From Verrucomicrobiota bacterium (GTDB lineage Bacteria > Verrucomicrobiota > Verrucomicrobiia > Opitutales > Opitutaceae), in contig JACRQG010000025.1 in NCBI GenBank assembly GCA_016222805.1, positions 1-64,000 of the forward strand: DNA of 64,000 nucleotides. The letters run 5' to 3'. How positions within the stretch are numbered: position 1 is the first letter of the stretch; each line of letters starts with the position of its first letter. Position numbers and translations under genes: made by a program. Positions 1 through 64,000 of this stretch are shown here, in pieces. The notes beneath the pieces were generated by a model. It was not told where the DNA came from, ran no database searches, and saw only the letters and a list, made by a program, of their open reading frames with translations.

Positions 1-273
1 GTCTTTACCCGCACGCCGCCGCCCGCCGCTGCGATCGGGTCCGGCACCGGCTCCGCGCCCGTTCCAACCATCGCGACCGCGGCCATCGGTCAGTCCACGC
101 CCGCGCCGACGGCCCTGCCCAACGCCGCCTCGGCGGCCGCCAGCACGTCGAACGCGACTTCCTCCGCGGCCTCCACCACCGCGACCCCGCGCACACCACC
201 CGCCACTCCACCATCGGCCAACAACAGCGTACCGCCGGTGGTCCCGCCCCAATCGCGCAACGTCAGCTTCTGA
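1..273 (+). CDS. C-terminal end of an unknown Pro/Ala/Thr/Ser-rich protein (partial)
   Basis: An open frame enters from the left edge and stops with TGA at 271-273, giving 90 residues. The visible part is low complexity, dominated by Pro, Ala, Thr and Ser, and ends in NVSF. There is no recognisable domain. Such tails are common as linkers or surface-exposed stalks of secreted proteins, but the folded part of this protein lies outside the window, so no function is assigned. It lies 133 bp upstream of the O-antigen-ligase-like gene on the same strand and may belong to the same polysaccharide locus. Confidence 0.6.
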   Translation, partial: VFTRTPPPAAAIGSGTGSAPVPTIATAAIGQSTPAPTALPNAASAAASTSNATSSAASTTATPRTPPATPPSANNSVPPVVPPQSRNVSF

Positions 274-406
274 ACCGAGTCAACGGCCGAGGGGGGCGCG
301 ATCGTTCGGACGGGTGGAGGCCCCTCTCCGCACCTCGAAATGTCGCCACGGCTCCCCGAGCAAATCCGGGGTTTTCAATCCGGGAGTCGGCCTTCATGAT
401 CGCGGG

Positions 407-2599
407 ATGAAGCACCTCGGGGCGCTCTGGGGCGGCGCGTCCGTGGCGGCCGTCATCGCAACGATCACCGCGACCTTCTGGCTGGGGGCCGCGGCGGGAG
501 CCCTCGCGTGTGGGCTGGGGGTGATCCTGATATTGAACCCACCGGGCGCCCCACGCGGGGAACTGCCGCGCGGGCTTGCCCGCGCCGGCTGGGCCATCGC
601 AACGCTCCTCACCCTGCTCGCCGCCAAGGATCTGCTCCCTGCCTTCCCCGTCCCAGGGCAAGCCGAACGACAACAGGTCCTCGCCCAGGAGGTGCTGGCC
701 TGGCCGGCCACGGCCCGCAGCCCGGGCCTGGGCCATGGGGCGGCCCATCTTGCCGCGCTGGCGCTCGCGACGGTATGGGTCCTGGGATGCGTCGCCAGCC
801 TCAGCGGCACGGCGCGCCGCCAGTGGATCGCGCTGGCCGCCGCCGCCGGCCTGCTTTCCGCCTTTGGGCTCGCAGCCCTCTGGATCACCCGGGGTCCGAC
901 GGCCTACGGTCCGGGAAACTCGGTCGGGGCGGTGATCAGCAAGAACAGCGCGGGCACGCTGGTCGCGCTCGGGATCGTGCTGCAGGCGGGACTGGCCCGC
1001 GCCGCCCTTCGGGCCGGCCGCGTTCCGGTTGCCCTGGCCTCCGCCGTCACCGGCATCATGTTGCTCCTCCCTCTGGTGCGCCTGGGTTCGTGGACCGCGC
1101 TCGTCGCACTCGCCACGGGCGGAATCGTCCTGCTCCTCGAGGGCAGATTAGCGTCGCGAAAACTCCTGGTGGTGCTGACTGCCGCCGCCGTCGTACTGGC
1201 GCTGGCCAGTTTCGATCCCCGGCTGGCCAGTCGCGTGGGAGAACTGGGAAACGACTACCGCCTGCGCATCTGGAAAGATGTGCTGCCCATGCTGGCCGCC
1301 TACCCCGGCGGCGGAATCGGTCTCGGTGCCTTTGAAGAGGTGTATCCGCTGTTTGGATCCTTGCCTCTGCCCTACGATGCCCGGCTGACTCATCCCGACT
1401 CCAGCTGGGTGCGCCTCCTCGTCGAATGGGGACTGGCACCGGTCGCACTCCTGATCGGTGGAGCCGTGGTGGGTCTGGCGCAACTGCGACCGGCGTGGCC
1501 GAAGGCGTCGGCCCCGGCCAGGATCGCGGCCGCCGCGGTCGTCGGCTGGCTCGCCAGCGGACTGACCGACAACACGCTGCACCGGCCCGAAACCCTGCTG
1601 ACCGGCACCTTGTTGCTGGGGCTCGCGCTCGCCGGGGTCGCCTCCGGGCCGCTGCCGGCGCGCCCCCTGCAGGGGGCGGCCGTCCCGTTTGGTGCCGCCG
1701 CCCTGCTCCTGGGCTCCTGGGCGGCCACGATTGGCCAATCGGAGCTTCGCTGGACGTTGCTCGATCCCGCTCGAATCTGGGCCGCAGCCGCACACCTGGG
1801 TCCGACCGTCCCTCCGGCATCGGCGCAGCTCGCGCGCTTCGATGCTGCCGTCCGGCTCCAGCACCGGTCGGTGTCGTATCCGGATTCCACGGCCCGTTTC
1901 CTGCACCCCCATGCCCCGGAGGCCGCGTTTGAGTTCTGGCGTCTGGCGCTGCTGCGAGCCGGGCCGGAAGCCGCCGGAGACTACTTTGCCAAAGCCGTCG
2001 CCGCGTTTCCGGCCACCCCCCTGGAATACTGGATCCGGCTGGCAAACGCCACCGACCCCGACCAGGTGTTGCTGCTTTCCGTCCTGGCCTCGTCCCCCGG
2101 AGATCACCTGGTCCGCGACTGGCTTGCCTCCCGGCGCAAAGGGGCCATCGATCCCCGGCCCGCCCGCTGGCTGCTTGCTGCCGTGGAGCGTTCCGGCCGG
2201 CTCGACCTGCTGGCGACCTCGCTCCCGGAATTCTCGGTTCGCGATCCCGGATTCTGGATTCGCGCCGCCCGATTGCTGCGGGACGGCGGACATCCGCAGG
2301 CAGCCTGGACAGCCGCCTCCCATCTGCTGCCGGAGGATCGCCTCCCCGCGGCGGGCTCCCGCCCGCCCGCCGGCCCCGGCCCGGATCTGCTGCTGGGAGC
2401 GCGGCGATTCTCCGACCTACGGGACTGGCTGCTGGCCCCCGGCCGCACTCACGGGGAGCAGCTCGCCGTGCTGGCACGCATCTGCGCCGTACGCGAGGCG
2501 CCGGCCTGGTTCCGTCTGCACTATGCCCGCCACCTCGCCGCGGCCGGTGACTACGCTGCTGCCGTGGACCAGATCCTGGCCGCCCGTCCCGCACCGTGA
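407..2599 (+). CDS. O-antigen ligase / polysaccharide polymerase-like membrane protein
   Basis: A 730-residue protein. The first ~450 residues are a run of hydrophobic segments typical of the O-antigen ligase/Wzy family. In the second half of that part is a segment beginning RLRIWKDVLPML followed by a Gly-rich stretch, and then a THPDSSWVRLL-type loop. Both resemble the periplasmic loop in which ligases and polymerases carry their active His and Arg. The last ~250 residues are soluble and helical, perhaps TPR-like. Family members join or polymerise lipid-linked glycans on the periplasmic side. The ATG at 407 is preferred to an upstream ORF start because the hydrophobic region begins right after it. 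The divergent export genes after 2768 support a polysaccharide role. Ligase versus polymerase cannot be decided here. Confidence 0.72.
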   Translation: MKHLGALWGGASVAAVIATITATFWLGAAAGALACGLGVILILNPPGAPRGELPRGLARAGWAIATLLTLLAAKDLLPAFPVPGQAERQQVLAQEVLAWPATARSPGLGHGAAHLAALALATVWVLGCVASLSGTARRQWIALAAAAGLLSAFGLAALWITRGPTAYGPGNSVGAVISKNSAGTLVALGIVLQAGLARAALRAGRVPVALASAVTGIMLLLPLVRLGSWTALVALATGGIVLLLEGRLASRKLLVVLTAAAVVLALASFDPRLASRVGELGNDYRLRIWKDVLPMLAAYPGGGIGLGAFEEVYPLFGSLPLPYDARLTHPDSSWVRLLVEWGLAPVALLIGGAVVGLAQLRPAWPKASAPARIAAAAVVGWLASGLTDNTLHRPETLLTGTLLLGLALAGVASGPLPARPLQGAAVPFGAAALLLGSWAATIGQSELRWTLLDPARIWAAAAHLGPTVPPASAQLARFDAAVRLQHRSVSYPDSTARFLHPHAPEAAFEFWRLALLRAGPEAAGDYFAKAVAAFPATPLEYWIRLANATDPDQVLLLSVLASSPGDHLVRDWLASRRKGAIDPRPARWLLAAVERSGRLDLLATSLPEFSVRDPGFWIRAARLLRDGGHPQAAWTAASHLLPEDRLPAAGSRPPAGPGPDLLLGARRFSDLRDWLLAPGRTHGEQLAVLARICAVREAPAWFRLHYARHLAAAGDYAAAVDQILAARPAP

Positions 2600-2767
2600 T
2601 CGCCTCCTGCCCCGTTTCTGTCGGGGACCGGAGCTCCAGCCGCTGACCGCCGTTCCTGCTTTCGCTTTCCCTCCAAGCGTGCGCGCCACCGCCCGGAGAA
2701 TCCGCCCTCCCCGGTCGGGTATCCACCGGCGACGGACCGCCGGTTACCCCCGGGGACAGGGGATCGA

Positions 2768-4807
2768 TCAGCTGCCGTAGGAGGACGAGTAGTCGTAGTA
2801 ATCGAAATTCCCGTCCGACGGCCGCGCGCCATTGATTACGAGCAGCGGGTCCTTCTTGGCCGATCGCCTGAGGACGAGCAGCGCCTTCTTCATGGTCATG
2901 AGCGTGGCGGTACGGAGTCGCACGACGTAGAGCACACGGTCGACGCGGGAGATGAACGGCACGGTGTCGCTCACGGGAATGACGGGAGCCGAGTCGATCA
3001 GCACGAGGTCGAACTTCTCCCGCGCCTCCGTCGTCAGCGCGCTCGGGAACTTGAGCATCATCGCATCCACGACGCGGGCCGACTCCCGGCCCGCCGTCAT
3101 GACGGAGAAACCGTGCTCGCCCGCGGGCCGCACGCATTCGTCGAACGAACAGGTGCCGCGAATCAGGTCGGCGAAGCCCGGCAGTTCCGCCGACAACCCC
3201 AAGCGCTGGGCAATGGTGCCGCGACGCACGTCCGCATCCACCAGAAGGGTGCGGACGCCGGCGCCGGCCGCCGCCAGGGCAAGATTGAGGGACAGCGTCG
3301 ACTTGCCCTCTCCCGGGGAACTGCTGCTGATGACCACCACCTGGCCACCGGTTGCCGTCGTCCGCTCCAGGGCCAGCGTGGCTCGCAGGGAGCGGATCGC
3401 CTCGGCAAACGCCCCAGGGCACTTCGGATCGGCCATGGCGATCCGGTCTTGAAACCGGGATCGCAACGCCGGGATCTCTGCCGCCACGTCGAGTTCCAGG
3501 GCCTTGGCGACCTCCGCGACCGCAAACGCCCTGCGATCCAGCCGCACCGCGAGCATCAGCAGGCCCAGCCCCACCAGCAGCCCCAGGCCGATTCCCCGCC
3601 GCACTTCCCCCGCGGAATCGGGCTTGCTCTCTCTCACCACGCCGGCGCGCTTCAGCACCTGGATCACCTCGTCGTCGACCCCCTTGCGAAAATCGATGTT
3701 CTGCAGGCTCGCCACCAGTCGCTGGTAGAGGTCCCGGGTTCGGGCCGTCGTGCTCTGCAGCTTCTGGTGTTCCGCTTCAATCTGGGTGGACTCCAGCACC
3801 TTGGCCTCCCACTCGCCCATGGAAGCGAGAATGGTCTCGAGTTCACTGCGAATTCCATCGACCTCGCGCCGGAACGCCGCGGCGTCCTCCGTCTCCAGCA
3901 GGCCGACCAGACGCCGCAACTTGGCGATGTCGCCTTCCAGCTTCTGGAACCGGGGATGCTTCGGCCGAAAGACCTCGCGCATGGCCTCGAACTCCACCTC
4001 GAGCTCCCGCAGCTTGAGCCGCTGCACCGTCACCGCGCTGCCGCGGGACGGTCCCGAAGTCTCCGTCCGCGGTCGCGCCGACACGGCCTCTCCGAGCTCG
4101 AGCGCGCCCACCCGGCTGGCCAGGGAATCGGTCACCGCCCCGCGGTCCAGCAGTTCGGCAAGGCGCAGCTGCATGCGCAGGCTCGCCTCCCGGTTCTTCA
4201 GCTGGGAGAGGAATCTCGCCGCCGTCGTGGACTGCTGCTCCCAGAAGACGATGTTGCGTTGCTGCTTGAACCGAAAGAGCTCCGCCTCCTGCTCGTTCAG
4301 GATCTTCTCGAGCCGGGCAATCTCCCCGGAGATCTGATCCATCACGCTCCGGGAGGAGACGAGACGCTGTTCGCGCCGCATGGTGATGTACTCCTCCATC
4401 ACCAGGTCCAGGTAGCGCTGCACGTGGGTCGGGCCGCCGCTGGTGGCCGTCAGCTCGAAGATCGTGGTCCGCGGGACCTGCCGCGCCCCCAAGTCGGGGC
4501 GCACCATGGCATCCGGGTGCTCCAGCCGGAGCTTGATCATCGCCCGCTCCCGCAGTTCCTCGCTCGTCAGGATCTCCAGCTGCGTACCGAGCACCGCCAT
4601 GAAGTCGTTGGCCACCGGGTTGCCCTCGGAGAAGTTCAGCCGCCCGCTCATCACCAGGCGCCCGCTGGAGCTGAAGGTCGAGGGCAGCCCGGAGGCCCGA
4701 TAGGCCGACCAGGCGCCCCCGACAATCATGCCCAGGGGCACGATGAAGAGGTAGGTGCGCGCTTTCCCGGACAGGATCGCACTGAGATTGAATCTACTGC
4801 GCCACAT
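2768..4807 (-). CDS. Wzz-type chain-length regulator fused to a tyrosine autokinase (BY-kinase)
   Basis: A 679-residue inner-membrane protein. An N-terminal membrane segment (about residues 15-38) is followed by a long periplasmic coiled-coil GNVR/Wzz region and a second membrane segment near residue 400. The cytoplasmic BY-kinase domain has Walker A (SSSPGEGKST), Walker A' (LLVDADVRR) and Walker B (LVLIDSAP). The C-terminus carries a tyrosine cluster (FDYYDYSSSYGS), the usual autophosphorylation tail. BY-kinases set polymer length and drive capsule or exopolysaccharide export together with Wza. A good ribosome-binding site (AGGAGGGA) precedes the ATG. It is the last gene of the export operon, 8 bp after the Wza-like gene. 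Confidence 0.92.
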   Translation of the reverse strand: MWRSRFNLSAILSGKARTYLFIVPLGMIVGGAWSAYRASGLPSTFSSSGRLVMSGRLNFSEGNPVANDFMAVLGTQLEILTSEELRERAMIKLRLEHPDAMVRPDLGARQVPRTTIFELTATSGGPTHVQRYLDLVMEEYITMRREQRLVSSRSVMDQISGEIARLEKILNEQEAELFRFKQQRNIVFWEQQSTTAARFLSQLKNREASLRMQLRLAELLDRGAVTDSLASRVGALELGEAVSARPRTETSGPSRGSAVTVQRLKLRELEVEFEAMREVFRPKHPRFQKLEGDIAKLRRLVGLLETEDAAAFRREVDGIRSELETILASMGEWEAKVLESTQIEAEHQKLQSTTARTRDLYQRLVASLQNIDFRKGVDDEVIQVLKRAGVVRESKPDSAGEVRRGIGLGLLVGLGLLMLAVRLDRRAFAVAEVAKALELDVAAEIPALRSRFQDRIAMADPKCPGAFAEAIRSLRATLALERTTATGGQVVVISSSSPGEGKSTLSLNLALAAAGAGVRTLLVDADVRRGTIAQRLGLSAELPGFADLIRGTCSFDECVRPAGEHGFSVMTAGRESARVVDAMMLKFPSALTTEAREKFDLVLIDSAPVIPVSDTVPFISRVDRVLYVVRLRTATLMTMKKALLVLRRSAKKDPLLVINGARPSDGNFDYYDYSSSYGS

Positions 4808-4815
4808 ATTCCCTC

Positions 4816-5469
4816 CTACCAGTTCACCAGCTTGGCATCCGCGATGACGAAATCCCCGTCGAGGACCGGCATGTCGCGATCAATCCGGCCCTTCTTCAGC
4901 ACTTCCTCGAGATCGACGGTCAGCGTCTGCACCTGCCCCCCGTCGGCCGCCCGGCGGATGATCTTGATCCGGCGCGCATCGGCGAAGTCGGCCAGACCGC
5001 CGTTGGCGAGGATCACCCGGCCGACGGTGTTCGGTTCCGTCAAATCGATCTCCACCACCCCGACCTTGCGCATCTGTCCGGCGAGGAAGATCCGTCCGCG
5101 ACTGATCGACCGGTCCGGACGTTCCACCAGCAGGAGCCGCACCGTCGCCCGCACGAGGTAGTCCGCCTCCAGGGCCTGCCGCGTTTCCGCCGTGACCTGG
5201 TCCACCGTCTTGCCCGCCACCGTCCAAAGCCCGAGGAGCGGCAGGTCAATCCGCCCGCCGGCGTTCACGACCAAATCCGCCGCAGCCTCCGGGTCCTCCA
5301 GCACGGAGAAGCGCAGCCGATCGCCCGGCCGCAGTGGCACTTCGGCCGTGACCCCGGCCGGCTGGGCCGGCGGAGGCGTGGCCGCGGGCCGGGGTTCGGC
5401 TGCAGCCAGCCATCCGGCTCCGCCCAGCAACAGGGTGGCCAGGAACCATCGAGTGTATTCGCGAGACAT
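4816..5469 (-). CDS. polysaccharide export protein, Wza-like (Poly_export + SLBB)
   Basis: A 217-residue secreted protein. A signal peptide at residues 1-22 is followed by a Pro-rich linker, the Poly_export domain (starting RPGDRLRFSVLED) and one SLBB domain. Wza-family proteins form the periplasmic/outer-membrane channel for polysaccharide. This one is much shorter than E. coli Wza (about 380 residues). It lacks the additional SLBB repeats and an obvious C-terminal membrane helix, ending ADAKLVNW. The beta-barrel encoded 3 bp upstream may supply the outer-membrane pore instead, which is inference. GGAG lies about 8 bp before the ATG. Confidence 0.9.
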   Translation of the reverse strand: MSREYTRWFLATLLLGGAGWLAAAEPRPAATPPPAQPAGVTAEVPLRPGDRLRFSVLEDPEAAADLVVNAGGRIDLPLLGLWTVAGKTVDQVTAETRQALEADYLVRATVRLLLVERPDRSISRGRIFLAGQMRKVGVVEIDLTEPNTVGRVILANGGLADFADARRIKIIRRAADGGQVQTLTVDLEEVLKKGRIDRDMPVLDGDFVIADAKLVNW

Positions 5470-5472
5470 CGA

Positions 5473-6807
5473 TTAGAACTCCAGTTGGACCGAAAGGGTA
5501 AGCCGGTTCTGCCGGTAGGCGCGCAGCGGCAGATTCGACTGTTTCGCCACACGATCGAAGGCGAGCCGGACGTTTAGGTCCGCCGTGACGTTGTAGCCCA
5601 ATCCGGCACCGGCGGTCCATCGCGTCCCGCGCTCCCCCGTCGGTCCCGACTCCCGCACCCATTGATAGGACCCCATCAAATCGAGAGTGACCGCCGTCGT
5701 GAGAAGGTAACGGGGCGTCAATGACAGCTCGCGCAACCGGTAGAAGTTCGTGCTCACCCCCTCCTGGGTCGACTGATGGTAGCGCAGGACATAGGAGAGA
5801 TTCTCCCGCGGGGAGTGATCGAAGGAGCAGACGAGGAATGGCGTGGTCACCTTTGCATCGTCCGCGGCAACGCGCGAGTTCACGTACCGGTTACGCGCCA
5901 CCCCGGCGCCGACCCGCAGTGCCATGGCGGGCGACAGCCGCCAGTCGTCATGCACGCCGAAGGTCACGAAGTTCGAACGCTGCGACGGCCCGCCCTCACT
6001 GTGGGCTTCCACCACGGCAACGTCGGCCGACATCTGGTTGGTCTTCGACAGCGCCCGACGGTAGCGGATCGCGCCCACGTCGTTCCACGAGGTCTGCGCG
6101 AGCGCCGCCTCGCCCAGCTGGCTGCGGCGCTCACGGAAGACGAGCAGCTGGAGATCCGATTCGTGCATCGGCAGGTCCGCCTGCACCCCCAGGGTGACCG
6201 CGCGCTGGTCGAGAATCTCGGTCCGGTTCACCACCGGCGAGAGAATGGGGTCGAGCTGGCGCCGGTACTTGAAGAAGGGTGAGATCCGGATGCTCGCCAC
6301 CCACAGGTTGAAGCGCAGGGCCGAGTCCGGGGCTACCGACAGCAGCTGTTGCCGCCGGCCAGGGCCGGAGAGCGGAATCCGCTCCCCAATCTGGCCCTTC
6401 AGCGACAGTTCTTGCAGCCGCGTCAACTGGTACGCGGCGTCAAACCGAAGTCCGGCACTGGCAATCACCCCGCTCTGCCCCACCGGCTCCACCCGGACAT
6501 TGTCATTGTACTCCAGCGCCGCATCGACCCCCAGCGAGAGTGCGAGGCCGCCCACGTTGGCGGTCCGGCCGACCCGCGCCTGCAGGGGATTGAGCCCGGG
6601 CGAGCCGTCGTGCAGGCCCCCCGTCGATGCCACCGGCGCGGGCGCTGTCTGGGCCGAGGGGGCCGAAGGGGCCTCGAAGTGGCTCCGGACCCAATCCTGC
6701 GCCCGCCCGACCCCGGGCAGGCTGCCAAGGCCGGAGAGAAAAACCAAACTCGGAGCCGCCCGACGCAAACGACGGGCTCCCCGGAGGAGGAAATCACGAT
6801 TACTCAT
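5473..6807 (-). CDS. outer-membrane beta-barrel protein (BBP2-type) of the export operon
   Basis: A 444-residue protein with a signal peptide ending near GVGRAQ, then long amphipathic beta strands and a C-terminal QLEF, whose final Phe is typical of outer-membrane barrels. The overall look fits the putative beta-barrel porin 2 family found in exopolysaccharide/exosortase loci. I chose the ATG at 6807 over an ORF start further upstream because it leads directly into the signal peptide. It has no purine-rich ribosome site but a CU-rich tract just before it. It lies 25 bp after the LuxR regulator and 3 bp before the Wza-like gene, so it is probably the outer-membrane exit for the polymer. Confidence 0.82.
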   Translation of the reverse strand: MSNRDFLLRGARRLRRAAPSLVFLSGLGSLPGVGRAQDWVRSHFEAPSAPSAQTAPAPVASTGGLHDGSPGLNPLQARVGRTANVGGLALSLGVDAALEYNDNVRVEPVGQSGVIASAGLRFDAAYQLTRLQELSLKGQIGERIPLSGPGRRQQLLSVAPDSALRFNLWVASIRISPFFKYRRQLDPILSPVVNRTEILDQRAVTLGVQADLPMHESDLQLLVFRERRSQLGEAALAQTSWNDVGAIRYRRALSKTNQMSADVAVVEAHSEGGPSQRSNFVTFGVHDDWRLSPAMALRVGAGVARNRYVNSRVAADDAKVTTPFLVCSFDHSPRENLSYVLRYHQSTQEGVSTNFYRLRELSLTPRYLLTTAVTLDLMGSYQWVRESGPTGERGTRWTAGAGLGYNVTADLNVRLAFDRVAKQSNLPLRAYRQNRLTLSVQLEF

Positions 6808-6832
6808 GGGAAAGGAGGGAACGGGCTGGACG

Positions 6833-7564
6833 TCAGGTTGATTCGGCGACGTCGGCACCGGAGGAAGGGCGCCCGTTGGCGCCACCCGCACCGGCCCGCT
6901 GCGGCGCGGCCACCAGGCCGAGTTCCACCGCGAGCAATGTCAGTCCGGCGATGGAGTGGACACCCGTCCGATCCATGATGCGGCGGCGGTGATTCTCTAC
7001 CGTGAAGACGCTCAGACCCAGTTGCGCGGCGATTTCCTTGGAACTTAGACCCCGCGCGATGCCCGCCAGGACGTCGCGCTCCCGGTTGCTCAGGGGACCT
7101 TCGTGCGGGTTGCCCGGCAGATCCTGCATGATCCGCTGGATCAGCCGCCGGGTTCCCGCGCCGCAGAAGATCTGGCCGGCGTGCACCGCCTGAATGCCCT
7201 CCACCATTTCGCGCAGCGGGGCGGATTTCGGGAGGAACCCCCGGGCTCCACAGCCAATCGCCCGGCGCAGGGCCAGCGGATTCGTGGTGCCCGAGAACAT
7301 CAGCACCCGGCTGCCCGGAGAGACGCGCAGGAGATATTGAACCGCATCCGGACCCTGCTGGCCCGGCAGGAGGGAATCGAGGATCACCACATCGGGGCGC
7401 AGACGCCCGCAGAGCTCGATGCCGCCCTCGGCGTCACCGGCCTGGCCGACGACCTGCATGTCCACGCGCTCGTTGAGCGCCTGCTCCAGCAGCCCGCGCA
7501 GCAGCTCATGATCATCAATGATGACCACGGAGATGCGGGGCGAAGAGTTCGGGCGGTCGGCCAT
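6833..7564 (-). CDS. NarL/LuxR-family response regulator
   Basis: A 243-residue two-domain regulator. The N-terminal receiver contains the acidic pair (IIDDHE) and the phospho-acceptor Asp in VVILDSLLPG. The C-terminal LuxR helix-turn-helix begins LSNRERDVLAGIARGLSSKE and continues through SVFTVENHRRRIM. Phosphorylation would allow DNA binding at target promoters. It lies directly between the histidine kinase gene and the export genes, so that kinase is its likely partner and the polysaccharide operon a likely target (inference). An in-frame ATG at 7597 is an alternative start. Confidence 0.93.
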   Translation of the reverse strand: MADRPNSSPRISVVIIDDHELLRGLLEQALNERVDMQVVGQAGDAEGGIELCGRLRPDVVILDSLLPGQQGPDAVQYLLRVSPGSRVLMFSGTTNPLALRRAIGCGARGFLPKSAPLREMVEGIQAVHAGQIFCGAGTRRLIQRIMQDLPGNPHEGPLSNRERDVLAGIARGLSSKEIAAQLGLSVFTVENHRRRIMDRTGVHSIAGLTLLAVELGLVAAPQRAGAGGANGRPSSGADVAEST

Positions 7565-7614
7565 GGCGCCAAGAATTGGCGGACCAATGGCCATCATCCA
7601 AAGAAACAGTTTTG

Positions 7615-10044
7615 CTACCGCGGATAAGAGTCCTGCGTAGTGCCCGCGCCCCCGTTCCCCTTGTTCGGGATCCAGAATCGAAACTCAGAACCCGCCCCCA
7701 CCTGGCTCTCCACTTCAATGGCACCACCCATCATCGCCACCAAGCGCCGGGAGATGCTCAAGCCCAGCCCGGTGCCGGCCTGCGAACTCACCCGGTTGCT
7801 CTCCAGTTGCACGAAGGGCTCGAAGACCGCCTCGAGGCGATCGGCCGGAATGCCGTAGCCGGTGTCGCGGACGGAGAACCACAGCACCCGCCCCTTTCCG
7901 GCCGCATCCTCTCCGACCCACGCTGTCAGCTGTACATTGCCGCTGCTGGTGAACTTCACCGCATTGCCCGCCAGGTTGAGGAGCACCTGCTTTACCCGCG
8001 GCGCGTCTCCAATCCAGCTCAGATCCGGCGCGTGCCGGCATTCCGTCACGAGGTGGAGGCCGGCCTTGCGCGCGGCCGGTTCCACGATCGCCGCCACGTC
8101 GGCCACCACCTCGGCCGGTCGGAACTCCCGCTCCTCGACCACGACGCCGCCGGCTTCCAGGCGCGAATAATCCAGCACATCCGAAATCACGCTCATCAAG
8201 ATCTGGCCCGACTTTTCCATCGTCGCCAGGGTCCGGCTGGCCAGATCCCCATGGGCGACCGGCCCGACCTTGAGCAAGCGCAGCCCGGTGATGATGGAGG
8301 TCAGCGGCGTGCGCAGCTCATGGCTCACGGTGGCCAGAAACGCGCTTTTGGCCCGATCCGCGGCCTGCGCCAGCACGAGGGCCCGCTCCAGTTCCCGGGT
8401 ACGCTCCTTCACCCGTGACTCCAGTTCCGCCAGCAACTCCTCGCGCTGCCGCTGTTCCGTCTCCAGGCGGTGCGCCATGGCTGCGAGATTGGTCATGAGA
8501 TCCTGCAACTCGAGCGGGAGATCCAGCCGGCGGGAGGACTGCAGCAGGTCCGCCCGCTGCGTCGGGGCGTGGGAAAACTCCGTCAGGTTCTGCCACGCGC
8601 GAAGGAGATCCCGCAACGACCAGGTGGCAAAATAGGAGGCGAAAATCACCGTCGCCATCGCCACCAGGAGCATCCACCCGTAACCGTTCAGCACCGGACG
8701 CAACACCTCCTGCCACGGCCGCTGCACGGTCAGGGTCCAGTCCAGCCCAGGCACCGGCGCGGTCACCGACAAGAAGCTCTCCAACTCGCCGTCCACTTCC
8801 GCCGTGAACCGAACCGGTCCGGACCCGGCCCGTTCCAGTTGCCTGCCCAGCGCCGTGCCAGCCAGGGAGCTCAGCGGCTCCTCCTGTGCTCCGGGCGCAG
8901 TGATGACGCGCCTGCGCCCGTCCGCCAGCACGTACCGCCACACGGATCCGGCGGCATTGGCGCGGATCAACTCCTCGAGCCTCCCAACCCGAATGGAACC
9001 CTCGACGACCCCCAAACGTCGGCCCTGGTCCGTTACCGCGGGCGCGCTGACGGCGATGAGCAGGTCGGTGCCGAATCCGCGGCCGCGGAAGACCCCCGAA
9101 ACATAGGGCTTTCCCGTGGCCATCGGCATTGAGAAATACTCCCGATCGGACACCGGAATCCGTTGAACCGACGTCTCGCCCGGCGGGAAATCCCGCGGCG
9201 CCCGCGCGAACACAATCCCGTCCTCACCGGCGGCGAGCAGGGTGACAAACACCCCACTGCTCCGATACCCCTCGTCCAACGCGTGGGTCATCCGATCGGC
9301 ATCGAGAAACACCTCTGGACTGACCTGACGCGCCGCCATCTCCCGCACGGTCAGGGATGCATCCGCCACCAGGCGCGCGACCAGCGCCGCCAGATGCTGG
9401 GCCCGCGCATGCAGGTTCTCCCGTGCCTCCGAGATGGAACGCTGTTCAAACGTGCGTGCCGCCAGCAACCCGACCGCCAGCACCGGCACGGTGCCAAAGG
9501 CGACATACCTCGTCAGGAGGACAGTCCGGATGCTCCGCGGCGCCCGGAGGCCCCCGGGGCGGGCAGCCCGGGGCAACTGGTCCGCCAGCAGGAGCCCGAG
9601 CCAGGCTCCAATGAAGCCGTTGACCACCTGCACACCCAGTGCGAGTTCCAGTGAGGGGTGCGGAATCCGGTAGACGTATTGATAGAGGAACAGGGAGAAG
9701 GGCGTCCCGATCACCACCCAATACAGGAGATCCATCAGGACGGGGTTTCGTCCCCGCCGCCAGGCCCACCCCACCAGCAGCCCCTCCAGCGCGATCAAGA
9801 GGGCCGTGTAGGGCTGGCCCCATTTCAACCAAAGGGTCGTGGTGCTCGTCACCAGAACCAGCAAACCTGGCACCGGTCCCAACAACCAGAGGGCGACCCA
9901 GTAGCACACCAGGCCCAGCACCAACGTATGCCCGACAAACAGCACCGGGCCAAACCAGTCGGCGCCGATGGCAAGCAGGATCAAACCGGCCAGCAGCAAC
10001 CCACGCAGCGACGGTCTTGTCGGCATCGGTGCCCGGGACGACAT
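7615..10044 (-). CDS. membrane sensor histidine kinase with periplasmic Cache-like domain
   Basis: An 809-residue kinase. The first ~150 residues hold a cluster of hydrophobic segments, probably an integral membrane sensor region. A membrane segment near residue 185, a Cache-like periplasmic domain and a further membrane segment near residue 455 follow. A coiled coil leads to HisKA with the H-box ATVSHELRTPL, then a HATPase domain with the N box (NLAGNAVKF) and a Gly-rich lid (GTGLGLSIS). The ATG at 10044 is supported by AGGGG about 7 bp upstream. It sits between a CheY-like gene and the LuxR regulator. The ligand is unknown. Confidence 0.92.
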   Translation of the reverse strand: MSSRAPMPTRPSLRGLLLAGLILLAIGADWFGPVLFVGHTLVLGLVCYWVALWLLGPVPGLLVLVTSTTTLWLKWGQPYTALLIALEGLLVGWAWRRGRNPVLMDLLYWVVIGTPFSLFLYQYVYRIPHPSLELALGVQVVNGFIGAWLGLLLADQLPRAARPGGLRAPRSIRTVLLTRYVAFGTVPVLAVGLLAARTFEQRSISEARENLHARAQHLAALVARLVADASLTVREMAARQVSPEVFLDADRMTHALDEGYRSSGVFVTLLAAGEDGIVFARAPRDFPPGETSVQRIPVSDREYFSMPMATGKPYVSGVFRGRGFGTDLLIAVSAPAVTDQGRRLGVVEGSIRVGRLEELIRANAAGSVWRYVLADGRRRVITAPGAQEEPLSSLAGTALGRQLERAGSGPVRFTAEVDGELESFLSVTAPVPGLDWTLTVQRPWQEVLRPVLNGYGWMLLVAMATVIFASYFATWSLRDLLRAWQNLTEFSHAPTQRADLLQSSRRLDLPLELQDLMTNLAAMAHRLETEQRQREELLAELESRVKERTRELERALVLAQAADRAKSAFLATVSHELRTPLTSIITGLRLLKVGPVAHGDLASRTLATMEKSGQILMSVISDVLDYSRLEAGGVVVEEREFRPAEVVADVAAIVEPAARKAGLHLVTECRHAPDLSWIGDAPRVKQVLLNLAGNAVKFTSSGNVQLTAWVGEDAAGKGRVLWFSVRDTGYGIPADRLEAVFEPFVQLESNRVSSQAGTGLGLSISRRLVAMMGGAIEVESQVGAGSEFRFWIPNKGNGGAGTTQDSYPR

Positions 10045-10086
10045 GTCACCCCTGATTCCCACTTCAACCGAACGCAATCTCCCTTC

Positions 10087-10491
10087 CTACTCCGCCTGGC
10101 GCGGTTCCGCCCGCAGCCAGTGCTGCACTACCGCCAGCAGCTTTTCGGGATCAAACGGCTTCGTCAGATACTCGTCGGCTCCGGCCGAAAGTCCCGCGGC
10201 CACGTCGTCGAGATCGGCCCGCGCCGACAGCATGATCACGCGCGTTGCGGCGAGCCGCGGGGTGGTGCGCACATGGTGGAGGAGCCAGCGTCCGTCACCA
10301 TCGGGCATGATCATGTCCGTGATAATCAAATCCACCCCTTCAGCCTCGAGGACCTGCGCCGCCTCGCGGCCGCTCGCCACTCCCTGGACCTTGACGTCGA
10401 TCAGACTGAGGAGATCGATAGTCGTCTCCCGAACATTGGCATCGTCCTCGGCGAGAAGAACGGTCGGTCGGCGGGCAGGATCGGCGGGCAT
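10087..10491 (-). CDS. single-domain response regulator (CheY-like)
   Basis: A 134-residue receiver domain with no output domain. It shows the acidic pair (LLAEDDANVRE), the phospho-acceptor Asp in LIITDMIMPDGDG, a Ser in MLSARAD and the conserved Lys in YLTKPFDPEK, so it is expected to accept phosphate. It lies 42 bp upstream of the histidine kinase and appears to be the first gene of the signalling/export operon. It may act as an intermediate phosphate carrier or sink (inference). Confidence 0.92.
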   Translation of the reverse strand: MPADPARRPTVLLAEDDANVRETTIDLLSLIDVKVQGVASGREAAQVLEAEGVDLIITDMIMPDGDGRWLLHHVRTTPRLAATRVIMLSARADLDDVAAGLSAGADEYLTKPFDPEKLLAVVQHWLRAEPRQAE

Positions 10492-10584
10492 GTTCCCCGC
10501 TATTTACCCGGTCACCCGATCAAGTAAAGGCGGCTCCGGCCGGACGAAAAAAAAACGCCCGCCCGGTACAACGACTACGCAGTT

Positions 10585-11541
10585 CTACGCCCGCCCGGTT
10601 GCCGACTCGGCCGGATCGGATCTGTCATGGAAATCTGGATATATCGCATCCTCGTGCTGCAGCCCGCCGGCGGCCACCACCCGATGGGGTGGCAGCTGGG
10701 TGCGGAACCACGTCCGCTGCTTCTTGACCAGGGCGCGCGTGTTCCGCGCGATCGTCCCGCCGAGTTCCGCCGCCGGCAGCCCGCCCGCGAACATCGCCAG
10801 CACCTCGCGGTAGCCGATGGCGCGGGCCGCACTCGGGTTGCGCTCGAACCCCGCCGCCTGGAGGCGCCGCACCTCCTCCACCAGGCCGGCGCGCTGCATC
10901 GCCGCCACGCGCTCGTCGATCCGCCGGTGCAATTCCGCGGTCTCCCGCTCGAGCCGCGTCAGCTCGAGTTGCTCTCCGGCAAATGCCCCCGGCTGCCGGG
11001 CAAAGTCCGCGGCCAGCTGCGCCAGCGTCCGCCCCGAAGCCAGACAGCGCTCCAGGGCCCGGGCCACCCGGCGCGGATTGGCCGCATCCAGCGCCCCGAG
11101 TTCCCCCCGGTTGAGTTCCCGCAACCGGGCCAGCGCCTCGGCCGGGGCCATCCGGTCCACCTCGGCCCGTACCTCCGCCGGCACTTCGATCTGGTCCGTC
11201 ACCGGCCCGAAAAACGCCTTCAGGTAGAAGCCGCTGCCGCCCACCACCAGCACCCGGCGGCCCCGCGCGCGAATCTCGTCCACCGCCGCGCGCGCCGCCC
11301 GCACGTACCACCCGATGTCCATCTGCTCCCCCGGTTCGCAGACGTCGATCAAATGGTGCCGCACCCGCGCCCGCTCCTCCGCGGTGGGCTTCGCCGTGCC
11401 GATGTCCATGCCACGGTAGAAGAGGAGCGAATCGCAGGAGAGGATCTCCGCGCCGTGCCGCTCCGCCCAGCGCAGGGCCCACGCGGTCTTGCCGACGGCG
11501 GTCGGACCGGTGAGCAGATGGAGCGTGTTCGCGGGCGGCAC
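10585..11541 (-). CDS. miaA: tRNA dimethylallyltransferase
   Basis: Transfers a dimethylallyl group to A37 of tRNAs that read UNN codons. The protein is 318 residues, the usual length. It shows the P-loop LLTGPTAVGKT at the N-terminus, the DSLLFYRGMDIGTAKP substrate segment, VVGGSGFYLKA, and the ARAIGYREVL motif near the C-terminus. I chose the GTG at 11541 because it lies 8 residues before the P-loop. A longer frame upstream runs antisense through the neighbouring lipid-kinase gene and is not credible. Its start is divergent from that gene, leaving a 58-bp shared promoter region. Confidence 0.93.
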   Translation of the reverse strand: MPPANTLHLLTGPTAVGKTAWALRWAERHGAEILSCDSLLFYRGMDIGTAKPTAEERARVRHHLIDVCEPGEQMDIGWYVRAARAAVDEIRARGRRVLVVGGSGFYLKAFFGPVTDQIEVPAEVRAEVDRMAPAEALARLRELNRGELGALDAANPRRVARALERCLASGRTLAQLAADFARQPGAFAGEQLELTRLERETAELHRRIDERVAAMQRAGLVEEVRRLQAAGFERNPSAARAIGYREVLAMFAGGLPAAELGGTIARNTRALVKKQRTWFRTQLPPHRVVAAGGLQHEDAIYPDFHDRSDPAESATGRA

Positions 11542-11599
11542 GGTTTGGGCTTTCCATCCGTGGCATCCGCGCTCTGCGTGGTCAAAGGGTATCCTCCCG

Positions 11600-12478
11600 T
11601 TGAAAACCGGCATCATCGTCAATCCCCGCTCCGGCCGCGCGGCGCGCGCCTCCGCCGCCATCCGGGCCCTGGCCGCGGAACGCGGTGCCCCCGTCTGGTG
11701 CACCACCCATCCCCGCCACGCGTCGGAGCTGGCCGCCGCGGCGGTGCGCAATGGCTGCGACTTGGTTGTCGCGGTGGGCGGCGACGGCACCATCAACGAG
11801 GTCGCCTCCGTCCTGGTCGGCACCAGCGCGATTCTCGGGATTGTCCCGTGCGGCTCCGGCGACGCCCTCGGCCGGCACCTGCGTATCCACGGTCCGGTCC
11901 GGCGCGCCGTGCGGATCCTGCGGGACGGCCAGCCCCGCGCGCTCGATTCCGGCCTCCTGGACGAGCATCCCTTCTTCTCGGTCGCCGGATTCGGCTTCGA
12001 AGCGGAGATCGCCCACCGGTTCAACCGCCTCCGGCGGCGCGGATTCCTGCGCTACCTCTTCGTTGGCGCACAGGTCTTCCGCACCTGGTCCCCCCCGGAA
12101 TTCGAGGTGCGGCATGATGACGGCACGCTGCGCTTGCGCGCCCTGACCCTCGCCATCGCCAACACGACCCAGTATGGCAACAACGCGCGCATCGCCCCGC
12201 GCGCCTCTGCCGTCGACGGCCGGCTGGACCTCGTGGCGGTCCCGCCCGTGACGGCCGGCAACGCCCTCCCGCTGCTCGTCCGCCTTTTTCGCGGCACCCT
12301 GGATCGCGCCCGCGGCATCACCCATCTGCGCAGCACGGGATTCACTGTGCGGCGCAACGAACCGGGCCCGGTCCATACCGACGGCGAGGTCCACGTGGCC
12401 GGGGCGGCGGTCGAGATCGTGGTGCGTCCCACCAGCCTCCGCGTGCTCGTCCCTCCCGAGTTGCCGGCCGAGACATAG
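11600..12478 (+). CDS. diacylglycerol kinase / sphingosine kinase family protein
   Basis: A 292-residue protein of the DagK/YegS family. It has the N-terminal IVNPRSG motif, the nucleotide-binding VVAVGGDGTINEVAS, the PCGSGDALGRHL segment and the C-terminal HTDGE that these kinases share. Members phosphorylate diacylglycerol or related lipids. The TTG start at 11600 puts the IVNP motif at residue 5, as usual. A second member of the family is at 52508-53452 in a phosphate-linked operon. This copy stands alone and probably does general lipid turnover (inference). Confidence 0.85.
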   Translation: MKTGIIVNPRSGRAARASAAIRALAAERGAPVWCTTHPRHASELAAAAVRNGCDLVVAVGGDGTINEVASVLVGTSAILGIVPCGSGDALGRHLRIHGPVRRAVRILRDGQPRALDSGLLDEHPFFSVAGFGFEAEIAHRFNRLRRRGFLRYLFVGAQVFRTWSPPEFEVRHDDGTLRLRALTLAIANTTQYGNNARIAPRASAVDGRLDLVAVPPVTAGNALPLLVRLFRGTLDRARGITHLRSTGFTVRRNEPGPVHTDGEVHVAGAAVEIVVRPTSLRVLVPPELPAET

Positions 12479-12574
12479 GCCGCGGATCGGACCGCCACCG
12501 GTGCCGCCGTCGTCTCGCGCCCGCCCACCGGAATCGCTTCCCCGGTCAAGCTAGGCCACACGCGCCTTCGCAAC

Positions 12575-13489
12575 CTACCGCCCCGCCTCGACCTCGCCGA
12601 AGGCGACCGCGCGATCCCGCCCCTGCGCCTTGGCCGCGTACAAGGCCTTGTCCGCCGCGTTGAGCAATTGCGGTCCCGATCCCGCATCGTGCGGAAACGC
12701 CGCGAACCCGGCGCTCACGGTCACCCGCAGCGCCCGGCCTCCGCTCACCCGCACCGGCTCCCGGCGCACCGCCGCACAGACCCGCCGCGCGACATCCTCC
12801 GCGGCCGCGCTGTCACTTTGCACCAGCACGAGCGCCAGTTCCTCGCCGCCGTAGCGCATGGCCCGGTCCACGGAACGCACCTCACCCGCCACCCGTCGCG
12901 CGACCTCCCGCAGCACCTCGTCGCCCACGGCGTGGCCGTGCGTGTCGTTCACGGACTTGAAGTGGTCGATGTCCACCATCACGAGGCCGAGCGGGTGCTG
13001 GAACCGCCGCGCCCGTTCCTCCTCCTCATTGAGCACCCGTTCGAACTCCCGGCGGTTGAGCAACCCGGTGAGCTCATCCCGCGTGGCCAGTCGGCGCAGG
13101 GCTTCCAGCGTCTCGCCCAGCTTCAGCGCATACCGGAGGGACCGTTCGATCATCCGCGGGGTGATCTCGCCCTTGACCAGATAGTCCAGGGCGCCGGCGT
13201 TCATCGCCTCGATGTCGACGCGATCCGCGGTCTCCGCCGTGAGGAAGACAATCGGGGTGTGGCAGCCCTGGGCCACGGCGTCGCGAATCAACTGGAGGCC
13301 GTTCTTTTCGCCCAGCTGGTAGTCGAGGAGGCACGCGTCGTAGCGCCCGGACAGGAGCTGCCGCATGCCCTCCTCGTAGGTCTCGGCCCACTCGAGGGTG
13401 TAACGTCCGGATTGGAAGGTCTTGAAGTGCGCCTGCGTCAGCCGGTACTGCATCCGGTCGTCGTCGATCAGCAGGATGCGGCGGTTCAT
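12575..13489 (-). CDS. response regulator with GGDEF domain (diguanylate cyclase)
   Basis: A 304-residue protein with a REC domain at residues 1-120 (LLIDDD; acceptor Asp56 in CLLDYQLG) and a C-terminal GGDEF domain from about 155. The active-site motif is RYGGEEL. The product-inhibition I-site RSVD lies five residues before it, as in PleD. GGEE domains are normally active cyclases making c-di-GMP. There is no membrane segment. The start is the ATG at 13489 beside the receiver beta strand. It is about 2 kb from the end of the Wsp operon, which lacks its own GGDEF output, so it is a candidate for the missing output (inference). Confidence 0.92.
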   Translation of the reverse strand: MNRRILLIDDDRMQYRLTQAHFKTFQSGRYTLEWAETYEEGMRQLLSGRYDACLLDYQLGEKNGLQLIRDAVAQGCHTPIVFLTAETADRVDIEAMNAGALDYLVKGEITPRMIERSLRYALKLGETLEALRRLATRDELTGLLNRREFERVLNEEEERARRFQHPLGLVMVDIDHFKSVNDTHGHAVGDEVLREVARRVAGEVRSVDRAMRYGGEELALVLVQSDSAAAEDVARRVCAAVRREPVRVSGGRALRVTVSAGFAAFPHDAGSGPQLLNAADKALYAAKAQGRDRAVAFGEVEAGR

Positions 13490-13529
13490 GGCGTTTGGGC
13501 GGAGCGGTTTCTCCACGCAGGCGTCGCCG

Positions 13530-14336
13530 TCAGGCACCGATGGCGGTTCCCGCCGCCAGGTCGGCCGCCCGCGCCCCGATGGCCGCCACCAGGCGTTCCC
13601 TGTTCCCGAGATGATCCCGGATGCAATTCACCAGCGCGCTGCCAACCACCACCCCATCCGCCAGCGGCGCCACCTGCGCCACCTGGGAACGCGAGCCGAT
13701 GCCAAACCCCACCACCACCGGAAGGCGGGTCTGCCGGCGGATGCGCGCCATCGCCTCCGGGATGTTCCCCGCCACCTGGTCCCGCACGCCGGTGACGCCC
13801 TCGCGCGAAACGTAATACAGGAAACCCGTGGTCGCCGCCGAAATCCGAGCGATGCGATCCTCAGGGGTTGTCGGCGCGATGATGAACACGGTGTCGACGC
13901 CATGCCGGCTCCCCGCGGCTTGAACCTCCCCGGCTTCCTCCGGCGGAAGATCCAGCGTGAGGATGCCATCCACCCCCGCCGCCCGCGCCGCCTGGAAGTA
14001 GGCGTCGACCCCATGGGCGAACACGAGGTTGTAGTAAGTGTAGAACACGATGGGGGCGTCGCTGAAGGTCCGCACCCGGCGCACGAGTTCGAAGACCCGC
14101 GCGGCGGTCATCCCGCCCTCCAAGGCTCGCTGCGCCGCCAGTTGGTTGGTCAGGCCGTCCGCCAGCGGATCCGAGAACGGTACGCCCAACTCGAGGATGT
14201 CCACTCCGTTGGCGAGCAGGGCGCGGCACACTTCCACGGAGGTGTCGAAATCCGGGTCTCCGGCGCAGACATAGGCCACGAAGGCGGAGCGACGGGCGGT
14301 CCGGGTGCGTTCAAACACGGCGGAAAGTCGGGACAT
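13530..14336 (-). CDS. trpA: tryptophan synthase alpha subunit
   Basis: Cleaves indole-3-glycerol phosphate to indole, which is passed to TrpB. The protein is 268 residues, the normal size. It has the family segments FVAYVCAGDPDF, the catalytic Glu in LELGVPFSDPLADG and the catalytic Asp in GILTLDLPPEE. The phosphate-binding GFGIGS and DGVVVGSALV follow near the end. The ATG at 14336 fits the family N-terminus. No other trp gene is visible, so it is separated from trpB here. It ends 40 bp before the diguanylate cyclase start. Confidence 0.97.
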   Translation of the reverse strand: MSRLSAVFERTRTARRSAFVAYVCAGDPDFDTSVEVCRALLANGVDILELGVPFSDPLADGLTNQLAAQRALEGGMTAARVFELVRRVRTFSDAPIVFYTYYNLVFAHGVDAYFQAARAAGVDGILTLDLPPEEAGEVQAAGSRHGVDTVFIIAPTTPEDRIARISAATTGFLYYVSREGVTGVRDQVAGNIPEAMARIRRQTRLPVVVGFGIGSRSQVAQVAPLADGVVVGSALVNCIRDHLGNRERLVAAIGARAADLAAGTAIGA

Positions 14337-14473
14337 GGATTCGCGAAGTTGGCCGGGAAGGGGAAAAAATGACACCAAAATCTCGCAGGCGTCGCGCGCG
14401 CGGACGCCACCGCCGGTGGCGGTGATCGCCTCCGACGGGGCGGCACCCGTGACCGCAAGATGCGGGCCGCAGC

Positions 14474-15244
14474 TCAGATCGAAAACTCGACCACCACGGG
14501 CAGGTGGTCCGAGAGCAGCGAGCGCACGACTTCGCAGCGCACGTGCCGGCAGCCGTCTGGCAGGAAGATGAAATCGAGCGCCCGGCGCGGCAAAGGCGAC
14601 GGAAACGTCTTCGCGGTCGCCGGAAACAGGTGGTAGTCGCAGTAGTCGGAAAGGTGGCTGAGGAGGGACGCCGTCGCATCGTCGCGGGTCCCCGGATTGT
14701 TGAAGTCGCCGCAGACAATCGGGGGCACGGCCCAGGTGCGTCCGTGGAGGCGGTGTTTTTCCCGCAGCCAGACCACCAGTCGTTCCAGCTGGCGCAGTCG
14801 CTGCGTTCGCGAGCTGAAGTGCAGGTGCAGATTGACCATCGGCAGGCATCGCCCTCCCACATCCAGTTCGACGTAGAGAAATCCCTTCTCCCCCACCCGT
14901 CGCTGGCCGAAGACCACGGTCTCCGCCGCCCGGATCGCGTGCCGTGAAAGCACGGCATTGCCATAGCTGAGGTTGAACAGCCCGCTGCGGCGGTTGTTGA
15001 TTCCGAAGACGGTGTGCGGAAACCGGCTGTGCACGCGCAGGTAGTCCAGATGATCGAAGTTCCCCGCCCACCGTGATCGCTCGTCGATCTCCTGCAGCGC
15101 CACCACGTTGGGCGCCAGGCGATCCAGCATGTCCGCAATCCGGCGGAGATTGGCCCGCAACTTCCGCTGCGACGTCAGGCCCTGGATCGGATTGAGCCCC
15201 CGGCCGTGCGCGATGTTGAAAGTCACCAGACGGAGATGCGGCAT
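14474..15244 (-). CDS. endonuclease/exonuclease/phosphatase family protein
   Basis: A 256-residue protein with the EEP fold motifs in order: TFNIAHG, ALQEIDE (metal-binding Glu), the His in NLHLHF, CGDFNNPG, and the C-terminal SDHLPV with the catalytic Asp-His pair. Such enzymes cut DNA or remove phosphates from lipids or sugars using Mg2+. The substrate cannot be told from sequence alone. There is no signal peptide. It lies between trpA and the tRNA-His gene, 137 bp from trpA, with no operon partner that suggests its job. Confidence 0.82.
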   Translation of the reverse strand: MPHLRLVTFNIAHGRGLNPIQGLTSQRKLRANLRRIADMLDRLAPNVVALQEIDERSRWAGNFDHLDYLRVHSRFPHTVFGINNRRSGLFNLSYGNAVLSRHAIRAAETVVFGQRRVGEKGFLYVELDVGGRCLPMVNLHLHFSSRTQRLRQLERLVVWLREKHRLHGRTWAVPPIVCGDFNNPGTRDDATASLLSHLSDYCDYHLFPATAKTFPSPLPRRALDFIFLPDGCRHVRCEVVRSLLSDHLPVVVEFSI

Positions 15245-15358
15245 GGTCTGCCACTAACGTAATACCGGGCCCGCGCCGTGCAAGGGTGTCGCTCCCCATC
15301 CCGCGGCGGTCCCGGGGGCGGCCCAGCGGGCCGTTGATCGTCCCGGGAGCCGGGAAAA

Positions 15359-15436
15359 TGGGGCGGCCAACGGGACTTGAACCCGCGACCCCAAGATCCA
15401 CAATCTTGTGCTCTAACCAACTGAGCTATGGCCGCC
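15359..15436 (-). tRNA. tRNA-His (anticodon GTG)
   Basis: The minus strand from 15436 folds as a complete tRNA. It has an acceptor stem, the D-arm TAGCTCAGTTGGTTAGAG, the anticodon GTG in the loop of a CAAGA/TCTTG stem and the T-arm GGTTCAAGTCCC. The extra 5' G(-1) of tRNA-His is encoded (15436) and pairs with C73 (15362). The CCA end is encoded at 15359-15361. It lies upstream of the EEP gene on the same strand. Confidence 0.97.
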
Positions 15437-15505
15437 GTAAGGGGGGGCGAAAATCACGACCCGCCGGGACGCTGTCAAACCCTTCCTGCGAAACCGGCCG
15501 GCACG

Positions 15506-15613
15506 GGGCGCATCTGCCGGTTGGCGGTCATTTGTCTGGTGTAGCCGGGGGCGGTGACCCCGGCGGCCGGCCTCACCGCGGCCGGCTACAACCGCCAACC
15601 GGCAGATGCGCCC
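15506..15613. mobile_element. 108-bp MITE-like element, copy 1, with 9-bp target duplication
   Basis: A non-coding element with perfect 23-bp terminal inverted repeats (15506-15528 and 15591-15613, starting GGGCGCATCTGCC). It is flanked on both sides by the same 9-bp direct repeat, GCCGGCACG (15497-15505 and 15614-15622), as expected for a target-site duplication. The interior contains a further TGTAGCCGG/CCGGCTACA inverted pair, so the whole element can fold into a long hairpin. A second 108-bp copy at 62910-63017 is about 93% identical by my alignment and has its own different 9-bp duplication. No transposase is encoded here. It lies between tRNA-His and the end of the Wsp operon. Confidence 0.85.
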
Positions 15614-15643
15614 GCCGGCACGGCGCCCCTTGGCGCCCGCTCG

Positions 15644-17704
<2,061 letters not shown>

Positions 17705-17725
17705 GTGCGTAGAGGGGTTAAGGCA

Positions 17726-18739
17726 TCACGATACCGAAATCAACTGCAGCAGCGACCGGCTGATCTGGTTGAGGGGCAGCACGGCCTCGGCGGCGCCGAG
17801 TTCGACTGCGGCCCGCGGCATGCCGTAGACCGCGCAACTGGCGCGCTCCTGGGCAAACGTCGGAAAATGTGCGTCGCGCATCGCCTTCAGTCCCCGGGCC
17901 CCGTCGCGGCCCATGCCGGTCAGGATCACGCCGGCCGCCGGCCCGTTCCAATGCTCGACCACGCTCTCGAAGAACTCGTCGACCGAGGGACGATACACGT
18001 AGTCGGCGGGTTCCCGCCGGTACAGGAGCGTCCCCACCGGCGTGAGCACAAGGTGATCATCCCGCCCGGGCAGGAGCACGACGCCGGGCACGGGCGCATC
18101 GCCATCCAAGGCAATGCGCACCGGCAGCGAGATCTGGCCGGCCAGCCACTCCGCCAGCCCCCCGGCAAAGCTCTCGTCCAGATGCTGCACGAGGACAATC
18201 GCCGCACGGGTCTCCGGCCGGAAATCCCGCAGTAGTTCCGCGACCGCGGCCGGGCCGCCCGCCGAGGCCCCGATGGCAAACAGCCACGGTCGCAGCCCGC
18301 CGGTATGGACACTCGCCAGCCCGGGCGGCCGATCCGCGGCGAACGGGTGCAGCGAGTCGCCAATCAGGCGTTCCAGCGCATCGATCTTGGCGAGGAGCAC
18401 CGCGGCCCCGTCGCCGGTAAGCGCCGGCGTGTTGACGGCGTCGAGGGCGCCAGCCCCCAGGGCGTCGAACACGCGGCTCGTCGTGCCTTCGACGGTGGCG
18501 GTGACCACGAGGATGGCACAGGGGGAAGCCGCCATGATCCGCCGCGTGGCCTCCACGCCGTCCATCACGGGCATGATGAGATCCATCAGGATCAGGTCGG
18601 GCCGATCCTCGGCGCAGCGGCGCACGGCCTCCGCCCCGTCAGCGGCCGTCCACGCCACCTGGTGTCGCGGCGCCTGCGCCAGGACCCGGCGCAGCACTTC
18701 GAGCGCCATCGGCATGTCGTTGACCAGCGCTATCCGCAT
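17726..18739 (-). CDS. wspF: Wsp chemoreceptor methylesterase (CheB-type, WspF)
   Basis: A 337-residue protein with a receiver domain (acceptor Asp in LILMDLIMPVMDG) followed by the CheB esterase. The catalytic triad is visible as Ser in AIGASAGGP, His in VLVQHLDESF and Asp in TGMGRDGARG. It removes methyl groups from the WspA receptor and, when phosphorylated by WspE, dampens the signal. Loss of WspF in pseudomonads locks the pathway on and raises c-di-GMP. It lies 22 bp after wspE and 21 bp before the hybrid kinase. Confidence 0.92.
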   Translation of the reverse strand: MRIALVNDMPMALEVLRRVLAQAPRHQVAWTAADGAEAVRRCAEDRPDLILMDLIMPVMDGVEATRRIMAASPCAILVVTATVEGTTSRVFDALGAGALDAVNTPALTGDGAAVLLAKIDALERLIGDSLHPFAADRPPGLASVHTGGLRPWLFAIGASAGGPAAVAELLRDFRPETRAAIVLVQHLDESFAGGLAEWLAGQISLPVRIALDGDAPVPGVVLLPGRDDHLVLTPVGTLLYRREPADYVYRPSVDEFFESVVEHWNGPAAGVILTGMGRDGARGLKAMRDAHFPTFAQERASCAVYGMPRAAVELGAAEAVLPLNQISRSLLQLISVS

Positions 18740-18761
18740 GATGACCCGGGGCGCGACGGCC

Positions 18762-21170
18762 TCACGAGCGGTCCTCCTGGGCGTGACCGATCAGGTCGCG
18801 CACCGCGTTCAGCATCGTGTCGTCGTGAAAACTGCCTTTCGTGAGATAGTAGTCGGCGCCCGCCTCGAGCCCGCGGCGGCGGTCCTCCTCGCGATCCTTG
18901 TAGGAGACGATCATCACCGGCAGGCCCCGCAGCTTCGGATCCTGCTTGATCAGCTTGGTCAGCTCGATCCCGTCGAGGCGCGGCATGTCGACGTCGCTGA
19001 TCACCAGATCGAAGGAACCGATCCGCACGGCATTCCAGCCGTCCATGCCATCGACCGCCATCTCCACCGCGTAGCCGCGCGTCTCGAGGAGCTTGCGCTC
19101 GAGCTCCCGGACCGTGAGCGAATCGTCGACCACGAGCACCCGCTTGCGATCGGCCCCGCTGGCGGCCGACGCGGTCTGGATCGCGCCGAGGGCCCCGGAG
19201 GCGGCGGCCTTTTCCACCGAGCGCACCATGTCGTCGACATCGATGATGAGCACCGGCGAGCCGTCCTCCATCAGCGAACCGGCGGCGATGTCCTTCACCT
19301 TGCCCAGGCGCGGGTCCAACGGCTGGACGACCAGCTCGCGTTCGCCGATGAAGCCGTCGACCACCACGCCGTACCGGCGGTCGGGTTCGCCGAGGACAAC
19401 CACCGGCACCGCATTTCCGCGCGGCGCCCCGGGCCGGCCCAACACCTGATGGGCGGTCACCAGCCCCACCCGGCGCCCATCGAACGCGAAATGCTGCCGG
19501 CCTTCGGTGGAGGCGATGTCCTTCTCGGGCAGGCGCAGGGTGCGCGTGATGAACCCCAGCGGAATCGCGTAGGGTTCGCCCGCCACCTCGACCAGCAACG
19601 CCCGGACCACCGACAAGGTCAGCGGCAGCTGCAGCTGGAACCGCATGCCCCGCCCGGGACTGGACGCCACCCGGACGCTGCCCCGCACGGCCTTCACCAT
19701 GCTCTGCACGACGTCGAGCCCGACGCCCCGGCCGGAGATCTCCGTGACGGTCTCCTTCATCGTGAAGCCCGGCAGGAAGAGGAATTCGAGCAGTTCCGCG
19801 TCGCTCAACCGCGGGGCCGTCTCCGCCGCGACCAGCTTCTTGCGCACCACCGCCGCGCGAATCAACTCCGGGTCCGCGCCCCGGCCGTCGTCATTGACCG
19901 TGACAAGCAGCACCCCGGCCTGGTGCCGGGCCTCGAGCGTGATCGTGCCCAGGGCCGGCTTGCCGGCGGCCAGGCGCACGCCGGGCGCCTCGATGCCGTG
20001 GTCGCTGGCATTGCGCAGCAGGTGCCCCAGCGGCGCCTCGAGTTTCTCGAGCACGTCGCGATCGACCTTGGTTTCCTCCCCGAGGATCTCGAGCCGCACC
20101 TCTTTGCCGAGCGAGCGCGCCACGTCGCGCACCATGCGCGGAAAGCCGGTCACGCCGTCCGAAAATGGCCGCATTCGCACGGCCACGGCCTCGCCGTAGA
20201 GCCGCTGCGCCAGGTTGGTGGAGCGGCGATCGTAGGTGTCGAGCTCATCCAGGCGTCGGCCGAGGTGCTCGCGGCACAGCGCGAGCCGGCGTTGCGCCTC
20301 GAGCAGGGATTCCTTGAGCCGTTCCTGCGAGTCACCGGAGCTGATGCGATCGCGCAGCTGCTCGATCGTGCCCGCCAGTTCGTGATGAAGGCGCTTGAGC
20401 CGGGCGACCGAAACCCCGTAGGGCCTCAGCCAGCGCGACTCGACGAGGGATTCACCCGCGAGGCCAAGGAGACGGTTGAGATTCTCGGCCGTGACGCGCA
20501 GGGTCCGGGCGTCGGCACGTTCCACGCGGCCGGTCTCACCGGGCGCCCGCGGAGGAGCCGCGGTCGCGGCGGTCGCCCGGGGCGCGCCCGCCGGTGCCGC
20601 GGGTGTCGCCTCCGCCGCCGGAGACGCCGCCGGCGCCGGTGGCGTCTCTCCGGTGCTCGGACTCGGCGCCGGTTCGGTCGGCGCTGGCGGGGCGGGCGGC
20701 GGGGTCGACGCGGGCCGGGCGGCCGGTTTGCGCGGCGGGCCGAAGGGATGCGGGGAACTGCCTTCCTCGGCGGGAGGCAGGATCGACTTGAGATCACCCA
20801 CGACGGTGTCGACCAGGCCGGCGCGCTCCCCTTCCCAGGCAGGAAGATCGATATCGGTCGACTGGGCGATCCGGGTGAGCAGGTCCACGCCCTGCAGCAA
20901 CAGGTCCACCTGGGTGCCTCCCAACGAAACCTGATCCCGCTGGGCGGCCACAAACACATCCTCCATCACATGGGCGACCGAAACCGCCGCATTGATGCCG
21001 ACGATCCGGCCGGCACCCTTCAACGAATGGGCCGCCCGCATCATCGCCTCCAGCGCCGCCTTGTCACCGCGCTCAAGCGACAGCAGCCCCTGGGTGAGAA
21101 CGCCGAGCTGGCTCTCCGCTTCCATGCGGAAGAGCTCCACCATCGACATGTCCTGCAGGCTGTTCTTCAT
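18762..21170 (-). CDS. wspE: Wsp chemotaxis-type hybrid kinase CheA-REC (WspE)
   Basis: An 802-residue kinase. The Hpt domain has phospho-acceptor His48 in AAHSLKGAGR. A Pro/Ala-rich linker (about 125-210) replaces the P2 domain. The dimerisation and HATPase part contains HLLRNASDHGIEAPG and VNDDGRGAD, followed by a CheW-like domain and a C-terminal receiver (LVVDDSLTVRE; LVISDVDMPRLDG). It autophosphorylates under control of WspA through the CheW proteins and passes phosphate to WspF and the output receiver. The ATG at 21170 overlaps the wspD stop by 4 bp (ATGA). Confidence 0.94.
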   Translation of the reverse strand: MKNSLQDMSMVELFRMEAESQLGVLTQGLLSLERGDKAALEAMMRAAHSLKGAGRIVGINAAVSVAHVMEDVFVAAQRDQVSLGGTQVDLLLQGVDLLTRIAQSTDIDLPAWEGERAGLVDTVVGDLKSILPPAEEGSSPHPFGPPRKPAARPASTPPPAPPAPTEPAPSPSTGETPPAPAASPAAEATPAAPAGAPRATAATAAPPRAPGETGRVERADARTLRVTAENLNRLLGLAGESLVESRWLRPYGVSVARLKRLHHELAGTIEQLRDRISSGDSQERLKESLLEAQRRLALCREHLGRRLDELDTYDRRSTNLAQRLYGEAVAVRMRPFSDGVTGFPRMVRDVARSLGKEVRLEILGEETKVDRDVLEKLEAPLGHLLRNASDHGIEAPGVRLAAGKPALGTITLEARHQAGVLLVTVNDDGRGADPELIRAAVVRKKLVAAETAPRLSDAELLEFLFLPGFTMKETVTEISGRGVGLDVVQSMVKAVRGSVRVASSPGRGMRFQLQLPLTLSVVRALLVEVAGEPYAIPLGFITRTLRLPEKDIASTEGRQHFAFDGRRVGLVTAHQVLGRPGAPRGNAVPVVVLGEPDRRYGVVVDGFIGERELVVQPLDPRLGKVKDIAAGSLMEDGSPVLIIDVDDMVRSVEKAAASGALGAIQTASAASGADRKRVLVVDDSLTVRELERKLLETRGYAVEMAVDGMDGWNAVRIGSFDLVISDVDMPRLDGIELTKLIKQDPKLRGLPVMIVSYKDREEDRRRGLEAGADYYLTKGSFHDDTMLNAVRDLIGHAQEDRS

Positions 21171-21817
21171 GCGAGGTTGCGGTTGAGGGTATAGAAAAGG
21201 AGTTGGTCGTCGATCACTCCGACCGGACGATTCTGCCACGAAAGGATGCCGCGGGTGTACGCCGCCTGCGCGTGCGCCAGCGTGGCCGGCACCGGGCTGA
21301 GCTCGGCGTCGTCATAACGGTGGAGACCCGCGACCTCGTCGGCGACGAAGACAAATCGGTCCCCTTCCCGGCTGACCACCGCGAGCCGCGCCGTCCGCTC
21401 GCGGCCCGCCTCCGCCGTCAGCCCGAGGGTTGCCGCCAGCGAAATGCAAATCAGGAGCTCGCCGCGGATATTCACGAGGCCCGTGACGATCCGATCGCGC
21501 CGGTGGGGCAGCGAATGCACCGGCCGCAGCGGCGCCACCTCGCGAAAGACCGTCGTCGCGAGTGCAAACCACTCCGACGCCACGCGGATGATCACCACGG
21601 AGTGCGCCCGGTGCCGCACTTCCTGCTTGGCCTCGGCATAGTGCCGCGCATGTCCGGAGAGGTAGGTCTCGGGCACCTCGGCGTCGAGCAGCCGCGCCGC
21701 CCCGGCCGAATACACCGGGCAGTTCCGGCAATGCAGGTAGGTCTTGAGCTCCGCGCACGACCGGTCGCCCCAGATGCCGATCCGCTTCCAGCAGTCGTTG
21801 ATCGCGGGGGCGCTCAT
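21167..21817 (-). CDS. wspD: Wsp CheW-like coupling protein (WspD)
   Basis: A 216-residue CheW-domain protein with the Cys-rich N-terminal segment that marks WspD: CWKRIGIWGDRSC followed by HCRNCPVYSA, about residues 9-38. The CheW fold occupies the rest (from about 75) and links receptor to kinase. The four Cys could bind metal or form a redox switch, though this is not shown by sequence. It overlaps wspC and wspE by 4 bp each, so the three are translationally coupled. Confidence 0.93.
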   Translation of the reverse strand: MSAPAINDCWKRIGIWGDRSCAELKTYLHCRNCPVYSAGAARLLDAEVPETYLSGHARHYAEAKQEVRHRAHSVVIIRVASEWFALATTVFREVAPLRPVHSLPHRRDRIVTGLVNIRGELLICISLAATLGLTAEAGRERTARLAVVSREGDRFVFVADEVAGLHRYDDAELSPVPATLAHAQAAYTRGILSWQNRPVGVIDDQLLFYTLNRNLA

Positions 21818-23040
21818 CTGGACTCCTTGCCGAGGGCCCGCTGGGCGCGTTCACGATAGGAACGCGCAGCCCGCAGATCACCGTTGAGTTCGGCCCGGGC
21901 CGCCAGGTGGGCGAGGGCTTCGGTGTGATCGGGTTCGAGGTAGACCGTCTTGCGATAAAGCTCTTCGGCCCGGGCCGTGTCACCGGACACCTCGGCCACG
22001 ACCCCGAGGAGGAACAACAGCGGCGCGGAGGCCCCCCGCTGCGCCAGCAGCGCCTCGCCCTGGGTCCGCGCCTCCCGCAACCGGCCCGCGTCGGCCAGCC
22101 GCTGGATCTCCGCGAGTGCCACCTCCGGATCCACCGGCGCCGGGTCGGGCGCGCGCACTGGCGGAGCGGGCCGGGCAATCTCGCGCCAGGAGACGACCGC
22201 GGGTGCCGGCGGTCGAATCGCCAGCGGCGGAACCGAGTCGGAGGAGCCGGCGCGGCGCAGCACGAAGCCGCTGCGAATCTTCAGGAGTTCGTAGCCGTGG
22301 GCGAGCAGCAGGACCGGTTCGGCCGGGCCGACGGCAAACCAGCCGCGCGGAGCGAGCAGGCTGTCGAGCATCCGCACCGCGCGCGCCTGGGTGGAGCGAT
22401 CGAAGTAAATCAGGAGATTGCGGCAGAAGATCGCATCATAGGTTCGCCGGCCCACCGCGAAGTCGTCGGCGAGCAGGTTGCCGTACGCGAACCGCACCGG
22501 GGCCCGCAGCCGGTTGCTGACCCGCCACGTGTCGGGCCCGGCCCGCTCCAGGAAGGCCTCGCGATAGCCGAGATCATCACCCCGGAAGGAATTCCGCCCA
22601 TAGACTCCGCGCGTTGCCCGCTCCAGGTTCTGCCGGCTGATGTCAACCGCGTCGATGTGGAGCTGCTCCAGCGGCCAACCCGCGAGCGCAAAGGCCATCG
22701 CCAGCGAATAGGGTTCCTCCCCCGTCGAGCAGGGCACACTCAACACCCGGAAAGTCGCCCCCCGCCGGGTGCGACTCCAGCCCTCCACAACTTGCTTCGC
22801 CAGCGCGTCGAGCGCGGGACGATCACGAAAGAACCAGGTTTCCGGCACCACCACGCGGTCGATCAGGGCATTGCGCTCCTCGGAGGACTCCTCCAATCGC
22901 GCCAGATAGGCCTCCACCGTCGGGCACCCCGTGGCCTGAATCCTCTCCCGCGCCGCCCGGGCCACGGCATCGGCGCCAATCGACGCCGACTCGAGGCCGG
23001 CGTACGACTGCAACCAGGTCTCGACCGCGGCGACGTTCAT
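21814..23040 (-). CDS. wspC: Wsp chemoreceptor methyltransferase with TPR (CheR-type, WspC)
   Basis: A 408-residue protein. The CheR domain (1-270) has the S-adenosylmethionine motif VLSVPCSTGEEPYS and the ETWFFRD and FCRNLLIYF segments. A Pro/Ala linker is followed by C-terminal TPR helices (about 310-400). It methylates Glu residues of WspA and so tunes signalling. The TPR tail distinguishes WspC from plain CheR and may mediate docking. It overlaps wspB and wspD by 4 bp. Confidence 0.94.
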   Translation of the reverse strand: MNVAAVETWLQSYAGLESASIGADAVARAARERIQATGCPTVEAYLARLEESSEERNALIDRVVVPETWFFRDRPALDALAKQVVEGWSRTRRGATFRVLSVPCSTGEEPYSLAMAFALAGWPLEQLHIDAVDISRQNLERATRGVYGRNSFRGDDLGYREAFLERAGPDTWRVSNRLRAPVRFAYGNLLADDFAVGRRTYDAIFCRNLLIYFDRSTQARAVRMLDSLLAPRGWFAVGPAEPVLLLAHGYELLKIRSGFVLRRAGSSDSVPPLAIRPPAPAVVSWREIARPAPPVRAPDPAPVDPEVALAEIQRLADAGRLREARTQGEALLAQRGASAPLLFLLGVVAEVSGDTARAEELYRKTVYLEPDHTEALAHLAARAELNGDLRAARSYRERAQRALGKESR

Positions 23041-23525
23041 GGGGTCTTACCCGCCGGCACCGGCGCGCCGGCAACCGCCTCCGGAAACAGGGCCTCCCGC
23101 AGTTCCGCCGTCAGCAACTCGGCAATCTCAATCCGCTGAATCATCCCTCCCGCGTCCTGGATGACCGGCCCCAGGTACCTCGCCCCAGCCGTCGCGACCC
23201 CCACCGGACGAAACTCCGCCGGATCCCGGGAAATCATCTCGGTCGCCCGCTCCACGGTCACTCCGAGCAAACAATGGCGCCCGTCCGGATGCGGGTAGTT
23301 GACGATCAACAGCCTCGTGCTCACCCGCCGGGCGGACGGCCGTCCGAGGGCAAGCTGCGCCAGGTCCAGCACCGGCACCGCCATGCCGCGGAAGTTGACC
23401 GCACCGACGATTCCCGCCGGCGCCCCAGGCAGCGCCTTGGTCGAAACCAGCGGCAGCACCTCCTTCACGTCCCGGGCGGGGAACGCATAGCGATCCGCAT
23501 CGAGGTGGAAGAGCAGGTACAGCAT
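23037..23525 (-). CDS. wspB: Wsp CheW-like coupling protein (WspB)
   Basis: A 162-residue single CheW domain, starting MLYLLFHLDADRYAF and containing the VNFRGMAVPVLDL strand typical of CheW. It bridges WspA and WspE. I placed the start at the ATG 23525, since the longer frame upstream encodes nothing CheW-like. It lies 25 bp after wspA and overlaps wspC by 4 bp. Confidence 0.92.
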   Translation of the reverse strand: MLYLLFHLDADRYAFPARDVKEVLPLVSTKALPGAPAGIVGAVNFRGMAVPVLDLAQLALGRPSARRVSTRLLIVNYPHPDGRHCLLGVTVERATEMISRDPAEFRPVGVATAGARYLGPVIQDAGGMIQRIEIAELLTAELREALFPEAVAGAPVPAGKTP

Positions 23526-23550
23526 CGCGGCAGCCCGGCGAAGGTCGAAC

Positions 23551-25266
23551 TCAGGTCCGGAGCTTGAACCGCTCCACCCCGGAGCGCAGGCCGCGGGCCG
23601 CCTCGTCGAGCCGGCGCACGGTCTCGTTGTTCTGGTGGAGCGAATCGGCGATCTGCCGGGCGGCATCGCCCAGCTGCGTCAACGCCTGGCTGATTTGCTC
23701 CGCGCCCGAAGACTGCACCTGCATGCCTTCGCTGACCGAGGTGATGCGCGGGGTGATCGCCTGCACGTTCTGGATGATCTGGGCCAGCTGGCTCGCGACC
23801 TTCTCGACATCCCCGACGCCGCGCCGGACTTCCTCCGAGAACTTGTCCATGCCCATCACGCCGGCGGTCACTGCGGTCTGGATTTCCTTCACGAGCTGTT
23901 CGATGTCGACCGTGGCGGCCGCGGTCTGGTCCGCCAAGCGGCGGATCTCCGTGGCGACCACGGCGAAACCCCGCCCGTATTCGCCGGCCTTCTCGGCCTC
24001 GATCGCGGCGTTGAGCGAAAGCAGGTTGGTCTGATCCGCCACCTTGGCGATGGTGGTGACGACAGAGCCTATGTTGGCCGCCTTGTCGTTGAGGACGGTG
24101 AGCCGGGCGTTGATGGCGCCGGCGGCATCCGTCACCCGGCGCATGGTCTCGTCCATGCGGCCAAGCGACTCGCGGCCGCTGTCGGCCAGGGTGGCCGAAT
24201 GCTGGGCGCCCTCGGAAACGTGCGCCACGGTCTGGGCGAGGTCGCGGGCCGTCGCGGTGATTTCCTTCGACGTCGCCCCGATCTCGGTCGTGGTGGCCGC
24301 CACCTCGTTGGCGGTGGACTGCTGCTTCTTGGCCGTAGCCGCCACCTCGGTGATGACCGAAGAAACGATCACGCTGGATCGCTGCACATCGCTGATCAGC
24401 GCCCCCAGCTTGCGACCCATTTCGGCCAGGGCCGTGCCCATGACGTCGCGCTCCGACTGCGGGCGAAACTCGGTCGTGAGGTCGCCGATGGCGACTCGGT
24501 TGGCCCCTTCGCTGCAGGAGCGGAGCGAAGCCACGAGCCGTTCGAGCGACCGCGTCAGCTGGCTGATCTCGTCGCGGCCATGGGCCCGGGGCAGGTCCAC
24601 CGCCAAATCGCCTTCCGCCAGCAGGCCGACGGCGGAGGTGAGCTGTTGCACCGGGCGGCTGAGGGCCCGGGCGAAGAACAGGACCGAAATCACCGTTCCC
24701 GCGAAAATCGTGCCCAGCACGGCCAGCGCGACCACCCGCTTGAACTGGGCATCAGCGATGCGATCCGTCACCTCGCGATCGACCAGCGTGCGGAACTCCT
24801 CGAGCAGCTTGTCCTGCTCGCGTCGCAGCGGCAGGTAGCTGGTGGCATAGATGTTGCCGGCCGCCCGGTTGTCGGTGGAGGCCACTTCGAGAATCTGCAT
24901 CTCCACCTTGTTCAGGCGGGTGTTGTCCAGGTCGCGCAGGGCCTCCACCACCCGGAGCAGGTCGGGCCGGTCCTGGAACATCGCCCGCAGGGAGTCGATC
25001 GTCTTGTCGAGGTGGGCGTCCGCCGTCAGCCGGCGCTGGCGTTCGACCTGGCTGGTCGGGTCGAGCAGGATGCCGCGGAGGGCGTCGCTGATCTGCAGGG
25101 CGTCGAAGCGGATGATCGACGTGGCGGCCTCAATCTGATCCCGTTGTTCACCCGCGAGATCCTCCAGGTGCACGGCATAGAAGAACAGCCGGAAGCCGCC
25201 GACGAGGGCGAGCATCACGATGCCAAAGAACGCGTAGAGTCGCTGGGCGATGGTCCAGGATTTCAT
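23551..25266 (-). CDS. wspA: Wsp methyl-accepting chemoreceptor (WspA)
   Basis: A 571-residue receptor. It has an N-terminal membrane helix (10-30), a helical periplasmic domain resembling a four-helix bundle (30-190), a second membrane helix (~195-215), a HAMP domain and a long cytoplasmic coiled coil. The receptor tip is recognisable as [20 protein letters not shown]. It has no C-terminal tethering pentapeptide. In pseudomonads WspA senses surface contact or envelope stress. It is the first gene of the operon. The ATG is preceded by a CU-rich tract instead of a Shine-Dalgarno sequence. Confidence 0.93.
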
Positions 25267-25394
25267 TGGGAGAAACGAGGGGCGGGTCGGGCGGGTCGGG
25301 GTCGAAACTGCGGAGGGAACACCGCGAAGGCAAGGCAGGGCTCAGGTGGAAAGCGGCGCCCGGGCCACCCTTCCCCGCTGCCCAACCGGCCGGC

Positions 25395-26669
25395 TCACGC
25401 CAGGTAAGGAATCGTCATGGGCCCTTCGGGCAGGACGGCGATCGGCGCCTCCCGCCCGATGCGCTGCAATTCCTCCACGACCCGGGCGGCCAGGTCAGCC
25501 ACCGGCTCCAGGTGCGCCCGACGAAGGTCCTCGGCCGCCATCGCCGAATACACGCCGACCCTCGCCCGCACCAGAATCAGGGCGAGCAGCTGCACCTGCC
25601 ACTGATCCTCCACCGGAGCGGGGAGGCGCTCGATGGCCTCGAGCAGGGCCCGCGGCGAGCCATGCCCGAACAGCCAGCGTTTGAAGCTGCCGTGGTCCGG
25701 GAAACCGTCGCCACACTCCGCCGCCGCCAGAATCAGCCCGCCGTCGGCCACGATCTGGGCCGCCGCCGACATGCCCTTCACCGTCTGGTAGAGATTCTGG
25801 TCGAGCGGAAACCCGCTGTTCGAGGTGAGCACGAGGGGAAACGCGCGCGAGCAGGCCACCATGGCGGTGCGCCGGGCGAAGGCGCATCCCGCCTCGTGGG
25901 CCGCCCTCACTTCGCCGCAGAAGAAGCCTGTGATCTCCCGTCGCCGGTTTTGGGTGACGTTGACCAGGAAATCGACCGGAAGCAGGGAACCGTTGGCCCG
26001 GATCTGCGCCTGCGTGGGGTTGTCCTCCAGCCGCCCCCACGTGCTGCGCGGATCCCCGATGACCCCCGCCCGGTGATAGTGCTTGATCGACTCGAGGTCG
26101 GCGATGGCCGGGAAGACCCCTTTGTATCCGCCCGAAAAACCGGCCATGAAATGGGGCTCGATAAACCCCAGGACGATCCGGCGGTCGGCTTCGACGTAGG
26201 CGCGGTTCATCCCTACGGGCCTACCGTCAGCGGTGGTGCCCGCCCGCGCCAGGGTCGCGGGATCGCGGGAGTCGTGATTGACGACGCGGTAACGCGCCAG
26301 CACCGCCTCGCCGACCATTTCGCGCAGTTCCGCCGGGGTGTTGGCCCGGTGCGACCCGGTGCCGTTGACGATCGTGATGTTCGCGGCGGGCACATGATCA
26401 AGCTCCGTGAACAGCCACGGCAGCAGTCGTTCGCGCGGCAGCGGGCGCGTGTGATCCGGAATCACGACGGCCACGCGGTCTCCGGGGCGAATAACCTCCC
26501 GCAACGGACGCGAGGCGATCGGTTCGCGCAGGGCGGCGCGAAACGCCGCCGCCTCGTCAGCCAGGCCGGGCACGAACCGCGGTTCGAGCACCGTGACGTG
26601 GGACGATGGCAGGTCGAGCGCCAGGCCGGCACGTCCATACTGCAGGGTGACCCGGGTGGAGGAAGACAT
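25395..26669 (-). CDS. larA: LarA-family (nickel-pincer) racemase homologue
   Basis: A 424-residue protein of the LarA/DUF2088 family. It has an N-terminal domain with DHTRPLPRERLLP and NGTGSHRANTP, and a central PHFMAGFSGGYKG followed by KHYHR. The His and Lys residues in these segments match the positions used by LarA to hold the nickel-pincer cofactor. LarA interconverts lactate isomers, and relatives act on other 2-hydroxy acids, so the substrate is open. The cofactor genes larB, larC and larE are not in the window. It lies downstream of a sugar ABC importer on the same strand. Confidence 0.83.
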   Translation of the reverse strand: MSSSTRVTLQYGRAGLALDLPSSHVTVLEPRFVPGLADEAAAFRAALREPIASRPLREVIRPGDRVAVVIPDHTRPLPRERLLPWLFTELDHVPAANITIVNGTGSHRANTPAELREMVGEAVLARYRVVNHDSRDPATLARAGTTADGRPVGMNRAYVEADRRIVLGFIEPHFMAGFSGGYKGVFPAIADLESIKHYHRAGVIGDPRSTWGRLEDNPTQAQIRANGSLLPVDFLVNVTQNRRREITGFFCGEVRAAHEAGCAFARRTAMVACSRAFPLVLTSNSGFPLDQNLYQTVKGMSAAAQIVADGGLILAAAECGDGFPDHGSFKRWLFGHGSPRALLEAIERLPAPVEDQWQVQLLALILVRARVGVYSAMAAEDLRRAHLEPVADLAARVVEELQRIGREAPIAVLPEGPMTIPYLA

Positions 26670-26775
26670 GGCCCTGGTTTCAAGCAGGGCAGTGGCGGGC
26701 GTTCAATGCGGGAACCTGGCGGGAACCGGCCGGGGGAGGCGTTCCCTGGCTGGCGATCGTTGACCACCGCTTGCC

Positions 26776-26827
26776 GGGGCCCGGCCTCACCGCGGCCGGC
26801 TACAAACGCCCAGCGGCAGATCCACCT
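26776..26827. repeat. degenerate remnant of the 108-bp palindromic element
   Basis: This stretch between larA and the ABC permease carries the interior (CCGGCCTCACCGCGGCCGG then CTACAA) and a decayed right inverted repeat of the element seen intact at 15506-15613 and 62910-63017. The left part is shorter and poorly conserved, perhaps reaching back to about 26738, and no flanking duplication is visible. It looks like an old, decayed copy. Confidence 0.65.
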
Positions 26828-26849
26828 GCCTCGGTCGGGGCGGCGCCAC

Positions 26850-27812
26850 TCATGACGCCCGCTTCCCCTGCCGCAGGCGATCGACGAAGACCGCGCCGAT
26901 GATCACCAGCCCGATGATGATCTCCTGGAAGTACGTCGGCCAACCCATCTGCTGCGAGCCGTTGCGGAGCACCGCCATGATCAACGCCCCGATCATCGAA
27001 CCCAGCACCGTGCCGACGCCGCCGCTCAGGCTGGCCCCGCCGATGATCACCGCGGCGATGATGTCGAGTTCGAGCCCGACCGCCACGGTCGGGTCCCCCT
27101 GGCGCAGGCGGGCCAGCTGGAAGAGGCCGGCCAGGCCGAAATAGCAGCCGGCCAAAGCGTAGATTGCGATCTTGAGCCGGGTAACGGGAACCCCGCAGAG
27201 GCGGGCCGTCGCCTCGTTCGAGCCGAGGGCAAAGATGTGGCGGCCGAAGACGGTGCGCCGCAGGTACACCGCGGTCACCACGGCCAGCCCCACCGCGACC
27301 CACACGCCCGCCGGCAGCGCATAGCTGAACGGATCCGCCGTGGTCATCCACTGGTTGATCGGCGAGGTGTCGTAATTGACGGTCTGGTTGTCGCCCAGCC
27401 ACTTCGCCGCCCCGCGCGCCACGCCGAGCGTGCCCAGCGTGATGATGAAGGGCACGAGCCGCAGCGCCGCGATCGCCGCCCCGTTGAGGAGTCCGATGGC
27501 GCCCCCAGCCAGGACGACCGCGGCCAGGACCGGGGCCGGCCCCCATCCTTTCTGGATCAGGAGGGCGCCCACCACGCTGGTGAAGGCGATGCTGGACCCG
27601 GCCGAGAGGTCGATGCCTCCGCTGACAATGATCAGCGTCATGCCCAGTGCCCCGACCGCGACAATCACCGTCTGGGTAAGGATGATCTTGAAGTTGTGAT
27701 AGGTGAGGAAGAACTCGCGGGTTTCGGTCGGGATCGCAAAGAGCACGATGACGACCAGCAGGCCAAGGAACGGACCTGCCTGGGCGAGCAGACGCTGGAT
27801 CGGAAGCTTCAT
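26850..27812 (-). CDS. sugar ABC transporter permease (RbsC-like)
   Basis: A 320-residue integral membrane protein of the ribose/xylose permease family, with about ten hydrophobic segments and the family stretch SGGIDLSAGSSIAFTSVV near residue 70. It forms the membrane channel of a sugar importer with the ATPase encoded just upstream. The ATG at 27812 overlaps the ATPase stop by 4 bp (ATGA). The sugar is not identifiable. Confidence 0.92.
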   Translation of the reverse strand: MKLPIQRLLAQAGPFLGLLVVIVLFAIPTETREFFLTYHNFKIILTQTVIVAVGALGMTLIIVSGGIDLSAGSSIAFTSVVGALLIQKGWGPAPVLAAVVLAGGAIGLLNGAAIAALRLVPFIITLGTLGVARGAAKWLGDNQTVNYDTSPINQWMTTADPFSYALPAGVWVAVGLAVVTAVYLRRTVFGRHIFALGSNEATARLCGVPVTRLKIAIYALAGCYFGLAGLFQLARLRQGDPTVAVGLELDIIAAVIIGGASLSGGVGTVLGSMIGALIMAVLRNGSQQMGWPTYFQEIIIGLVIIGAVFVDRLRQGKRAS

Positions 27813-29344
27813 GCGATGGGTGCGGCGCTGGCTCCGCCAGTGGCGGCGCGCAGAAGATCGGCCTCGCTCCATTCGGACCGCGGCCGGACGGCGGCGAGTT
27901 CGCCCCGGCACATCACCCCAATCGTGTCGCAGAGCCCGAGCAGTTCCGGCAGGTAGCTGCTCACCATCACGATCGCCTTTCCGGCCGAGGCGAGCTGGCC
28001 GATGAGCTCGTAGACCTGCGCCTTGCTCCCGACGTCGATGCCGCGGGTGGGTTCGTCAAGCAGGAGGATCCGCGCGGGATGCTCCAGCAGCCGGGCCAGC
28101 GCCACCTTCTGCTGGTTGCCGCCCGAAAGCTCCCCCGCCGCCTGGCCGGGCTCCCGGCACTTCACACGCAGTTCGTCGACCCAGCGTCGCGCAGCCTCCC
28201 GCTGGCGGGCGGCATCAATCCAGCCGAAGCGGCCGAACGTCCCCAGTTTGGTCAGGGTGAGGTTGTCCGTAATCGACTGCGACAGCATCAGCCCCTCCTC
28301 CTTGCGATCCTCGCTGAGGAAGCCGACCCCCTGGCGCCACCGTCCACGCGGATCCGCCTCCCGTTCCGGCGTTCCGCCCACCACGACGGAACCGGCTTCC
28401 GCCGCATCGAGCCCGAAGATCGCCCGGACCAACTCGGTCCGCCCCGCGCCGATGAGTCCCGCGAGGCCGAAGATCTCGCCCGCCCGCAGCTGCAGGGAAG
28501 CCGAGCGCAGACGCGGCCGCCGGGAGAGGTTTCGCACTTCGAGGACCAGCGCGCCGGCGGCGTGTTCGGTCCGGGGGTAGAGGTTTCGTACTTCGCGCCC
28601 GGTCATCAGCGTCACCAGACGGTCGATCGTGACCTCCGCCATCGCCCCGGTGCCGACGGTCTCGCCATCCTTGAGCACGGTGTAGCGATCGGCGATCCGC
28701 CGGCATTCCTCGAGGAAATGGCTGATGTAGATCACGCTCACGCCTTGCGCCCGCAGGCGCTGGATCACCGCAAACAGCCGCTCGGTGTCGGCGAGCGTGA
28801 GGCTGCTCGTCGGCTCATCCATGATGAGCACGCGGGGACGCGTGAGCAACGCGCGGGCAATCTCGATTACCTGCTGCTCGGCGATGCTGAAGCGGCCGGC
28901 GGGACGGTCGAGATCGAGGTCGGCATGGCCGAGCTGGGCCAGGGCCTCCCGCGCGCGCTCCCGCGAGGCACGGCGATCGATCCAGCCGCCCCGGGCGGAC
29001 TCGGCGCCGAGCAGGATGTTCTCCCCGGCAGGCAGGTGGAGCGCGAGATTCAGCTCCTGGTAGATCATCGCGACGCCCGTGCACCGCGCGTCGTGGGGAT
29101 CGGCCGGCGCATACGGTTGGCCGGAGAGTTCCATTGTTCCCGCATCCGCCGCGTGGGCGCCGCTGAGGATCTTCATCAGCGTGCTCTTGCCGGCGCCATT
29201 TTCCCCGATGAGGGCATGTACCTCGCCGGCGGCCACCTCGAGCGACACGCCGCGCAGGGCCTGCGTCCCGCCGAAGTCCTTCCGGATGCCCGCCAGGCGA
29301 AGGGCGGGCGGAGCGGACGAAAGCGTGAGGGAGGGCGTCGACAT
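27809..29344 (-). CDS. sugar ABC transporter ATP-binding protein (RbsA/MglA-like, two domains)
   Basis: A 511-residue double ATPase. The first half has Walker A GENGAGKST, Q-loop MIYQELN and Walker B LIMDEPTSSL. The second half has the degenerate Walker A GLIGAGRTEL typical of this class, then ELSGGNQQKVALAR and LLLDEPTRGID. It powers import of a sugar with the permease at 26850-27812 and the frameshifted binding protein at 29721-30697, all on the same strand in the usual order. Confidence 0.95.
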   Translation of the reverse strand: MSTPSLTLSSAPPALRLAGIRKDFGGTQALRGVSLEVAAGEVHALIGENGAGKSTLMKILSGAHAADAGTMELSGQPYAPADPHDARCTGVAMIYQELNLALHLPAGENILLGAESARGGWIDRRASRERAREALAQLGHADLDLDRPAGRFSIAEQQVIEIARALLTRPRVLIMDEPTSSLTLADTERLFAVIQRLRAQGVSVIYISHFLEECRRIADRYTVLKDGETVGTGAMAEVTIDRLVTLMTGREVRNLYPRTEHAAGALVLEVRNLSRRPRLRSASLQLRAGEIFGLAGLIGAGRTELVRAIFGLDAAEAGSVVVGGTPEREADPRGRWRQGVGFLSEDRKEEGLMLSQSITDNLTLTKLGTFGRFGWIDAARQREAARRWVDELRVKCREPGQAAGELSGGNQQKVALARLLEHPARILLLDEPTRGIDVGSKAQVYELIGQLASAGKAIVMVSSYLPELLGLCDTIGVMCRGELAAVRPRSEWSEADLLRAATGGASAAPIA

Positions 29345-29720
29345 GCTACGGGGTCCCTTTCTTAGCGAGGCAACGCCTCAGACCCTCTTAACCACGGATG
29401 AACACGAATGGACACGGATGGTCGGACTTCATCCGTGTTCATTGGTGTCCATCCGTGGTTTCCTGGTTGGGAAAACTCAACCTGTTCACCACGCGTATCG
29501 GGCTTCATGGACTTCAGAGTTGCTTGGGACGCCTTGAATCCATCCGCCGCCGGCTGGAGCGGCTGATTCCCCCGGCGACAGATGATGCGTGTGCTCCAAC
29601 CGAAACGCTCCGCCTCACACCTTTCCGCCTTCGCGAGAGCCTCGTCCGCAGGCATAGAAACCGGCTGGTTGGCTGTTGCCCTCGAGTGCAGAACCGCTCG
29701 CGACCGCGCTCCGCTCCGGG
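29345..29720. other. 376-bp intergenic region between sugar-binding-protein and ATPase genes
   Basis: No credible gene is seen here. The region holds the 71-bp inverted repeat at 29390-29460, described separately. It separates two genes that are normally adjacent in such operons, so it may contain a processing or attenuation site (inference). Confidence 0.6.
29390..29460. repeat. imperfect inverted repeat built from ACCACGGATG-type units
   Basis: The two 31-bp arms (29390-29420 and 29430-29460) are inverted copies with 3 mismatches around a 9-bp loop. Each arm is itself made of roughly 10-bp units related to ACCACGGATG, AACACGAATG and GACACGGATG. Repeats of this kind are scattered in many environmental bacterial genomes. 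The base composition is lower in GC than the surroundings. It lies between two genes of the sugar importer, where a strong RNA hairpin could change relative expression. Confidence 0.85.
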
Positions 29721-30697
29721 TTACTTCAGGTACTTGTCGAGCGGCGGCCGCACGATGTCGGCCAATTCCGGCGAGTCGAAATTTGCCTTGGTCACGTAGC
29801 CGACGCCGGTGTCGATCACCGCCGGCACCTTTTCGCCGCGCAGCGCGGCGACGATCGTCTTCACGCCCAGGTAGCCCATCTTCATCGGATTCTGGACCAC
29901 CATGCCGTCGATGTGCCCGGCCTTGAGGCCGGCATTGAGGGCTTCGCCGGAGTCAAAGGCCACGTACTTCACCTTGCCGGCCAGGCCGGCATCCCGCAGG
30001 GCGAGGAGCATGCCCACCGCGGAGGACTCGTTGCAGGCGAAGATCCCCTGGGTCTGGCGGCCGAAGCGATTGAGCAGGTTCTCCGCCGCGCGTTTGGCGG
30101 TATCGCGGGTGGACCCCGCATGTTGGTCCGTGGAGAGGAGTTTGATCCCGGGGAACTCGGACTTCATGACCTCGAGGAACCCTTCCTCGCGCTCCTCGGT
30201 GCTGGCGGAGCCGACCATCAGGCGGAGCATGATCACGTTGCCCTTCCCGCCGAGCAGCTTGCCCAGCTCGCGGGCGGCGATGCGGCCGCCCTGCCGGTTG
30301 TCGGTCGCCACGTAGCTGACCGGGGCCTTGGATTCGATCGCGGAGTCGACCACCACGACGGGGATCCTTCCGCGCACGGCGGTTTCGACCGGAGCCACCA
30401 GACCGCGCCGGTCCAGCGGAGCCAGGACGATACCGTGCACGCGCTGGCCGATGAAGTTCTCCACCACCTGCACCTGCTGCTCCCGGTCATCCTCCCGCAG
30501 CGGGCCCTTCCAGATGATCTGCACGTTGATTCCCTGGGCCTTCAATTCGCCTTCGGCCTTCTTCGCCCCGGCGTGGATCGACTTCCAGAACTCGTGCGTG
30601 GTCCCCTTGGGGATACGGCGATCTTGTAGGCGTCGGCCGCGACGGCGCCGACCGGCGCAACCAGGGCAAACGCGAGCAGCGCGAGGAGTCTCTTCAT
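29721..30697 (-). CDS. periplasmic sugar-binding protein of the ABC importer (frameshifted near the N-terminus)
   Basis: The mature protein resembles RbsB-type binding proteins (PKGTTHEFWKSIHAG, VVVVDSAIESK, FACNESSAVGM, and ending PPLDKYLK). The natural start is the ATG at 30697, which encodes a clear signal peptide (MKRLLALLAFALVAP) and then YKIAV. The two parts are in different frames: one base appears to be missing between 30614 and 30615, where GCC-GTN-ATC-CCC would be expected. With that base restored the protein is about 325 residues, normal for the family. As written it is either a pseudogene or a sequencing error. Without repair only a cytoplasmic product could be made from a start in the second frame. 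Confidence 0.8.
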
Positions 30698-30716
30698 GGG
30701 GAAACGGAGTGACAGC

Positions 30717-30732
30717 GCCCCGACGTCGGGGC
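30717..30732. promoter_or_regulatory. perfect 16-bp palindrome upstream of the sugar-binding-protein gene
   Basis: GCCCCGACGTCGGGGC is a perfect inverted repeat 20 bp upstream of the ATG at 30697. Its size and place fit an operator for a dimeric repressor, or an early hairpin in the transcript. No regulator gene for it is visible in the window, so the role is inference. Confidence 0.4.
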
Positions 30733-30992
30733 CGCGCAGTTAGCCAAACCCGCGCTCCGCTTGGCGAGCGAATAGTGGGGCCGCCGCGCCGAGGACTGAG
30801 TGTGCCGGTTGGTGGCATTCGTTGGTGCCGCGGTGCGGAGTCCGCGCCCTGCCTAGACCGACCCTCGTTCCTGGCAGGGAGGCAAGTCCCTTCGCCGCCG
30901 CAGAAACCAGCCCAACGGCCACGCCATTCAACCGCGGCGGCCTGCTCCGCCGGGGCGGCCGCGCGACTCAGCTTCTCCGACGACCGGGGGCC

Positions 30993-32531
30993 TCAGTGCC
31001 CCTTGTTCAGCGACACGTCCGAGAGGTTTTCGGCCTTGCTGAGCTTGGGCCAGAGGTAGCCATAGGCCGCGACACCCGCAAAGCACACGAGCGGCATCAG
31101 GAAGCTGGCCGACATGTTGTAGAGGTCGCCCAGCCGGCCCATGATCTTGGGCATGAGCGCGCCGCCGGTGATCGACATGACGATGAACGCCGACGCCTTC
31201 TTCCGGGAATCCGGTCCGAGGCCGAAGATCCCCAGGGCGAAGATCGTCGGGAACATGATCGACATGAAGAAGAAGGTGCCGAACACCGCGAGCACCGACA
31301 GCCAGCCGATCTTCGCCATCACGATTCCGCACAGCAGGAAGTTGATCAGGGCGTAGGTGCCGAGCGCGCGGTGGGCCGACGTCTTCCGCAGGATCGCCGC
31401 CCCGATCACCCGGCCGATGAAGAAGAGGAAGAAGCCGACACTCAGCATCCGGCTCGCGCCGCGATCATTCAGGTGCCAGACGCCGTTGGTCTGTTCAAAG
31501 CCGTCCTGCAGGTACCAACTGAGCACGCCTCCGCTGCGGGTGCTCTCGGAGATCGCCGGCAGCTCCGAGATCATGTAGTTGATGAAGAAGCTGAAGATGC
31601 CCGCCTGGGCCGCGACGTAGAGGAACTGCGACAGCGCGGCCCCCGAGAAATGCGGATGCGCCCAGATGTGGTGGGTGGAGAGCCCGCGGGAATACTTCCA
31701 CAAGATCACCGCGACCACCGCCAGGGGGACGAGGAATGCCCAACCCGGCACCGCGACCTCCATCACATAGGCCAGAATCGCATACACCGAGAAGGTGATG
31801 ACCCCCGCGCCCGCCAGCATGAGCACGTAGGCGAGGTTCTGGTGATGCGACTTGTCCGCCGTCGCGGCCGGGCCGCGCTCATCGGTGTGGTAGTCATCCT
31901 GCGTCGCGATCTCGGGCAGCTTCGCCCGCCAGAACAGGACGATCAACACGAGGACGAAAAGGGCGATGAAAAGGTACGGGATGTAGAGGGTCTTGCTGGC
32001 CGCCTCCGCGCCGCCGGTGGTGGCGTAGAAGAAGTAGGAGGCGATGTAGGGTCCGGCGATCCAGCCGAAGCCGTTGAATGACTGCGCGAGGTTGATGCGG
32101 AACGCGGCGTACTCCTTCGAGCCCAGGACCGTGGTGTAAGGGTTCGCCACGGTTTCCAGCACGGTGAGCCCCATCGCCACGGCGCACACCCCCACGAGAA
32201 ACGCCCAGAATTGGGCGATGCCCGTGGCCGGCACGAACCAGAAGCAGCCGAGCGAAACCAGGAACAGCCCGAAGATGATCCCGCCCTTGTAGCCGATCTT
32301 CCGCGTGATCAACCCCGCGGGCAGCGCCATGAGCGTATAGCCGAAATAGTGCGCGAACTGCACCCAGGCCGACTGCGCCTTGCTCAGGTGCAGCAGATCC
32401 TGGAAATGCTTGTCCATCGTGTCGATCAGGCTGTTGAGCACGGCCCACAGCAGGAAGAGCGTCGCAACCAGGAAGAACGTCGCCGTGTGGTTCTGACCAT
32501 CGGCGGTTTTGAAGTAGTTTTTTTGCGACAT
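30993..32531 (-). CDS. fucP: FucP-type sugar:proton symporter (MFS)
   Basis: A 512-residue transporter of the major facilitator superfamily with about 12 hydrophobic segments. It has features of the L-fucose permease group: an N-terminal segment LFLLWAVLNSLIDTM, the ITRKIGYKGG loop, and VLETVANPYTTVLG. Members import L-fucose, glucose or related sugars with protons. A longer than usual hydrophilic stretch around residues 205-235 follows the sixth segment. It is upstream of the sugar ABC genes on the same strand, 295 bp away, which suggests but does not prove a shared catabolic locus. Confidence 0.88.
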   Translation of the reverse strand: MSQKNYFKTADGQNHTATFFLVATLFLLWAVLNSLIDTMDKHFQDLLHLSKAQSAWVQFAHYFGYTLMALPAGLITRKIGYKGGIIFGLFLVSLGCFWFVPATGIAQFWAFLVGVCAVAMGLTVLETVANPYTTVLGSKEYAAFRINLAQSFNGFGWIAGPYIASYFFYATTGGAEAASKTLYIPYLFIALFVLVLIVLFWRAKLPEIATQDDYHTDERGPAATADKSHHQNLAYVLMLAGAGVITFSVYAILAYVMEVAVPGWAFLVPLAVVAVILWKYSRGLSTHHIWAHPHFSGAALSQFLYVAAQAGIFSFFINYMISELPAISESTRSGGVLSWYLQDGFEQTNGVWHLNDRGASRMLSVGFFLFFIGRVIGAAILRKTSAHRALGTYALINFLLCGIVMAKIGWLSVLAVFGTFFFMSIMFPTIFALGIFGLGPDSRKKASAFIVMSITGGALMPKIMGRLGDLYNMSASFLMPLVCFAGVAAYGYLWPKLSKAENLSDVSLNKGH

Positions 32532-32859
32532 GTCTCGGCTGGCTGGGGATTGGCTGACGCAGGGGATGGATTCGCGGGCATTCTACGCACCGCGCCGACG
32601 CGATGGGAATGGATAATCATGGATTAGGCATGACAAAAATCGTCCACCCTTCGTCCCCTCGCCTCCCCGACGATCTCCTTCGGGCGATTCCGCGACGTTC
32701 TTCGTTGCGGCACCTCGGGAGGGGGGCCCTCACTCCCTCCTCCCTTTCCCTCCCCCCCAACGCGGCGATCCACCAGCCAGCTCCCTTGGTGGCGGCCTCG
32801 TGCCGCGTTGGAAAAAGCCGGGCTGGCCCCGCGGCCCCCGGGTCGTTTTCGTCGACGCC

Positions 32860-33648
32860 GTGCTTTTCTGGCTGAAGAAGTTCGTCTCGTTCTGGCTGAT
32901 GCCGCTGCCGGCCTGCCTGGCGATCCTGGTGGTTTCGCTGCTGCTCCTGCAGTCGAAACGTCTGGCCCGGCTCGGACGCGCGCTCGCCGCCACGGCCGTC
33001 GTCGTGCTGGCGTTGCTGAGCAACAGTTTCATCAGCAAGTGGCTGATGCGGCCGCTGGAGACGCGCTATCCGTCCATTCCGGAACTGCCGGCGGGCGCAC
33101 CGGTGCCGCCGGCCCTGGCCGCGTGCCGGTACGTGGTGGTGCTGGGCTCCGGCAACGGTCACAACCCTGGCACGGCCGCCGTCAACCTGCTCGGACCCTC
33201 GGCGCTTTCCCGCCTGACCGAAGCCGTGCGGGTATTGCGGGCCCTGCCCGACGCCCGGCTCATTGTCAGCGGTCCGGGCGATCGGGACAAACCCTCGCAC
33301 GCGCGCGTTCTCAGCCAGGCAGCCCAGTCATTGGGCATCGACGCCGCCCGCATCCTGCAAGTCGAGTCCGCCCGCGACACCGAGGAGGAGGCGCACGCCG
33401 TCGTGAAGCTGGCCGGAGGCGCGCCGCTCGCCGTCGTGACCTCGGCCTGGCACCTCCCCCGCGCCGTGGCGCTCTTCCGCCACGCGGGGGTCACCGTGGT
33501 GCCGTGTCCGGCGGACTTTCGCGCCCATCCGGGGGATCAACTCTCCATCGACGACTTCCTGTTCGACGCCGAGTCCCTCGTGCGCAGCACCTACGCCCTC
33601 CGCGAGCGCATCGGCTACACCTGGATCTGGCTGCGCGGACTTACCTGA
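32860..33648 (+). CDS. YdcF/ElyC-like (DUF218) envelope protein
   Basis: A 262-residue protein with two hydrophobic segments near the N-terminus (about 10-30 and 40-58) and a DUF218 domain: YVVVLGSGNGHN, LIVSGPGD, VESARDTEEEA and TSAWHLPRAVALF. The E. coli homologue ElyC is linked to cell-wall and lipid-carrier metabolism. The exact reaction of this family is not settled. The GTG at 32860 begins right before the first membrane segment. A GTG at 32800 would add 20 unconserved residues. It is divergent from fucP and 79 bp upstream of the phosphate operon. Confidence 0.83.
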   Translation: MLFWLKKFVSFWLMPLPACLAILVVSLLLLQSKRLARLGRALAATAVVVLALLSNSFISKWLMRPLETRYPSIPELPAGAPVPPALAACRYVVVLGSGNGHNPGTAAVNLLGPSALSRLTEAVRVLRALPDARLIVSGPGDRDKPSHARVLSQAAQSLGIDAARILQVESARDTEEEAHAVVKLAGGAPLAVVTSAWHLPRAVALFRHAGVTVVPCPADFRAHPGDQLSIDDFLFDAESLVRSTYALRERIGYTWIWLRGLT

Positions 33649-33727
33649 CGTGCCGGAAACAATTCTGCCGGCTGCGCAGGGTTTTGGCTTGTCGCCCGGC
33701 GGCTTCGCCACACGAAGATAAGCTGCC

Positions 33728-34819
33728 ATGTCCTCCCTCCTTGACGCCTCCCTCCAGCGGGACATCGACCGCATTCGCACCAAGGTGATGGAAATGGGCA
33801 AGCTGGCGGTCGGGGCGCTGAACGACTGCCTCAAGGCCGTGACCGAAGTGGACCGGGAACTCGCGTACGCGGTGATCCTCCGGGACCAATACGTCGATGA
33901 GAAGGAGAAGGAGATCGACCGCCTCTGTCTGGAGTTTCTGGTGCGCCAGCAACCGGTGGCCCAATCCCTGCGCCTGGCCTACTGTGCGCTCCGCATCAAC
34001 CTCGAGTTGGAGAGAGTCGGGGACTACGCCGAGAGCATCGCGCGACAGCTGCTGAAGCTGAAGGAAATGCCGGCCTCCTTTCCCAAGGACGAATTTACGC
34101 AGCTGGCGCAGCACGCCATCGCCATGCTGGACGATGCGACCAAGGCATTTGTGGGCCAGGATGCAGAACTGGCGCGCAAGACCATCGAACTCGAGGACGG
34201 AGTCGATCTGCGCAAGAGCGCCCTCATCAAAAACCTCGTCCACTTGTTCCGGGAAGGACGGCTGCCGTTCGAGGCCCTGGATCCGCTCACGATGATGGTG
34301 CGCCGGTACGAGCGGGTCGCCGATCAGGCCCGCAACATCTGCACCGAGGTCCTGTACCTCTGTACCGGAGAATACGCCAAGCACCCGGGGTCAGAGGTGT
34401 TCCGGGTGCTGTTCATCGACGAACACGATGACTGCCTGACCAAGATCTCCGAAGCCGTGGCGAATGCGCTCGGCCAATCGAAGTTCATCTTCACCAGTGC
34501 CGGTCTCGATCCCCGGCCCGTCGGCAAGGAGACCCTTCGCTTCCTCGAAAGCAAGGGACTCGACCCGTCCTACCTGGTTTCCCGCGCGCTGCACCAGGTC
34601 CCCAATCTCGACCACTACCATTTGATCATCGCCCTGTCGCCGGAGGTGAAAAAGCGGTTTCCCCGGCGGCCGCGCAAGGGCGTATACCTCGATTGGAGCA
34701 TCGAGAACCCAGCCAGAGCCTCCGGCAGCCCGGAGGAGGTTCACGCCGCCTTCGACCGCGCGTACCGCCAGATTTCCGAAAGCGTCAACCAGTTCGTCCA
34801 GGCCGTTCTCAAGAGCTAG
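33728..34819 (+). CDS. phoU: PhoU fused to a degenerate low-molecular-weight phosphatase domain
   Basis: A 363-residue protein. Residues 1-215 are a complete PhoU with both helical repeats and metal-binding motifs (ELERVGDYAES near 93-102, YERVADQARNI near 194-204). Residues 225-363 resemble low-molecular-weight tyrosine phosphatase/arsenate reductase: VLFI loop, SAGLDPRPVG, YHLIIALSPEVKKRF and LDWSIENP. In the catalytic P-loop the nucleophilic Cys is Asp231 and the Arg is Leu237, so it should be inactive and may only bind a ligand or partner. PhoU normally links Pst activity to the PhoR kinase. It is the first gene of the first Pst operon, 14 bp before pstS. Confidence 0.85.
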   Translation: MSSLLDASLQRDIDRIRTKVMEMGKLAVGALNDCLKAVTEVDRELAYAVILRDQYVDEKEKEIDRLCLEFLVRQQPVAQSLRLAYCALRINLELERVGDYAESIARQLLKLKEMPASFPKDEFTQLAQHAIAMLDDATKAFVGQDAELARKTIELEDGVDLRKSALIKNLVHLFREGRLPFEALDPLTMMVRRYERVADQARNICTEVLYLCTGEYAKHPGSEVFRVLFIDEHDDCLTKISEAVANALGQSKFIFTSAGLDPRPVGKETLRFLESKGLDPSYLVSRALHQVPNLDHYHLIIALSPEVKKRFPRRPRKGVYLDWSIENPARASGSPEEVHAAFDRAYRQISESVNQFVQAVLKS

Positions 34820-34833
34820 TTCCTTCCTCCCTC

Positions 34834-35754
34834 ATGTTTGCCTACTCCCGCCCCCTTCCTTTCGCCGCCTCGTTGGTGGCACTAGCCATTGCGGTAGGCG
34901 TGTCCGGCTGCAAGCCACGCTCCGAATCCGCCTCCACCGCAGGGGCCAGGACCACGATTCAGAACAAGGGCTCCGACACGATGGTCAACGTCGCCCAGGT
35001 CTGGGCCGAGGAATACAAAAAGACCCATCCCCAGGTCGACGTCGAGGTCTCCGGCGGCGGCTCCGGGGTCGGCCTGGCGGCACTGATCAAAGGAACCATC
35101 GACCTGGCCAACGCCAGTCGCGACATGAAGGCGGAGGAAAAGGCCCACGCGAAAAAGAACACCGGCAAGGAGCCGCGCGAATTTGTCGTCGGCTATGACG
35201 CCCTCGCGGTCTACGTGCACAAGGACAACCCGCTCACCGAAATCACGCACGAGCAACTGCGCGAGATCTTCGCGGAAGGGGGCAAGGTCACCCGGTGGTC
35301 CGAACTCGGGGTCAAGCTGCCAGCCGGCCAGGATCAAATCGTGCGGATCAGCCGGCAGTCGAGCTCGGGTACCTACGAGTTCTTCCGGGAGCACGTCCTG
35401 AACAAGCGGGACTTCAAACTGGGTTCGCGCGACATGAATGGTTCGAAGGAAGTCGTGGAACTTGTCGCCTCGACCCCGTCGGCGATAGGATACAGCGGCC
35501 TCGGCTACAACGAACCCGGAAAGGTGAAGATGCTGAAAGTGGCGGTCGCCGCCGGACGGCCGGCGGTGGCCCCGAGCGTGGCCACGACCCTGAGCAAGGA
35601 GTACCCGATCGCGCGGCCGCTCCTCCTCTACACCCTCGGTGAGCCCACGGGAGAGCTGAAAGCCTATGTCAGTTGGATCATGTCGGACGCGGGACAGAAG
35701 ATCGTCGAACGCAGCGGTTATGTTCCGCTTTCGCACGCCGCAGACCGCAAGTAA
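34834..35754 (+). CDS. pstS: phosphate-binding lipoprotein PstS (operon 1)
   Basis: A 306-residue protein with a lipoprotein signal ending GVSGC, so it should be anchored by a lipidated Cys. It has the PstS fold landmarks: NKGSDTMVNVAQ, VSGGGSGVGLAAL, DLANASRDMK and the phosphate-loop segment RQSSSGTYEFF. It delivers phosphate to PstC/PstA. The start is the ATG at 34834, preceded by a CU-rich tract and no clear ribosome site. It is not a close copy of the second PstS at 47350-48156. Confidence 0.93.
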   Translation: MFAYSRPLPFAASLVALAIAVGVSGCKPRSESASTAGARTTIQNKGSDTMVNVAQVWAEEYKKTHPQVDVEVSGGGSGVGLAALIKGTIDLANASRDMKAEEKAHAKKNTGKEPREFVVGYDALAVYVHKDNPLTEITHEQLREIFAEGGKVTRWSELGVKLPAGQDQIVRISRQSSSGTYEFFREHVLNKRDFKLGSRDMNGSKEVVELVASTPSAIGYSGLGYNEPGKVKMLKVAVAAGRPAVAPSVATTLSKEYPIARPLLLYTLGEPTGELKAYVSWIMSDAGQKIVERSGYVPLSHAADRK

Positions 35755-35874
35755 GGGGATCGGCTTCCGTCGCATGTCCCAGCCGCCGCCCCCAGAGGCC
35801 TCCTGGCACGCCGGTCCGCCCCGGCGGACTCTCCCGCTCGCGTCGCCGTCCCTGGTTGGTCTCCGGCCCCCCCG

Positions 35875-36822
35875 ATGAGCCCTGCCCCCGCCCCAGACGA
35901 TTCTCCCGCCGTGATGGCGGTCCGCGCGGCGCGCCGCCCGCTCTGGGCGCGCCTGGGTGAAAAGTCGATCGAAGGGATGGTGTACGTCTCGGGCATCAGC
36001 GCCATCATCTTCGTCCTCGGGATTTTCGTCTTTGTCTTGAAGGAGGCGCTGCCCGTGCTGGGACACGAGGATTTCAGCCTTTCGCGGTTTCTTTTCAGCA
36101 CGGAATGGTATCCGACCTCGGAGGCCAGCAAGCGCTACGGCGTGCTGGCGATGATCGCCGGCACCTTCAGTGTCACGCTCCTGGCCATGGTGATCGCCGT
36201 GCCCTTCGGGCTCGGTGCGGCGATCTACCTCTCCGAGTTCTGCGGACAGAAAACCCGGGAGACGCTCAAAATCATCATCGAATTCCTCGCCGCGGTCCCG
36301 AGCGTGGTCTGGGGCTTCATCGGCCTGACCGTGATGAGCAAGCTGATCGTCCAGTTCACCGGGGCTCCGGTCGGGGTCAACGTGCTCAACGGTGGCATCG
36401 TCCTGGCGCTGATGAGCGTGCCCATCATCGTCTCGATCGGGGAGGACGCGCTCAAGGCGGTGCCCGATTCCTATCGCGAGGCGGCCATCGCCCTGGGGGT
36501 CACCCGCTGGCAGTTGATCTGGCGGGTGCTCCTGCCGGCGGCGAAAAACGGCCTGCTGGCGGCGGTGCTGCTCGGCGTCGGCCGGGGCGTGGGGGAGACC
36601 ATGGCCGTCCTGATGGCGACGGGCCATGCCGTGCATGTCCCGCAGAGCGTGCTCGATTCGGTCCGCACCCTTACCGCCAACATCGCCGCGGAACTGGGTG
36701 AGGCCTCCGCCGGTTCGGAACACTATCGCGTGCTGTTTCTGACCGGCGTCCTGCTGTTCACGCTCACGTTTGCCGTCAACCTCGCCGCGGACGCCATCGT
36801 ACGCGGCATCCGCCGGAAATGA
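35875..36822 (+). CDS. pstC: phosphate ABC permease PstC (operon 1)
   Basis: A 315-residue membrane protein of normal PstC length. It has about six hydrophobic segments and the family motifs FLAAVPSVVWGFIGL and the coupling segment AAIALGVTRWQLIWRVLLPA. It forms the channel with PstA. It starts 120 bp after pstS, and no gene is seen in that gap. The stop overlaps the pstA start by 4 bp. Compare PstC of the second operon, which carries a large insertion. Confidence 0.95.
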   Translation: MSPAPAPDDSPAVMAVRAARRPLWARLGEKSIEGMVYVSGISAIIFVLGIFVFVLKEALPVLGHEDFSLSRFLFSTEWYPTSEASKRYGVLAMIAGTFSVTLLAMVIAVPFGLGAAIYLSEFCGQKTRETLKIIIEFLAAVPSVVWGFIGLTVMSKLIVQFTGAPVGVNVLNGGIVLALMSVPIIVSIGEDALKAVPDSYREAAIALGVTRWQLIWRVLLPAAKNGLLAAVLLGVGRGVGETMAVLMATGHAVHVPQSVLDSVRTLTANIAAELGEASAGSEHYRVLFLTGVLLFTLTFAVNLAADAIVRGIRRK

Positions 36823-37724
36823 ACGCCTCCCCGGTCCCGCGATTCGGTGAAACACCCTCGGTCCGCCGCCGGTTGCGGCGGGAGAACCTGGCCCGCTGGG
36901 TGTTTGGCGCCATGGCCGCGGCGATGGTGCTGCCGCTGGTCCTGATCGTGGGCTACCTGGTCGTGCGGGCCGCCCCGGCGCTCAGCCTCGAGTTCGTCCT
37001 CGACGTGCCGAAACGAGGGATGACCGAGGGCGGGATCTGGCCGGCGCTGATCGGCACGGTCTACCTGGTGTTTCTCTCCCTCCTCGTCTCCGCGCCGATC
37101 GGCATTCTCGCGGCGGTCTATCTCAATGAGTACGCCCGCGAAAACTGGTTCAATCGCGTGATCAACCTGGCGGTGATCAATCTCGCCGGCGTGCCGAGCA
37201 TCGTTCACGCCCTCTTCGGCCTCGGCGCCTTCGTCTACGCCGCCCAATTCGGCTATTCGATCATTTCCGCCGCGCTGACGCTCGCGATCATGACGCTGCC
37301 GGTGATTATCGCCAGCACACGCGAGGCCCTCGCCAGCGTGCCCCGCAGCTTCCGGGAAGCATGCTGGAATGTCGGCGCCACCCGTTGGCAGACCATCCGC
37401 AGCGTGGTGCTCCCGAACTCGATCAGCGGCATCCTCACCGGCGTCATCCTGCAGGTGAGCCGCGCCGCCGGCGAGACCGCCCCGGTCATGTTTACCGGGG
37501 TGGTCTTCTTCAAGGCCGTGCAGCGTGGCGACCTCCTGCCGTACTACTTGAACGAACAGTGCATGGCGCTCTCCATGCATCTCTACACCATTTCCACCCA
37601 GGTGCCGGGCGTGAAGGAGGCCATTCCCTTCGCCACCGCCGTGGTGCTGCTCACCCTGGTCATCGCCGTCAACGCCGCCGCGATCGCGCTGCGGGTCTAC
37701 CTTCGTTCCCGCAAGAAATGGTGA
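36819..37724 (+). CDS. pstA: phosphate ABC permease PstA (operon 1)
   Basis: A 301-residue membrane protein with [16 protein letters not shown] and the coupling segment ACWNVGATRWQTIRSVVLP characteristic of PstA. It partners PstC. The start is in an ATGA overlap with pstC. The stop lies inside the start region of the next gene (ATGGTGA), so the ATPase genes are translationally coupled. Confidence 0.95.
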   Translation: MNASPVPRFGETPSVRRRLRRENLARWVFGAMAAAMVLPLVLIVGYLVVRAAPALSLEFVLDVPKRGMTEGGIWPALIGTVYLVFLSLLVSAPIGILAAVYLNEYARENWFNRVINLAVINLAGVPSIVHALFGLGAFVYAAQFGYSIISAALTLAIMTLPVIIASTREALASVPRSFREACWNVGATRWQTIRSVVLPNSISGILTGVILQVSRAAGETAPVMFTGVVFFKAVQRGDLLPYYLNEQCMALSMHLYTISTQVPGVKEAIPFATAVVLLTLVIAVNAAAIALRVYLRSRKKW

Positions 37725-38491
37725 CCACTCCTTCCCGGACCAAGCAGATCGAGGTGGTCGACCTGCGCCTCTCGTATGGCCTGAAAGAGGTCATTCGCGG
37801 GATTTCGTTCGCCGTCCACCCCAACGAGATCCTCGGGGTGATCGGGCCGGCCCAATCGGGCAAGACCTCCCTCTTGCGTTGCATCAACCGCACGATCGAC
37901 TTCACGCCCGACAGCCATGTCTCGGGCACCATCACCATCGACGGGGAGGACGTGTATCGCACGGGCAACGTCTACACCCTGCGCCGGAAGATCGGCATGG
38001 TCGCACCCCTGCCCGTCGGCCTGCCGCTTTCCATCTACGACAATGTCGCCTTCGCCCCGCGCTGCGCCGGTCTCTCCCGCCGGGGCGAACTCGACTCCAT
38101 CGTCGAGCAGTGCCTGCGCCAGGCCGCCCTGTGGGACGAGGTGAAGGACCGGCTCGACAGTCTCGGCACCAAGCTCTCCGGCGGCCAGCAGCAGCGTCTC
38201 ACCATCGCCCGCGCACTGTCGCATCAGCCCGAAATCCTGTGCCTGGACGAATTCAGCATCGCCATCGACCCGGTCACGACCATGCGGATCGAGGACGTGC
38301 TCAAGGAACTGCGCCGGCACATGACGATCATCCTCGTCACCAATCTCACGCAACAGGCCCGCCGCCTTGCCGACCGCACGATGTTCCTCTGGAAAGGGGA
38401 GATTGTGGAACTCGACCGGACCGAGGTGATCTTCAGCGAGAGTCCGCGCGACCGCCGGACGCGGGAATATGTGGAGGGGATTTTTGGATGA
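37718..38491 (+). CDS. pstB: PstB-like ATPase 1 with lost Q-loop and H-loop
   Basis: A 257-residue ABC ATPase of the PstB family. Walker A (GPAQSGKT, 43-50), signature LSGGQ (153-157) and Walker B with catalytic Glu (LCLDEF, 177-178) are present. The Q-loop Gln is replaced (MVAPLP in place of VFQKPN, about 97). The H-loop His is Asn209 (VTNLTQQA in place of VTHNMQQA). Such a subunit could bind ATP and supply a good signature but should hydrolyse poorly at its own Walker site. The next gene has the opposite pattern, which suggests that they form a heterodimer. Confidence 0.9.
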   Translation: MVTTPSRTKQIEVVDLRLSYGLKEVIRGISFAVHPNEILGVIGPAQSGKTSLLRCINRTIDFTPDSHVSGTITIDGEDVYRTGNVYTLRRKIGMVAPLPVGLPLSIYDNVAFAPRCAGLSRRGELDSIVEQCLRQAALWDEVKDRLDSLGTKLSGGQQQRLTIARALSHQPEILCLDEFSIAIDPVTTMRIEDVLKELRRHMTIILVTNLTQQARRLADRTMFLWKGEIVELDRTEVIFSESPRDRRTREYVEGIFG

Positions 38492-39261
38492 GCGACCCGG
38501 CCACTCCCAGCATCGTCACGCGCGACCTCAACCTGTGGTACGGGAAGTTCCAGGCGCTGCGCGGGGTCAGCCTCGACATCAAGCACGGACTCATCACCTC
38601 CCTCATCGGCCCCTCGGGCTGCGGCAAGACGACCCTTCTCCGCTGCTTCAACCGCGTCAATGAACGCTACGGCTATGTGACGACCACCGGGGAGATCCGC
38701 GTGCTGGAAAAGAACATCTACGATCCGGATGTTTCCCTGATCGAGTTGCGAAGGTCCGTCGGCATGGTGTTCCAGCGGCCCAACCCGCTGCCCCTCTCCG
38801 TCTACGAGAATGTGGTGTTCGGCCTCCGGGTCCACTCGGATTCCCCGCCGACGCGGGCGACGCTGAACGAGGCGGTGGAAAAGGCACTCCGCGAGGTGAA
38901 CCTCTGGCAGGATCTAAAGGATCGCCTGCACCAGCGAGCGACCACGCTGCAGCTGGAGCAGCAACAAAAGCTCTGCATCGCCCGCCTTCTGCCGCTCAAG
39001 CCTGAGATCATCCTGATGGACGAACCCTGCTCCGCCCTCGACGTCGAGGGCACCGCCGCCATCGAGGAGCTGATGTTTTCCCTCAAGGGCAAGTATACCA
39101 TCGTCATCGTGACCCACAACATGGCCCAGGCCCGGCGCGCCAGCGACGAGTGCATTTTCATGTTGCTGGGCCAGAGGATCGAGCACCGGCGCACAGAGGA
39201 CCTGTTCATCGCTCCGGAAAACCCCAAGACCGCCGAGTACATCGAAGGGCGCTACGGTTGA
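38488..39261 (+). CDS. pstB: PstB-like ATPase 2 with lost signature motif
   Basis: A 257-residue PstB-family ATPase. It has a canonical Walker A (GPSGCGKT, 41-48), Q-loop (VFQRPNP, Gln96), Walker B ([10 protein letters not shown]) and H-loop His210 (VTHNMAQA). The signature is LQLEQ (154-158) instead of LSGGQ. It overlaps PstB-like 1 by 4 bp. Paired with that protein, its intact Walker/Q/H set would face the intact LSGGQ of the partner, giving one good and one degenerate ATP site, as in known asymmetric ABC transporters. The pairing is inference. Confidence 0.9.
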   Translation: MSDPATPSIVTRDLNLWYGKFQALRGVSLDIKHGLITSLIGPSGCGKTTLLRCFNRVNERYGYVTTTGEIRVLEKNIYDPDVSLIELRRSVGMVFQRPNPLPLSVYENVVFGLRVHSDSPPTRATLNEAVEKALREVNLWQDLKDRLHQRATTLQLEQQQKLCIARLLPLKPEIILMDEPCSALDVEGTAAIEELMFSLKGKYTIVIVTHNMAQARRASDECIFMLLGQRIEHRRTEDLFIAPENPKTAEYIEGRYG

Positions 39262-39339
39262 CGAGACGGGGTGGCAGGCCCTGGGGGCGCCTTTCCCGGA
39301 TGGCGTTGTCTTTTTCCCGTGCCGCCCGGACGCGGCGAT

Positions 39340-39374
39340 CCCCGGGGCCGGCCTCATCGCGGCCGGCTACAACC
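39340..39374. repeat. core fragment of the 108-bp palindromic element
   Basis: A 35-bp stretch in the 187-bp gap after the second pstB matches the central part of the MITE-like element (CCCCGGGGCCGGCC through GGCTACAACC). Neither terminal inverted repeat nor a target duplication is visible, so it is a remnant. Its hairpin potential at the end of the Pst operon could help end transcription (inference). Confidence 0.6.
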
Positions 39375-39448
39375 GTGAGGAGTGGCCTTCGCCGCGCGCA
39401 CCCCATCTGGCGCCTCGACGCGCCCGACGGGGCCTTCATAGTGGACGC

Positions 39449-41044
39449 GTGGATTTCGCCGGTATCCCTCGCCCCCTGGTCCACCGCGCCTCCCGCTGGG
39501 GGCCCGGCCGCCATTGGCTCCTTCTGCCTTGGCTGGTCCTGGCCCTGCCCGCCCAAGACGGAGTCTACTCTGGTCCGTCGTTCCCCGACCAGTCCCGCGC
39601 CGTCAGCCGGATGAGCGAGCGCGTCCCGATCTTCTTTCCGCCGGTTCCTCCGCCCCTGGGCCGGGCCCTGCCCCGGGGGACACCGGCCGCCGGCCGTCTC
39701 GCGGCCCCGCTGGAGATGGCCGCCTACGTCAACGAGCCGTTCTACCCGCCGCTCGCCACGCGCCTCGCGACCAAGACCCTTCCTGCCAAACTCCAGGCCC
39801 GCCTGCAGGCCTATCGCACGGACAAGCAGGCAAGGCAGCGGGAACTGCGCGAGGAACTGGAGCGCGCGCGCGGGCTGCCCGCCGCCGACCGGGAGGCGGC
39901 GCTGGCCGAAGTTGCCCGCCGGCAGGCGCCGACCCTGGCGGCCCTCGAGGCCACGGCGGAGCAACTGCGGCGCGATCTGATCGTCGCCGACCAGTCCTGG
40001 GGCGCCTTGCGCCAGTGGCGCCTGGGCGATCGCGAGCAGCGGGGCTACTCGCCCCTCGAGATTGCCCAGGTGATGCGCGCCTCCGCCTACTACCAGGACG
40101 GCCTGCTGCCGGCCCAGCGCCGGCTCCTGCGCGAGATTTCCCTGGAACTGCAGCTGGCCGGCGAGAACGCCGAGGCGGCGGCCGCCAACCAGCCGTTTCT
40201 GTTCTTTCCGCCGGAACCCGCCCGCGTGCTGCTGCCCGACGACATCCCGGCCGACGTTTCCGCCAAGATCGCGGTCTACCAGTCGCGCAAGTCGGCGCTG
40301 AAAAAGGAACTCTACGACGGCGTGTACCGCCACGACAGCCAGAGCTTCGCCTTCTTCCGCGGCAATACCCTGAAGGCACTAGCGGCGAGCCAGGCCCCGC
40401 GCCTCGCCGAACTGGAGAGCCTCGCCGAAGACATTCGCCGCGGTCTCGCTGGAGTGCCGGAGACCGTCCCTCTGGTCGAACGCACACCCCTGCCGCCGGT
40501 GCTCCACCAACGGGTCGCGGCCCTGCTCGGCGACGTGGGCGCGGCCCAACGCGAGGCCGCGGATCGGGTCGAGGCACTCCTGGCGGCGGCCCGCGACCTG
40601 CCGATGCAGGCCACCTACCGCTTCGAGACCGACGGCCTCAAGTTCCTGGTGATTCCCAGTCGCGCCGGCCGCGGCGGGGCTGTCCCCAGCCCGGAGCAGA
40701 CGGCCCAGATCCAGGCCCTGAGCGAGAAGATCTCCGCCGTGGCCGCGGACTACGGCCGCCGACTCTCCACGCTGCTCGAGGAGCGGGACGCGATCCGCGC
40801 GGAGACCGGACGCGCCCTCCGCCTCGAACGCGCCGAGCGCATCGACCAGGCGATCAACACCGCCATGCGCGTGGCCACGGCGCGCGAAACGGCCAGCGTC
40901 TATCGCGATTACCGGGTCGCCCTGTTCCAACCCGGCCTCTCCCCCGAACAGCGCCGGCTCCTCTTCGACGGCGTGATGGAGCAGCTCGAGCTGCCGCTGC
41001 CGCGCGGTGAACTCCAGCCGGTCTATCGCGCGCCGACGTGGTGA
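39449..41044 (+). CDS. predicted secreted coiled-coil protein of unknown function
   Basis: I do not recognise the family. The 531-residue protein begins with an N-terminal signal-like segment (WLLLPWLVLALPAQDG), followed by a Pro-rich stretch and FYPPLATRLAT. Long Ala/Glu/Arg/Leu-rich helices with coiled-coil character fill most of the rest (about 105-230 and 270-510). No catalytic motif is evident. The start is taken as GTG 39449, since no ATG precedes the signal segment. It sits between the convergent ends of the two Pst operons, 187 bp after pstB 2, and may be co-transcribed with it. Confidence 0.75.
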   Translation: MDFAGIPRPLVHRASRWGPGRHWLLLPWLVLALPAQDGVYSGPSFPDQSRAVSRMSERVPIFFPPVPPPLGRALPRGTPAAGRLAAPLEMAAYVNEPFYPPLATRLATKTLPAKLQARLQAYRTDKQARQRELREELERARGLPAADREAALAEVARRQAPTLAALEATAEQLRRDLIVADQSWGALRQWRLGDREQRGYSPLEIAQVMRASAYYQDGLLPAQRRLLREISLELQLAGENAEAAAANQPFLFFPPEPARVLLPDDIPADVSAKIAVYQSRKSALKKELYDGVYRHDSQSFAFFRGNTLKALAASQAPRLAELESLAEDIRRGLAGVPETVPLVERTPLPPVLHQRVAALLGDVGAAQREAADRVEALLAAARDLPMQATYRFETDGLKFLVIPSRAGRGGAVPSPEQTAQIQALSEKISAVAADYGRRLSTLLEERDAIRAETGRALRLERAERIDQAINTAMRVATARETASVYRDYRVALFQPGLSPEQRRLLFDGVMEQLELPLPRGELQPVYRAPTW

Positions 41045-41081
41045 GCCCGTGGGCGGTCCCCGTCCTCCCGGCCTGCACCCG

Positions 41082-42311
41082 TCACGGAACCGTCGAAACG
41101 GGATTCAGCGTCGGATCCTGCTTCCGCTCGGCGCCGGGGCGGCTGAGGGTGAAGAAGAACTCCGCCCCCTGGCCGGCGGTGCTCTCGACCCGCACGTCTC
41201 CGCCGTGGGCCTGGACGACGTTCTTCACGATTGCCAGCCCCAGGCCGGTGCCGCCCTGCTCGCGCGAGCGCGCCTTGTCGACCCGATAGAACCGCTCGAA
41301 CACCCGCGCCAGCGCCTCGGGCGGAATGCCCGCGCCGTTGTCGCGCACCGACATCTCCACCAGGGAGCTGCCCATCGCCCGGCCGCGCACGGACACCAGC
41401 CCGCCCTCGCGGCCATACTTGATCGCGTTGTCGATCAGGTTGGCCAGCACCTGGCGCAGGCGATCCGGATCCGCCAGCGCCCGCAGGTCCCCCGGCACTT
41501 CGTTGACCAGCGTCACCGCGCGCGCCTGCGCAATCAAGGCCGCGTCGTCGAGTGCTTCCTGGGCCGCGTCCCGCATCATGACCGGCCGGAGGTTGAGTTC
41601 CACCCGCCCGGAATCGAGTCGGGCCAACAGCAACAGATCGTCCAGCAGCAGCGTCAGCCGGTTGGCATTCTTGTCGATGATCTCGAGGAAGCGCGACGTC
41701 ACCGCCGGGTCATGCCGGCCCCCGTCGAGCAGGGTTTCGGCGGCGCTCTTCACCAACGAAAGCGGCGTGCGCAATTCGTGGCTGACATTGGCCACGAACT
41801 CCTGGCGCACGGCCTCGAGGCGGCGCAACGCCGTCAAATCGTGAAACACCAGAATGGCGCCATCCGGGGTCCCGCCGGCCCCGCGCAGGGCGAGGGCGTT
41901 CACCTCGAAGTACCGCGTCTCGGTCACTCCATCGATGCGCAATTCGTGGTTGAGCACCTCGGGCTCGCGGGTAAGCCGCGTCACGATCGCCGCGACCTCA
42001 TGGTGCCGGGTCGCCTCCAGCACCGTGCGCCCCTGGGCCGGCGGCGTGAATTGGAACAAGGTCCCGGCCGCGCGGTTGGCGAGCCGGATCCGGCCGGCCG
42101 CATCGACCACCAGGATTCCCTCGACCATCCGATCAAACAGGGCGGCGGTTCGCTCGGACTGGGCGTGGAGTTCCACTTCGCGCTGCGCCCGTTGTTCCGC
42201 CAGTTCGCCCGCCAGCCGGTTGCGCTCCGTCCGCGCCCGGCGCAGCCGCCAGGCGGCCCAGGCCGCGAGGGCCACCAGGGCCAAGCCGAGCAGGAATTCG
42301 AGCAGGCTCAT
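41082..42311 (-). CDS. phoR: phosphate-regulon sensor kinase PhoR
   Basis: A 409-residue kinase with one N-terminal membrane helix (5-22), a charged segment, a PAS domain (about 60-170), HisKA with FVANVSHELRTPLS and a HATPase domain ([27 protein letters not shown]). This is the PhoR layout, in which PAS senses the state of Pst through PhoU. It is the last gene of the second phosphate operon and overlaps phoB by 4 bp. Confidence 0.94.
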   Translation of the reverse strand: MSLLEFLLGLALVALAAWAAWRLRRARTERNRLAGELAEQRAQREVELHAQSERTAALFDRMVEGILVVDAAGRIRLANRAAGTLFQFTPPAQGRTVLEATRHHEVAAIVTRLTREPEVLNHELRIDGVTETRYFEVNALALRGAGGTPDGAILVFHDLTALRRLEAVRQEFVANVSHELRTPLSLVKSAAETLLDGGRHDPAVTSRFLEIIDKNANRLTLLLDDLLLLARLDSGRVELNLRPVMMRDAAQEALDDAALIAQARAVTLVNEVPGDLRALADPDRLRQVLANLIDNAIKYGREGGLVSVRGRAMGSSLVEMSVRDNGAGIPPEALARVFERFYRVDKARSREQGGTGLGLAIVKNVVQAHGGDVRVESTAGQGAEFFFTLSRPGAERKQDPTLNPVSTVP

Positions 42312-42994
42312 TCGTCCGCGGCAAAGCGGTAGCCGACCCCGCGAATCGTCTCCAGATAATCCGCCGCCGGCCCAATCTTCTCCCGCAGCCGGCGCATGTG
42401 GGTGTCCACCGTCCGGCTGTCGATCGGATTCTCGTAGCCCCAGACATCCTGCAGCAGGCGCTCCCGCGTCTGCACCCGGCCGCGCCGGCGGGCGAGCACC
42501 TCCAGCAGGCGGAATTCGGTGGCCGTGAGTTCGACCGGCGCGCCCGCCACCTTCACCCGGTGATGCGGCACATCGATGTCCAGTACGCCGAACCGGAGCT
42601 GCGCCACGGCTTCCTCCGCGGTCTTGGCCCGCGCCAGGAGCTTGCGGATGCGCAGCACGAGCTCCCGCGGGCTAAAAGGCTTGGTCACGTAATCGTCTGC
42701 GCCGAGCTCCAGGCCGAGCACCCGGTCCATCTCCGCCGCCCGCGCCGTGAGCATGATAATCGGGATGCCGGCCGTGCCCGGATCCCGGCGGAGGATCTTA
42801 CACACCTCCAACCCGTCCACCTCCGGCAGCATCAGGTCGAGCAGGATCAACGCCGGACGCTCGTCCCGCGCCAGAGCCAGGGCCCGCGTACCATCCTTGG
42901 CCAGCAGCGGCGCGAACCCGGCCTCCTTCAGCTTGAAGGCCAGCACCTCCAGGGCATCGGGCTCGTCGTCAACGACCAGGATCTTCGGTTTCAT
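42308..42994 (-). CDS. phoB: phosphate-regulon response regulator PhoB
   Basis: A 228-residue OmpR-family regulator. The receiver has LVVDDEPDALE, acceptor Asp in LILLDLMLPEVDG and Lys in YVTKPFSPRE. The winged-helix output has ELTATEFRLLEVL and ENPIDSRTVDTHMRRLREKIG, as in PhoB. It should bind PHO boxes such as those proposed at 49534-49562 and 55832-55849. Its start overlaps the phoU end by 26 bp, and its end overlaps phoR by 4 bp. Confidence 0.95.
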   Translation of the reverse strand: MKPKILVVDDEPDALEVLAFKLKEAGFAPLLAKDGTRALALARDERPALILLDLMLPEVDGLEVCKILRRDPGTAGIPIIMLTARAAEMDRVLGLELGADDYVTKPFSPRELVLRIRKLLARAKTAEEAVAQLRFGVLDIDVPHHRVKVAGAPVELTATEFRLLEVLARRRGRVQTRERLLQDVWGYENPIDSRTVDTHMRRLREKIGPAADYLETIRGVGYRFAADE

Positions 42995-43658
42995 TTGTCG
43001 TGCTGTGCTTCAATTCGGAATGCCGGATGTCCTTCGCCTCGTAGAGGTAGACCACCTCCTCCGCCACGTTGGTGGCGTGGTCGGCGATGCGCTCGATCGC
43101 CTTGGAGATGACCATCAGGTGCAGGCAGCGGGTGATCGTCGTGGGGCGCTCCACCATGTAGCTGGAGAGTTCGCGGTGTAGCTGCCGGTTGAGATCATCG
43201 ACATCCCGATCGCGCGGCACCACCCCCCGCGCCCGCTCCGGGTCCCGGTTGATGAACGCGGTGATGGCATCGCGCAGCATCTCCAGCGACATCGTCGCCA
43301 TCCGGGGCAGGTCGACGTACGGCTTGAGCTGGGGCTCCGCGTTCAGCTCGATGACCCGCCGGGAGATCGTCACCGCCTCGTCTCCCACCCGCTCGAGATT
43401 CTGCGAGATCTTCATCGCCACCGTGATCAGACGCAGGTCGGTCGCGAGCGGCGCCTTGGCCAGCAGGTGAATGGCGGTGTCGTCAATCTCCACCTCCAGC
43501 CGGTCGAGTGTGGAGTCGTCATCCTGCACCGCGCGCGCCAGCCCCTCGTCCCGCTCCACCAGCGCCCGCATCGCCCGCGTGACGGCGGACTCCGCGTGGC
43601 TGGCCATGGCGAGCAGGCTGTCCTTCAGTTGGGAAAGTTCCTCAGCGTAGTGGGTCAT
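42969..43658 (-). CDS. phoU: phosphate signalling protein PhoU (operon 2)
   Basis: A 229-residue PhoU of normal length with the two metal-binding helical repeats (NLERVGDEAVTISR and AIERIADHATNVAEE). It is thought to relay the state of the Pst transporter to PhoR. The ATG at 43658 begins the typical MTHYAEEL N-terminus. It lies 69 bp after pstB and overlaps phoB. Unlike the first-operon PhoU it has no extra domain, only a short charged C-terminal tail. Confidence 0.95.
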   Translation of the reverse strand: MTHYAEELSQLKDSLLAMASHAESAVTRAMRALVERDEGLARAVQDDDSTLDRLEVEIDDTAIHLLAKAPLATDLRLITVAMKISQNLERVGDEAVTISRRVIELNAEPQLKPYVDLPRMATMSLEMLRDAITAFINRDPERARGVVPRDRDVDDLNRQLHRELSSYMVERPTTITRCLHLMVISKAIERIADHATNVAEEVVYLYEAKDIRHSELKHSTTNETEDPGR

Positions 43659-43727
43659 GACAATCGGGCGTCGGGAATCAGTGGTCAATAATCGGTGGTC
43701 AGTGGCCGGCGGGTCCTGCGGACCGGC

Positions 43728-44597
43728 CTAGCCAAACCGCCCGGAGACGTAGGCCTCGGTCTGCGGGTTGGCCGGGTTGGTGAAGATGTCGCGGGTGTCG
43801 GCGTACTCGATCAGCCGCCCCAGGTAAAAGAACGCGGTGCGATCGGAGCAGCGGGCGGCCTGCTGCATGTTGTGGGTCACGATCACGATGCAGTATTTTG
43901 AGCGCAAATCCTGAATCAGCTCTTCCACCTTGGCGGTCGCGACCGGATCCAGGGCGGAGCAGGGTTCGTCCATCAGGATCACCTCCGGCTCGACGGCGAT
44001 CGCCCGCGCGATGCACAGCCGCTGCTGCTGCCCGCCGGAGAGCCCCAGGCCGCTCTCGTGCAGCCGATCCTTCACCTCTTCCCACAGGGCCGCGCCCCGC
44101 AGGGACCTCTCCACCACTTCGTCGAGCCGGGCCTTGTCCTTCACACCCTGCAGGCGGAGCCCGTAGGTGATGTTCTCGTAGATCGACTTGGGAAAGGGAT
44201 TCGACTTCTGAAAAACCATGCCGACGCGTTTGCGCAGTTCGATCACATCGACGTCGGGCTGGTTGATGTCCACGCCGTGCACCCGGATCCGACCGCGGCC
44301 GACCCGCGTGCCGTCGATCAAATCGTTCATCCGGTTGAGACAGCGCAAGAGGGTGGACTTGCCGCAGCCGGAGGGCCCGATGAAGGCGGTGACCCGATGG
44401 TGATCGATGGACAGACTGATGTCGTGCAACGCCTGTGAGGCGCCGTAGTAGAAATCGAGGTTCTCGATGTCGATGACCGGATGGGTGGTGGGAACTGCGC
44501 CCGCCTGGGTCGGTGCGGTGGCGCCCGGCGCGGTCGCCGGCCGGCGGAGGGAAGCCGGGCCGGCTGGGCCCGGTGAAGTGGCGGCGGGGGGTTCCAT
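43728..44597 (-). CDS. pstB: phosphate ABC ATPase PstB (operon 2)
   Basis: A 289-residue ATPase with all canonical motifs: Walker A GPSGCGKS (74-81), Q-loop VFQKSNPFP, signature LSGGQQQR, Walker [11 protein letters not shown] and H-loop VTHNMQQA. About 40 Pro/Ala-rich residues precede the conserved domain, an unusual extension. The start is uncertain. The ATG at 44597 is listed, but an in-frame ATG at 44624 lies inside the pstA stop region, the same arrangement as in the first operon. Confidence 0.93.
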
Positions 44598-44617
44598 GAG
44601 CACGGGGGAGGGAAATC

Positions 44618-45658
44618 CTACCATTTGTAGCGATTGCGGAGGTGAGAGCGCAGGAGGATCGAGCTCGTGGCGATGAGCGCGACGATGGCCAGGAAGACAA
44701 AGGCGGTCCCGTACTGCACCTTCTCCGTGTATTCGTTTTGCGGGATCTTCGAGCTGACCACGTAGATGTGATAGGGCAGCGCCATCACCCCCTGAAAGAA
44801 GAAATCCAGGCTGCGCTCCACGTCCCACGGGAGCTTGTCCCGCACGACATACGCGGCGGTGAACATGATCGGGGCGGTCTCCCCAGCCACGCGGGCAATG
44901 CCGAGGATGGAGGAGGTGAGGATGCCGGGCATCGCATACGGCAGCACGTTCTTGCGGATAGTCTGCCACTTGGTCGCCCCGAGCGCGAGCGAACCCTCGC
45001 GAAAACCGCGGGGCACGGCTTTGAGCGACTCTTCGCTGGCGGTGATCACCACGGGCAGCACCATGAACGCGAGGGTGAACCAGCCGGCGAGGAGCGAGAC
45101 GTTCCAACCGAAGAAAATCACGAACATGCCGAAGCCGAAGAGACCGAAGACGATTGATGGCACGCCGGCGAGGTTGAGGATCGCGAGGCGCACGAAGCGG
45201 ATGAACCGCCCATCCCGGGCGTATTCGTTGAGGTAGATCGCGGCGCACACGCCGAGGAGGAGCGCAATCGCCATCGAGCCGATCACGAGCAGCACCGTGC
45301 CCACGATGCAGGGAAAGATGCCCCCCGCGGAGTAGACATAGCTCTCGGTCTTCACCTTGGCCGCCTCCGGATTTCGCTCCCGGAACTCCCGGAATTCCCG
45401 ATCCCCCATTTCCACCTTCCGCCCCTGCCACTCGAACACATACAGCGACTCGGGGGCTTCGGTCAGGAAGGTGAAATTCACGAACGGCGCGCGCGCCTGA
45501 AAGACGGTGGCCCCGCCCTTGAAGAAGATGTTCGCGAAGACCGCCAGGCCGCAGGCCAGCACGAAGTAGGTCGCCAGTCGGAACGCCCAGAAGATCACCC
45601 CCTCGATCCGACGGGCCGGCTGGGAATGGGAGCGGAAGGGGTGCAGGGAGGCGCTCAT
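44618..45658 (-). CDS. pstA: phosphate ABC permease PstA (operon 2)
   Basis: A 346-residue membrane protein with PstA landmarks [16 protein letters not shown] and [19 protein letters not shown]. It is about 45 residues longer than the first-operon PstA. The extra length lies between the first membrane helix and the core (about 50-100) and is hydrophilic. It lies 2 bp after pstC. Together with PstC of the same operon, which also has an insertion, it may form an enlarged periplasmic face (inference). Confidence 0.94.
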
Positions 45659-45660
45659 GC

Positions 45661-47268
45661 TCAGCCGACGGAAATGCGATAGCGCCGTACGATCTTCTGG
45701 GCGCCGAAGTTGATCAGCAATGAAAGCAGGAAGAGCACCAGCCCGACGACGAACAAGGCCCGGTAGTGGATGCTGCCCCGCACCACCTCCCCCATCTCCT
45801 GCGCAATGATGCCGGTCATGGTGTGCACCGGCTCCACGATGAAGGCAAAACCCTGGGTGAAGTCCGGAATCGCGATGCGGTTGCCCGCGCAGAGCAGCAC
45901 GACCATCGTCTCGCCGATCACCCGCCCCAACCCCAGGAGCACCGCGGAGATGATGCCCGACAGGGAGGCCGGGACGATGATGCGCATGGTTGTCTGCAGC
46001 CGCGAGGCGCCGAGGGCGAACGAGGCCTCCTTGAAGGCGCGGGGCACGTTATTGAGCGCGTCCTCCGCCAGGGTGAAGATCGTCGGCACTGCGATCAGCG
46101 CGAGCAGGCAGCCCGCGGTCAGGATGTTCAACCGTTCCGAGTAGGGAAAGCCGGGCACCCAGGCCAGCGCCGGGGACTGGGAGAGGTTGCGCAGCAGCTG
46201 GCCCAGCACCGCGATACCGAAGAAACCGAGCACGACCGAGGGAATCGCGGAGATGAACTCGATGCACGGCTTGATCAGTTTCTGCTCCAGCGGAGTGGCA
46301 ATCTGATTCACGTAGATGGCCGCGCCCACCCCAAGCGGCACTGCCAGGGCGAGGGCCACCAGCGAAACCAGCAACGAGCCGATCAACAGGGGAATGATGC
46401 CGTACCAATCCTGCCAGAAGCTGGCCGTGAGCCATTGTCGGCCGAACAGAAAGGAAGAAAACGCCTGGCTGGCGCTGATGGGCGCATTGTGGTCCCAGCT
46501 TTCCAGCGATCGTTCAATTTCCGGAAACGTCCCCACATACTCCCGCGAAAGGACGGCAAACCTCTCCATCCGCTGCTGCAATTCCGGCACCGGCAGCGCC
46601 GGGATGTTGCCCGCCAGTTGCGTGAGCGTGGACGACAGCTCCCGGTTCAGGGTCCGATAGGCAGGGAAGCCGGCCCGAATGGGCCGGAGTTCCGCCTCGA
46701 AATCGACCCGATCAATCGCCACCCGGGCCGCTTCGGCCATCTTACCCTCCGCCAGCAATTGCCGCCGCTCCTCCTTCTTGTCCTCGTTGACGATGAACTT
46801 CGTCTTGATCGCCGAGGCGACCTCGGAGAGCTCACCCACCATCGTGCGCAGGGGATCGATGGCCGCCGAGTACCGCTCCACGTAGACGTCGAACTCCGTC
46901 AGGGCCGCGTTGGCCTCCTCGAGGGACTTCCCCGACGTCCGGGTGTGATGCTGCACCGTCCGCAGGCGCACGTCCGCCAGGTAGCGCGTCAGCGCCGTGT
47001 GGTCGTCCGCCTGCCGCCGCAGGTAATCGACGTACTCCAAGCCGGCCTGCCGGTAAACCTGGAGATTCACGCGGTTCTGGCCGAAGAACCCCGCGCCCTC
47101 GCGGAAGAGGAAGTACGTGATCAGCGTCAGCACCACGATCGACACGACTGCGTTGCCGCCGAAGAACAGCTTGATGCACTCGTCGAGCGTGAGGCCGAGA
47201 AAACGCACGCGGCGCTTCTGGATGGCAAACTCGACCGCGGGCGCGGCGGCGGATTCGGCCGGGGGCAT
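45661..47268 (-). CDS. pstC: phosphate ABC permease PstC with large extra domain (operon 2)
   Basis: A 535-residue protein. After a first membrane helix (~32-55) come about 220 hydrophilic, helical residues that normal PstC (about 315) lacks. The core permease then follows from about residue 290, with [15 protein letters not shown] and [20 protein letters not shown]. The inserted region is Glu/Arg/Leu-rich and looks like a helical bundle. Its place after the first helix suggests a periplasmic location. It could contact PstS or sense a ligand (inference). It lies 81 bp after pstS. Confidence 0.93.
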
Positions 47269-47349
47269 GCGTGGATGGAGCGGAGGGCGAAGGGTGGAGC
47301 CGTTCGGTGGTGGCGGGCTGGTCCAACCGGTGCGGGGACGGGCGGGTAC

Positions 47350-48156
47350 TTACTGGAGCGGCACGAAGCCGATTTTCTCCACAATCTTCTGCCCGCCGGG
47401 ACTGAGGGTGAACTCCACGAACTTCGCCGCCTCCCCCGTGGGGTCGCCGTTGGTGTAGTAGAAGGTCGGGCGGGCGTAGACGTACTTCTTGTTGAGCACG
47501 GTCTCCTTGGAGGGCATGACTCCGTCGATGGCCGCCACCTTGATTCCCTCCGCCGTGATGTAGGCGAGGCCGACGTAGCCGATCCCGTTGGGATTCTTGG
47601 CCACCTCCGCGGCGATCTGTTCGTTGCCCGCCATCTTCTGGGACGACTTGGCATAATCGCGCTTCTTCATCGCGAGATCCTTCCAGTCCGAGTAGGTGCC
47701 CGAGGAGGTGTTGCGGGTATAGACGGAGATCTTCCCCGGCTTGCCGCCCACCGCCGACCAGTCGGTGACATCGCCGGTGAAGATTTGCTCGACCTGCCGG
47801 GAGGTCAGCTTCGCCAGCGGGTTGTTGGCATTCATCACCACCGCCATCCCGTCGAACGCAACGATGATGGGCTTGAGCGTGACCCCCCTGGCGGTCGCCG
47901 CCGACATCTCCGTGGCCTTGGCGCGCCGGGAACTCATGCCGATCTGCGCCGTGCCGTCGATGATGGCGGAGATGCCCGTGGTGGAGCCTTCGGCGGCAAT
48001 TTCAAAGGACACCCCGGGATGGGCGGCCTTGTACTCCTCGGCGAGCAGGGGCACGAGCTTGGCGCCGAGGGTGTCCGAACCCTTGATCACGAGCTTCTGC
48101 GCGCTGGCGAGGCTGGCGGCCGAAAGGACCGCGAGGACGAGGAAGGAGGATTTCAT
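47350..48156 (-). CDS. pstS: phosphate-binding protein PstS (operon 2)
   Basis: A 268-residue secreted binding protein. The signal peptide ends SLASA before QKLVIKGSDTLG, and there is no lipobox. Phosphate-site segments include AEGSTTGISAI, GMSSRRAK and TRNTSSGTYSDW. It is shorter than the first-operon PstS. An ATG three codons upstream (48165) is an alternative start. It lies 56 bp after the porin gene, so phosphate crossing the outer membrane would be handed to it. Confidence 0.94.
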   Translation of the reverse strand: MKSSFLVLAVLSAASLASAQKLVIKGSDTLGAKLVPLLAEEYKAAHPGVSFEIAAEGSTTGISAIIDGTAQIGMSSRRAKATEMSAATARGVTLKPIIVAFDGMAVVMNANNPLAKLTSRQVEQIFTGDVTDWSAVGGKPGKISVYTRNTSSGTYSDWKDLAMKKRDYAKSSQKMAGNEQIAAEVAKNPNGIGYVGLAYITAEGIKVAAIDGVMPSKETVLNKKYVYARPTFYYTNGDPTGEAAKFVEFTLSPGGQKIVEKIGFVPLQ

Positions 48157-48212
48157 GGGAACCATGGTGGGAGTCGGATAAAGGAGATGCCGTGGATGGG
48201 TGATGGGTGGGT

Positions 48213-49511
48213 TCAGAACTGGATCTGCACCTGACTGCGCATGCCGACCGCCTTGGCCTCGGCGGGAGCGCCGGTGACGTTTTCCCTGGTCTTGCCGTAC
48301 ATGGCGCCGAGCTGCCACCGCAGGTCGATGCCCCGCAGGTACCAGTTCACGCCGGCATACCATTCCTCGAACTTGTTCATCGTGCCGCCGGAGGCCGCCG
48401 ATCGCATGACGTCGCCCATCTGCAGGCCGCGGCCGTTGGAATCGACGTAGCAATAACGGGCGACGGCCTCAATCGTCTCGGTCAGATAGTAAGAAGGCAT
48501 GAGGAAGTAGCCCTTCGGCCTGGCATCGCGGGTGGCCGACACCCCGCCTTCGACGTCCGCGGTCAGATATTCCGCCATGAAGGCGAACCTCCCGGCCTGA
48601 AGCTCGAAGAACGCCGAATAGAGGGTCAGATCGAAACCGCGGCCAAAATTCGTCGTGCCGAAGCCCCCTCGATCGGGCTGGAAGCCCGAGCCCACGCCAG
48701 CCGTCCAGAAGTTGTTCTCGGGAAGTTTCTGGTACAACGCGACGGTGCCCCAGAAGGCGGGTTTGTTGGAGGTGGAGTCGCCGGCCGCGGAGGCTTCCGT
48801 GAACGACTCACTGCGCTCCGGATCCGTGATCGCGGCGGTATAGAGGAAGTTCGTGGTCGAGTTGATCTCCTTCTTGCCGTCGAGAAAGGCGCCGATGCGG
48901 TAGCTGGCGGCCCCCAGCCTCCGGCCGTTGTTGCCCTCGACGAAATAGCGCGTGACCCCGGAGCGTTCGAGGGCCTTGAGGTTGCCGCTGGAGTAGCGCT
49001 CTTCATAGGCGACCGCCACCTTGCGCAGGCCGAAATTGAACTGCAGGTCGGGCGTGGGCTTCCAGTCGATGTACCCGTCGTCGTAGTAGCCGGAGGCGAA
49101 GTCGTAGGTGAACTGAGCTCCCCAGTGGCCGCCGACGCCGGCCTTGAGCGTAAAATACATCCGGCGCAGGAAGGCCTGGTCGACATAGGCCGGCTTGGCG
49201 GCGGTCCCTTTGATCTCGGTGTCGATGTGCGCGTATTGGATCTGCATCCGCATTCCGACCGAGAGGCGATCCGTGGCCTTGCCGCCGCCGAAGGCGTGGG
49301 CCGGCACCGTGTTGCTCTCGCGCACCAGTTCCGCCCGCAGTTCCTCGGCTTCCTGGTTGGTCAGGATGCCCTTCTTGATCAGGAGATCGACGAGCGGACC
49401 GCTTTCCTGGGCGTGAACCGAAACGGAGAGAAGGCCAAAACCGACGAGGCAAACCAGGGTGCGGAAATACTCCCGGGAAAAAACAGAAGAGCATCCAGCG
49501 AACGTCGCCAT
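48213..49511 (-). CDS. outer-membrane porin of the phosphate-selective O/P type
   Basis: A 432-residue protein. The signal peptide ends SVHAQ. A short helical stretch (LIKKGILTNQEAEELRAEL) typical of OprO/OprP-type porins follows, then amphipathic beta strands ending VQIQF. OprP-type porins form anion channels for phosphate or polyphosphate. Its place directly before pstS and behind a PHO-box-like array supports a phosphate role. AGGA precedes the ATG by about 9 bp. Specificity is inference. Confidence 0.85.
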   Translation of the reverse strand: MATFAGCSSVFSREYFRTLVCLVGFGLLSVSVHAQESGPLVDLLIKKGILTNQEAEELRAELVRESNTVPAHAFGGGKATDRLSVGMRMQIQYAHIDTEIKGTAAKPAYVDQAFLRRMYFTLKAGVGGHWGAQFTYDFASGYYDDGYIDWKPTPDLQFNFGLRKVAVAYEERYSSGNLKALERSGVTRYFVEGNNGRRLGAASYRIGAFLDGKKEINSTTNFLYTAAITDPERSESFTEASAAGDSTSNKPAFWGTVALYQKLPENNFWTAGVGSGFQPDRGGFGTTNFGRGFDLTLYSAFFELQAGRFAFMAEYLTADVEGGVSATRDARPKGYFLMPSYYLTETIEAVARYCYVDSNGRGLQMGDVMRSAASGGTMNKFEEWYAGVNWYLRGIDLRWQLGAMYGKTRENVTGAPAEAKAVGMRSQVQIQF

Positions 49512-49533
49512 GGCGCCATCCTGCCGGTCGATT

Positions 49534-49562
49534 GTTACAATCACATGACGGTTCGGTGACAA
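49534..49562 (-). promoter_or_regulatory. PHO-box-like array (three heptamers, 11-bp period) upstream of the porin
   Basis: On the minus strand three direct heptamers occur, TTGTCAC, CCGTCAT and TTGTAAC, each separated by 4 bp, giving an exact 11-bp period. This is the PhoB-binding layout (consensus half-site CTGTCAT). It points toward the porin-pst-phoUBR operon. The array ends only 22 bp before the porin ATG, which leaves very little room for a promoter and leader. Confidence 0.7.
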
Positions 49563-49881
49563 AGCGGATAAGAAATCCACTCGCCACTCCCTCGTCACAT
49601 TGAAATCAGGCCCACCGAACCTGTCGACAACCCGTGGATCCGCACAATTGTCGCCGTGCTGGAGGGCACGAATGTCGGGCGGGCCCAAAACATCCGTGGC
49701 GCACGACGGGCTGGCTCGTCGATCACGATGCCTCTGCCCTAATCCGATCCCGGCAAAATGTAACAATGTGGCACTTGCCAGCAGGACATGCGGCGGGTCA
49801 ATTCGACATCCCCTGTTGTCGCCCCAACTTGATCGAGGTGGAGGCGACGCCGCTACTTGAGGCTAGCTCGCGAACTCTCGC
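49563..49881. other. intergenic region between the porin and the DUF4375 gene
   Basis: No convincing gene is seen in this divergent region beyond the PHO-box-like array at its left edge. It probably holds the promoter of the DUF4375 gene. A weak tandem ATGTAAC/TGGCACT pair at 49758-49775 resembles a PHO half-site, but the match is too poor to call. Confidence 0.5.
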
Positions 49882-50298
49882 ATGAATACCGATCTTGCCG
49901 CGCAACGAGCCATTGACCGACTCGACAAACGTGGCTTCGAAGCCCTGACGGAAACCGAGAAGGTATTGGCCACCGTCTGGTGCACCGCTGCCGGAGTGGG
50001 TAACAACGGATTTCTGAGGTTCTACAAGAGCAAGCGCGGCAACCTGGCCCATTACGCCCCGACCGCGTTCGGGAAGATCGGCGCAATCCAATTGGCCGCC
50101 ATCATGGCAGAAGCGAATTCCATGTTCGGTCCCGCGGGGCCCGGCCAGGAACGCAGCACGCGGACCACCCAAGTGCTCGGTCTTGACGATGCCGCCCGTC
50201 GCGGCCTCGGAGCTCTGGAAGAGCGATTCTACGCCAGCACGGAGGACGAAGACGAGCTGCTGGAGGGTTTTCTCAACCAGCAACCGTCGAACGAGTGA
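49882..50298 (+). CDS. DUF4375 (DMP19-like) family protein
   Basis: A 138-residue soluble protein. The segment TETEKVLATVWCTAAGVGNNGFLRFYKSKRGNLAH and the following APTAFGKIGA match the DUF4375/DMP19 family, whose members are small proteins of uncertain role (one is a proposed DNA mimic). The C-terminus is strongly acidic (TEDEDELLEG). It stands alone between the porin and phosphofructokinase, with no operon partner. Confidence 0.75.
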   Translation: MNTDLAAQRAIDRLDKRGFEALTETEKVLATVWCTAAGVGNNGFLRFYKSKRGNLAHYAPTAFGKIGAIQLAAIMAEANSMFGPAGPGQERSTRTTQVLGLDDAARRGLGALEERFYASTEDEDELLEGFLNQQPSNE

Positions 50299-50340
50299 GC
50301 GGGCATTGGCACTTCCCACGCTTTCGTTTCCCGTCCCGCG

Positions 50341-50361
50341 GGGCCGGTCGCAGACCGGCCC
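50341..50361. terminator. perfect 9-bp hairpin in a convergent gap (possible terminator)
   Basis: GGGCCGGTC and GACCGGCCC form a perfect 9-bp stem with a GCA loop, between the ends of the DUF4375 gene and the phosphofructokinase gene. There is no T-run, so it is not a classical intrinsic terminator. It could still slow RNA polymerase from both sides or stabilise 3' ends. Confidence 0.4.
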
Positions 50362-50457
50362 TGCCGCCGCGATACCAGGCATTCGGCGGAGGAACCCACT
50401 ACCGGCCTGGTGGCAGTCCGGCACCGCCCCGCAACGCCGTTCCGCCCAAGCCGAGTT

Positions 50458-51594
50458 TCAATCCCCCAGGCACGTTTCCACCAGCCGGGCCGTCGTAATC
50501 CAGGGATGATTCGGCGGCACGGTGCGCTTGATCCCGGCGACCTTTTCCAGCGGCACGGGCACACACTCGGTGCCCCGGACCCCAACCATGATGTTGTGGC
50601 GGCCGGCGGCCAGCAGTTCGCCGGCCTTCGTACCCAAGCGAGTGCACAATAGGCGGTCGAACGGCGTCGGCACACCGCCGCGCTGCACGTGGCCCAGGGA
50701 GGTCACCCTGACTTCCACTCCGGTTAGCTGCTGCAGCTGTCGCGCCACACGGCTCGCCACCGGTTCCTGGACGAGATGAATGCCCTCGCCCGTGCCGGCT
50801 GGGTGTTGCGCGATAATCCGCGTCTCCACGCCCAGCGGTGCCGAATCACTCCCGCGCGCCTGCTTCGCCCGGGCCTCGGCGGTAGAAACGATGCCCTCCG
50901 CCACCGCCACGATGGAGAACCGCTTGCCCGCCTTCTGGCGCTGCCGGAGATGTGCGGCCACTTTGCCGAGATCATAGGGAATCTCCGGGATCAGAATCAC
51001 GTCTGCCCCTCCGGCGATGCCCGCCCCGAGGCACAGCCAGCCGGCATCGTGCCCCATAATCTCGCAAACGATGACCCGCTGATGGCTCGTCGCCGTGGTG
51101 TGCAGGCGATCGATCGCCTCGGTGGCAATCGCCATCGCCGAATCGAAGCCAAACGTGATGTCGGTCTCCGCCACGTCGTTATCGATCGTCTTCGGCAGGG
51201 TCAGCACGTTCATCCCGCCCCGTTCGCTCAGCCGCAGAGCGGTCTTCTGCGTGCCGTTGCCGCCGAGGCACACCAGGCAGTCGAGCCGTCGCCGCCGGTA
51301 ATTTTTCGCCGCGTGATCCGTCCGGTCGACGATGCGACCGCCAACGTTCATCTTGTGCGGGCGATCCCGGCTGCTGCCGAGGAAGGTGCCGCCATGGGTC
51401 AGGATTCCACTCACCATCGCATTCTCGAGCGGCGTCATGCGATCCTCCACCAGGCCCCGGAAGCCATCGTGAATGCCCAGTACGTCCAGGCCGTGGTGCA
51501 TCGCCGCCTTCGCGACCCCGCGGATGACGGCGTTGAGGCCGGGACAATCGCCGCCCGCCGTGAGGATGCCAATGGTTCGCCGGGATTTTTTCAT
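50458..51594 (-). CDS. pfkA: ATP-dependent 6-phosphofructokinase family protein
   Basis: A 378-residue phosphofructokinase. Visible motifs are ILTAGGDCPGLNAVIRG, CLGGNGTQKTA, LPKTIDNDV and EIMGHDAGWLCL. It phosphorylates fructose 6-phosphate. The residue after the GGN motif is Gly, as in ATP-using enzymes, while PKTIDND has the Lys common in PPi-users and in group-III ATP enzymes. The usual Asp of GGDGT is Asn here. ATP is the more likely donor, but this needs an assay. The ATG at 51594 is preceded by a CU-rich tract. It lies 101 bp downstream of the plcP-like gene. Confidence 0.88.
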   Translation of the reverse strand: MKKSRRTIGILTAGGDCPGLNAVIRGVAKAAMHHGLDVLGIHDGFRGLVEDRMTPLENAMVSGILTHGGTFLGSSRDRPHKMNVGGRIVDRTDHAAKNYRRRRLDCLVCLGGNGTQKTALRLSERGGMNVLTLPKTIDNDVAETDITFGFDSAMAIATEAIDRLHTTATSHQRVIVCEIMGHDAGWLCLGAGIAGGADVILIPEIPYDLGKVAAHLRQRQKAGKRFSIVAVAEGIVSTAEARAKQARGSDSAPLGVETRIIAQHPAGTGEGIHLVQEPVASRVARQLQQLTGVEVRVTSLGHVQRGGVPTPFDRLLCTRLGTKAGELLAAGRHNIMVGVRGTECVPVPLEKVAGIKRTVPPNHPWITTARLVETCLGD

Positions 51595-51695
51595 GGGAGG
51601 GTGCGCGCCGGTGCGCCTTCGGGTTGTTCCTGCCCCGCCGAGGCGACAAGCGGAAAATTGCTCCAACACGAAAAACCGGTGGGGTCGACTCCGGC

Positions 51696-52511
51696 TCAGG
51701 CCTCCACCAAAGCCACCAGTCCCTCCCCCACTCCGGAGGAATCTTCCGCCGGCAGCGGGTACTGGCGGACAAAGTCGCTGAAGGCCACGACTTCCATCCG
51801 ACCGTCGAAATGTTCAACGATCGCGGTGAGGGATTCGACCCAATCGCCAGAGTTCAGATAGTGGATGCCATCGAGGCGCTTGTCCGCCGGCGTGTGAATG
51901 TGCCCGCAAATCACCCCGCTGCAGCCGCGCTTCACCGCCAGCGCGGCGAGATGGGATTCGAAGTTTGAAATGTGGTTCACCGCCGACTTGACGCGCGCCT
52001 TGATCGCCTTGCTCAGCGACCAGTATTCCTTGCCCCGCCAGGTCCGCCAGCAGTTGTAGGCACGGTTGATCCGCAGGAGCAGCCCGTACCCATAGTCGCC
52101 CAGATGGGAAAGCCAGACGAAGTTCCGGGTGACGGTGTCGAAGATGTCACCGTGCAGAACGAGGTACCGCCCCGCCGGGGATTCGTGCACGTAGTCCTCC
52201 CGGACCTGCAGCCCCTCGAACTCGAGCGGCAGAAAGGCCGCCAACACATCGTCATGGTTACCCCGCAGGTACACTACCTCCGTGTCGCGCTTCTCAAGCA
52301 TCTTCAGCACGAGGCGGACGAACCGCGTGTGGGCCTTGGTCCAGCTGCCCGAACGCCGGAGCTGCCAGCCGTCGATGATGTCGCCATTGAGAATCAGGGT
52401 CTCGCAGCGCACGTGCCGGAGAAAGTGATTCACCTCGGCAATCTTGCAGTCGCGGGTGCCCAGGTGGACATCCGAGAGGATGACGGTGCGGACGCGCAGC
52501 AGATTTTTCAT
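51696..52511 (-). CDS. plcP: PlcP-like metallophosphoesterase (predicted phospholipase C for lipid remodelling)
   Basis: A 271-residue calcineurin-like phosphoesterase with all metal-binding motifs: LSDVHLGTRD, NGDIIDGWQLRR, LRGNHDD, LHGDIFD and CGHIHTP, followed by NSGDWVES. The overall sequence matches PlcP, which in alpha-proteobacteria removes phospholipid head groups during phosphate starvation to release diacylglycerol. It is also similar to LpxH-type pyrophosphatases, the main alternative. Its place after two glycosyltransferases and a diacylglycerol-kinase-family gene, in a chain of 4-bp overlaps, favours PlcP. Confidence 0.8.
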   Translation of the reverse strand: MKNLLRVRTVILSDVHLGTRDCKIAEVNHFLRHVRCETLILNGDIIDGWQLRRSGSWTKAHTRFVRLVLKMLEKRDTEVVYLRGNHDDVLAAFLPLEFEGLQVREDYVHESPAGRYLVLHGDIFDTVTRNFVWLSHLGDYGYGLLLRINRAYNCWRTWRGKEYWSLSKAIKARVKSAVNHISNFESHLAALAVKRGCSGVICGHIHTPADKRLDGIHYLNSGDWVESLTAIVEHFDGRMEVVAFSDFVRQYPLPAEDSSGVGEGLVALVEA

Positions 52512-53452
52512 GGCAGTTGCAGGGCAAATCCCGCCGGCGCCCAGTCCGGGCTGGGAGTCGTCACCCGCGAGCGCGCGGGGACCCGGACGCGCAAGCTGCG
52601 CGGTTGCACCCGCACCTCGATCCGCGCCCCCGCCGCGTGGGTTTCGCCGTCGGTGTGCAGCAGGCCGGGGCCCACCCGCTCGATGATCAGCCGGTCACCG
52701 CGAAACCGGCGCACGCCGGGACTCCGGTGCAGATTGCCGGCGAACAACCGCACGGCGAGGGAGACCGCACCAACCAGCCCCACCGGCCGGATGGCCACGA
52801 GATCAAGCGCGCCGTCGTCCACCCGCGCTCCCGGAGCGATGCGAGCATGGTTGCCGTACTGGTCCGAGTTCGCCACCGCGACCAGCAGGACTTCGAGCTC
52901 CTCCGCTGCGGCCCCGTCGCTGATCACCACCCGTTCGGGGCGAAGCTCCCGGATGACTCCCAACACGGTACGGGCATAGACTGGCAGTCCGCGGTGCGTC
53001 AGGCGATTGAACCGGTCGCTGACCACGGCATCGAGCCCGATCCCCATGGCGTTGAAGAAAGGTTTTCCGTTGGCCTCCCCCGTGTCGATCGTGGTGACGC
53101 GGGCGGTCGGGGAGGCGGTCAGCGCGAGGGCCTGCGCCAGGGAAAGGGGCAGTCCCAGATGCAGGGCGAGTCCGTTGCCCGAACCGCACGGCACCAGACC
53201 GAGTTCCGCCGGCGTGTGCCGGAGCGCCTGGGCCACCTCGTTCATCGTGCCGTCGCCCCCCACCGCCACCACCTGGGTGCACCCGGCCGCAATCGCGGCG
53301 CGCGCCAAGGCAGTCGCGTGCCCCGGCCCTTCGGTAACCGCCAGCTCCGCCTCAAGCCCCTGCACCTGGATGAAGTTCCGGATCATCCCCGGCAGCCACG
53401 GGCGCAGCCGGTTGCGCCCTGACGACGGATTGAGAATGAAGCGCGTCTTCAT
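52508..53452 (-). CDS. diacylglycerol kinase family protein of the lipid-remodelling operon
   Basis: A 314-residue DagK/YegS-family protein: FILNPSSGRNR at the N-terminus, VVAVGGDGTMNEVAQ, VPCGSGNGLALHL and C-terminal HTDGETH. It would phosphorylate diacylglycerol or another lipid using ATP. In this operon it could return surplus diacylglycerol to phosphatidic acid, balancing PlcP (inference). The ATG at 53452 overlaps the GT28 stop by 4 bp, and its stop overlaps the plcP start by 4 bp. Confidence 0.88.
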   Translation of the reverse strand: MKTRFILNPSSGRNRLRPWLPGMIRNFIQVQGLEAELAVTEGPGHATALARAAIAAGCTQVVAVGGDGTMNEVAQALRHTPAELGLVPCGSGNGLALHLGLPLSLAQALALTASPTARVTTIDTGEANGKPFFNAMGIGLDAVVSDRFNRLTHRGLPVYARTVLGVIRELRPERVVISDGAAAEELEVLLVAVANSDQYGNHARIAPGARVDDGALDLVAIRPVGLVGAVSLAVRLFAGNLHRSPGVRRFRGDRLIIERVGPGLLHTDGETHAAGARIEVRVQPRSLRVRVPARSRVTTPSPDWAPAGFALQLP

Positions 53453-54579
53453 CGCCCGAGGGAAAGCGCGGGCCTCTCGCTGCGCTCGGCGATTCGCGCG
53501 ACGATCGCGGCGGCCGCACCCGGGCGCGACAGCGGCCGCAGATTGGCGCGCCAGTCGCTCCATCGCTTCCCGCCGTTGGCAAAGGCGTCGCGCAACGCCT
53601 CCAACACGCGGTCCGGTGTCGGGGCAAAAGCGCCCGCTTTATGGCGGCGGAGCAACTCGTAATTTCCCTCCTCCTGTCCCGGAACGATCTGATTCACGAC
53701 CAACGGACAGCGGGCGGCGATGGCTTCGTGGGTGGTGGCGCCTCCCGCCTTGCTCACCACCACGTGGTGAGTGAGCAGCAGCCGCGGAATCTCGGCCGTC
53801 CATCCCAGAATCCGAGCTGGCGCGACCCGTCCCGCGGACAGCCGCGCCAGCTCCCGCCGCAGCCGGTCATCCCGGCCCACGGCGCACGTCACCTCCCACG
53901 TGGTCTCGGCGAGCAAGCGGCGCGCCGTCTCGTGGGCGTGCGCGGTGCCGGAGTTGACGATGTACAGCACCCTCGGCGTTGCCCCGGTGGCGAGGTCCGG
54001 CGGCACCAGCCGCTCTCCGTGCGCCGCGAAGAACGCGTCAACCGGAAAACCGCACACTTCGATCCGCTCCGCCTCGACCCCCGCCCGGCGAAGCACCTCG
54101 GCCGAATCCTCCTCCGCCATGAACCAGCCGCTGGCGCCAGCCCGCCACCACAAGGCATTGAGACTGATGGAATCCGTGACGACGTTGTAGAACGGAACCT
54201 TCGCAAGCGTGGCCGGGCCCCGCCACCAAAGGAAGGCGTACAGCGGATAGGTGGAACAAATCACATCGGGGCGCACTTCCGCGGCCAGTCTCGCCAGCCG
54301 GCGGGTCACCGGGTGGAACAGGCGCCAAAGCTGACTCGAAGGCGAAAGGCGGTCGGCCCAGCCATAGAAGGCGTTCCAAAGCCGGGGGGCGCGGTTGATC
54401 AGGGTCAGGTAGGCTGCCCGGCCCACCGCCGTTCTCCGGGGCGCGGTTAGCGCAAAGGCATCAACCACCCTGGCGCTGCCCGGACCGTGCACGTCGGTTA
54501 GGGCCGCAGCCAACGCCCGGGCGGCGGCGTTGTGCCCCTCCCCAAAGCCTGCGGTCAGAACGAGGGTGCGGAGACTCAC
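53449..54579 (-). CDS. MGDG-synthase-like glycosyltransferase (GT28)
   Basis: A 376-residue protein. The N-terminal domain begins LVLTAGFGEGHNAAARALA, as in monogalactosyldiacylglycerol synthases. The C-terminal GT28 domain has VVSKAGGATTHEAIA and VVNQIVPGQEEGNYELL, the sugar-nucleotide and acceptor loops of the family. Such enzymes glycosylate diacylglycerol. The GTG start overlaps the GT4 stop (GTGA) and has AGGAGG upstream. The sugar donor (galactose, glucose or other) cannot be told. Confidence 0.87.
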   Translation of the reverse strand: MSLRTLVLTAGFGEGHNAAARALAAALTDVHGPGSARVVDAFALTAPRRTAVGRAAYLTLINRAPRLWNAFYGWADRLSPSSQLWRLFHPVTRRLARLAAEVRPDVICSTYPLYAFLWWRGPATLAKVPFYNVVTDSISLNALWWRAGASGWFMAEEDSAEVLRRAGVEAERIEVCGFPVDAFFAAHGERLVPPDLATGATPRVLYIVNSGTAHAHETARRLLAETTWEVTCAVGRDDRLRRELARLSAGRVAPARILGWTAEIPRLLLTHHVVVSKAGGATTHEAIAARCPLVVNQIVPGQEEGNYELLRRHKAGAFAPTPDRVLEALRDAFANGGKRWSDWRANLRPLSRPGAAAAIVARIAERSERPALSLGR

Positions 54580-55739
54580 GCGGGAACCTCCTGCGGCTCG
54601 CCACTTCCCTCCGCCGCGACCGCCTGCAATTCCGCCTCGAACTTCCCGATGACCCGATCCCACGACTGCAGCTCGACTGCGGCTCGGGCCGCCGCCCGGA
54701 GTTGCGTCCGCAGCATGCCGTCCGTGGCGAGCATCACGGCAAACTCGATCAAATCCTCCGGAGCATCGCAGGGCGCCACCAGACCGCTGCGACCATGGGT
54801 GACGAACTGCCGCGCGGCGGCATAGTCGAATCCGACCACCGCCAGGCCACTGGCCAGCGCCTCGGTCAGAACATTGCCAAAGGTCTCGGTCAGGCTGGCA
54901 TGGACGTAAAGGTCGGCCGAGGCGTAGTGCCGGCCGATTTCCTCGCGGGAAAAGACCCCTTCGAAGATGCACTCGGGATGAGACCGGCTGAGCGCAGGCT
55001 TCAGGGGGCCTTCGCCCGCGAGCACAAAGCGGCAGCGCGGGTTGGCGGCGCGCATCGCGGCATAGGCCCGAAAGAGCAGCGGGTAGTTCTTCTCCGCCGC
55101 CATGCGTCCGACGTGAATCACCACGGGATCGTCCGGAGCCGCGCCCCACTGCTGCCGAAGGGCCGGGCAGCGCCGGGCCGGATGAAACTGCCAGGTGTCC
55201 ACCCCGCGCGAGAGGACGGCGAGATCCCGGAAACCCGTCGCCGCCAGTTCGGCGCACAGCTCCTCGGTGGGGGCGAACGTCCGCCGGGTCCGGTTGTGCA
55301 CCCGGCGCAGCCAGGCCAGGACCAGTCCGTGCAGGAGACCCGAACGATAATGGGAGGTGTAGGCGTGGAAATTGGTGTGAAAGCTCGAGGTCACCGGAAT
55401 CCCCAGCTGTCGGGCCGCGGTGATGGCGCTGGCGCCGAGCGGCCCCTCGGTGGCCACGTGCACGAGATCGGGTGGATCTCCGCGCCAACGGCGCCGGAGC
55501 CGGCCGACCGCCGGCAGGCCGAGCCGGAGCAGCGGATAGCCGGGAATGGGCAGGCCCGGCAGGGGACATTCGACGTATTCGGACGGCCGGGCCGCTCCGC
55601 GCAGCAGATCGTCGCGCCGGGGACGGTAGACCGTTACCTCGTGTCCACGCCGACCGAGTTCGCGGGCGATGACGCCGAAGGTCATGGCCACCCCGTTGAT
55701 TTCCGGAGGAAAGGTCTCGGTGACGAGGGCGAGTTTCAC
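54576..55739 (-). CDS. GT4 glycosyltransferase, first gene of the lipid-remodelling operon
   Basis: A 387-residue GT-B glycosyltransferase. It has the N-terminal LVTETFPPEINGVAM and the family-4 EX7E motif within ETFGNVLTEALASG. It resembles the lipid-glycosylating GT4 enzymes (Agt/SqdX/mannosyl-lipid type). It starts with GTG at 55739, preceded by a CU-rich tract. A PHO-box-like site lies 92 bp upstream. With the GT28 protein it could make a mono- or diglycosyl lipid (inference). Confidence 0.88.
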   Translation of the reverse strand: MKLALVTETFPPEINGVAMTFGVIARELGRRGHEVTVYRPRRDDLLRGAARPSEYVECPLPGLPIPGYPLLRLGLPAVGRLRRRWRGDPPDLVHVATEGPLGASAITAARQLGIPVTSSFHTNFHAYTSHYRSGLLHGLVLAWLRRVHNRTRRTFAPTEELCAELAATGFRDLAVLSRGVDTWQFHPARRCPALRQQWGAAPDDPVVIHVGRMAAEKNYPLLFRAYAAMRAANPRCRFVLAGEGPLKPALSRSHPECIFEGVFSREEIGRHYASADLYVHASLTETFGNVLTEALASGLAVVGFDYAAARQFVTHGRSGLVAPCDAPEDLIEFAVMLATDGMLRTQLRAAARAAVELQSWDRVIGKFEAELQAVAAEGSGEPQEVPA

Positions 55740-55831
55740 GCGGGAGGAAGCGACAGGACGGGATGAGCCGTTCTCTGTATCCGCCTCTTTATGACGCCTC
55801 GATATGGCGGACCCGTGGCGCCGCGGTTACT

Positions 55832-55849
55832 ATTACGTCACAATGACAG
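55832..55849 (-). promoter_or_regulatory. PHO-box-like site upstream of the lipid-remodelling operon
   Basis: On the minus strand a perfect consensus heptamer CTGTCAT (55843-55849) is followed after 4 bp by the weaker ACGTAAT (55832-55838), the 18-bp PHO-box layout. A further CCGTAAC lies just upstream at 55852-55858, but off the 11-bp period. It points toward the GT4 gene and could also affect the divergent hydrolase/GH3 pair. Confidence 0.6.
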
Positions 55850-55939
55850 GTGTTACGGCCGCATGGCGGCGACGTGATATTCGGGTGGCGACGGCCGTTT
55901 CGCTTTGCCGGGCGGACGGCGGGCCGCGCTCCTCGGTTC

Positions 55940-57049
55940 ATGCCCGGATTCACCCTCGCTCCTGCCCTGCATCTCTATGCCGCGTTTCAACGCGTCTCCG
56001 CCCTCCGGCCGCTGCAGCGCCTGGTGCGCACGAGCGAGGAAAAGCGCCGGCCCCGCCGGATCGAAGCCCATGCCGGGGGCGGCGAGGCGCAGGATCGGCT
56101 GCTCGGCGCCGGGGGAGCGGGCCTGCATCAGCGGGCCCGGATCATGAGGGAAGACGGCTGCGGACTTGTCCCGACGATTGTACTCGGGGGATTTGTCCCG
56201 GACGCCACGGAGCAGGTGTTCCTCCTGCGCCGAATGCTGCGCCGATCAGGCGACATCTACTACGTCAACTACTCCCGCACCGGATTTTCGCTGGATCTGG
56301 TCCTGGCTCAACTGGCCGATCTCGTTGCCGAGCTCGCCGCCCGCGGGCAGCCGCCGGTCCTCCTCGGGGTGAGTTTCGGAGCGGGACTGGTGCTGGAGTT
56401 TCTTCGGCGGCAGCGGCTCGCCGGAGCCGCTGCCCCGCTTTCCGGCGTCATTCTGGTGAGCCCGGCCGGCTGCGTGGCCGATGTGATGGCAGCGGGGCGG
56501 GCCAAGCCCGACACCCTGCTCGGCCGCGCCGTCCAACCCTACCTCGGCGCGGAGCCACCGGCGGCCTCCGCAATCGAGCGGTCGCGCACGATTTTCGCCC
56601 GGATGTTCGAAGCCGGCGCCCAGAACAAGGCGGCGTTGAAGGTGCTCATGTCGCCGACGGAATTGGAGCAACTGCGGAGCGCGGTGCTCGCGGCGATTCG
56701 GGAGGTCAGCCCGACCGGTGCCTGGGAAAGGGTCGCGGCGTTTCGAGCCATGCCGGAGCCGACTGCCTACTTCTCCCCTGCCATCCTGCCCCTGACGGAA
56801 GCCCCCGCTCTGGTCCTGTTCGCCGAGCAGGAAGACGGCGTGCTGGTGGCCGGGGCGCCGACTCGATTCGCGCTCGAAACCGGCCTTCGCGCCTATTTCC
56901 CGACGGGACGTCTCGGCCGGGTCTCCGCCTTGCCCGGACAGCCTCCCGTCCAACACGCTTCGCTGATTTTCCACGTGTTCGAGTTTTTGCCGCCGCTCCA
57001 GACCTTTTTTGGTCGGTTGCGGGCAGCCCGGTTGCGTCGCGCCGCGTGA
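55940..57049 (+). CDS. alpha/beta-hydrolase fold protein
   Basis: A 369-residue protein with an alpha/beta-hydrolase core. TIVLGGFVPDATEQ looks like the oxyanion strand, and LLGVSFGAGLVLEF is the nucleophile elbow with Ser in GVSFG. Near the C-terminus, FAEQEDGVL and QHASLIFHV are candidate regions for the acid and His. The first ~90 residues are basic and lack homology that I recognise. The substrate is unknown. The stop overlaps the start of the GH3 gene (GTGA), so the two products probably work on the same substrate or pathway. Confidence 0.75.
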   Translation: MPGFTLAPALHLYAAFQRVSALRPLQRLVRTSEEKRRPRRIEAHAGGGEAQDRLLGAGGAGLHQRARIMREDGCGLVPTIVLGGFVPDATEQVFLLRRMLRRSGDIYYVNYSRTGFSLDLVLAQLADLVAELAARGQPPVLLGVSFGAGLVLEFLRRQRLAGAAAPLSGVILVSPAGCVADVMAAGRAKPDTLLGRAVQPYLGAEPPAASAIERSRTIFARMFEAGAQNKAALKVLMSPTELEQLRSAVLAAIREVSPTGAWERVAAFRAMPEPTAYFSPAILPLTEAPALVLFAEQEDGVLVAGAPTRFALETGLRAYFPTGRLGRVSALPGQPPVQHASLIFHVFEFLPPLQTFFGRLRAARLRRAA

Positions 57050-58671
57050 AGCCCTGCCACCGAACGCCCGGGCTCCGGCGGGGCCTGGCCCTGGTCGGCG
57101 GACAGTGGCTGGCCGCCCACGCGCGCCGGGTCCTCGGCGAGCCGTCGGCCGCGGTGCGCGAGCAGGAGAGCACACGCGCCAGCCTGGTCTCCCGACTGGC
57201 CGGCACCGCCTACGGCCGGTTCCATGGGCTGGAACAGGGCCTCTCCGCCGGCGCCTTCCGCACCCGGATGCCCGTGACCGACTACGAAACGCTCGAGCCG
57301 TGGATCGAACGGATGAAAGCCGGGGAGGCCGGCGTGCTTTGGCCCGGTGTCTGCCGGCATTTCGCCGTGTCCTCGGGCACCACGGCCGGCCGGACCAAGT
57401 ACCTGCCGGTCACCAGCGCGATGCTCGATCATTTTCGACACACCGGCCTGATCTCCCTCGGCCTCTACGCCAACCGCGCCGGCCACGCGCGCGTCTTTCA
57501 GGGACGGCACCTCTTCCTGGGCGGCTCGACTACCCTCGTCCGCCTGCCGACACCGGCAGGACCCGGCGCGTGGTGTGGCGATCTCAGCGGTATCACCGCA
57601 CTCAATCTGCCCGCCTGGGTGGAGCATCTGCTCTACGAACCGGGGAAGGAGATTGCCCAGCTCGCCGAGTGGCCGGCGAAACTGGAGGCGATCGTAGACC
57701 GAACTGTCTCTCGCGACATCACCCTCGTGGCTGGGATTCCGAGCTGGCTGCTGGTCCTCGCCGAAGTGCTGCGTCGCCGGACCGGCGGCGCTCCGGCGCC
57801 GGTTTGCTGGCCCAACCTGGAGTGCCTCATACATGGCGGTGTGCCGGTAGGGCCGTTCGCGGCCGAACTTTGGGAGGCCTACGGACCGCAGGTCCGATTC
57901 CACGAGGTCTTTCCCGCGTCGGAGGCTTTCATTGCGGCTCAGGAGGCGGAGCCGGAGGCCGGCCTTCGGCTGCTGACCGGCGCCGGCGTGTACTACGAGT
58001 TCCTGCCTCTCCGAGCGTTTGCTCCCGGTCGGCTCGCAGAACTCGGGGGCCAGGCGCTTCCGCTGGACGCCGTCCAGCCAGGCGTTGACTACGTCCTGCT
58101 GCTCACCACCCCCGCCGGACTCTGTCGCTACGTGATCGGCGATGTGGTGCGGTTCATTTCCACGCGCCCCCCACGCCTCCTCTACGTCGGCCGGACCCGA
58201 CTCCAACTGAGCGCCTTTGGCGAACATGTGATTGAAAAGGAACTGACCGACACGTTGAGCGAAGTCGGCGCGCGGCACCGCCTGGCGGTCGCGAACTTCC
58301 ATGTCGCGCCCCTCTTTGTGGACGCCGCCGCGGGGGCGAACCGTGGACGGCATGAATGGTGGCTTGAGTTCAGGCCTGCCTCCTCACCCGGAACCGAGGC
58401 CGATCTGGCGGGCGAACTCGATCGGGCACTCCAGCAGCGCAACGACGATTACGAGGCCAAACGCCGGGGCGGCGGTCTGGACGCACCACGCGTACGCGTG
58501 GTGCCACCGGGTACATTCGAGGGCTGGCTTCGCCAACACGGCAAGTGGGGCGGACAGCACAAGATGCCCCGCTGCCGCAGCGATCGCGCGATCGCTGATG
58601 AACTCGCCGCGCTCGTCGCGCCGTTGTGTGACGGACCGGTGAATTCGCGGGACGAAGCCACGATGGGTTGA
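57046..58671 (+). CDS. GH3-family acyl-adenylating / amido-synthetase-like enzyme
   Basis: A 541-residue protein with the GH3 family pattern: SSGTTAGRTKYLP (ATP-binding), PNLECLIHGGVPVGPF, EVFPASEAFIAAQE, YYEFLPLRAF, CRYVIGDVVRF and, near the end, HGKWGGQHKMPR. GH3 enzymes adenylate a carboxylic acid and usually transfer it to an amine such as an amino acid. In bacteria the products are largely unknown. The GTG start overlaps the hydrolase stop by 4 bp. A strong terminator follows at 58737-58775. Confidence 0.9.
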   Translation: MKPCHRTPGLRRGLALVGGQWLAAHARRVLGEPSAAVREQESTRASLVSRLAGTAYGRFHGLEQGLSAGAFRTRMPVTDYETLEPWIERMKAGEAGVLWPGVCRHFAVSSGTTAGRTKYLPVTSAMLDHFRHTGLISLGLYANRAGHARVFQGRHLFLGGSTTLVRLPTPAGPGAWCGDLSGITALNLPAWVEHLLYEPGKEIAQLAEWPAKLEAIVDRTVSRDITLVAGIPSWLLVLAEVLRRRTGGAPAPVCWPNLECLIHGGVPVGPFAAELWEAYGPQVRFHEVFPASEAFIAAQEAEPEAGLRLLTGAGVYYEFLPLRAFAPGRLAELGGQALPLDAVQPGVDYVLLLTTPAGLCRYVIGDVVRFISTRPPRLLYVGRTRLQLSAFGEHVIEKELTDTLSEVGARHRLAVANFHVAPLFVDAAAGANRGRHEWWLEFRPASSPGTEADLAGELDRALQQRNDDYEAKRRGGGLDAPRVRVVPPGTFEGWLRQHGKWGGQHKMPRCRSDRAIADELAALVAPLCDGPVNSRDEATMG

Positions 58672-58729
58672 ACGTCCGCTCCCTTTCCTGCGTCTTCCCC
58701 GCGGTTGTGTCTGAATTGGTTGTTGCGAG

Positions 58730-59122
58730 TCAGGAAGAGGGCCGCCCGAGGGGTTGGGCTGCCCTCGTTTTTTTTCGGGGCCGCGGGCGATTGCCACGCC
58801 CCAGCAGAACAATCACGGGCTCGTGTTTCCCTGCCTCGACGGGATCGAAGATCGCGTACGCCGCAATGATGATTTCGTCACCGGGCTGGACCAACCGGGC
58901 GGCGGCTCCGTTCAGGACCACCTCTCCCGGCAACTCCCCGCCAATGACGTAGGTCGCGAACCGCTGGCCGTTGTTGACGTTGTAGATCTCGACACGCTCG
59001 TGGAGCAGAAGCCCGGCGGCGGCGCGCAGGTCCGGGCCAAGCGCGATCGAGCCTTCGTAGTCGAGATCGGCGCCGGTGACCGTGGCGCGGTGGATCTTGG
59101 ACTTGAGGAGGGTGAGACGCAC
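58730..59122 (-). CDS. panD: aspartate 1-decarboxylase
   Basis: Makes beta-alanine for pantothenate. The 130-residue pro-enzyme has Lys9, His11, Tyr22 and the Gly24-Ser25 self-cleavage site in DYEGSIALG, which yields the pyruvoyl cofactor. The NGQRFATYVIGG and NGAAARLVQPGDEII segments are also typical. The basic C-terminal tail (RPRPRKKTRAAQPL) is extra and is encoded by the region that also forms the terminator of the opposing GH3 gene. It is the last gene of the CoA operon, 6 bp after coaX. Confidence 0.95.
   Translation of the reverse strand: MRLTLLKSKIHRATVTGADLDYEGSIALGPDLRAAAGLLLHERVEIYNVNNGQRFATYVIGGELPGEVVLNGAAARLVQPGDEIIIAAYAIFDPVEAGKHEPVIVLLGRGNRPRPRKKTRAAQPLGRPSS
58737..58775 (+). 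terminator. intrinsic terminator of the hydrolase-GH3 operon
   Basis: GAGGGC (58737-58742) pairs with GCCCTC (58761-58766). Inside it, after a mismatch, GCCC pairs with GGGC around an 8-bp loop. Eight T residues follow from 58768. It lies 65 bp after the GH3 stop. It is embedded in the 3' coding part of the opposing panD gene. Confidence 0.8.
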
Positions 59123-59128
59123 CGCGGA

Positions 59129-59914
59129 TCACTTCCCTTCCCCGGCCGGATTGAGGCGCTCGGCCTGCCGCAGCCCGAGCAACACCAACTCCGGTACGAT
59201 TTCGTCGAACACCTCCTCCTGCTCGAACATCCGCGCGAAACCGCCGGTACCGACGACCACCGGATGCACGCCAGGAAACGCCTCGCGGGTGAGTCCGGCG
59301 GTCAACTGCCGGATGGCGCCGACATGGCCGTAAAACAGCCCCGCTTGGATGCTCTCGACCGTGCTGCGGCCCAGCACATGGGCGGGTTCGCTGATCTCCA
59401 CCGCCGGGAGCCGTGCTGTACGACTAGCGAGCATTTCCGCGGAGATGCCCAGCCCTGGCAGGATGGCGCCACCGAGGTAATCCCCCGCCGCGGTCACAAC
59501 GTCAAAGGTGGTTGCGGTACCGCAGTCGACCACGACGGCGTTGCGGCCGGGGTGGCGCTGGTTGGCGGCGATCGCATTGGCGATTCGGTCGGCTCCGACC
59601 TCGTGGGGATTCCGGTACTTCACCCGCAACCCGGTCTTTGCCCCCGCCTGCAGCACGAACGGCTCGCACTCGAAGTACTTCAGGCACGCGCTACGGAGGG
59701 AGTACGCCGCTGGCGGCACCACTGAGCAGATGGCGATACGCTGGACGGCGGCCGGCTCCTGCCGGTTCTCCCGCAGCACCGCGCGGAGGAAGAGTCCCAG
59801 TTCATCCGAGGAGCCAAGCGGATGAGTCGACTTCCGGAATTGGAAGCACAACCGGTCGTCGTCGAAGAGACCACCGTGGATCTGGGTATTGCCGACATCG
59901 AGACAGAGGAGCAT
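59129..59914 (-). CDS. coaX: type III pantothenate kinase
   Basis: Phosphorylates pantothenate, the first step from pantothenate to CoA. The protein is 261 residues with [15 protein letters not shown] at the N-terminus, [12 protein letters not shown] and [14 protein letters not shown], typical of CoaX. ATG 59914 is chosen. A TTG at 59932 overlapping the coaBC stop (TTGA) is an alternative that would give translational coupling. A CU-rich tract precedes the ATG. Confidence 0.95.
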
Positions 59915-59928
59915 GGGAGGAAACCGGT

Positions 59929-61149
59929 TCAAGTGGGGGCATCTGCGAGGAGCCGCTCGAGCGTCTCCGCCAGCGTGCGGCGGTCGGGACAGTGGCGGGC
60001 GAGTGTTCCGTCCGGACCGAAGATATCCGCGGGAAAGGCCCCATCCGCGCCGCGGCTCGCGAGGTCGTTGTGCACCACCCAGTCGGGCCGGGCCCGGCGG
60101 AGCAGTGCGCCAACCGCCTCCGCCCGTGCCGCCGGAGAGGCGCCGTTGGTGAGCTTGAAGGCCACCACGCGCAGGTGCGGATTGAGGCTGAGGGTTCGCA
60201 GCCGATCGACCAGCTTCGGATGCGGCCGCAAATGCAGACGGAGCGGAAGCTGCGAATCTAATTTTGCCCCCGCCGGAAGCTGGACGACTCCCCCCGACTC
60301 GATCGCCTCGACCCCGAAGTCACTCACGGCGGCGGCGTGGACCACCGCATCGAAGGGTGTGCCCCCCAGCCAGCGGCGCAGGGCGGCGTCCAGATCGGCG
60401 AAGGACCCGAACTCCTCCGTCGGACCGGGCGCCGCCGGTTGCACCGCCCGGCGGCCGTGCAACCACACCGCCTCGTGTCCCATCCGGCGCAGATGATCGA
60501 CGAGGCCGGCGCCGGTGGCGCCCGTGCTGGTGTTGGTCAACACCCGCAGGCCGTCGATTGGCTCCGCCGTGCCTCCCCCGGTCACCAGTACGCGCAGCCG
60601 CCGAACCGGCCGATGCAGCGCCGCCTCCACGGCGGCCACGATTTCGGCTGGCTCGGCGAGCCGACCTTCCCCCGTCTCCCCACAGGCGGTACGACCGGAG
60701 CCGACCGGGAGGATCCCAACGCCCCACTCCCGCAGCCGCGCGACCGCCGAGATGGTCGCGGGATGGGCCCACATCGCCGGATTCATCGCCGGCGCCATCA
60801 GCCAGGGCTTTTCCCGATCGTGGGCAAGAAAGAGCGCCCCGGGAAAATCGTCGGCCAATCCGGCCGCCAGGCGGTTAAGGGTGTGCGCGGTCGCCGGACA
60901 GACGAGCACGAGATCCGCCCGGCGCGTGAGCGTGATGTGCTCGAGCGCCGCACCGGGAGCGAAGAGGTCGGTGAGCACCGGCAGGCCGGTGAGACCTTCG
61001 AATGTCGCCGGGCCGACAAAACGCAGCGCCGCCTCGGTGGCCACCACCCGCACGCGGTGGCCGCCCTGCACCAGTCGGGAGATCACCTCGCAGGCCTTGG
61101 CCGCCGCGATCGAGCCCGTGACGACCACGATCAGGTCAGCGCCGGACAT
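59929..61149 (-). CDS. coaBC: bifunctional phosphopantothenoylcysteine decarboxylase / synthetase
   Basis: A 406-residue fusion. The CoaC part (1-180) has [14 protein letters not shown], the active-site His in EHITLT, and APAMNPAMW. The CoaB part has [20 protein letters not shown] with the dinucleotide-type strand, and [10 protein letters not shown]. It joins cysteine to 4'-phosphopantothenate and decarboxylates the product. Its start overlaps the panC end by 14 bp. Confidence 0.95.
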
Positions 61150-61891
61150 GGTCGATCAGCCTTACTTTTTCGAGACGCACCGCGGCCAGCCGCGCGCCGT
61201 CGCTGTCCACCACGTAATCCACCGAGAAGCCCGCGGCTTCCAGGGCCCGGCGGGCGTCGCCGGCGTCGGGAGTCTCCCGCAGAATCCGGGGAAACTCGGC
61301 GGCCTGGGCGCGCCCGGCCGGAGACAGGCGCCGGTTGCGCGAGCTCATCGCCAATCCGTCCGCCTCCCGCACCGTGCGACACGCCACGATTTCCACCGGC
61401 AGGAAGAAGGCCCGCACCATCCCCCGCACGAGTTGGAGCTGCTGCCAGTCCTTCTCCCCGAAGTAAGCGCGCCGTGGCTGCACCAGATTCAGGAGTTTCA
61501 GCACCACGGTGAGGACGCCATCGAAATGCCCCGGCCGATGCGCGCCCTCCAATTCACGGCTATCCTTGGTTTCGGTGACCCGATAACGGTACTCATCCGG
61601 ATAAAGCTGTCCCGCGGTCGGCACCAGCACGTGGTCGGCCACTCCACGCACCAGCCGCAAGTCCGCTTCCAGCGTCCGCGGGTATTTTTCGAGGTCCGCC
61701 GGATCGTCGAACTGGGTCGGGTTGACGAATAGGCTCAGCACCACGACCGCATTCTCCTCCCGGGCCCGCTCCAGGAGGGCGCGGTGGCCTTCGTGCAGGG
61801 CCCCCATCGTGGGGACAAAACCAATCGTCGCTCCCGACGGCAGGGAGCGGCGGGCGGCCTGCCATGAATCAACCTCGTGCCAGACTTTCAT
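61136..61891 (-). CDS. panC: pantothenate synthetase
   Basis: Condenses pantoate with beta-alanine using ATP. The 251 residues are slightly shorter than E. coli PanC (283). Motifs are FVPTMGALHEGH, FVNPTQFDDPADLEKYPRT, FGEKDWQQL and the KMSKS-like READGLAMSSRN. The ATG at 61891 overlaps the panB stop by 4 bp. The shortening lies in the C-terminal domain. Confidence 0.96.
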   Translation of the reverse strand: MKVWHEVDSWQAARRSLPSGATIGFVPTMGALHEGHRALLERAREENAVVVLSLFVNPTQFDDPADLEKYPRTLEADLRLVRGVADHVLVPTAGQLYPDEYRYRVTETKDSRELEGAHRPGHFDGVLTVVLKLLNLVQPRRAYFGEKDWQQLQLVRGMVRAFFLPVEIVACRTVREADGLAMSSRNRRLSPAGRAQAAEFPRILRETPDAGDARRALEAAGFSVDYVVDSDGARLAAVRLEKVRLIDHVRR

Positions 61892-62679
61892 GCCAGCACC
61901 TCCCCAGCGGCCGGAAAGGCGCCGCCGCGAACATCGCGCACAAAGGCCCGCACCGCCTCCAGGGCAGCCGCCCGCCCCTCGTGGTAACGCCGCGCAAAGC
62001 GGGGGCGGAAGTCGGCATCGAGTCCAAGCAGATCCGAAACGACCAACACCTGGCCGGAAGTTCCGGCGCCGGCCCCGATTCCGATGGTCGGAATCGTCAG
62101 CGCCGCTGTCACGTCCGCCGCCAAGGTGGCAGGGACGCACTCCAACACCACCGCGAAGGCCCCGATTCCCTCCAGACGGCGGGCATCCGTCCGGATCCGC
62201 TCCGCCGCCGGTTCGGTCCGTCCCTGCACCTGGTATCCCCCAATTTGGTGCACCGCTTGGGGCGTTAGGCCAAGATGCCCCATCACCGGGATGCCGCTCT
62301 CGATGAGATGCGCCAATACCTCCGCGTGACCCGCGAGGCCCTCGGCCTTCACCGCATTCGCCCCCGCGCACATCAAGGCGCCAGCGGCCTCAACCGCCAC
62401 TTGCCGCCCCCGGCGCACAGCCAGAAACGGCAGATCCGCGACGACCAGGCTCCGGGGCGCACCCCGCCGGACCGCCGCGGTATGCAGCGCCATCATCTCG
62501 AGCGTCGCGTGCACGGTCGAGGGCAGGCCGTGCACGACCATGGCGACGCTGTCACCGACGAGGATGGCATCCACGTCAGCCGCCTCGAGAATGCGCGCCG
62601 TCAGGACGTCGTACGCCGTCACCATGGCCAGGCGGCGTCCCTCCCGTCGCGCCCGGGCCAGATCGTGAACGTTATTCAT
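61888..62679 (-). CDS. panB: 3-methyl-2-oxobutanoate hydroxymethyltransferase
   Basis: First committed enzyme of pantoate synthesis. The protein is 263 residues with VTAYDVLTARILE, AILVGDSVAMVVHG, VMGHLGLTPQAV, the catalytic Glu in VLECVP and IGIGAG. The ATG at 62679 is used. It is the first gene of the five-gene CoA operon, and the 439-bp region upstream contains a 7-bp hairpin (62724-62740) and the second MITE copy. Confidence 0.96.
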   Translation of the reverse strand: MNNVHDLARARREGRRLAMVTAYDVLTARILEAADVDAILVGDSVAMVVHGLPSTVHATLEMMALHTAAVRRGAPRSLVVADLPFLAVRRGRQVAVEAAGALMCAGANAVKAEGLAGHAEVLAHLIESGIPVMGHLGLTPQAVHQIGGYQVQGRTEPAAERIRTDARRLEGIGAFAVVLECVPATLAADVTAALTIPTIGIGAGAGTSGQVLVVSDLLGLDADFRPRFARRYHEGRAAALEAVRAFVRDVRGGAFPAAGEVLA

Positions 62680-63118
62680 GCCGCCCCCCGGCATCCGACA
62701 GGCCAGGCGAGCGGACGGCGGGACCGCCCGAAACGGGCGGGTGGGAGCGGCGAAGTGCGTGTCGCATGGCGATCAGGCCTTGGATAATCCAGACAAAGGT
62801 TGAGACGGACTAGAGCTGTCCGGTCGCGCACGAGTTCGCGCCAGACGCGAACGAGGGAGCCGGGGAGACAGGGGACTTTCAATCGAAAACCGCCGGAGCT
62901 TCGCGTCCCGGGCGCGTCTGCCGGTTGGCGGTCATTAGGCTGGTGTAGCCGGGGGCAGTGACCCCGGCGGCCGGCCACACCGCGGCCAGCTACAACCGCC
63001 ATCCGACAGATGCGCCCTCGCGTCCCATGATTCGATGCCTTCAAGTCCGCTCCAGGTCCGCCGGCGACGGCAACGAGAGACCGCCGACCGGCGTCTCCGG
63101 CGCCGGTTGCCATCTCGG
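62680..63118. other. 439-bp intergenic region between panB and the TonB-dependent receptor
   Basis: No credible gene is seen. It contains a perfect 7-bp hairpin (CCGCCCG, loop AAA, CGGGCGG at 62724-62740) 45 bp before panB, and the intact 108-bp element at 62910-63017. The panB promoter must lie here, but no clear -35/-10 pair can be called. Confidence 0.6.
62910..63017. mobile_element. 108-bp MITE-like element, copy 2, with 9-bp target duplication
   Basis: It has the same length as the copy at 15506-15613, with about 8 differences. Near-perfect 23-bp terminal inverted repeats lie at 62910-62932 and 62995-63017. It is flanked by the 9-bp direct repeat TCGCGTCCC (62901-62909 and 63018-63026). 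The duplication differs from that of copy 1, which shows two independent insertions. No coding capacity is present. Confidence 0.85.
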
Positions 63119-64000
63119 TCAGAACCGGCGCGTGACCTCCAATGTCCAGGTCCGCCCCGGCAGGAGATTCTGGTTCACCGAGGAGTCGTAGCTGAATCCC
63201 TCCGAACTCGCGAGCGGCGGCTCGAGATCGTTGAGGTTCACCACGCCGAGGCGGATTTCGGTGCCCCGCACCCAGGTCGGCGCCGCGTCGCCAAAGCGGT
63301 AGCCCGCCAGCAAATTGACCGAGAGTGTGGGATCGATCACGCGCCGGTACACGGTTTGACCGGCAGTGAGAAACGGGGCGATGTAAGACGGACGACCGAG
63401 CGACTCGTACACTGCAGCGGTGGTCGTGGCACCGGAATCATGGGTGCGGCCCACGTAATACGCCCCCAGCGAAGCCGACCAGGCGCCGCGCCGCCATCCC
63501 AGCGTCGTCGTGCCGCGCCACCGCGCCGCGCCGCCCGCGTAAAGTCCATTGCTCACCGTGGGCGGCAGGTTGGCCGGGGCGAGCGTCGACTCGGAGCGGG
63601 CGAGATAGGACCAATCCGAGTTTACTACCAGGTTGCCCCAGGCCCGGCGCGGGAGCACGTACCGCAGGCTGAAATCCCACCCCTCGTGCTCGCTGCTGGC
63701 GAGGTTCAGGAACGGCCGGTTGAGAGAGAAGATCTTCCCGGCTGAAGCCGCGGGCCGGCCCGGATTGGCGGCATTGTAGGCGGCGAAAGCCGCCCGGTCC
63801 TCCGGCGTCAGGGCAAATCGCACCACATCGGGGTCGCCTTTGTAGCCGGAGGTGCCGCTGCCCAGATCGATCGACCCAATCGGCACCCCCGCGGCGAGCT
63901 GGGCGCGGGTGTAGGCCTGCAGCAGCGCGGCGTCGCTGTCGCGAATCTGGGCGACGCTGCGCTGTCCGAGCAGATTGGTCCGACTGATCCGCCAGGCATC
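63119..64000 (-). CDS. TonB-dependent receptor, C-terminal part (gene runs off the window)
   Basis: The frame is open to the right edge, so 293 residues are visible. They are beta-strand-rich with alternating hydrophobic residues, in the style of a TonB-dependent receptor barrel (WDFSLRYVLPR, LSVNLLAGYRFGD, GVVNLNDLEPP). They end SYDSSVNQNLLPGRTWTLE and finally TRRF, the usual Phe-terminated last strand. The plug domain and TonB box lie outside the window, so the ligand is unknown. Confidence 0.85.
   Translation of the reverse strand, partial: DAWRISRTNLLGQRSVAQIRDSDAALLQAYTRAQLAAGVPIGSIDLGSGTSGYKGDPDVVRFALTPEDRAAFAAYNAANPGRPAASAGKIFSLNRPFLNLASSEHEGWDFSLRYVLPRRAWGNLVVNSDWSYLARSESTLAPANLPPTVSNGLYAGGAARWRGTTTLGWRRGAWSASLGAYYVGRTHDSGATTTAAVYESLGRPSYIAPFLTAGQTVYRRVIDPTLSVNLLAGYRFGDAAPTWVRGTEIRLGVVNLNDLEPPLASSEGFSYDSSVNQNLLPGRTWTLEVTRRF

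Follow-up and report, generated by a model that had tools for sequence, protein, structure and literature searches.

What is a bacterium of the Opitutaceae likely to do with two glycosyltransferases, a lipid kinase and a phosphoesterase that are encoded in a single operon close to its phosphate-uptake genes? The DNA analysed here (the window) is a stretch of 64,000 nucleotides. From the comparisons described below, we consider it very probable that the operon serves PhoB-controlled replacement of phospholipids by glycolipids, and that it represents the known PlcP-Agt pathway in an enlarged form. Other bacteria are known to carry out the core reaction; what is new is its expansion to an arrangement of four genes. 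The observations on this question are the gene order, the protein families, a conserved promoter repeat and conservation across relatives.

Gene layout and the identity of the enzymes

Four minus-strand genes form one operon (55739-51696). They encode, in this order, a GT4 glycosyltransferase of the Agt type that likely acts on diacylglycerol (54576..55739, 387 aa), a GT28 glycosyltransferase of the MGDG synthase/UgtP type (53449..54579, 376 aa, GTG start), a YegS/BmrU-type lipid kinase that is likely a diacylglycerol kinase (52508..53452, 314 aa), and a PlcP-like metallophosphoesterase of the calcineurin type that is likely a phospholipase C (51696..52511, 271 aa). The three consecutive 4-bp overlaps that a sequence-only reading of the locus had described can be read directly from the DNA as stop/start overlaps at all three junctions, and the Pfam families confirm the four-gene composition. 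The operon shares its upstream intergenic region with a divergent plus-strand pair (55850..58671), composed of an alpha/beta hydrolase gene (frame 55850-57049, the true start probably being further in) followed by a GH3-family gene (about 57154-58671). In L039, L043, L044 and L050, the same two genes follow immediately after PlcP.

The phosphoesterase could also be read as LpxH of lipid A synthesis, such that the operon would be an envelope housekeeping unit. The public annotation of relatives uses this name, UDP-2,3-diacylglucosamine diphosphatase, in 20 of the 25 plasmid rows listed (32 records matched), and LpxH is the nearest solved fold of the predicted structure (mean pLDDT 82; 5k8k, TM 0.53, 17% identity), a proximity that does not separate PlcP from LpxH. 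A phmmer search of the PDB gave no match to the protein at E 0.001. However, the phosphoesterase is only 21% identical to E. coli LpxH and carries GNHD where the latter has GNRD, whereas it is 47% identical to the P. aeruginosa PlcP (L119) and 44% to that of S. meliloti (L118), which, judging from gene context, are probably the characterised enzymes. Its Pfam domain is Metallophos, the motifs DxH, GD, GNHD, HGD and GHIH are invariant in 21 aligned sequences, and in a tree of 36 proteins it lies nearer to the PlcPs of S. meliloti and P. aeruginosa than to LpxH, whose branch is very long and of unsure placement. It is the only match in the genome to the LpxH model, at 35.6 bits and thus below the cut-off of 134, and the genome has a gene for LpxI at another place (140.9 bits, cut-off 25). 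The presence of PlcP in 36 of 57 genomes, the source genome included, also speaks against LpxH. That 7 of 26 same-genus genomes gave no PlcP match, several of them being incomplete, counts against the remodelling reading. Since the phosphoesterase is PlcP-like, the GT4 is Agt-like and LpxI is present, we reject the LpxH identity as highly improbable. Activity as LpxH was one of the findings that the sequence-only reading had named as speaking against itself, and at the level of sequence the check opposes it.

The GT4 protein (Pfam Glyco_transf_4 and Glycos_transf_1) is 32% identical over its full length to the PlcP-linked GT4 of P. aeruginosa, and in a multiple alignment 31-35% identical to seven PlcP-linked proteobacterial GT4s, the P. 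aeruginosa one included, which suggests that it is the Agt-type partner of PlcP. Its top NCBIfam match is N-acetylglucosaminyl-phosphatidylglycerol synthase (139.3 of 480 bits), and a phospholipid acceptor is for this reason conceivable; the alpha-monoglucosyl-DAG synthase model gave 94.7 of 400 bits. The two PDB matches, 6n1x and 6d9t, are named merely glycosyltransferases, not lipid enzymes.

For the GT28 protein, the genome's only PF06925 match, the MGDG_synth domain scores 68.9 bits (cut-off 25), and the PDB matches are plant MGD1 (4wyi, E 2.7e-23) and a processive DAG beta-glucosyltransferase (9wde, E 2.2e-19). It shares family and donor-site motifs with B. subtilis UgtP and plant MGD1, but the similarity is moderate. 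Because it reaches 134 bits against a cut-off of 500 with the diglucosyl-DAG synthase equivalog PRK13609, we do not give it that name, and neither transferase reaches an NCBIfam equivalog cut-off. The transferase that adjoins PlcP in Parabacteroides is unlike GT28 and is a Glyco_trans_1_3 protein.

The promoter repeat and the phosphate genes

Is the operon under phosphate control? A PHO box, CTGTCAT-4-ACGTAAT, had been proposed upstream of it, and this string is indeed present at 55849-55832. Taken by itself, it is at chance level: with up to 3 mismatches, the E. coli-type box occurs at 3 sites in the window versus 6.4 expected and the proposed string at 1 versus 1.0 expected, and the site's score of 12.8 with a matrix modelled on the E. 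coli box is below 13.2, the 95% point of the window maxima of 60 random sequences. We thus rejected it as stand-alone evidence.

The window's three best scores with this E. coli-type matrix fall on the operon site and on two overlapping pairs at 49562-49534, which precede pstS and an OprO/P-type porin gene (48213..49511, minus strand, start codon picked by eye; Porin_O_P match E 4e-12 in the longer frame 48213-49559). This second site, ahead of the porin gene and the pst operon, can be written as a triple PHO-box-like repeat, TTGTCAC-CGAA-CCGTCAT-GTGA-TTGTAAC (49534..49562, minus strand), and served for comparison. The operon has a similar triple repeat, TTGTGAC-GTAA-TAGTAAC-CGCG-GCGCCAC (55815..55843, minus strand), 76-104 bp before the GT4 start, which overlaps 55832-55849 in a register shifted by 6 bp. 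The pattern was written to fit both repeats, and its two perfect matches in the window are therefore no independent evidence.

A matrix trained on the pst/porin promoters of relatives favours the triple repeat at 55843-55815 in the window. Its training set consisted of 45 half-sites, hand-picked from a ranking by the E. coli-type matrix, which represent 17 of the 20 pst loci (L109, L115 and L116 left out); for L101, L103, L105 and L110 a copy near the porin gene was preferred to whichever scored highest. Training loci and tested operons share some genomes, though no plcP promoter was among the training sites. Defining a box as significant if at most 5% of the 200-bp stretches elsewhere in the locus reach its score, we found one before 21 of the 22 family operons scored, the sole exception being L035, and in 4 of 7 scored loci outside the family; 6 of 35 loci were unscored, as their first gene is not GT4 or a contig end cuts the locus. 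The proposed PHO box thus stands as a site that the lineage matrix backs, though not in its original register, and is better read as the predicted triple repeat.

The neighbourhood is as had been claimed, with two Pst operons and phoBR: pstS-, two permease-, ATPase-, PhoU-, PhoB- and PhoR-type genes occupy 48.2-41.1 kb on the minus strand, the response regulator and histidine kinase genes at 41082..42994, and a second pst set lies at 34.7-39.3 kb on the plus strand. In 11 of the 24 genomes having both, PlcP and a PstS lie at most 32 kb apart on one contig and the same strand, as judged by eye, and for G004 and G043, both among these 11, the PstS is a distant copy.

These data bear on the possibility that glycolipid synthesis is constitutive, serving for instance to anchor membrane or envelope components, rather than a response to phosphate. 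UgtP-type GT28 enzymes of Gram-positive bacteria perform constitutive anchor synthesis, which counts in favour of this, as does the lack of a significant box in 3 of the 7 outgroup loci. The box in nearly all family operons, found with a matrix that was trained on pst promoters, the pst linkage and the choice of PlcP as partner argue against it, and we hold it to be improbable. Phosphate-controlled lipid replacement, as originally suggested, is well supported by comparison, namely by the PlcP and Agt relatives, the promoter repeat, the pst linkage and the gene fusions described below.

The lipid kinase and the proposed flow of diacylglycerol

In the remodelling scheme that we favour, enzyme activities, sugar donors, PhoB binding and kinase substrate are all predictions. 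Upon phosphate shortage, PhoB would switch on the operon, and PlcP would split phospholipids of the membrane into diacylglycerol and a phospho-alcohol, from which phosphate could be salvaged. GT4 and GT28 would then glycosylate the diacylglycerol, and the resulting phosphate-free glycolipids would fill the membrane. Since in other lineages either transferase can accompany PlcP on its own, it is most likely that both use diacylglycerol in parallel and perhaps give two lipids, alpha-linked by GT4 and beta-linked by GT28; alternatively, one lipid may be monoglycosylated and the other diglycosylated. The kinase most likely would turn unglycosylated diacylglycerol into phosphatidate, either as a brake or for re-synthesis once phosphate returns. 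This return to phosphatidate, which the sequence-only reading had put forward, is plausible, though it is odd that phosphate should be spent on diacylglycerol during starvation.

The kinase carries the Pfam domains DAGK_cat and YegS_C and the motifs GGDGT and DGE, scores 126.7 bits with TIGR00147 (cut-off 118.65), and has BmrU, DgkB and YegS as PDB matches. Substrate range is broad in its family (YegS, sphingosine kinases), its second motif is GSGNGLA and not the GTCND of the aligned Bacillus-type enzyme, and L048, L051 and L067 have GT4, GT28 and PlcP without a kinase. It may thus act on another lipid, be it a glycolipid, phosphatidylglycerol or a sphingoid base, in which case the recycling loop would not exist. 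We regard this as rather unlikely, though by some distance the most serious of the alternatives considered: the most similar proteins of solved structure go by the names of diacylglycerol kinase and BmrU, and in Bacteroidota and alpha-proteobacteria kinase genes are repeatedly found next to plcP. In named loci outside the Opitutaceae-type set, a lipid kinase lies near plcP in 5 of 67, versus roughly 0.3 expected at a density of three kinase genes in 7.9 Mb, the rate of the source genome, and 12 kb per locus. Furthermore, PlcP and the diacylglycerol kinase DagK are both PHO-dependent lipid-remodelling proteins in Pseudomonas BIRD-1 (PMC5082522).

Relatives, known systems and fusions

The four-gene order was found in 16 of the 34 relatives' loci examined, all 16 from the same genus, and the 4-bp overlaps are kept at the three junctions in 16, 15 and 14 of these 16. 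Other members of the family are without GT28 or without the kinase, and Geminisphaera colitermitum TAV2, for instance, carries GT4-GT28-PlcP; elsewhere, the pair GT4-PlcP remains.

How much of this is new? That PlcP and Agt-type transferases replace phospholipids in alpha-proteobacteria is known (work on S. meliloti and A. tumefaciens is cited in PMC4796936, PMC9239053 and PMC8231724), but the restriction to that group, as originally stated, does not hold, because PlcP-based remodelling is wider and a verrucomicrobial PlcP is mentioned (PMC4796936). The operon shares with this pathway PlcP beside an Agt-type GT4 and a PHO box, and differs in having GT4 upstream of PlcP, in the added GT28 and lipid kinase, and in belonging to the Opitutaceae. 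P. aeruginosa likewise has one PlcP, two diacylglycerol glycosyltransferases, Agt1 and Agt2, and PHO boxes; there, however, both transferases are Agt homologues, encoded at separate loci (PMC8528852), whereas the operon of the Opitutaceae combines a single GT4, a single GT28 and the kinase. In Pseudomonas BIRD-1, PlcP and a diacylglycerol kinase are named together among PHO-induced remodelling proteins, so that the kinase branch is not previously undescribed, although the passages of PMC5082522 used here do not state that one operon encodes both. The two transferases and the kinase are thus joined in one unit as had been noted, but as additions both have precedents in Pseudomonas (PMC8528852, PMC5082522). 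PlcP together with a non-Agt diacylglycerol glycosyltransferase is found in plcP types 3 and 5 (PMC4796936) and in type Ia methanotrophs (PMC9239053), and the parts of these papers drawn on describe no set of GT4, GT28 and kinase.

Another family of Verrucomicrobiota has a single protein that joins GT4 to PlcP; at least 27 of the 387 genomes sampled encode it, and such a fusion is also present in 5 of 80 named loci. Rubritalea marina is one bearer of a fused GT4-PlcP. Apparent fusions in G046 and G055 were rejected, as GT4 and PlcP are separate genes in L057 and L059, with 3 and 7 stops between them. No PlcP-glycosyltransferase fusion was found in the mostly open-access literature searched, and nothing relevant was found in a literature search for Akkermansia and PlcP.

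It is tempting to speculate, as a possibility that we put at somewhat below an even chance, that Verrucomicrobiota evolved tightly coupled PlcP-glycosyltransferase machines. The fusion, as a bifunctional phospholipase C-glycosyltransferase of one family, would hand over diacylglycerol directly, and in the PhoB-controlled four-enzyme operon of the Opitutaceae two unrelated transferases would make two glycolipids, with a dedicated kinase controlling how much diacylglycerol goes to glycolipid and how much to phosphatidate. The fusion would provide a natural lipase-transferase system for the question of direct diacylglycerol hand-over, and the public LpxH name of many PlcP proteins suggests that the pathway is hidden by annotation. 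If the remodelling reading is true, phosphate-driven membrane remodelling would extend to a little-studied family, in which parts of the pathway would have been gained and lost as modules.

The operon and its phosphate-related surroundings

Four minus-strand genes (55739-51696) were assigned by domain and model searches to a GT4 glycosyltransferase, a GT28 glycosyltransferase of the MGDG-synthase type, a YegS/BmrU-type lipid kinase (DAGK) and a calcineurin-like phosphoesterase (PlcP-like, called PlcP below). The three 4-bp overlaps described in the sequence-only reading are present in the window sequence, one at each junction. The proposed neighbourhood of two Pst operons and phoBR is likewise found: an OprO/P-type porin gene and pstS-, permease-, ATPase-, PhoU-, PhoB- and PhoR-type genes adjoin the operon, and a second pst set lies farther away on the opposite strand. 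Some 100 bp beyond the end of the operon lies a phosphofructokinase gene, and the genome as a whole comprises 7.9 Mb in 51 contigs. Counted by eye, 11 of the 24 genomes that have both PlcP and a PstS carry the two on one strand of a single contig, no more than 32 kb apart; in G004 and G043, two of the 11, the PstS is a distant copy, and many assemblies are fragmented.

Divergent from the operon, an alpha/beta hydrolase gene and a GH3-family gene occupy 55850-58671. In the loci of four relatives (L039, L043, L044 and L050) the same pair sits immediately downstream of PlcP, and these genes may be part of the same phosphate or lipid response.

The sequence-only reading had also placed a PHO-box-like site, CTGTCAT-4 bp-ACGTAAT, at 55849-55832. 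Taken alone, this string is at chance level, but the region does contain a better candidate. In many relatives' pst and porin promoters, 7-bp repeats occur at 11-bp spacing, often three in a row, and a PHO matrix built from 45 half-sites of such promoters, none of them from plcP promoters, prefers in the window the triple PHO-box-like repeat TTGTGAC-GTAA-TAGTAAC-CGCG-GCGCCAC (55843-55815), before the operon. Because several relatives have TTGTAAC-N4-GCGCCAC, the conserved register differs by 6 bp from the one first proposed. A pair upstream of the operon was counted as significant if no more than 5% of the other stretches of its locus scored as high. By this measure the matrix finds a pair in 21 of the 22 loci scored from the family, placed 58 to 122 bp ahead of the nominal start, and in 4 of 7 from other families (6 of the 35 loci were left unscored); a significant pair was absent in L035 from the family and in L062, L063 and L065 from the others. 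A further triple repeat, at 49534-49562 (-), stands before the OprO/P-type porin gene that precedes pstS. A degenerate 29-bp pattern was composed to match both the operon and the porin site; searched over the whole genome with up to two mismatches, it returned three sites: these two with none and a third with two.

Gene order, fusions and lipid kinases near plcP

A search at E 1e-20 detected PlcP in 36 of 57 genomes, the one containing the window included, and 7 of the 26 same-genus genomes had no match. Gene order was compared in 34 of the 35 other PlcP regions, leaving out G020, which is split over two contigs. The order GT4-GT28-DAGK-PlcP occurs in 16, all from the same genus; the others show GT4-PlcP (7), GT4-GT28-PlcP (3), GT4-DAGK-PlcP (2), DAGK-PlcP (1), PlcP-GT28 (1), GT28-DAGK-PlcP (1, ended by a contig end) or PlcP without these partners (3). 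The 4-bp overlap is kept in all 16 four-gene loci at GT4/GT28, in 15 at GT28/DAGK and in 14 at DAGK/PlcP. The one GT28/DAGK exception (L038, 2830-4908, minus strand), from a draft genome, has GT28 and kinase in one frame without a stop, which is either a fusion or a sequencing error.

The PlcP gene of G019 (L067, 6366-7028) has an internal stop and matches in two frames, reflecting either decay or an assembly error; this locus showed no adjacent kinase gene.

Of the 80 best-matching named loci in one scan, some of them from genomes already covered above, 13 form an Opitutaceae-type set: 8 with all four genes, 2 with GT4-GT28-PlcP, 2 with GT4-PlcP-GT28 and 1 that is cut and shows three genes. 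All four together were not found in the other 67, within stretches that were short in some. From these orders across relatives and named loci, GT4-PlcP thus seems to be the shared core, to which GT28 and the kinase would have been added in the Opitutaceae.

GT4 and PlcP are tied together by fusions some 650 residues long, found in Verrucomicrobiota outside the Opitutaceae (L136, L137, L142, L143, L150 and L203-L229). Of the 80 named loci, 5, Rubritalea marina among them, encode both in a single frame, as do at least 27 of the 387 genomes sampled across the phylum, all 27 in one family. The fused frames, of some 630-660 residues, are free of stops in 27 of 27, and Pfam places both domains in the two fusions checked. 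Upstream of the gene, 13 of the 27 fusions have a repeat that ranks in the top 5% of its own locus, set against few comparison stretches; the others have weaker ones.

Five of the other 67 named loci have a kinase of the same family near plcP, within the stretches examined: three from Bacteroidota (L148, L157 and L169) and two from alpha-proteobacteria (L200 and L201). L148 and L169 have the order PlcP-glycosyltransferase-kinase, with a transferase of a different family. Since rough random placement would give about 0.3 such loci, the five observed support a tie between PlcP and a lipid kinase, which says nothing on the kinase's substrate.

In Ideonella alba (L193, 9243-11375), a GT4 about 2.4 kb from PlcP scores 502 bits with the Verrucomicrobiota profile, against 181-239 bits for other proteobacterial GT4s; gene transfer is possible.

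The lipid enzymes and a proposed remodelling pathway

The GT4 shares 32% identity, over its length, with the PlcP-linked GT4 of P. aeruginosa, and 31-35% with seven proteobacterial PlcP-linked GT4s including that one. It thus fits the Agt group, which, according to the part of PMC8231724 consulted, has less than 25% identity to other GT4 enzymes. Counting against this assignment, the NCBIfam model that it matches best describes an N-acetylglucosaminyl-phosphatidylglycerol synthase (139.3 bits, cut-off 480); alpha-monoglucosyl-DAG synthase comes behind it (94.7 bits, cut-off 400), and neither score is near its cut-off. The GT28, the sole PF06925 member in the genome, matches plant MGD1 (E 2.7e-23) and a processive DAG beta-glucosyltransferase (E 2.2e-19); N-terminal G-x-G-H and C-terminal GQExxN motifs align with its structure matches, and it scores 134 of the 500 bits required by the diglucosyl-DAG synthase equivalog. 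The kinase matches the BmrU, DgkB and YegS structures and exceeds the TIGR00147 cut-off. GGDGT is kept in 10 of 10 aligned kinases and DGE in 9 of 10, and the genome has two further PF00781 members, one of them in the window at 11.6-12.0 kb.

By homology to characterised enzymes, we propose that PlcP would yield diacylglycerol, releasing phosphate-bearing head groups, and that GT4 and GT28 would glycosylate it. The two most likely act in parallel, because each occurs with PlcP separately in other lineages: PlcP-GT28 in L064, L154, L186, L199 and L202, and GT4-PlcP in loci of its own. The kinase probably converts diacylglycerol left over from glycosylation back to phosphatidate, a step for which we draw on the consulted part of PMC5082522, where PlcP and DagK are both named as PHO-dependent lipid-remodelling proteins of Pseudomonas BIRD-1.

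Remodelling by PlcP and glycosyltransferases is already known. As far as the consulted parts of these papers go, PMC4796936 describes six arrangements in which plcP is accompanied by Agt and other glycosyltransferases, as well as PHO boxes and a verrucomicrobial PlcP; PMC8528852 a P. aeruginosa PlcP with two Agts; and PMC9239053 plcP-agt in methanotrophs, with a different DAG glycosyltransferase close to plcP in some of type Ia, and verrucomicrobial methanotrophs that lack PlcP. These same parts contain neither a four-gene operon of this kind, which is the new arrangement here, nor a GT4-PlcP fusion.

PlcP, LpxH and a possibly misleading name

The phosphoesterase is 77% identical to a protein of Geminisphaera colitermitum TAV2, among its nearest named relatives together with several Opitutaceae records, so that the bacterium carrying the window very probably belongs to the Opitutaceae within the Verrucomicrobiota. 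It shares 44% identity over 240 residues with an S. meliloti protein whose gene lies near acyl-homoserine-lactone synthase and LuxR-type regulator genes, a site we take to be the place of PlcP. It also shares 47% over 242 residues with a P. aeruginosa protein encoded on plasmid pPALO11 (L119), where a glycosyltransferase gene and cyaB come next, in what presumably resembles the chromosomal arrangement. By its gene order, this plasmid pair looks like a copy of the PlcP and Agt1 reported in the consulted part of PMC8528852.

The sequence-only reading had allowed that the phosphoesterase might act as LpxH instead, and the nearest solved fold to its predicted structure (mean pLDDT 82) is indeed LpxH, at 17% identity. 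At the level of sequence, the evidence argues against such a role: identity to E. coli LpxH is 21%, the LpxH model gives 35.6 bits (cut-off 134), and GNHD stands where E. coli LpxH has GNRD. The genome encodes LpxI (140.9 bits, cut-off 25), and this gene is its sole match to the LpxH model, below the cut-off. In a tree of 36 proteins the phosphoesterase groups with Opitutaceae forms (7 rows, support 98/96), and LpxH sits on a very long branch of unsure placement.

In a plasmid collection, 20 of the 25 relatives listed (H1-H25, from 32 matching records) are named UDP-2,3-diacylglucosamine diphosphatase, the other 5 being without a listed gene. On PlcP-like proteins, this name may hide the pathway in annotation.
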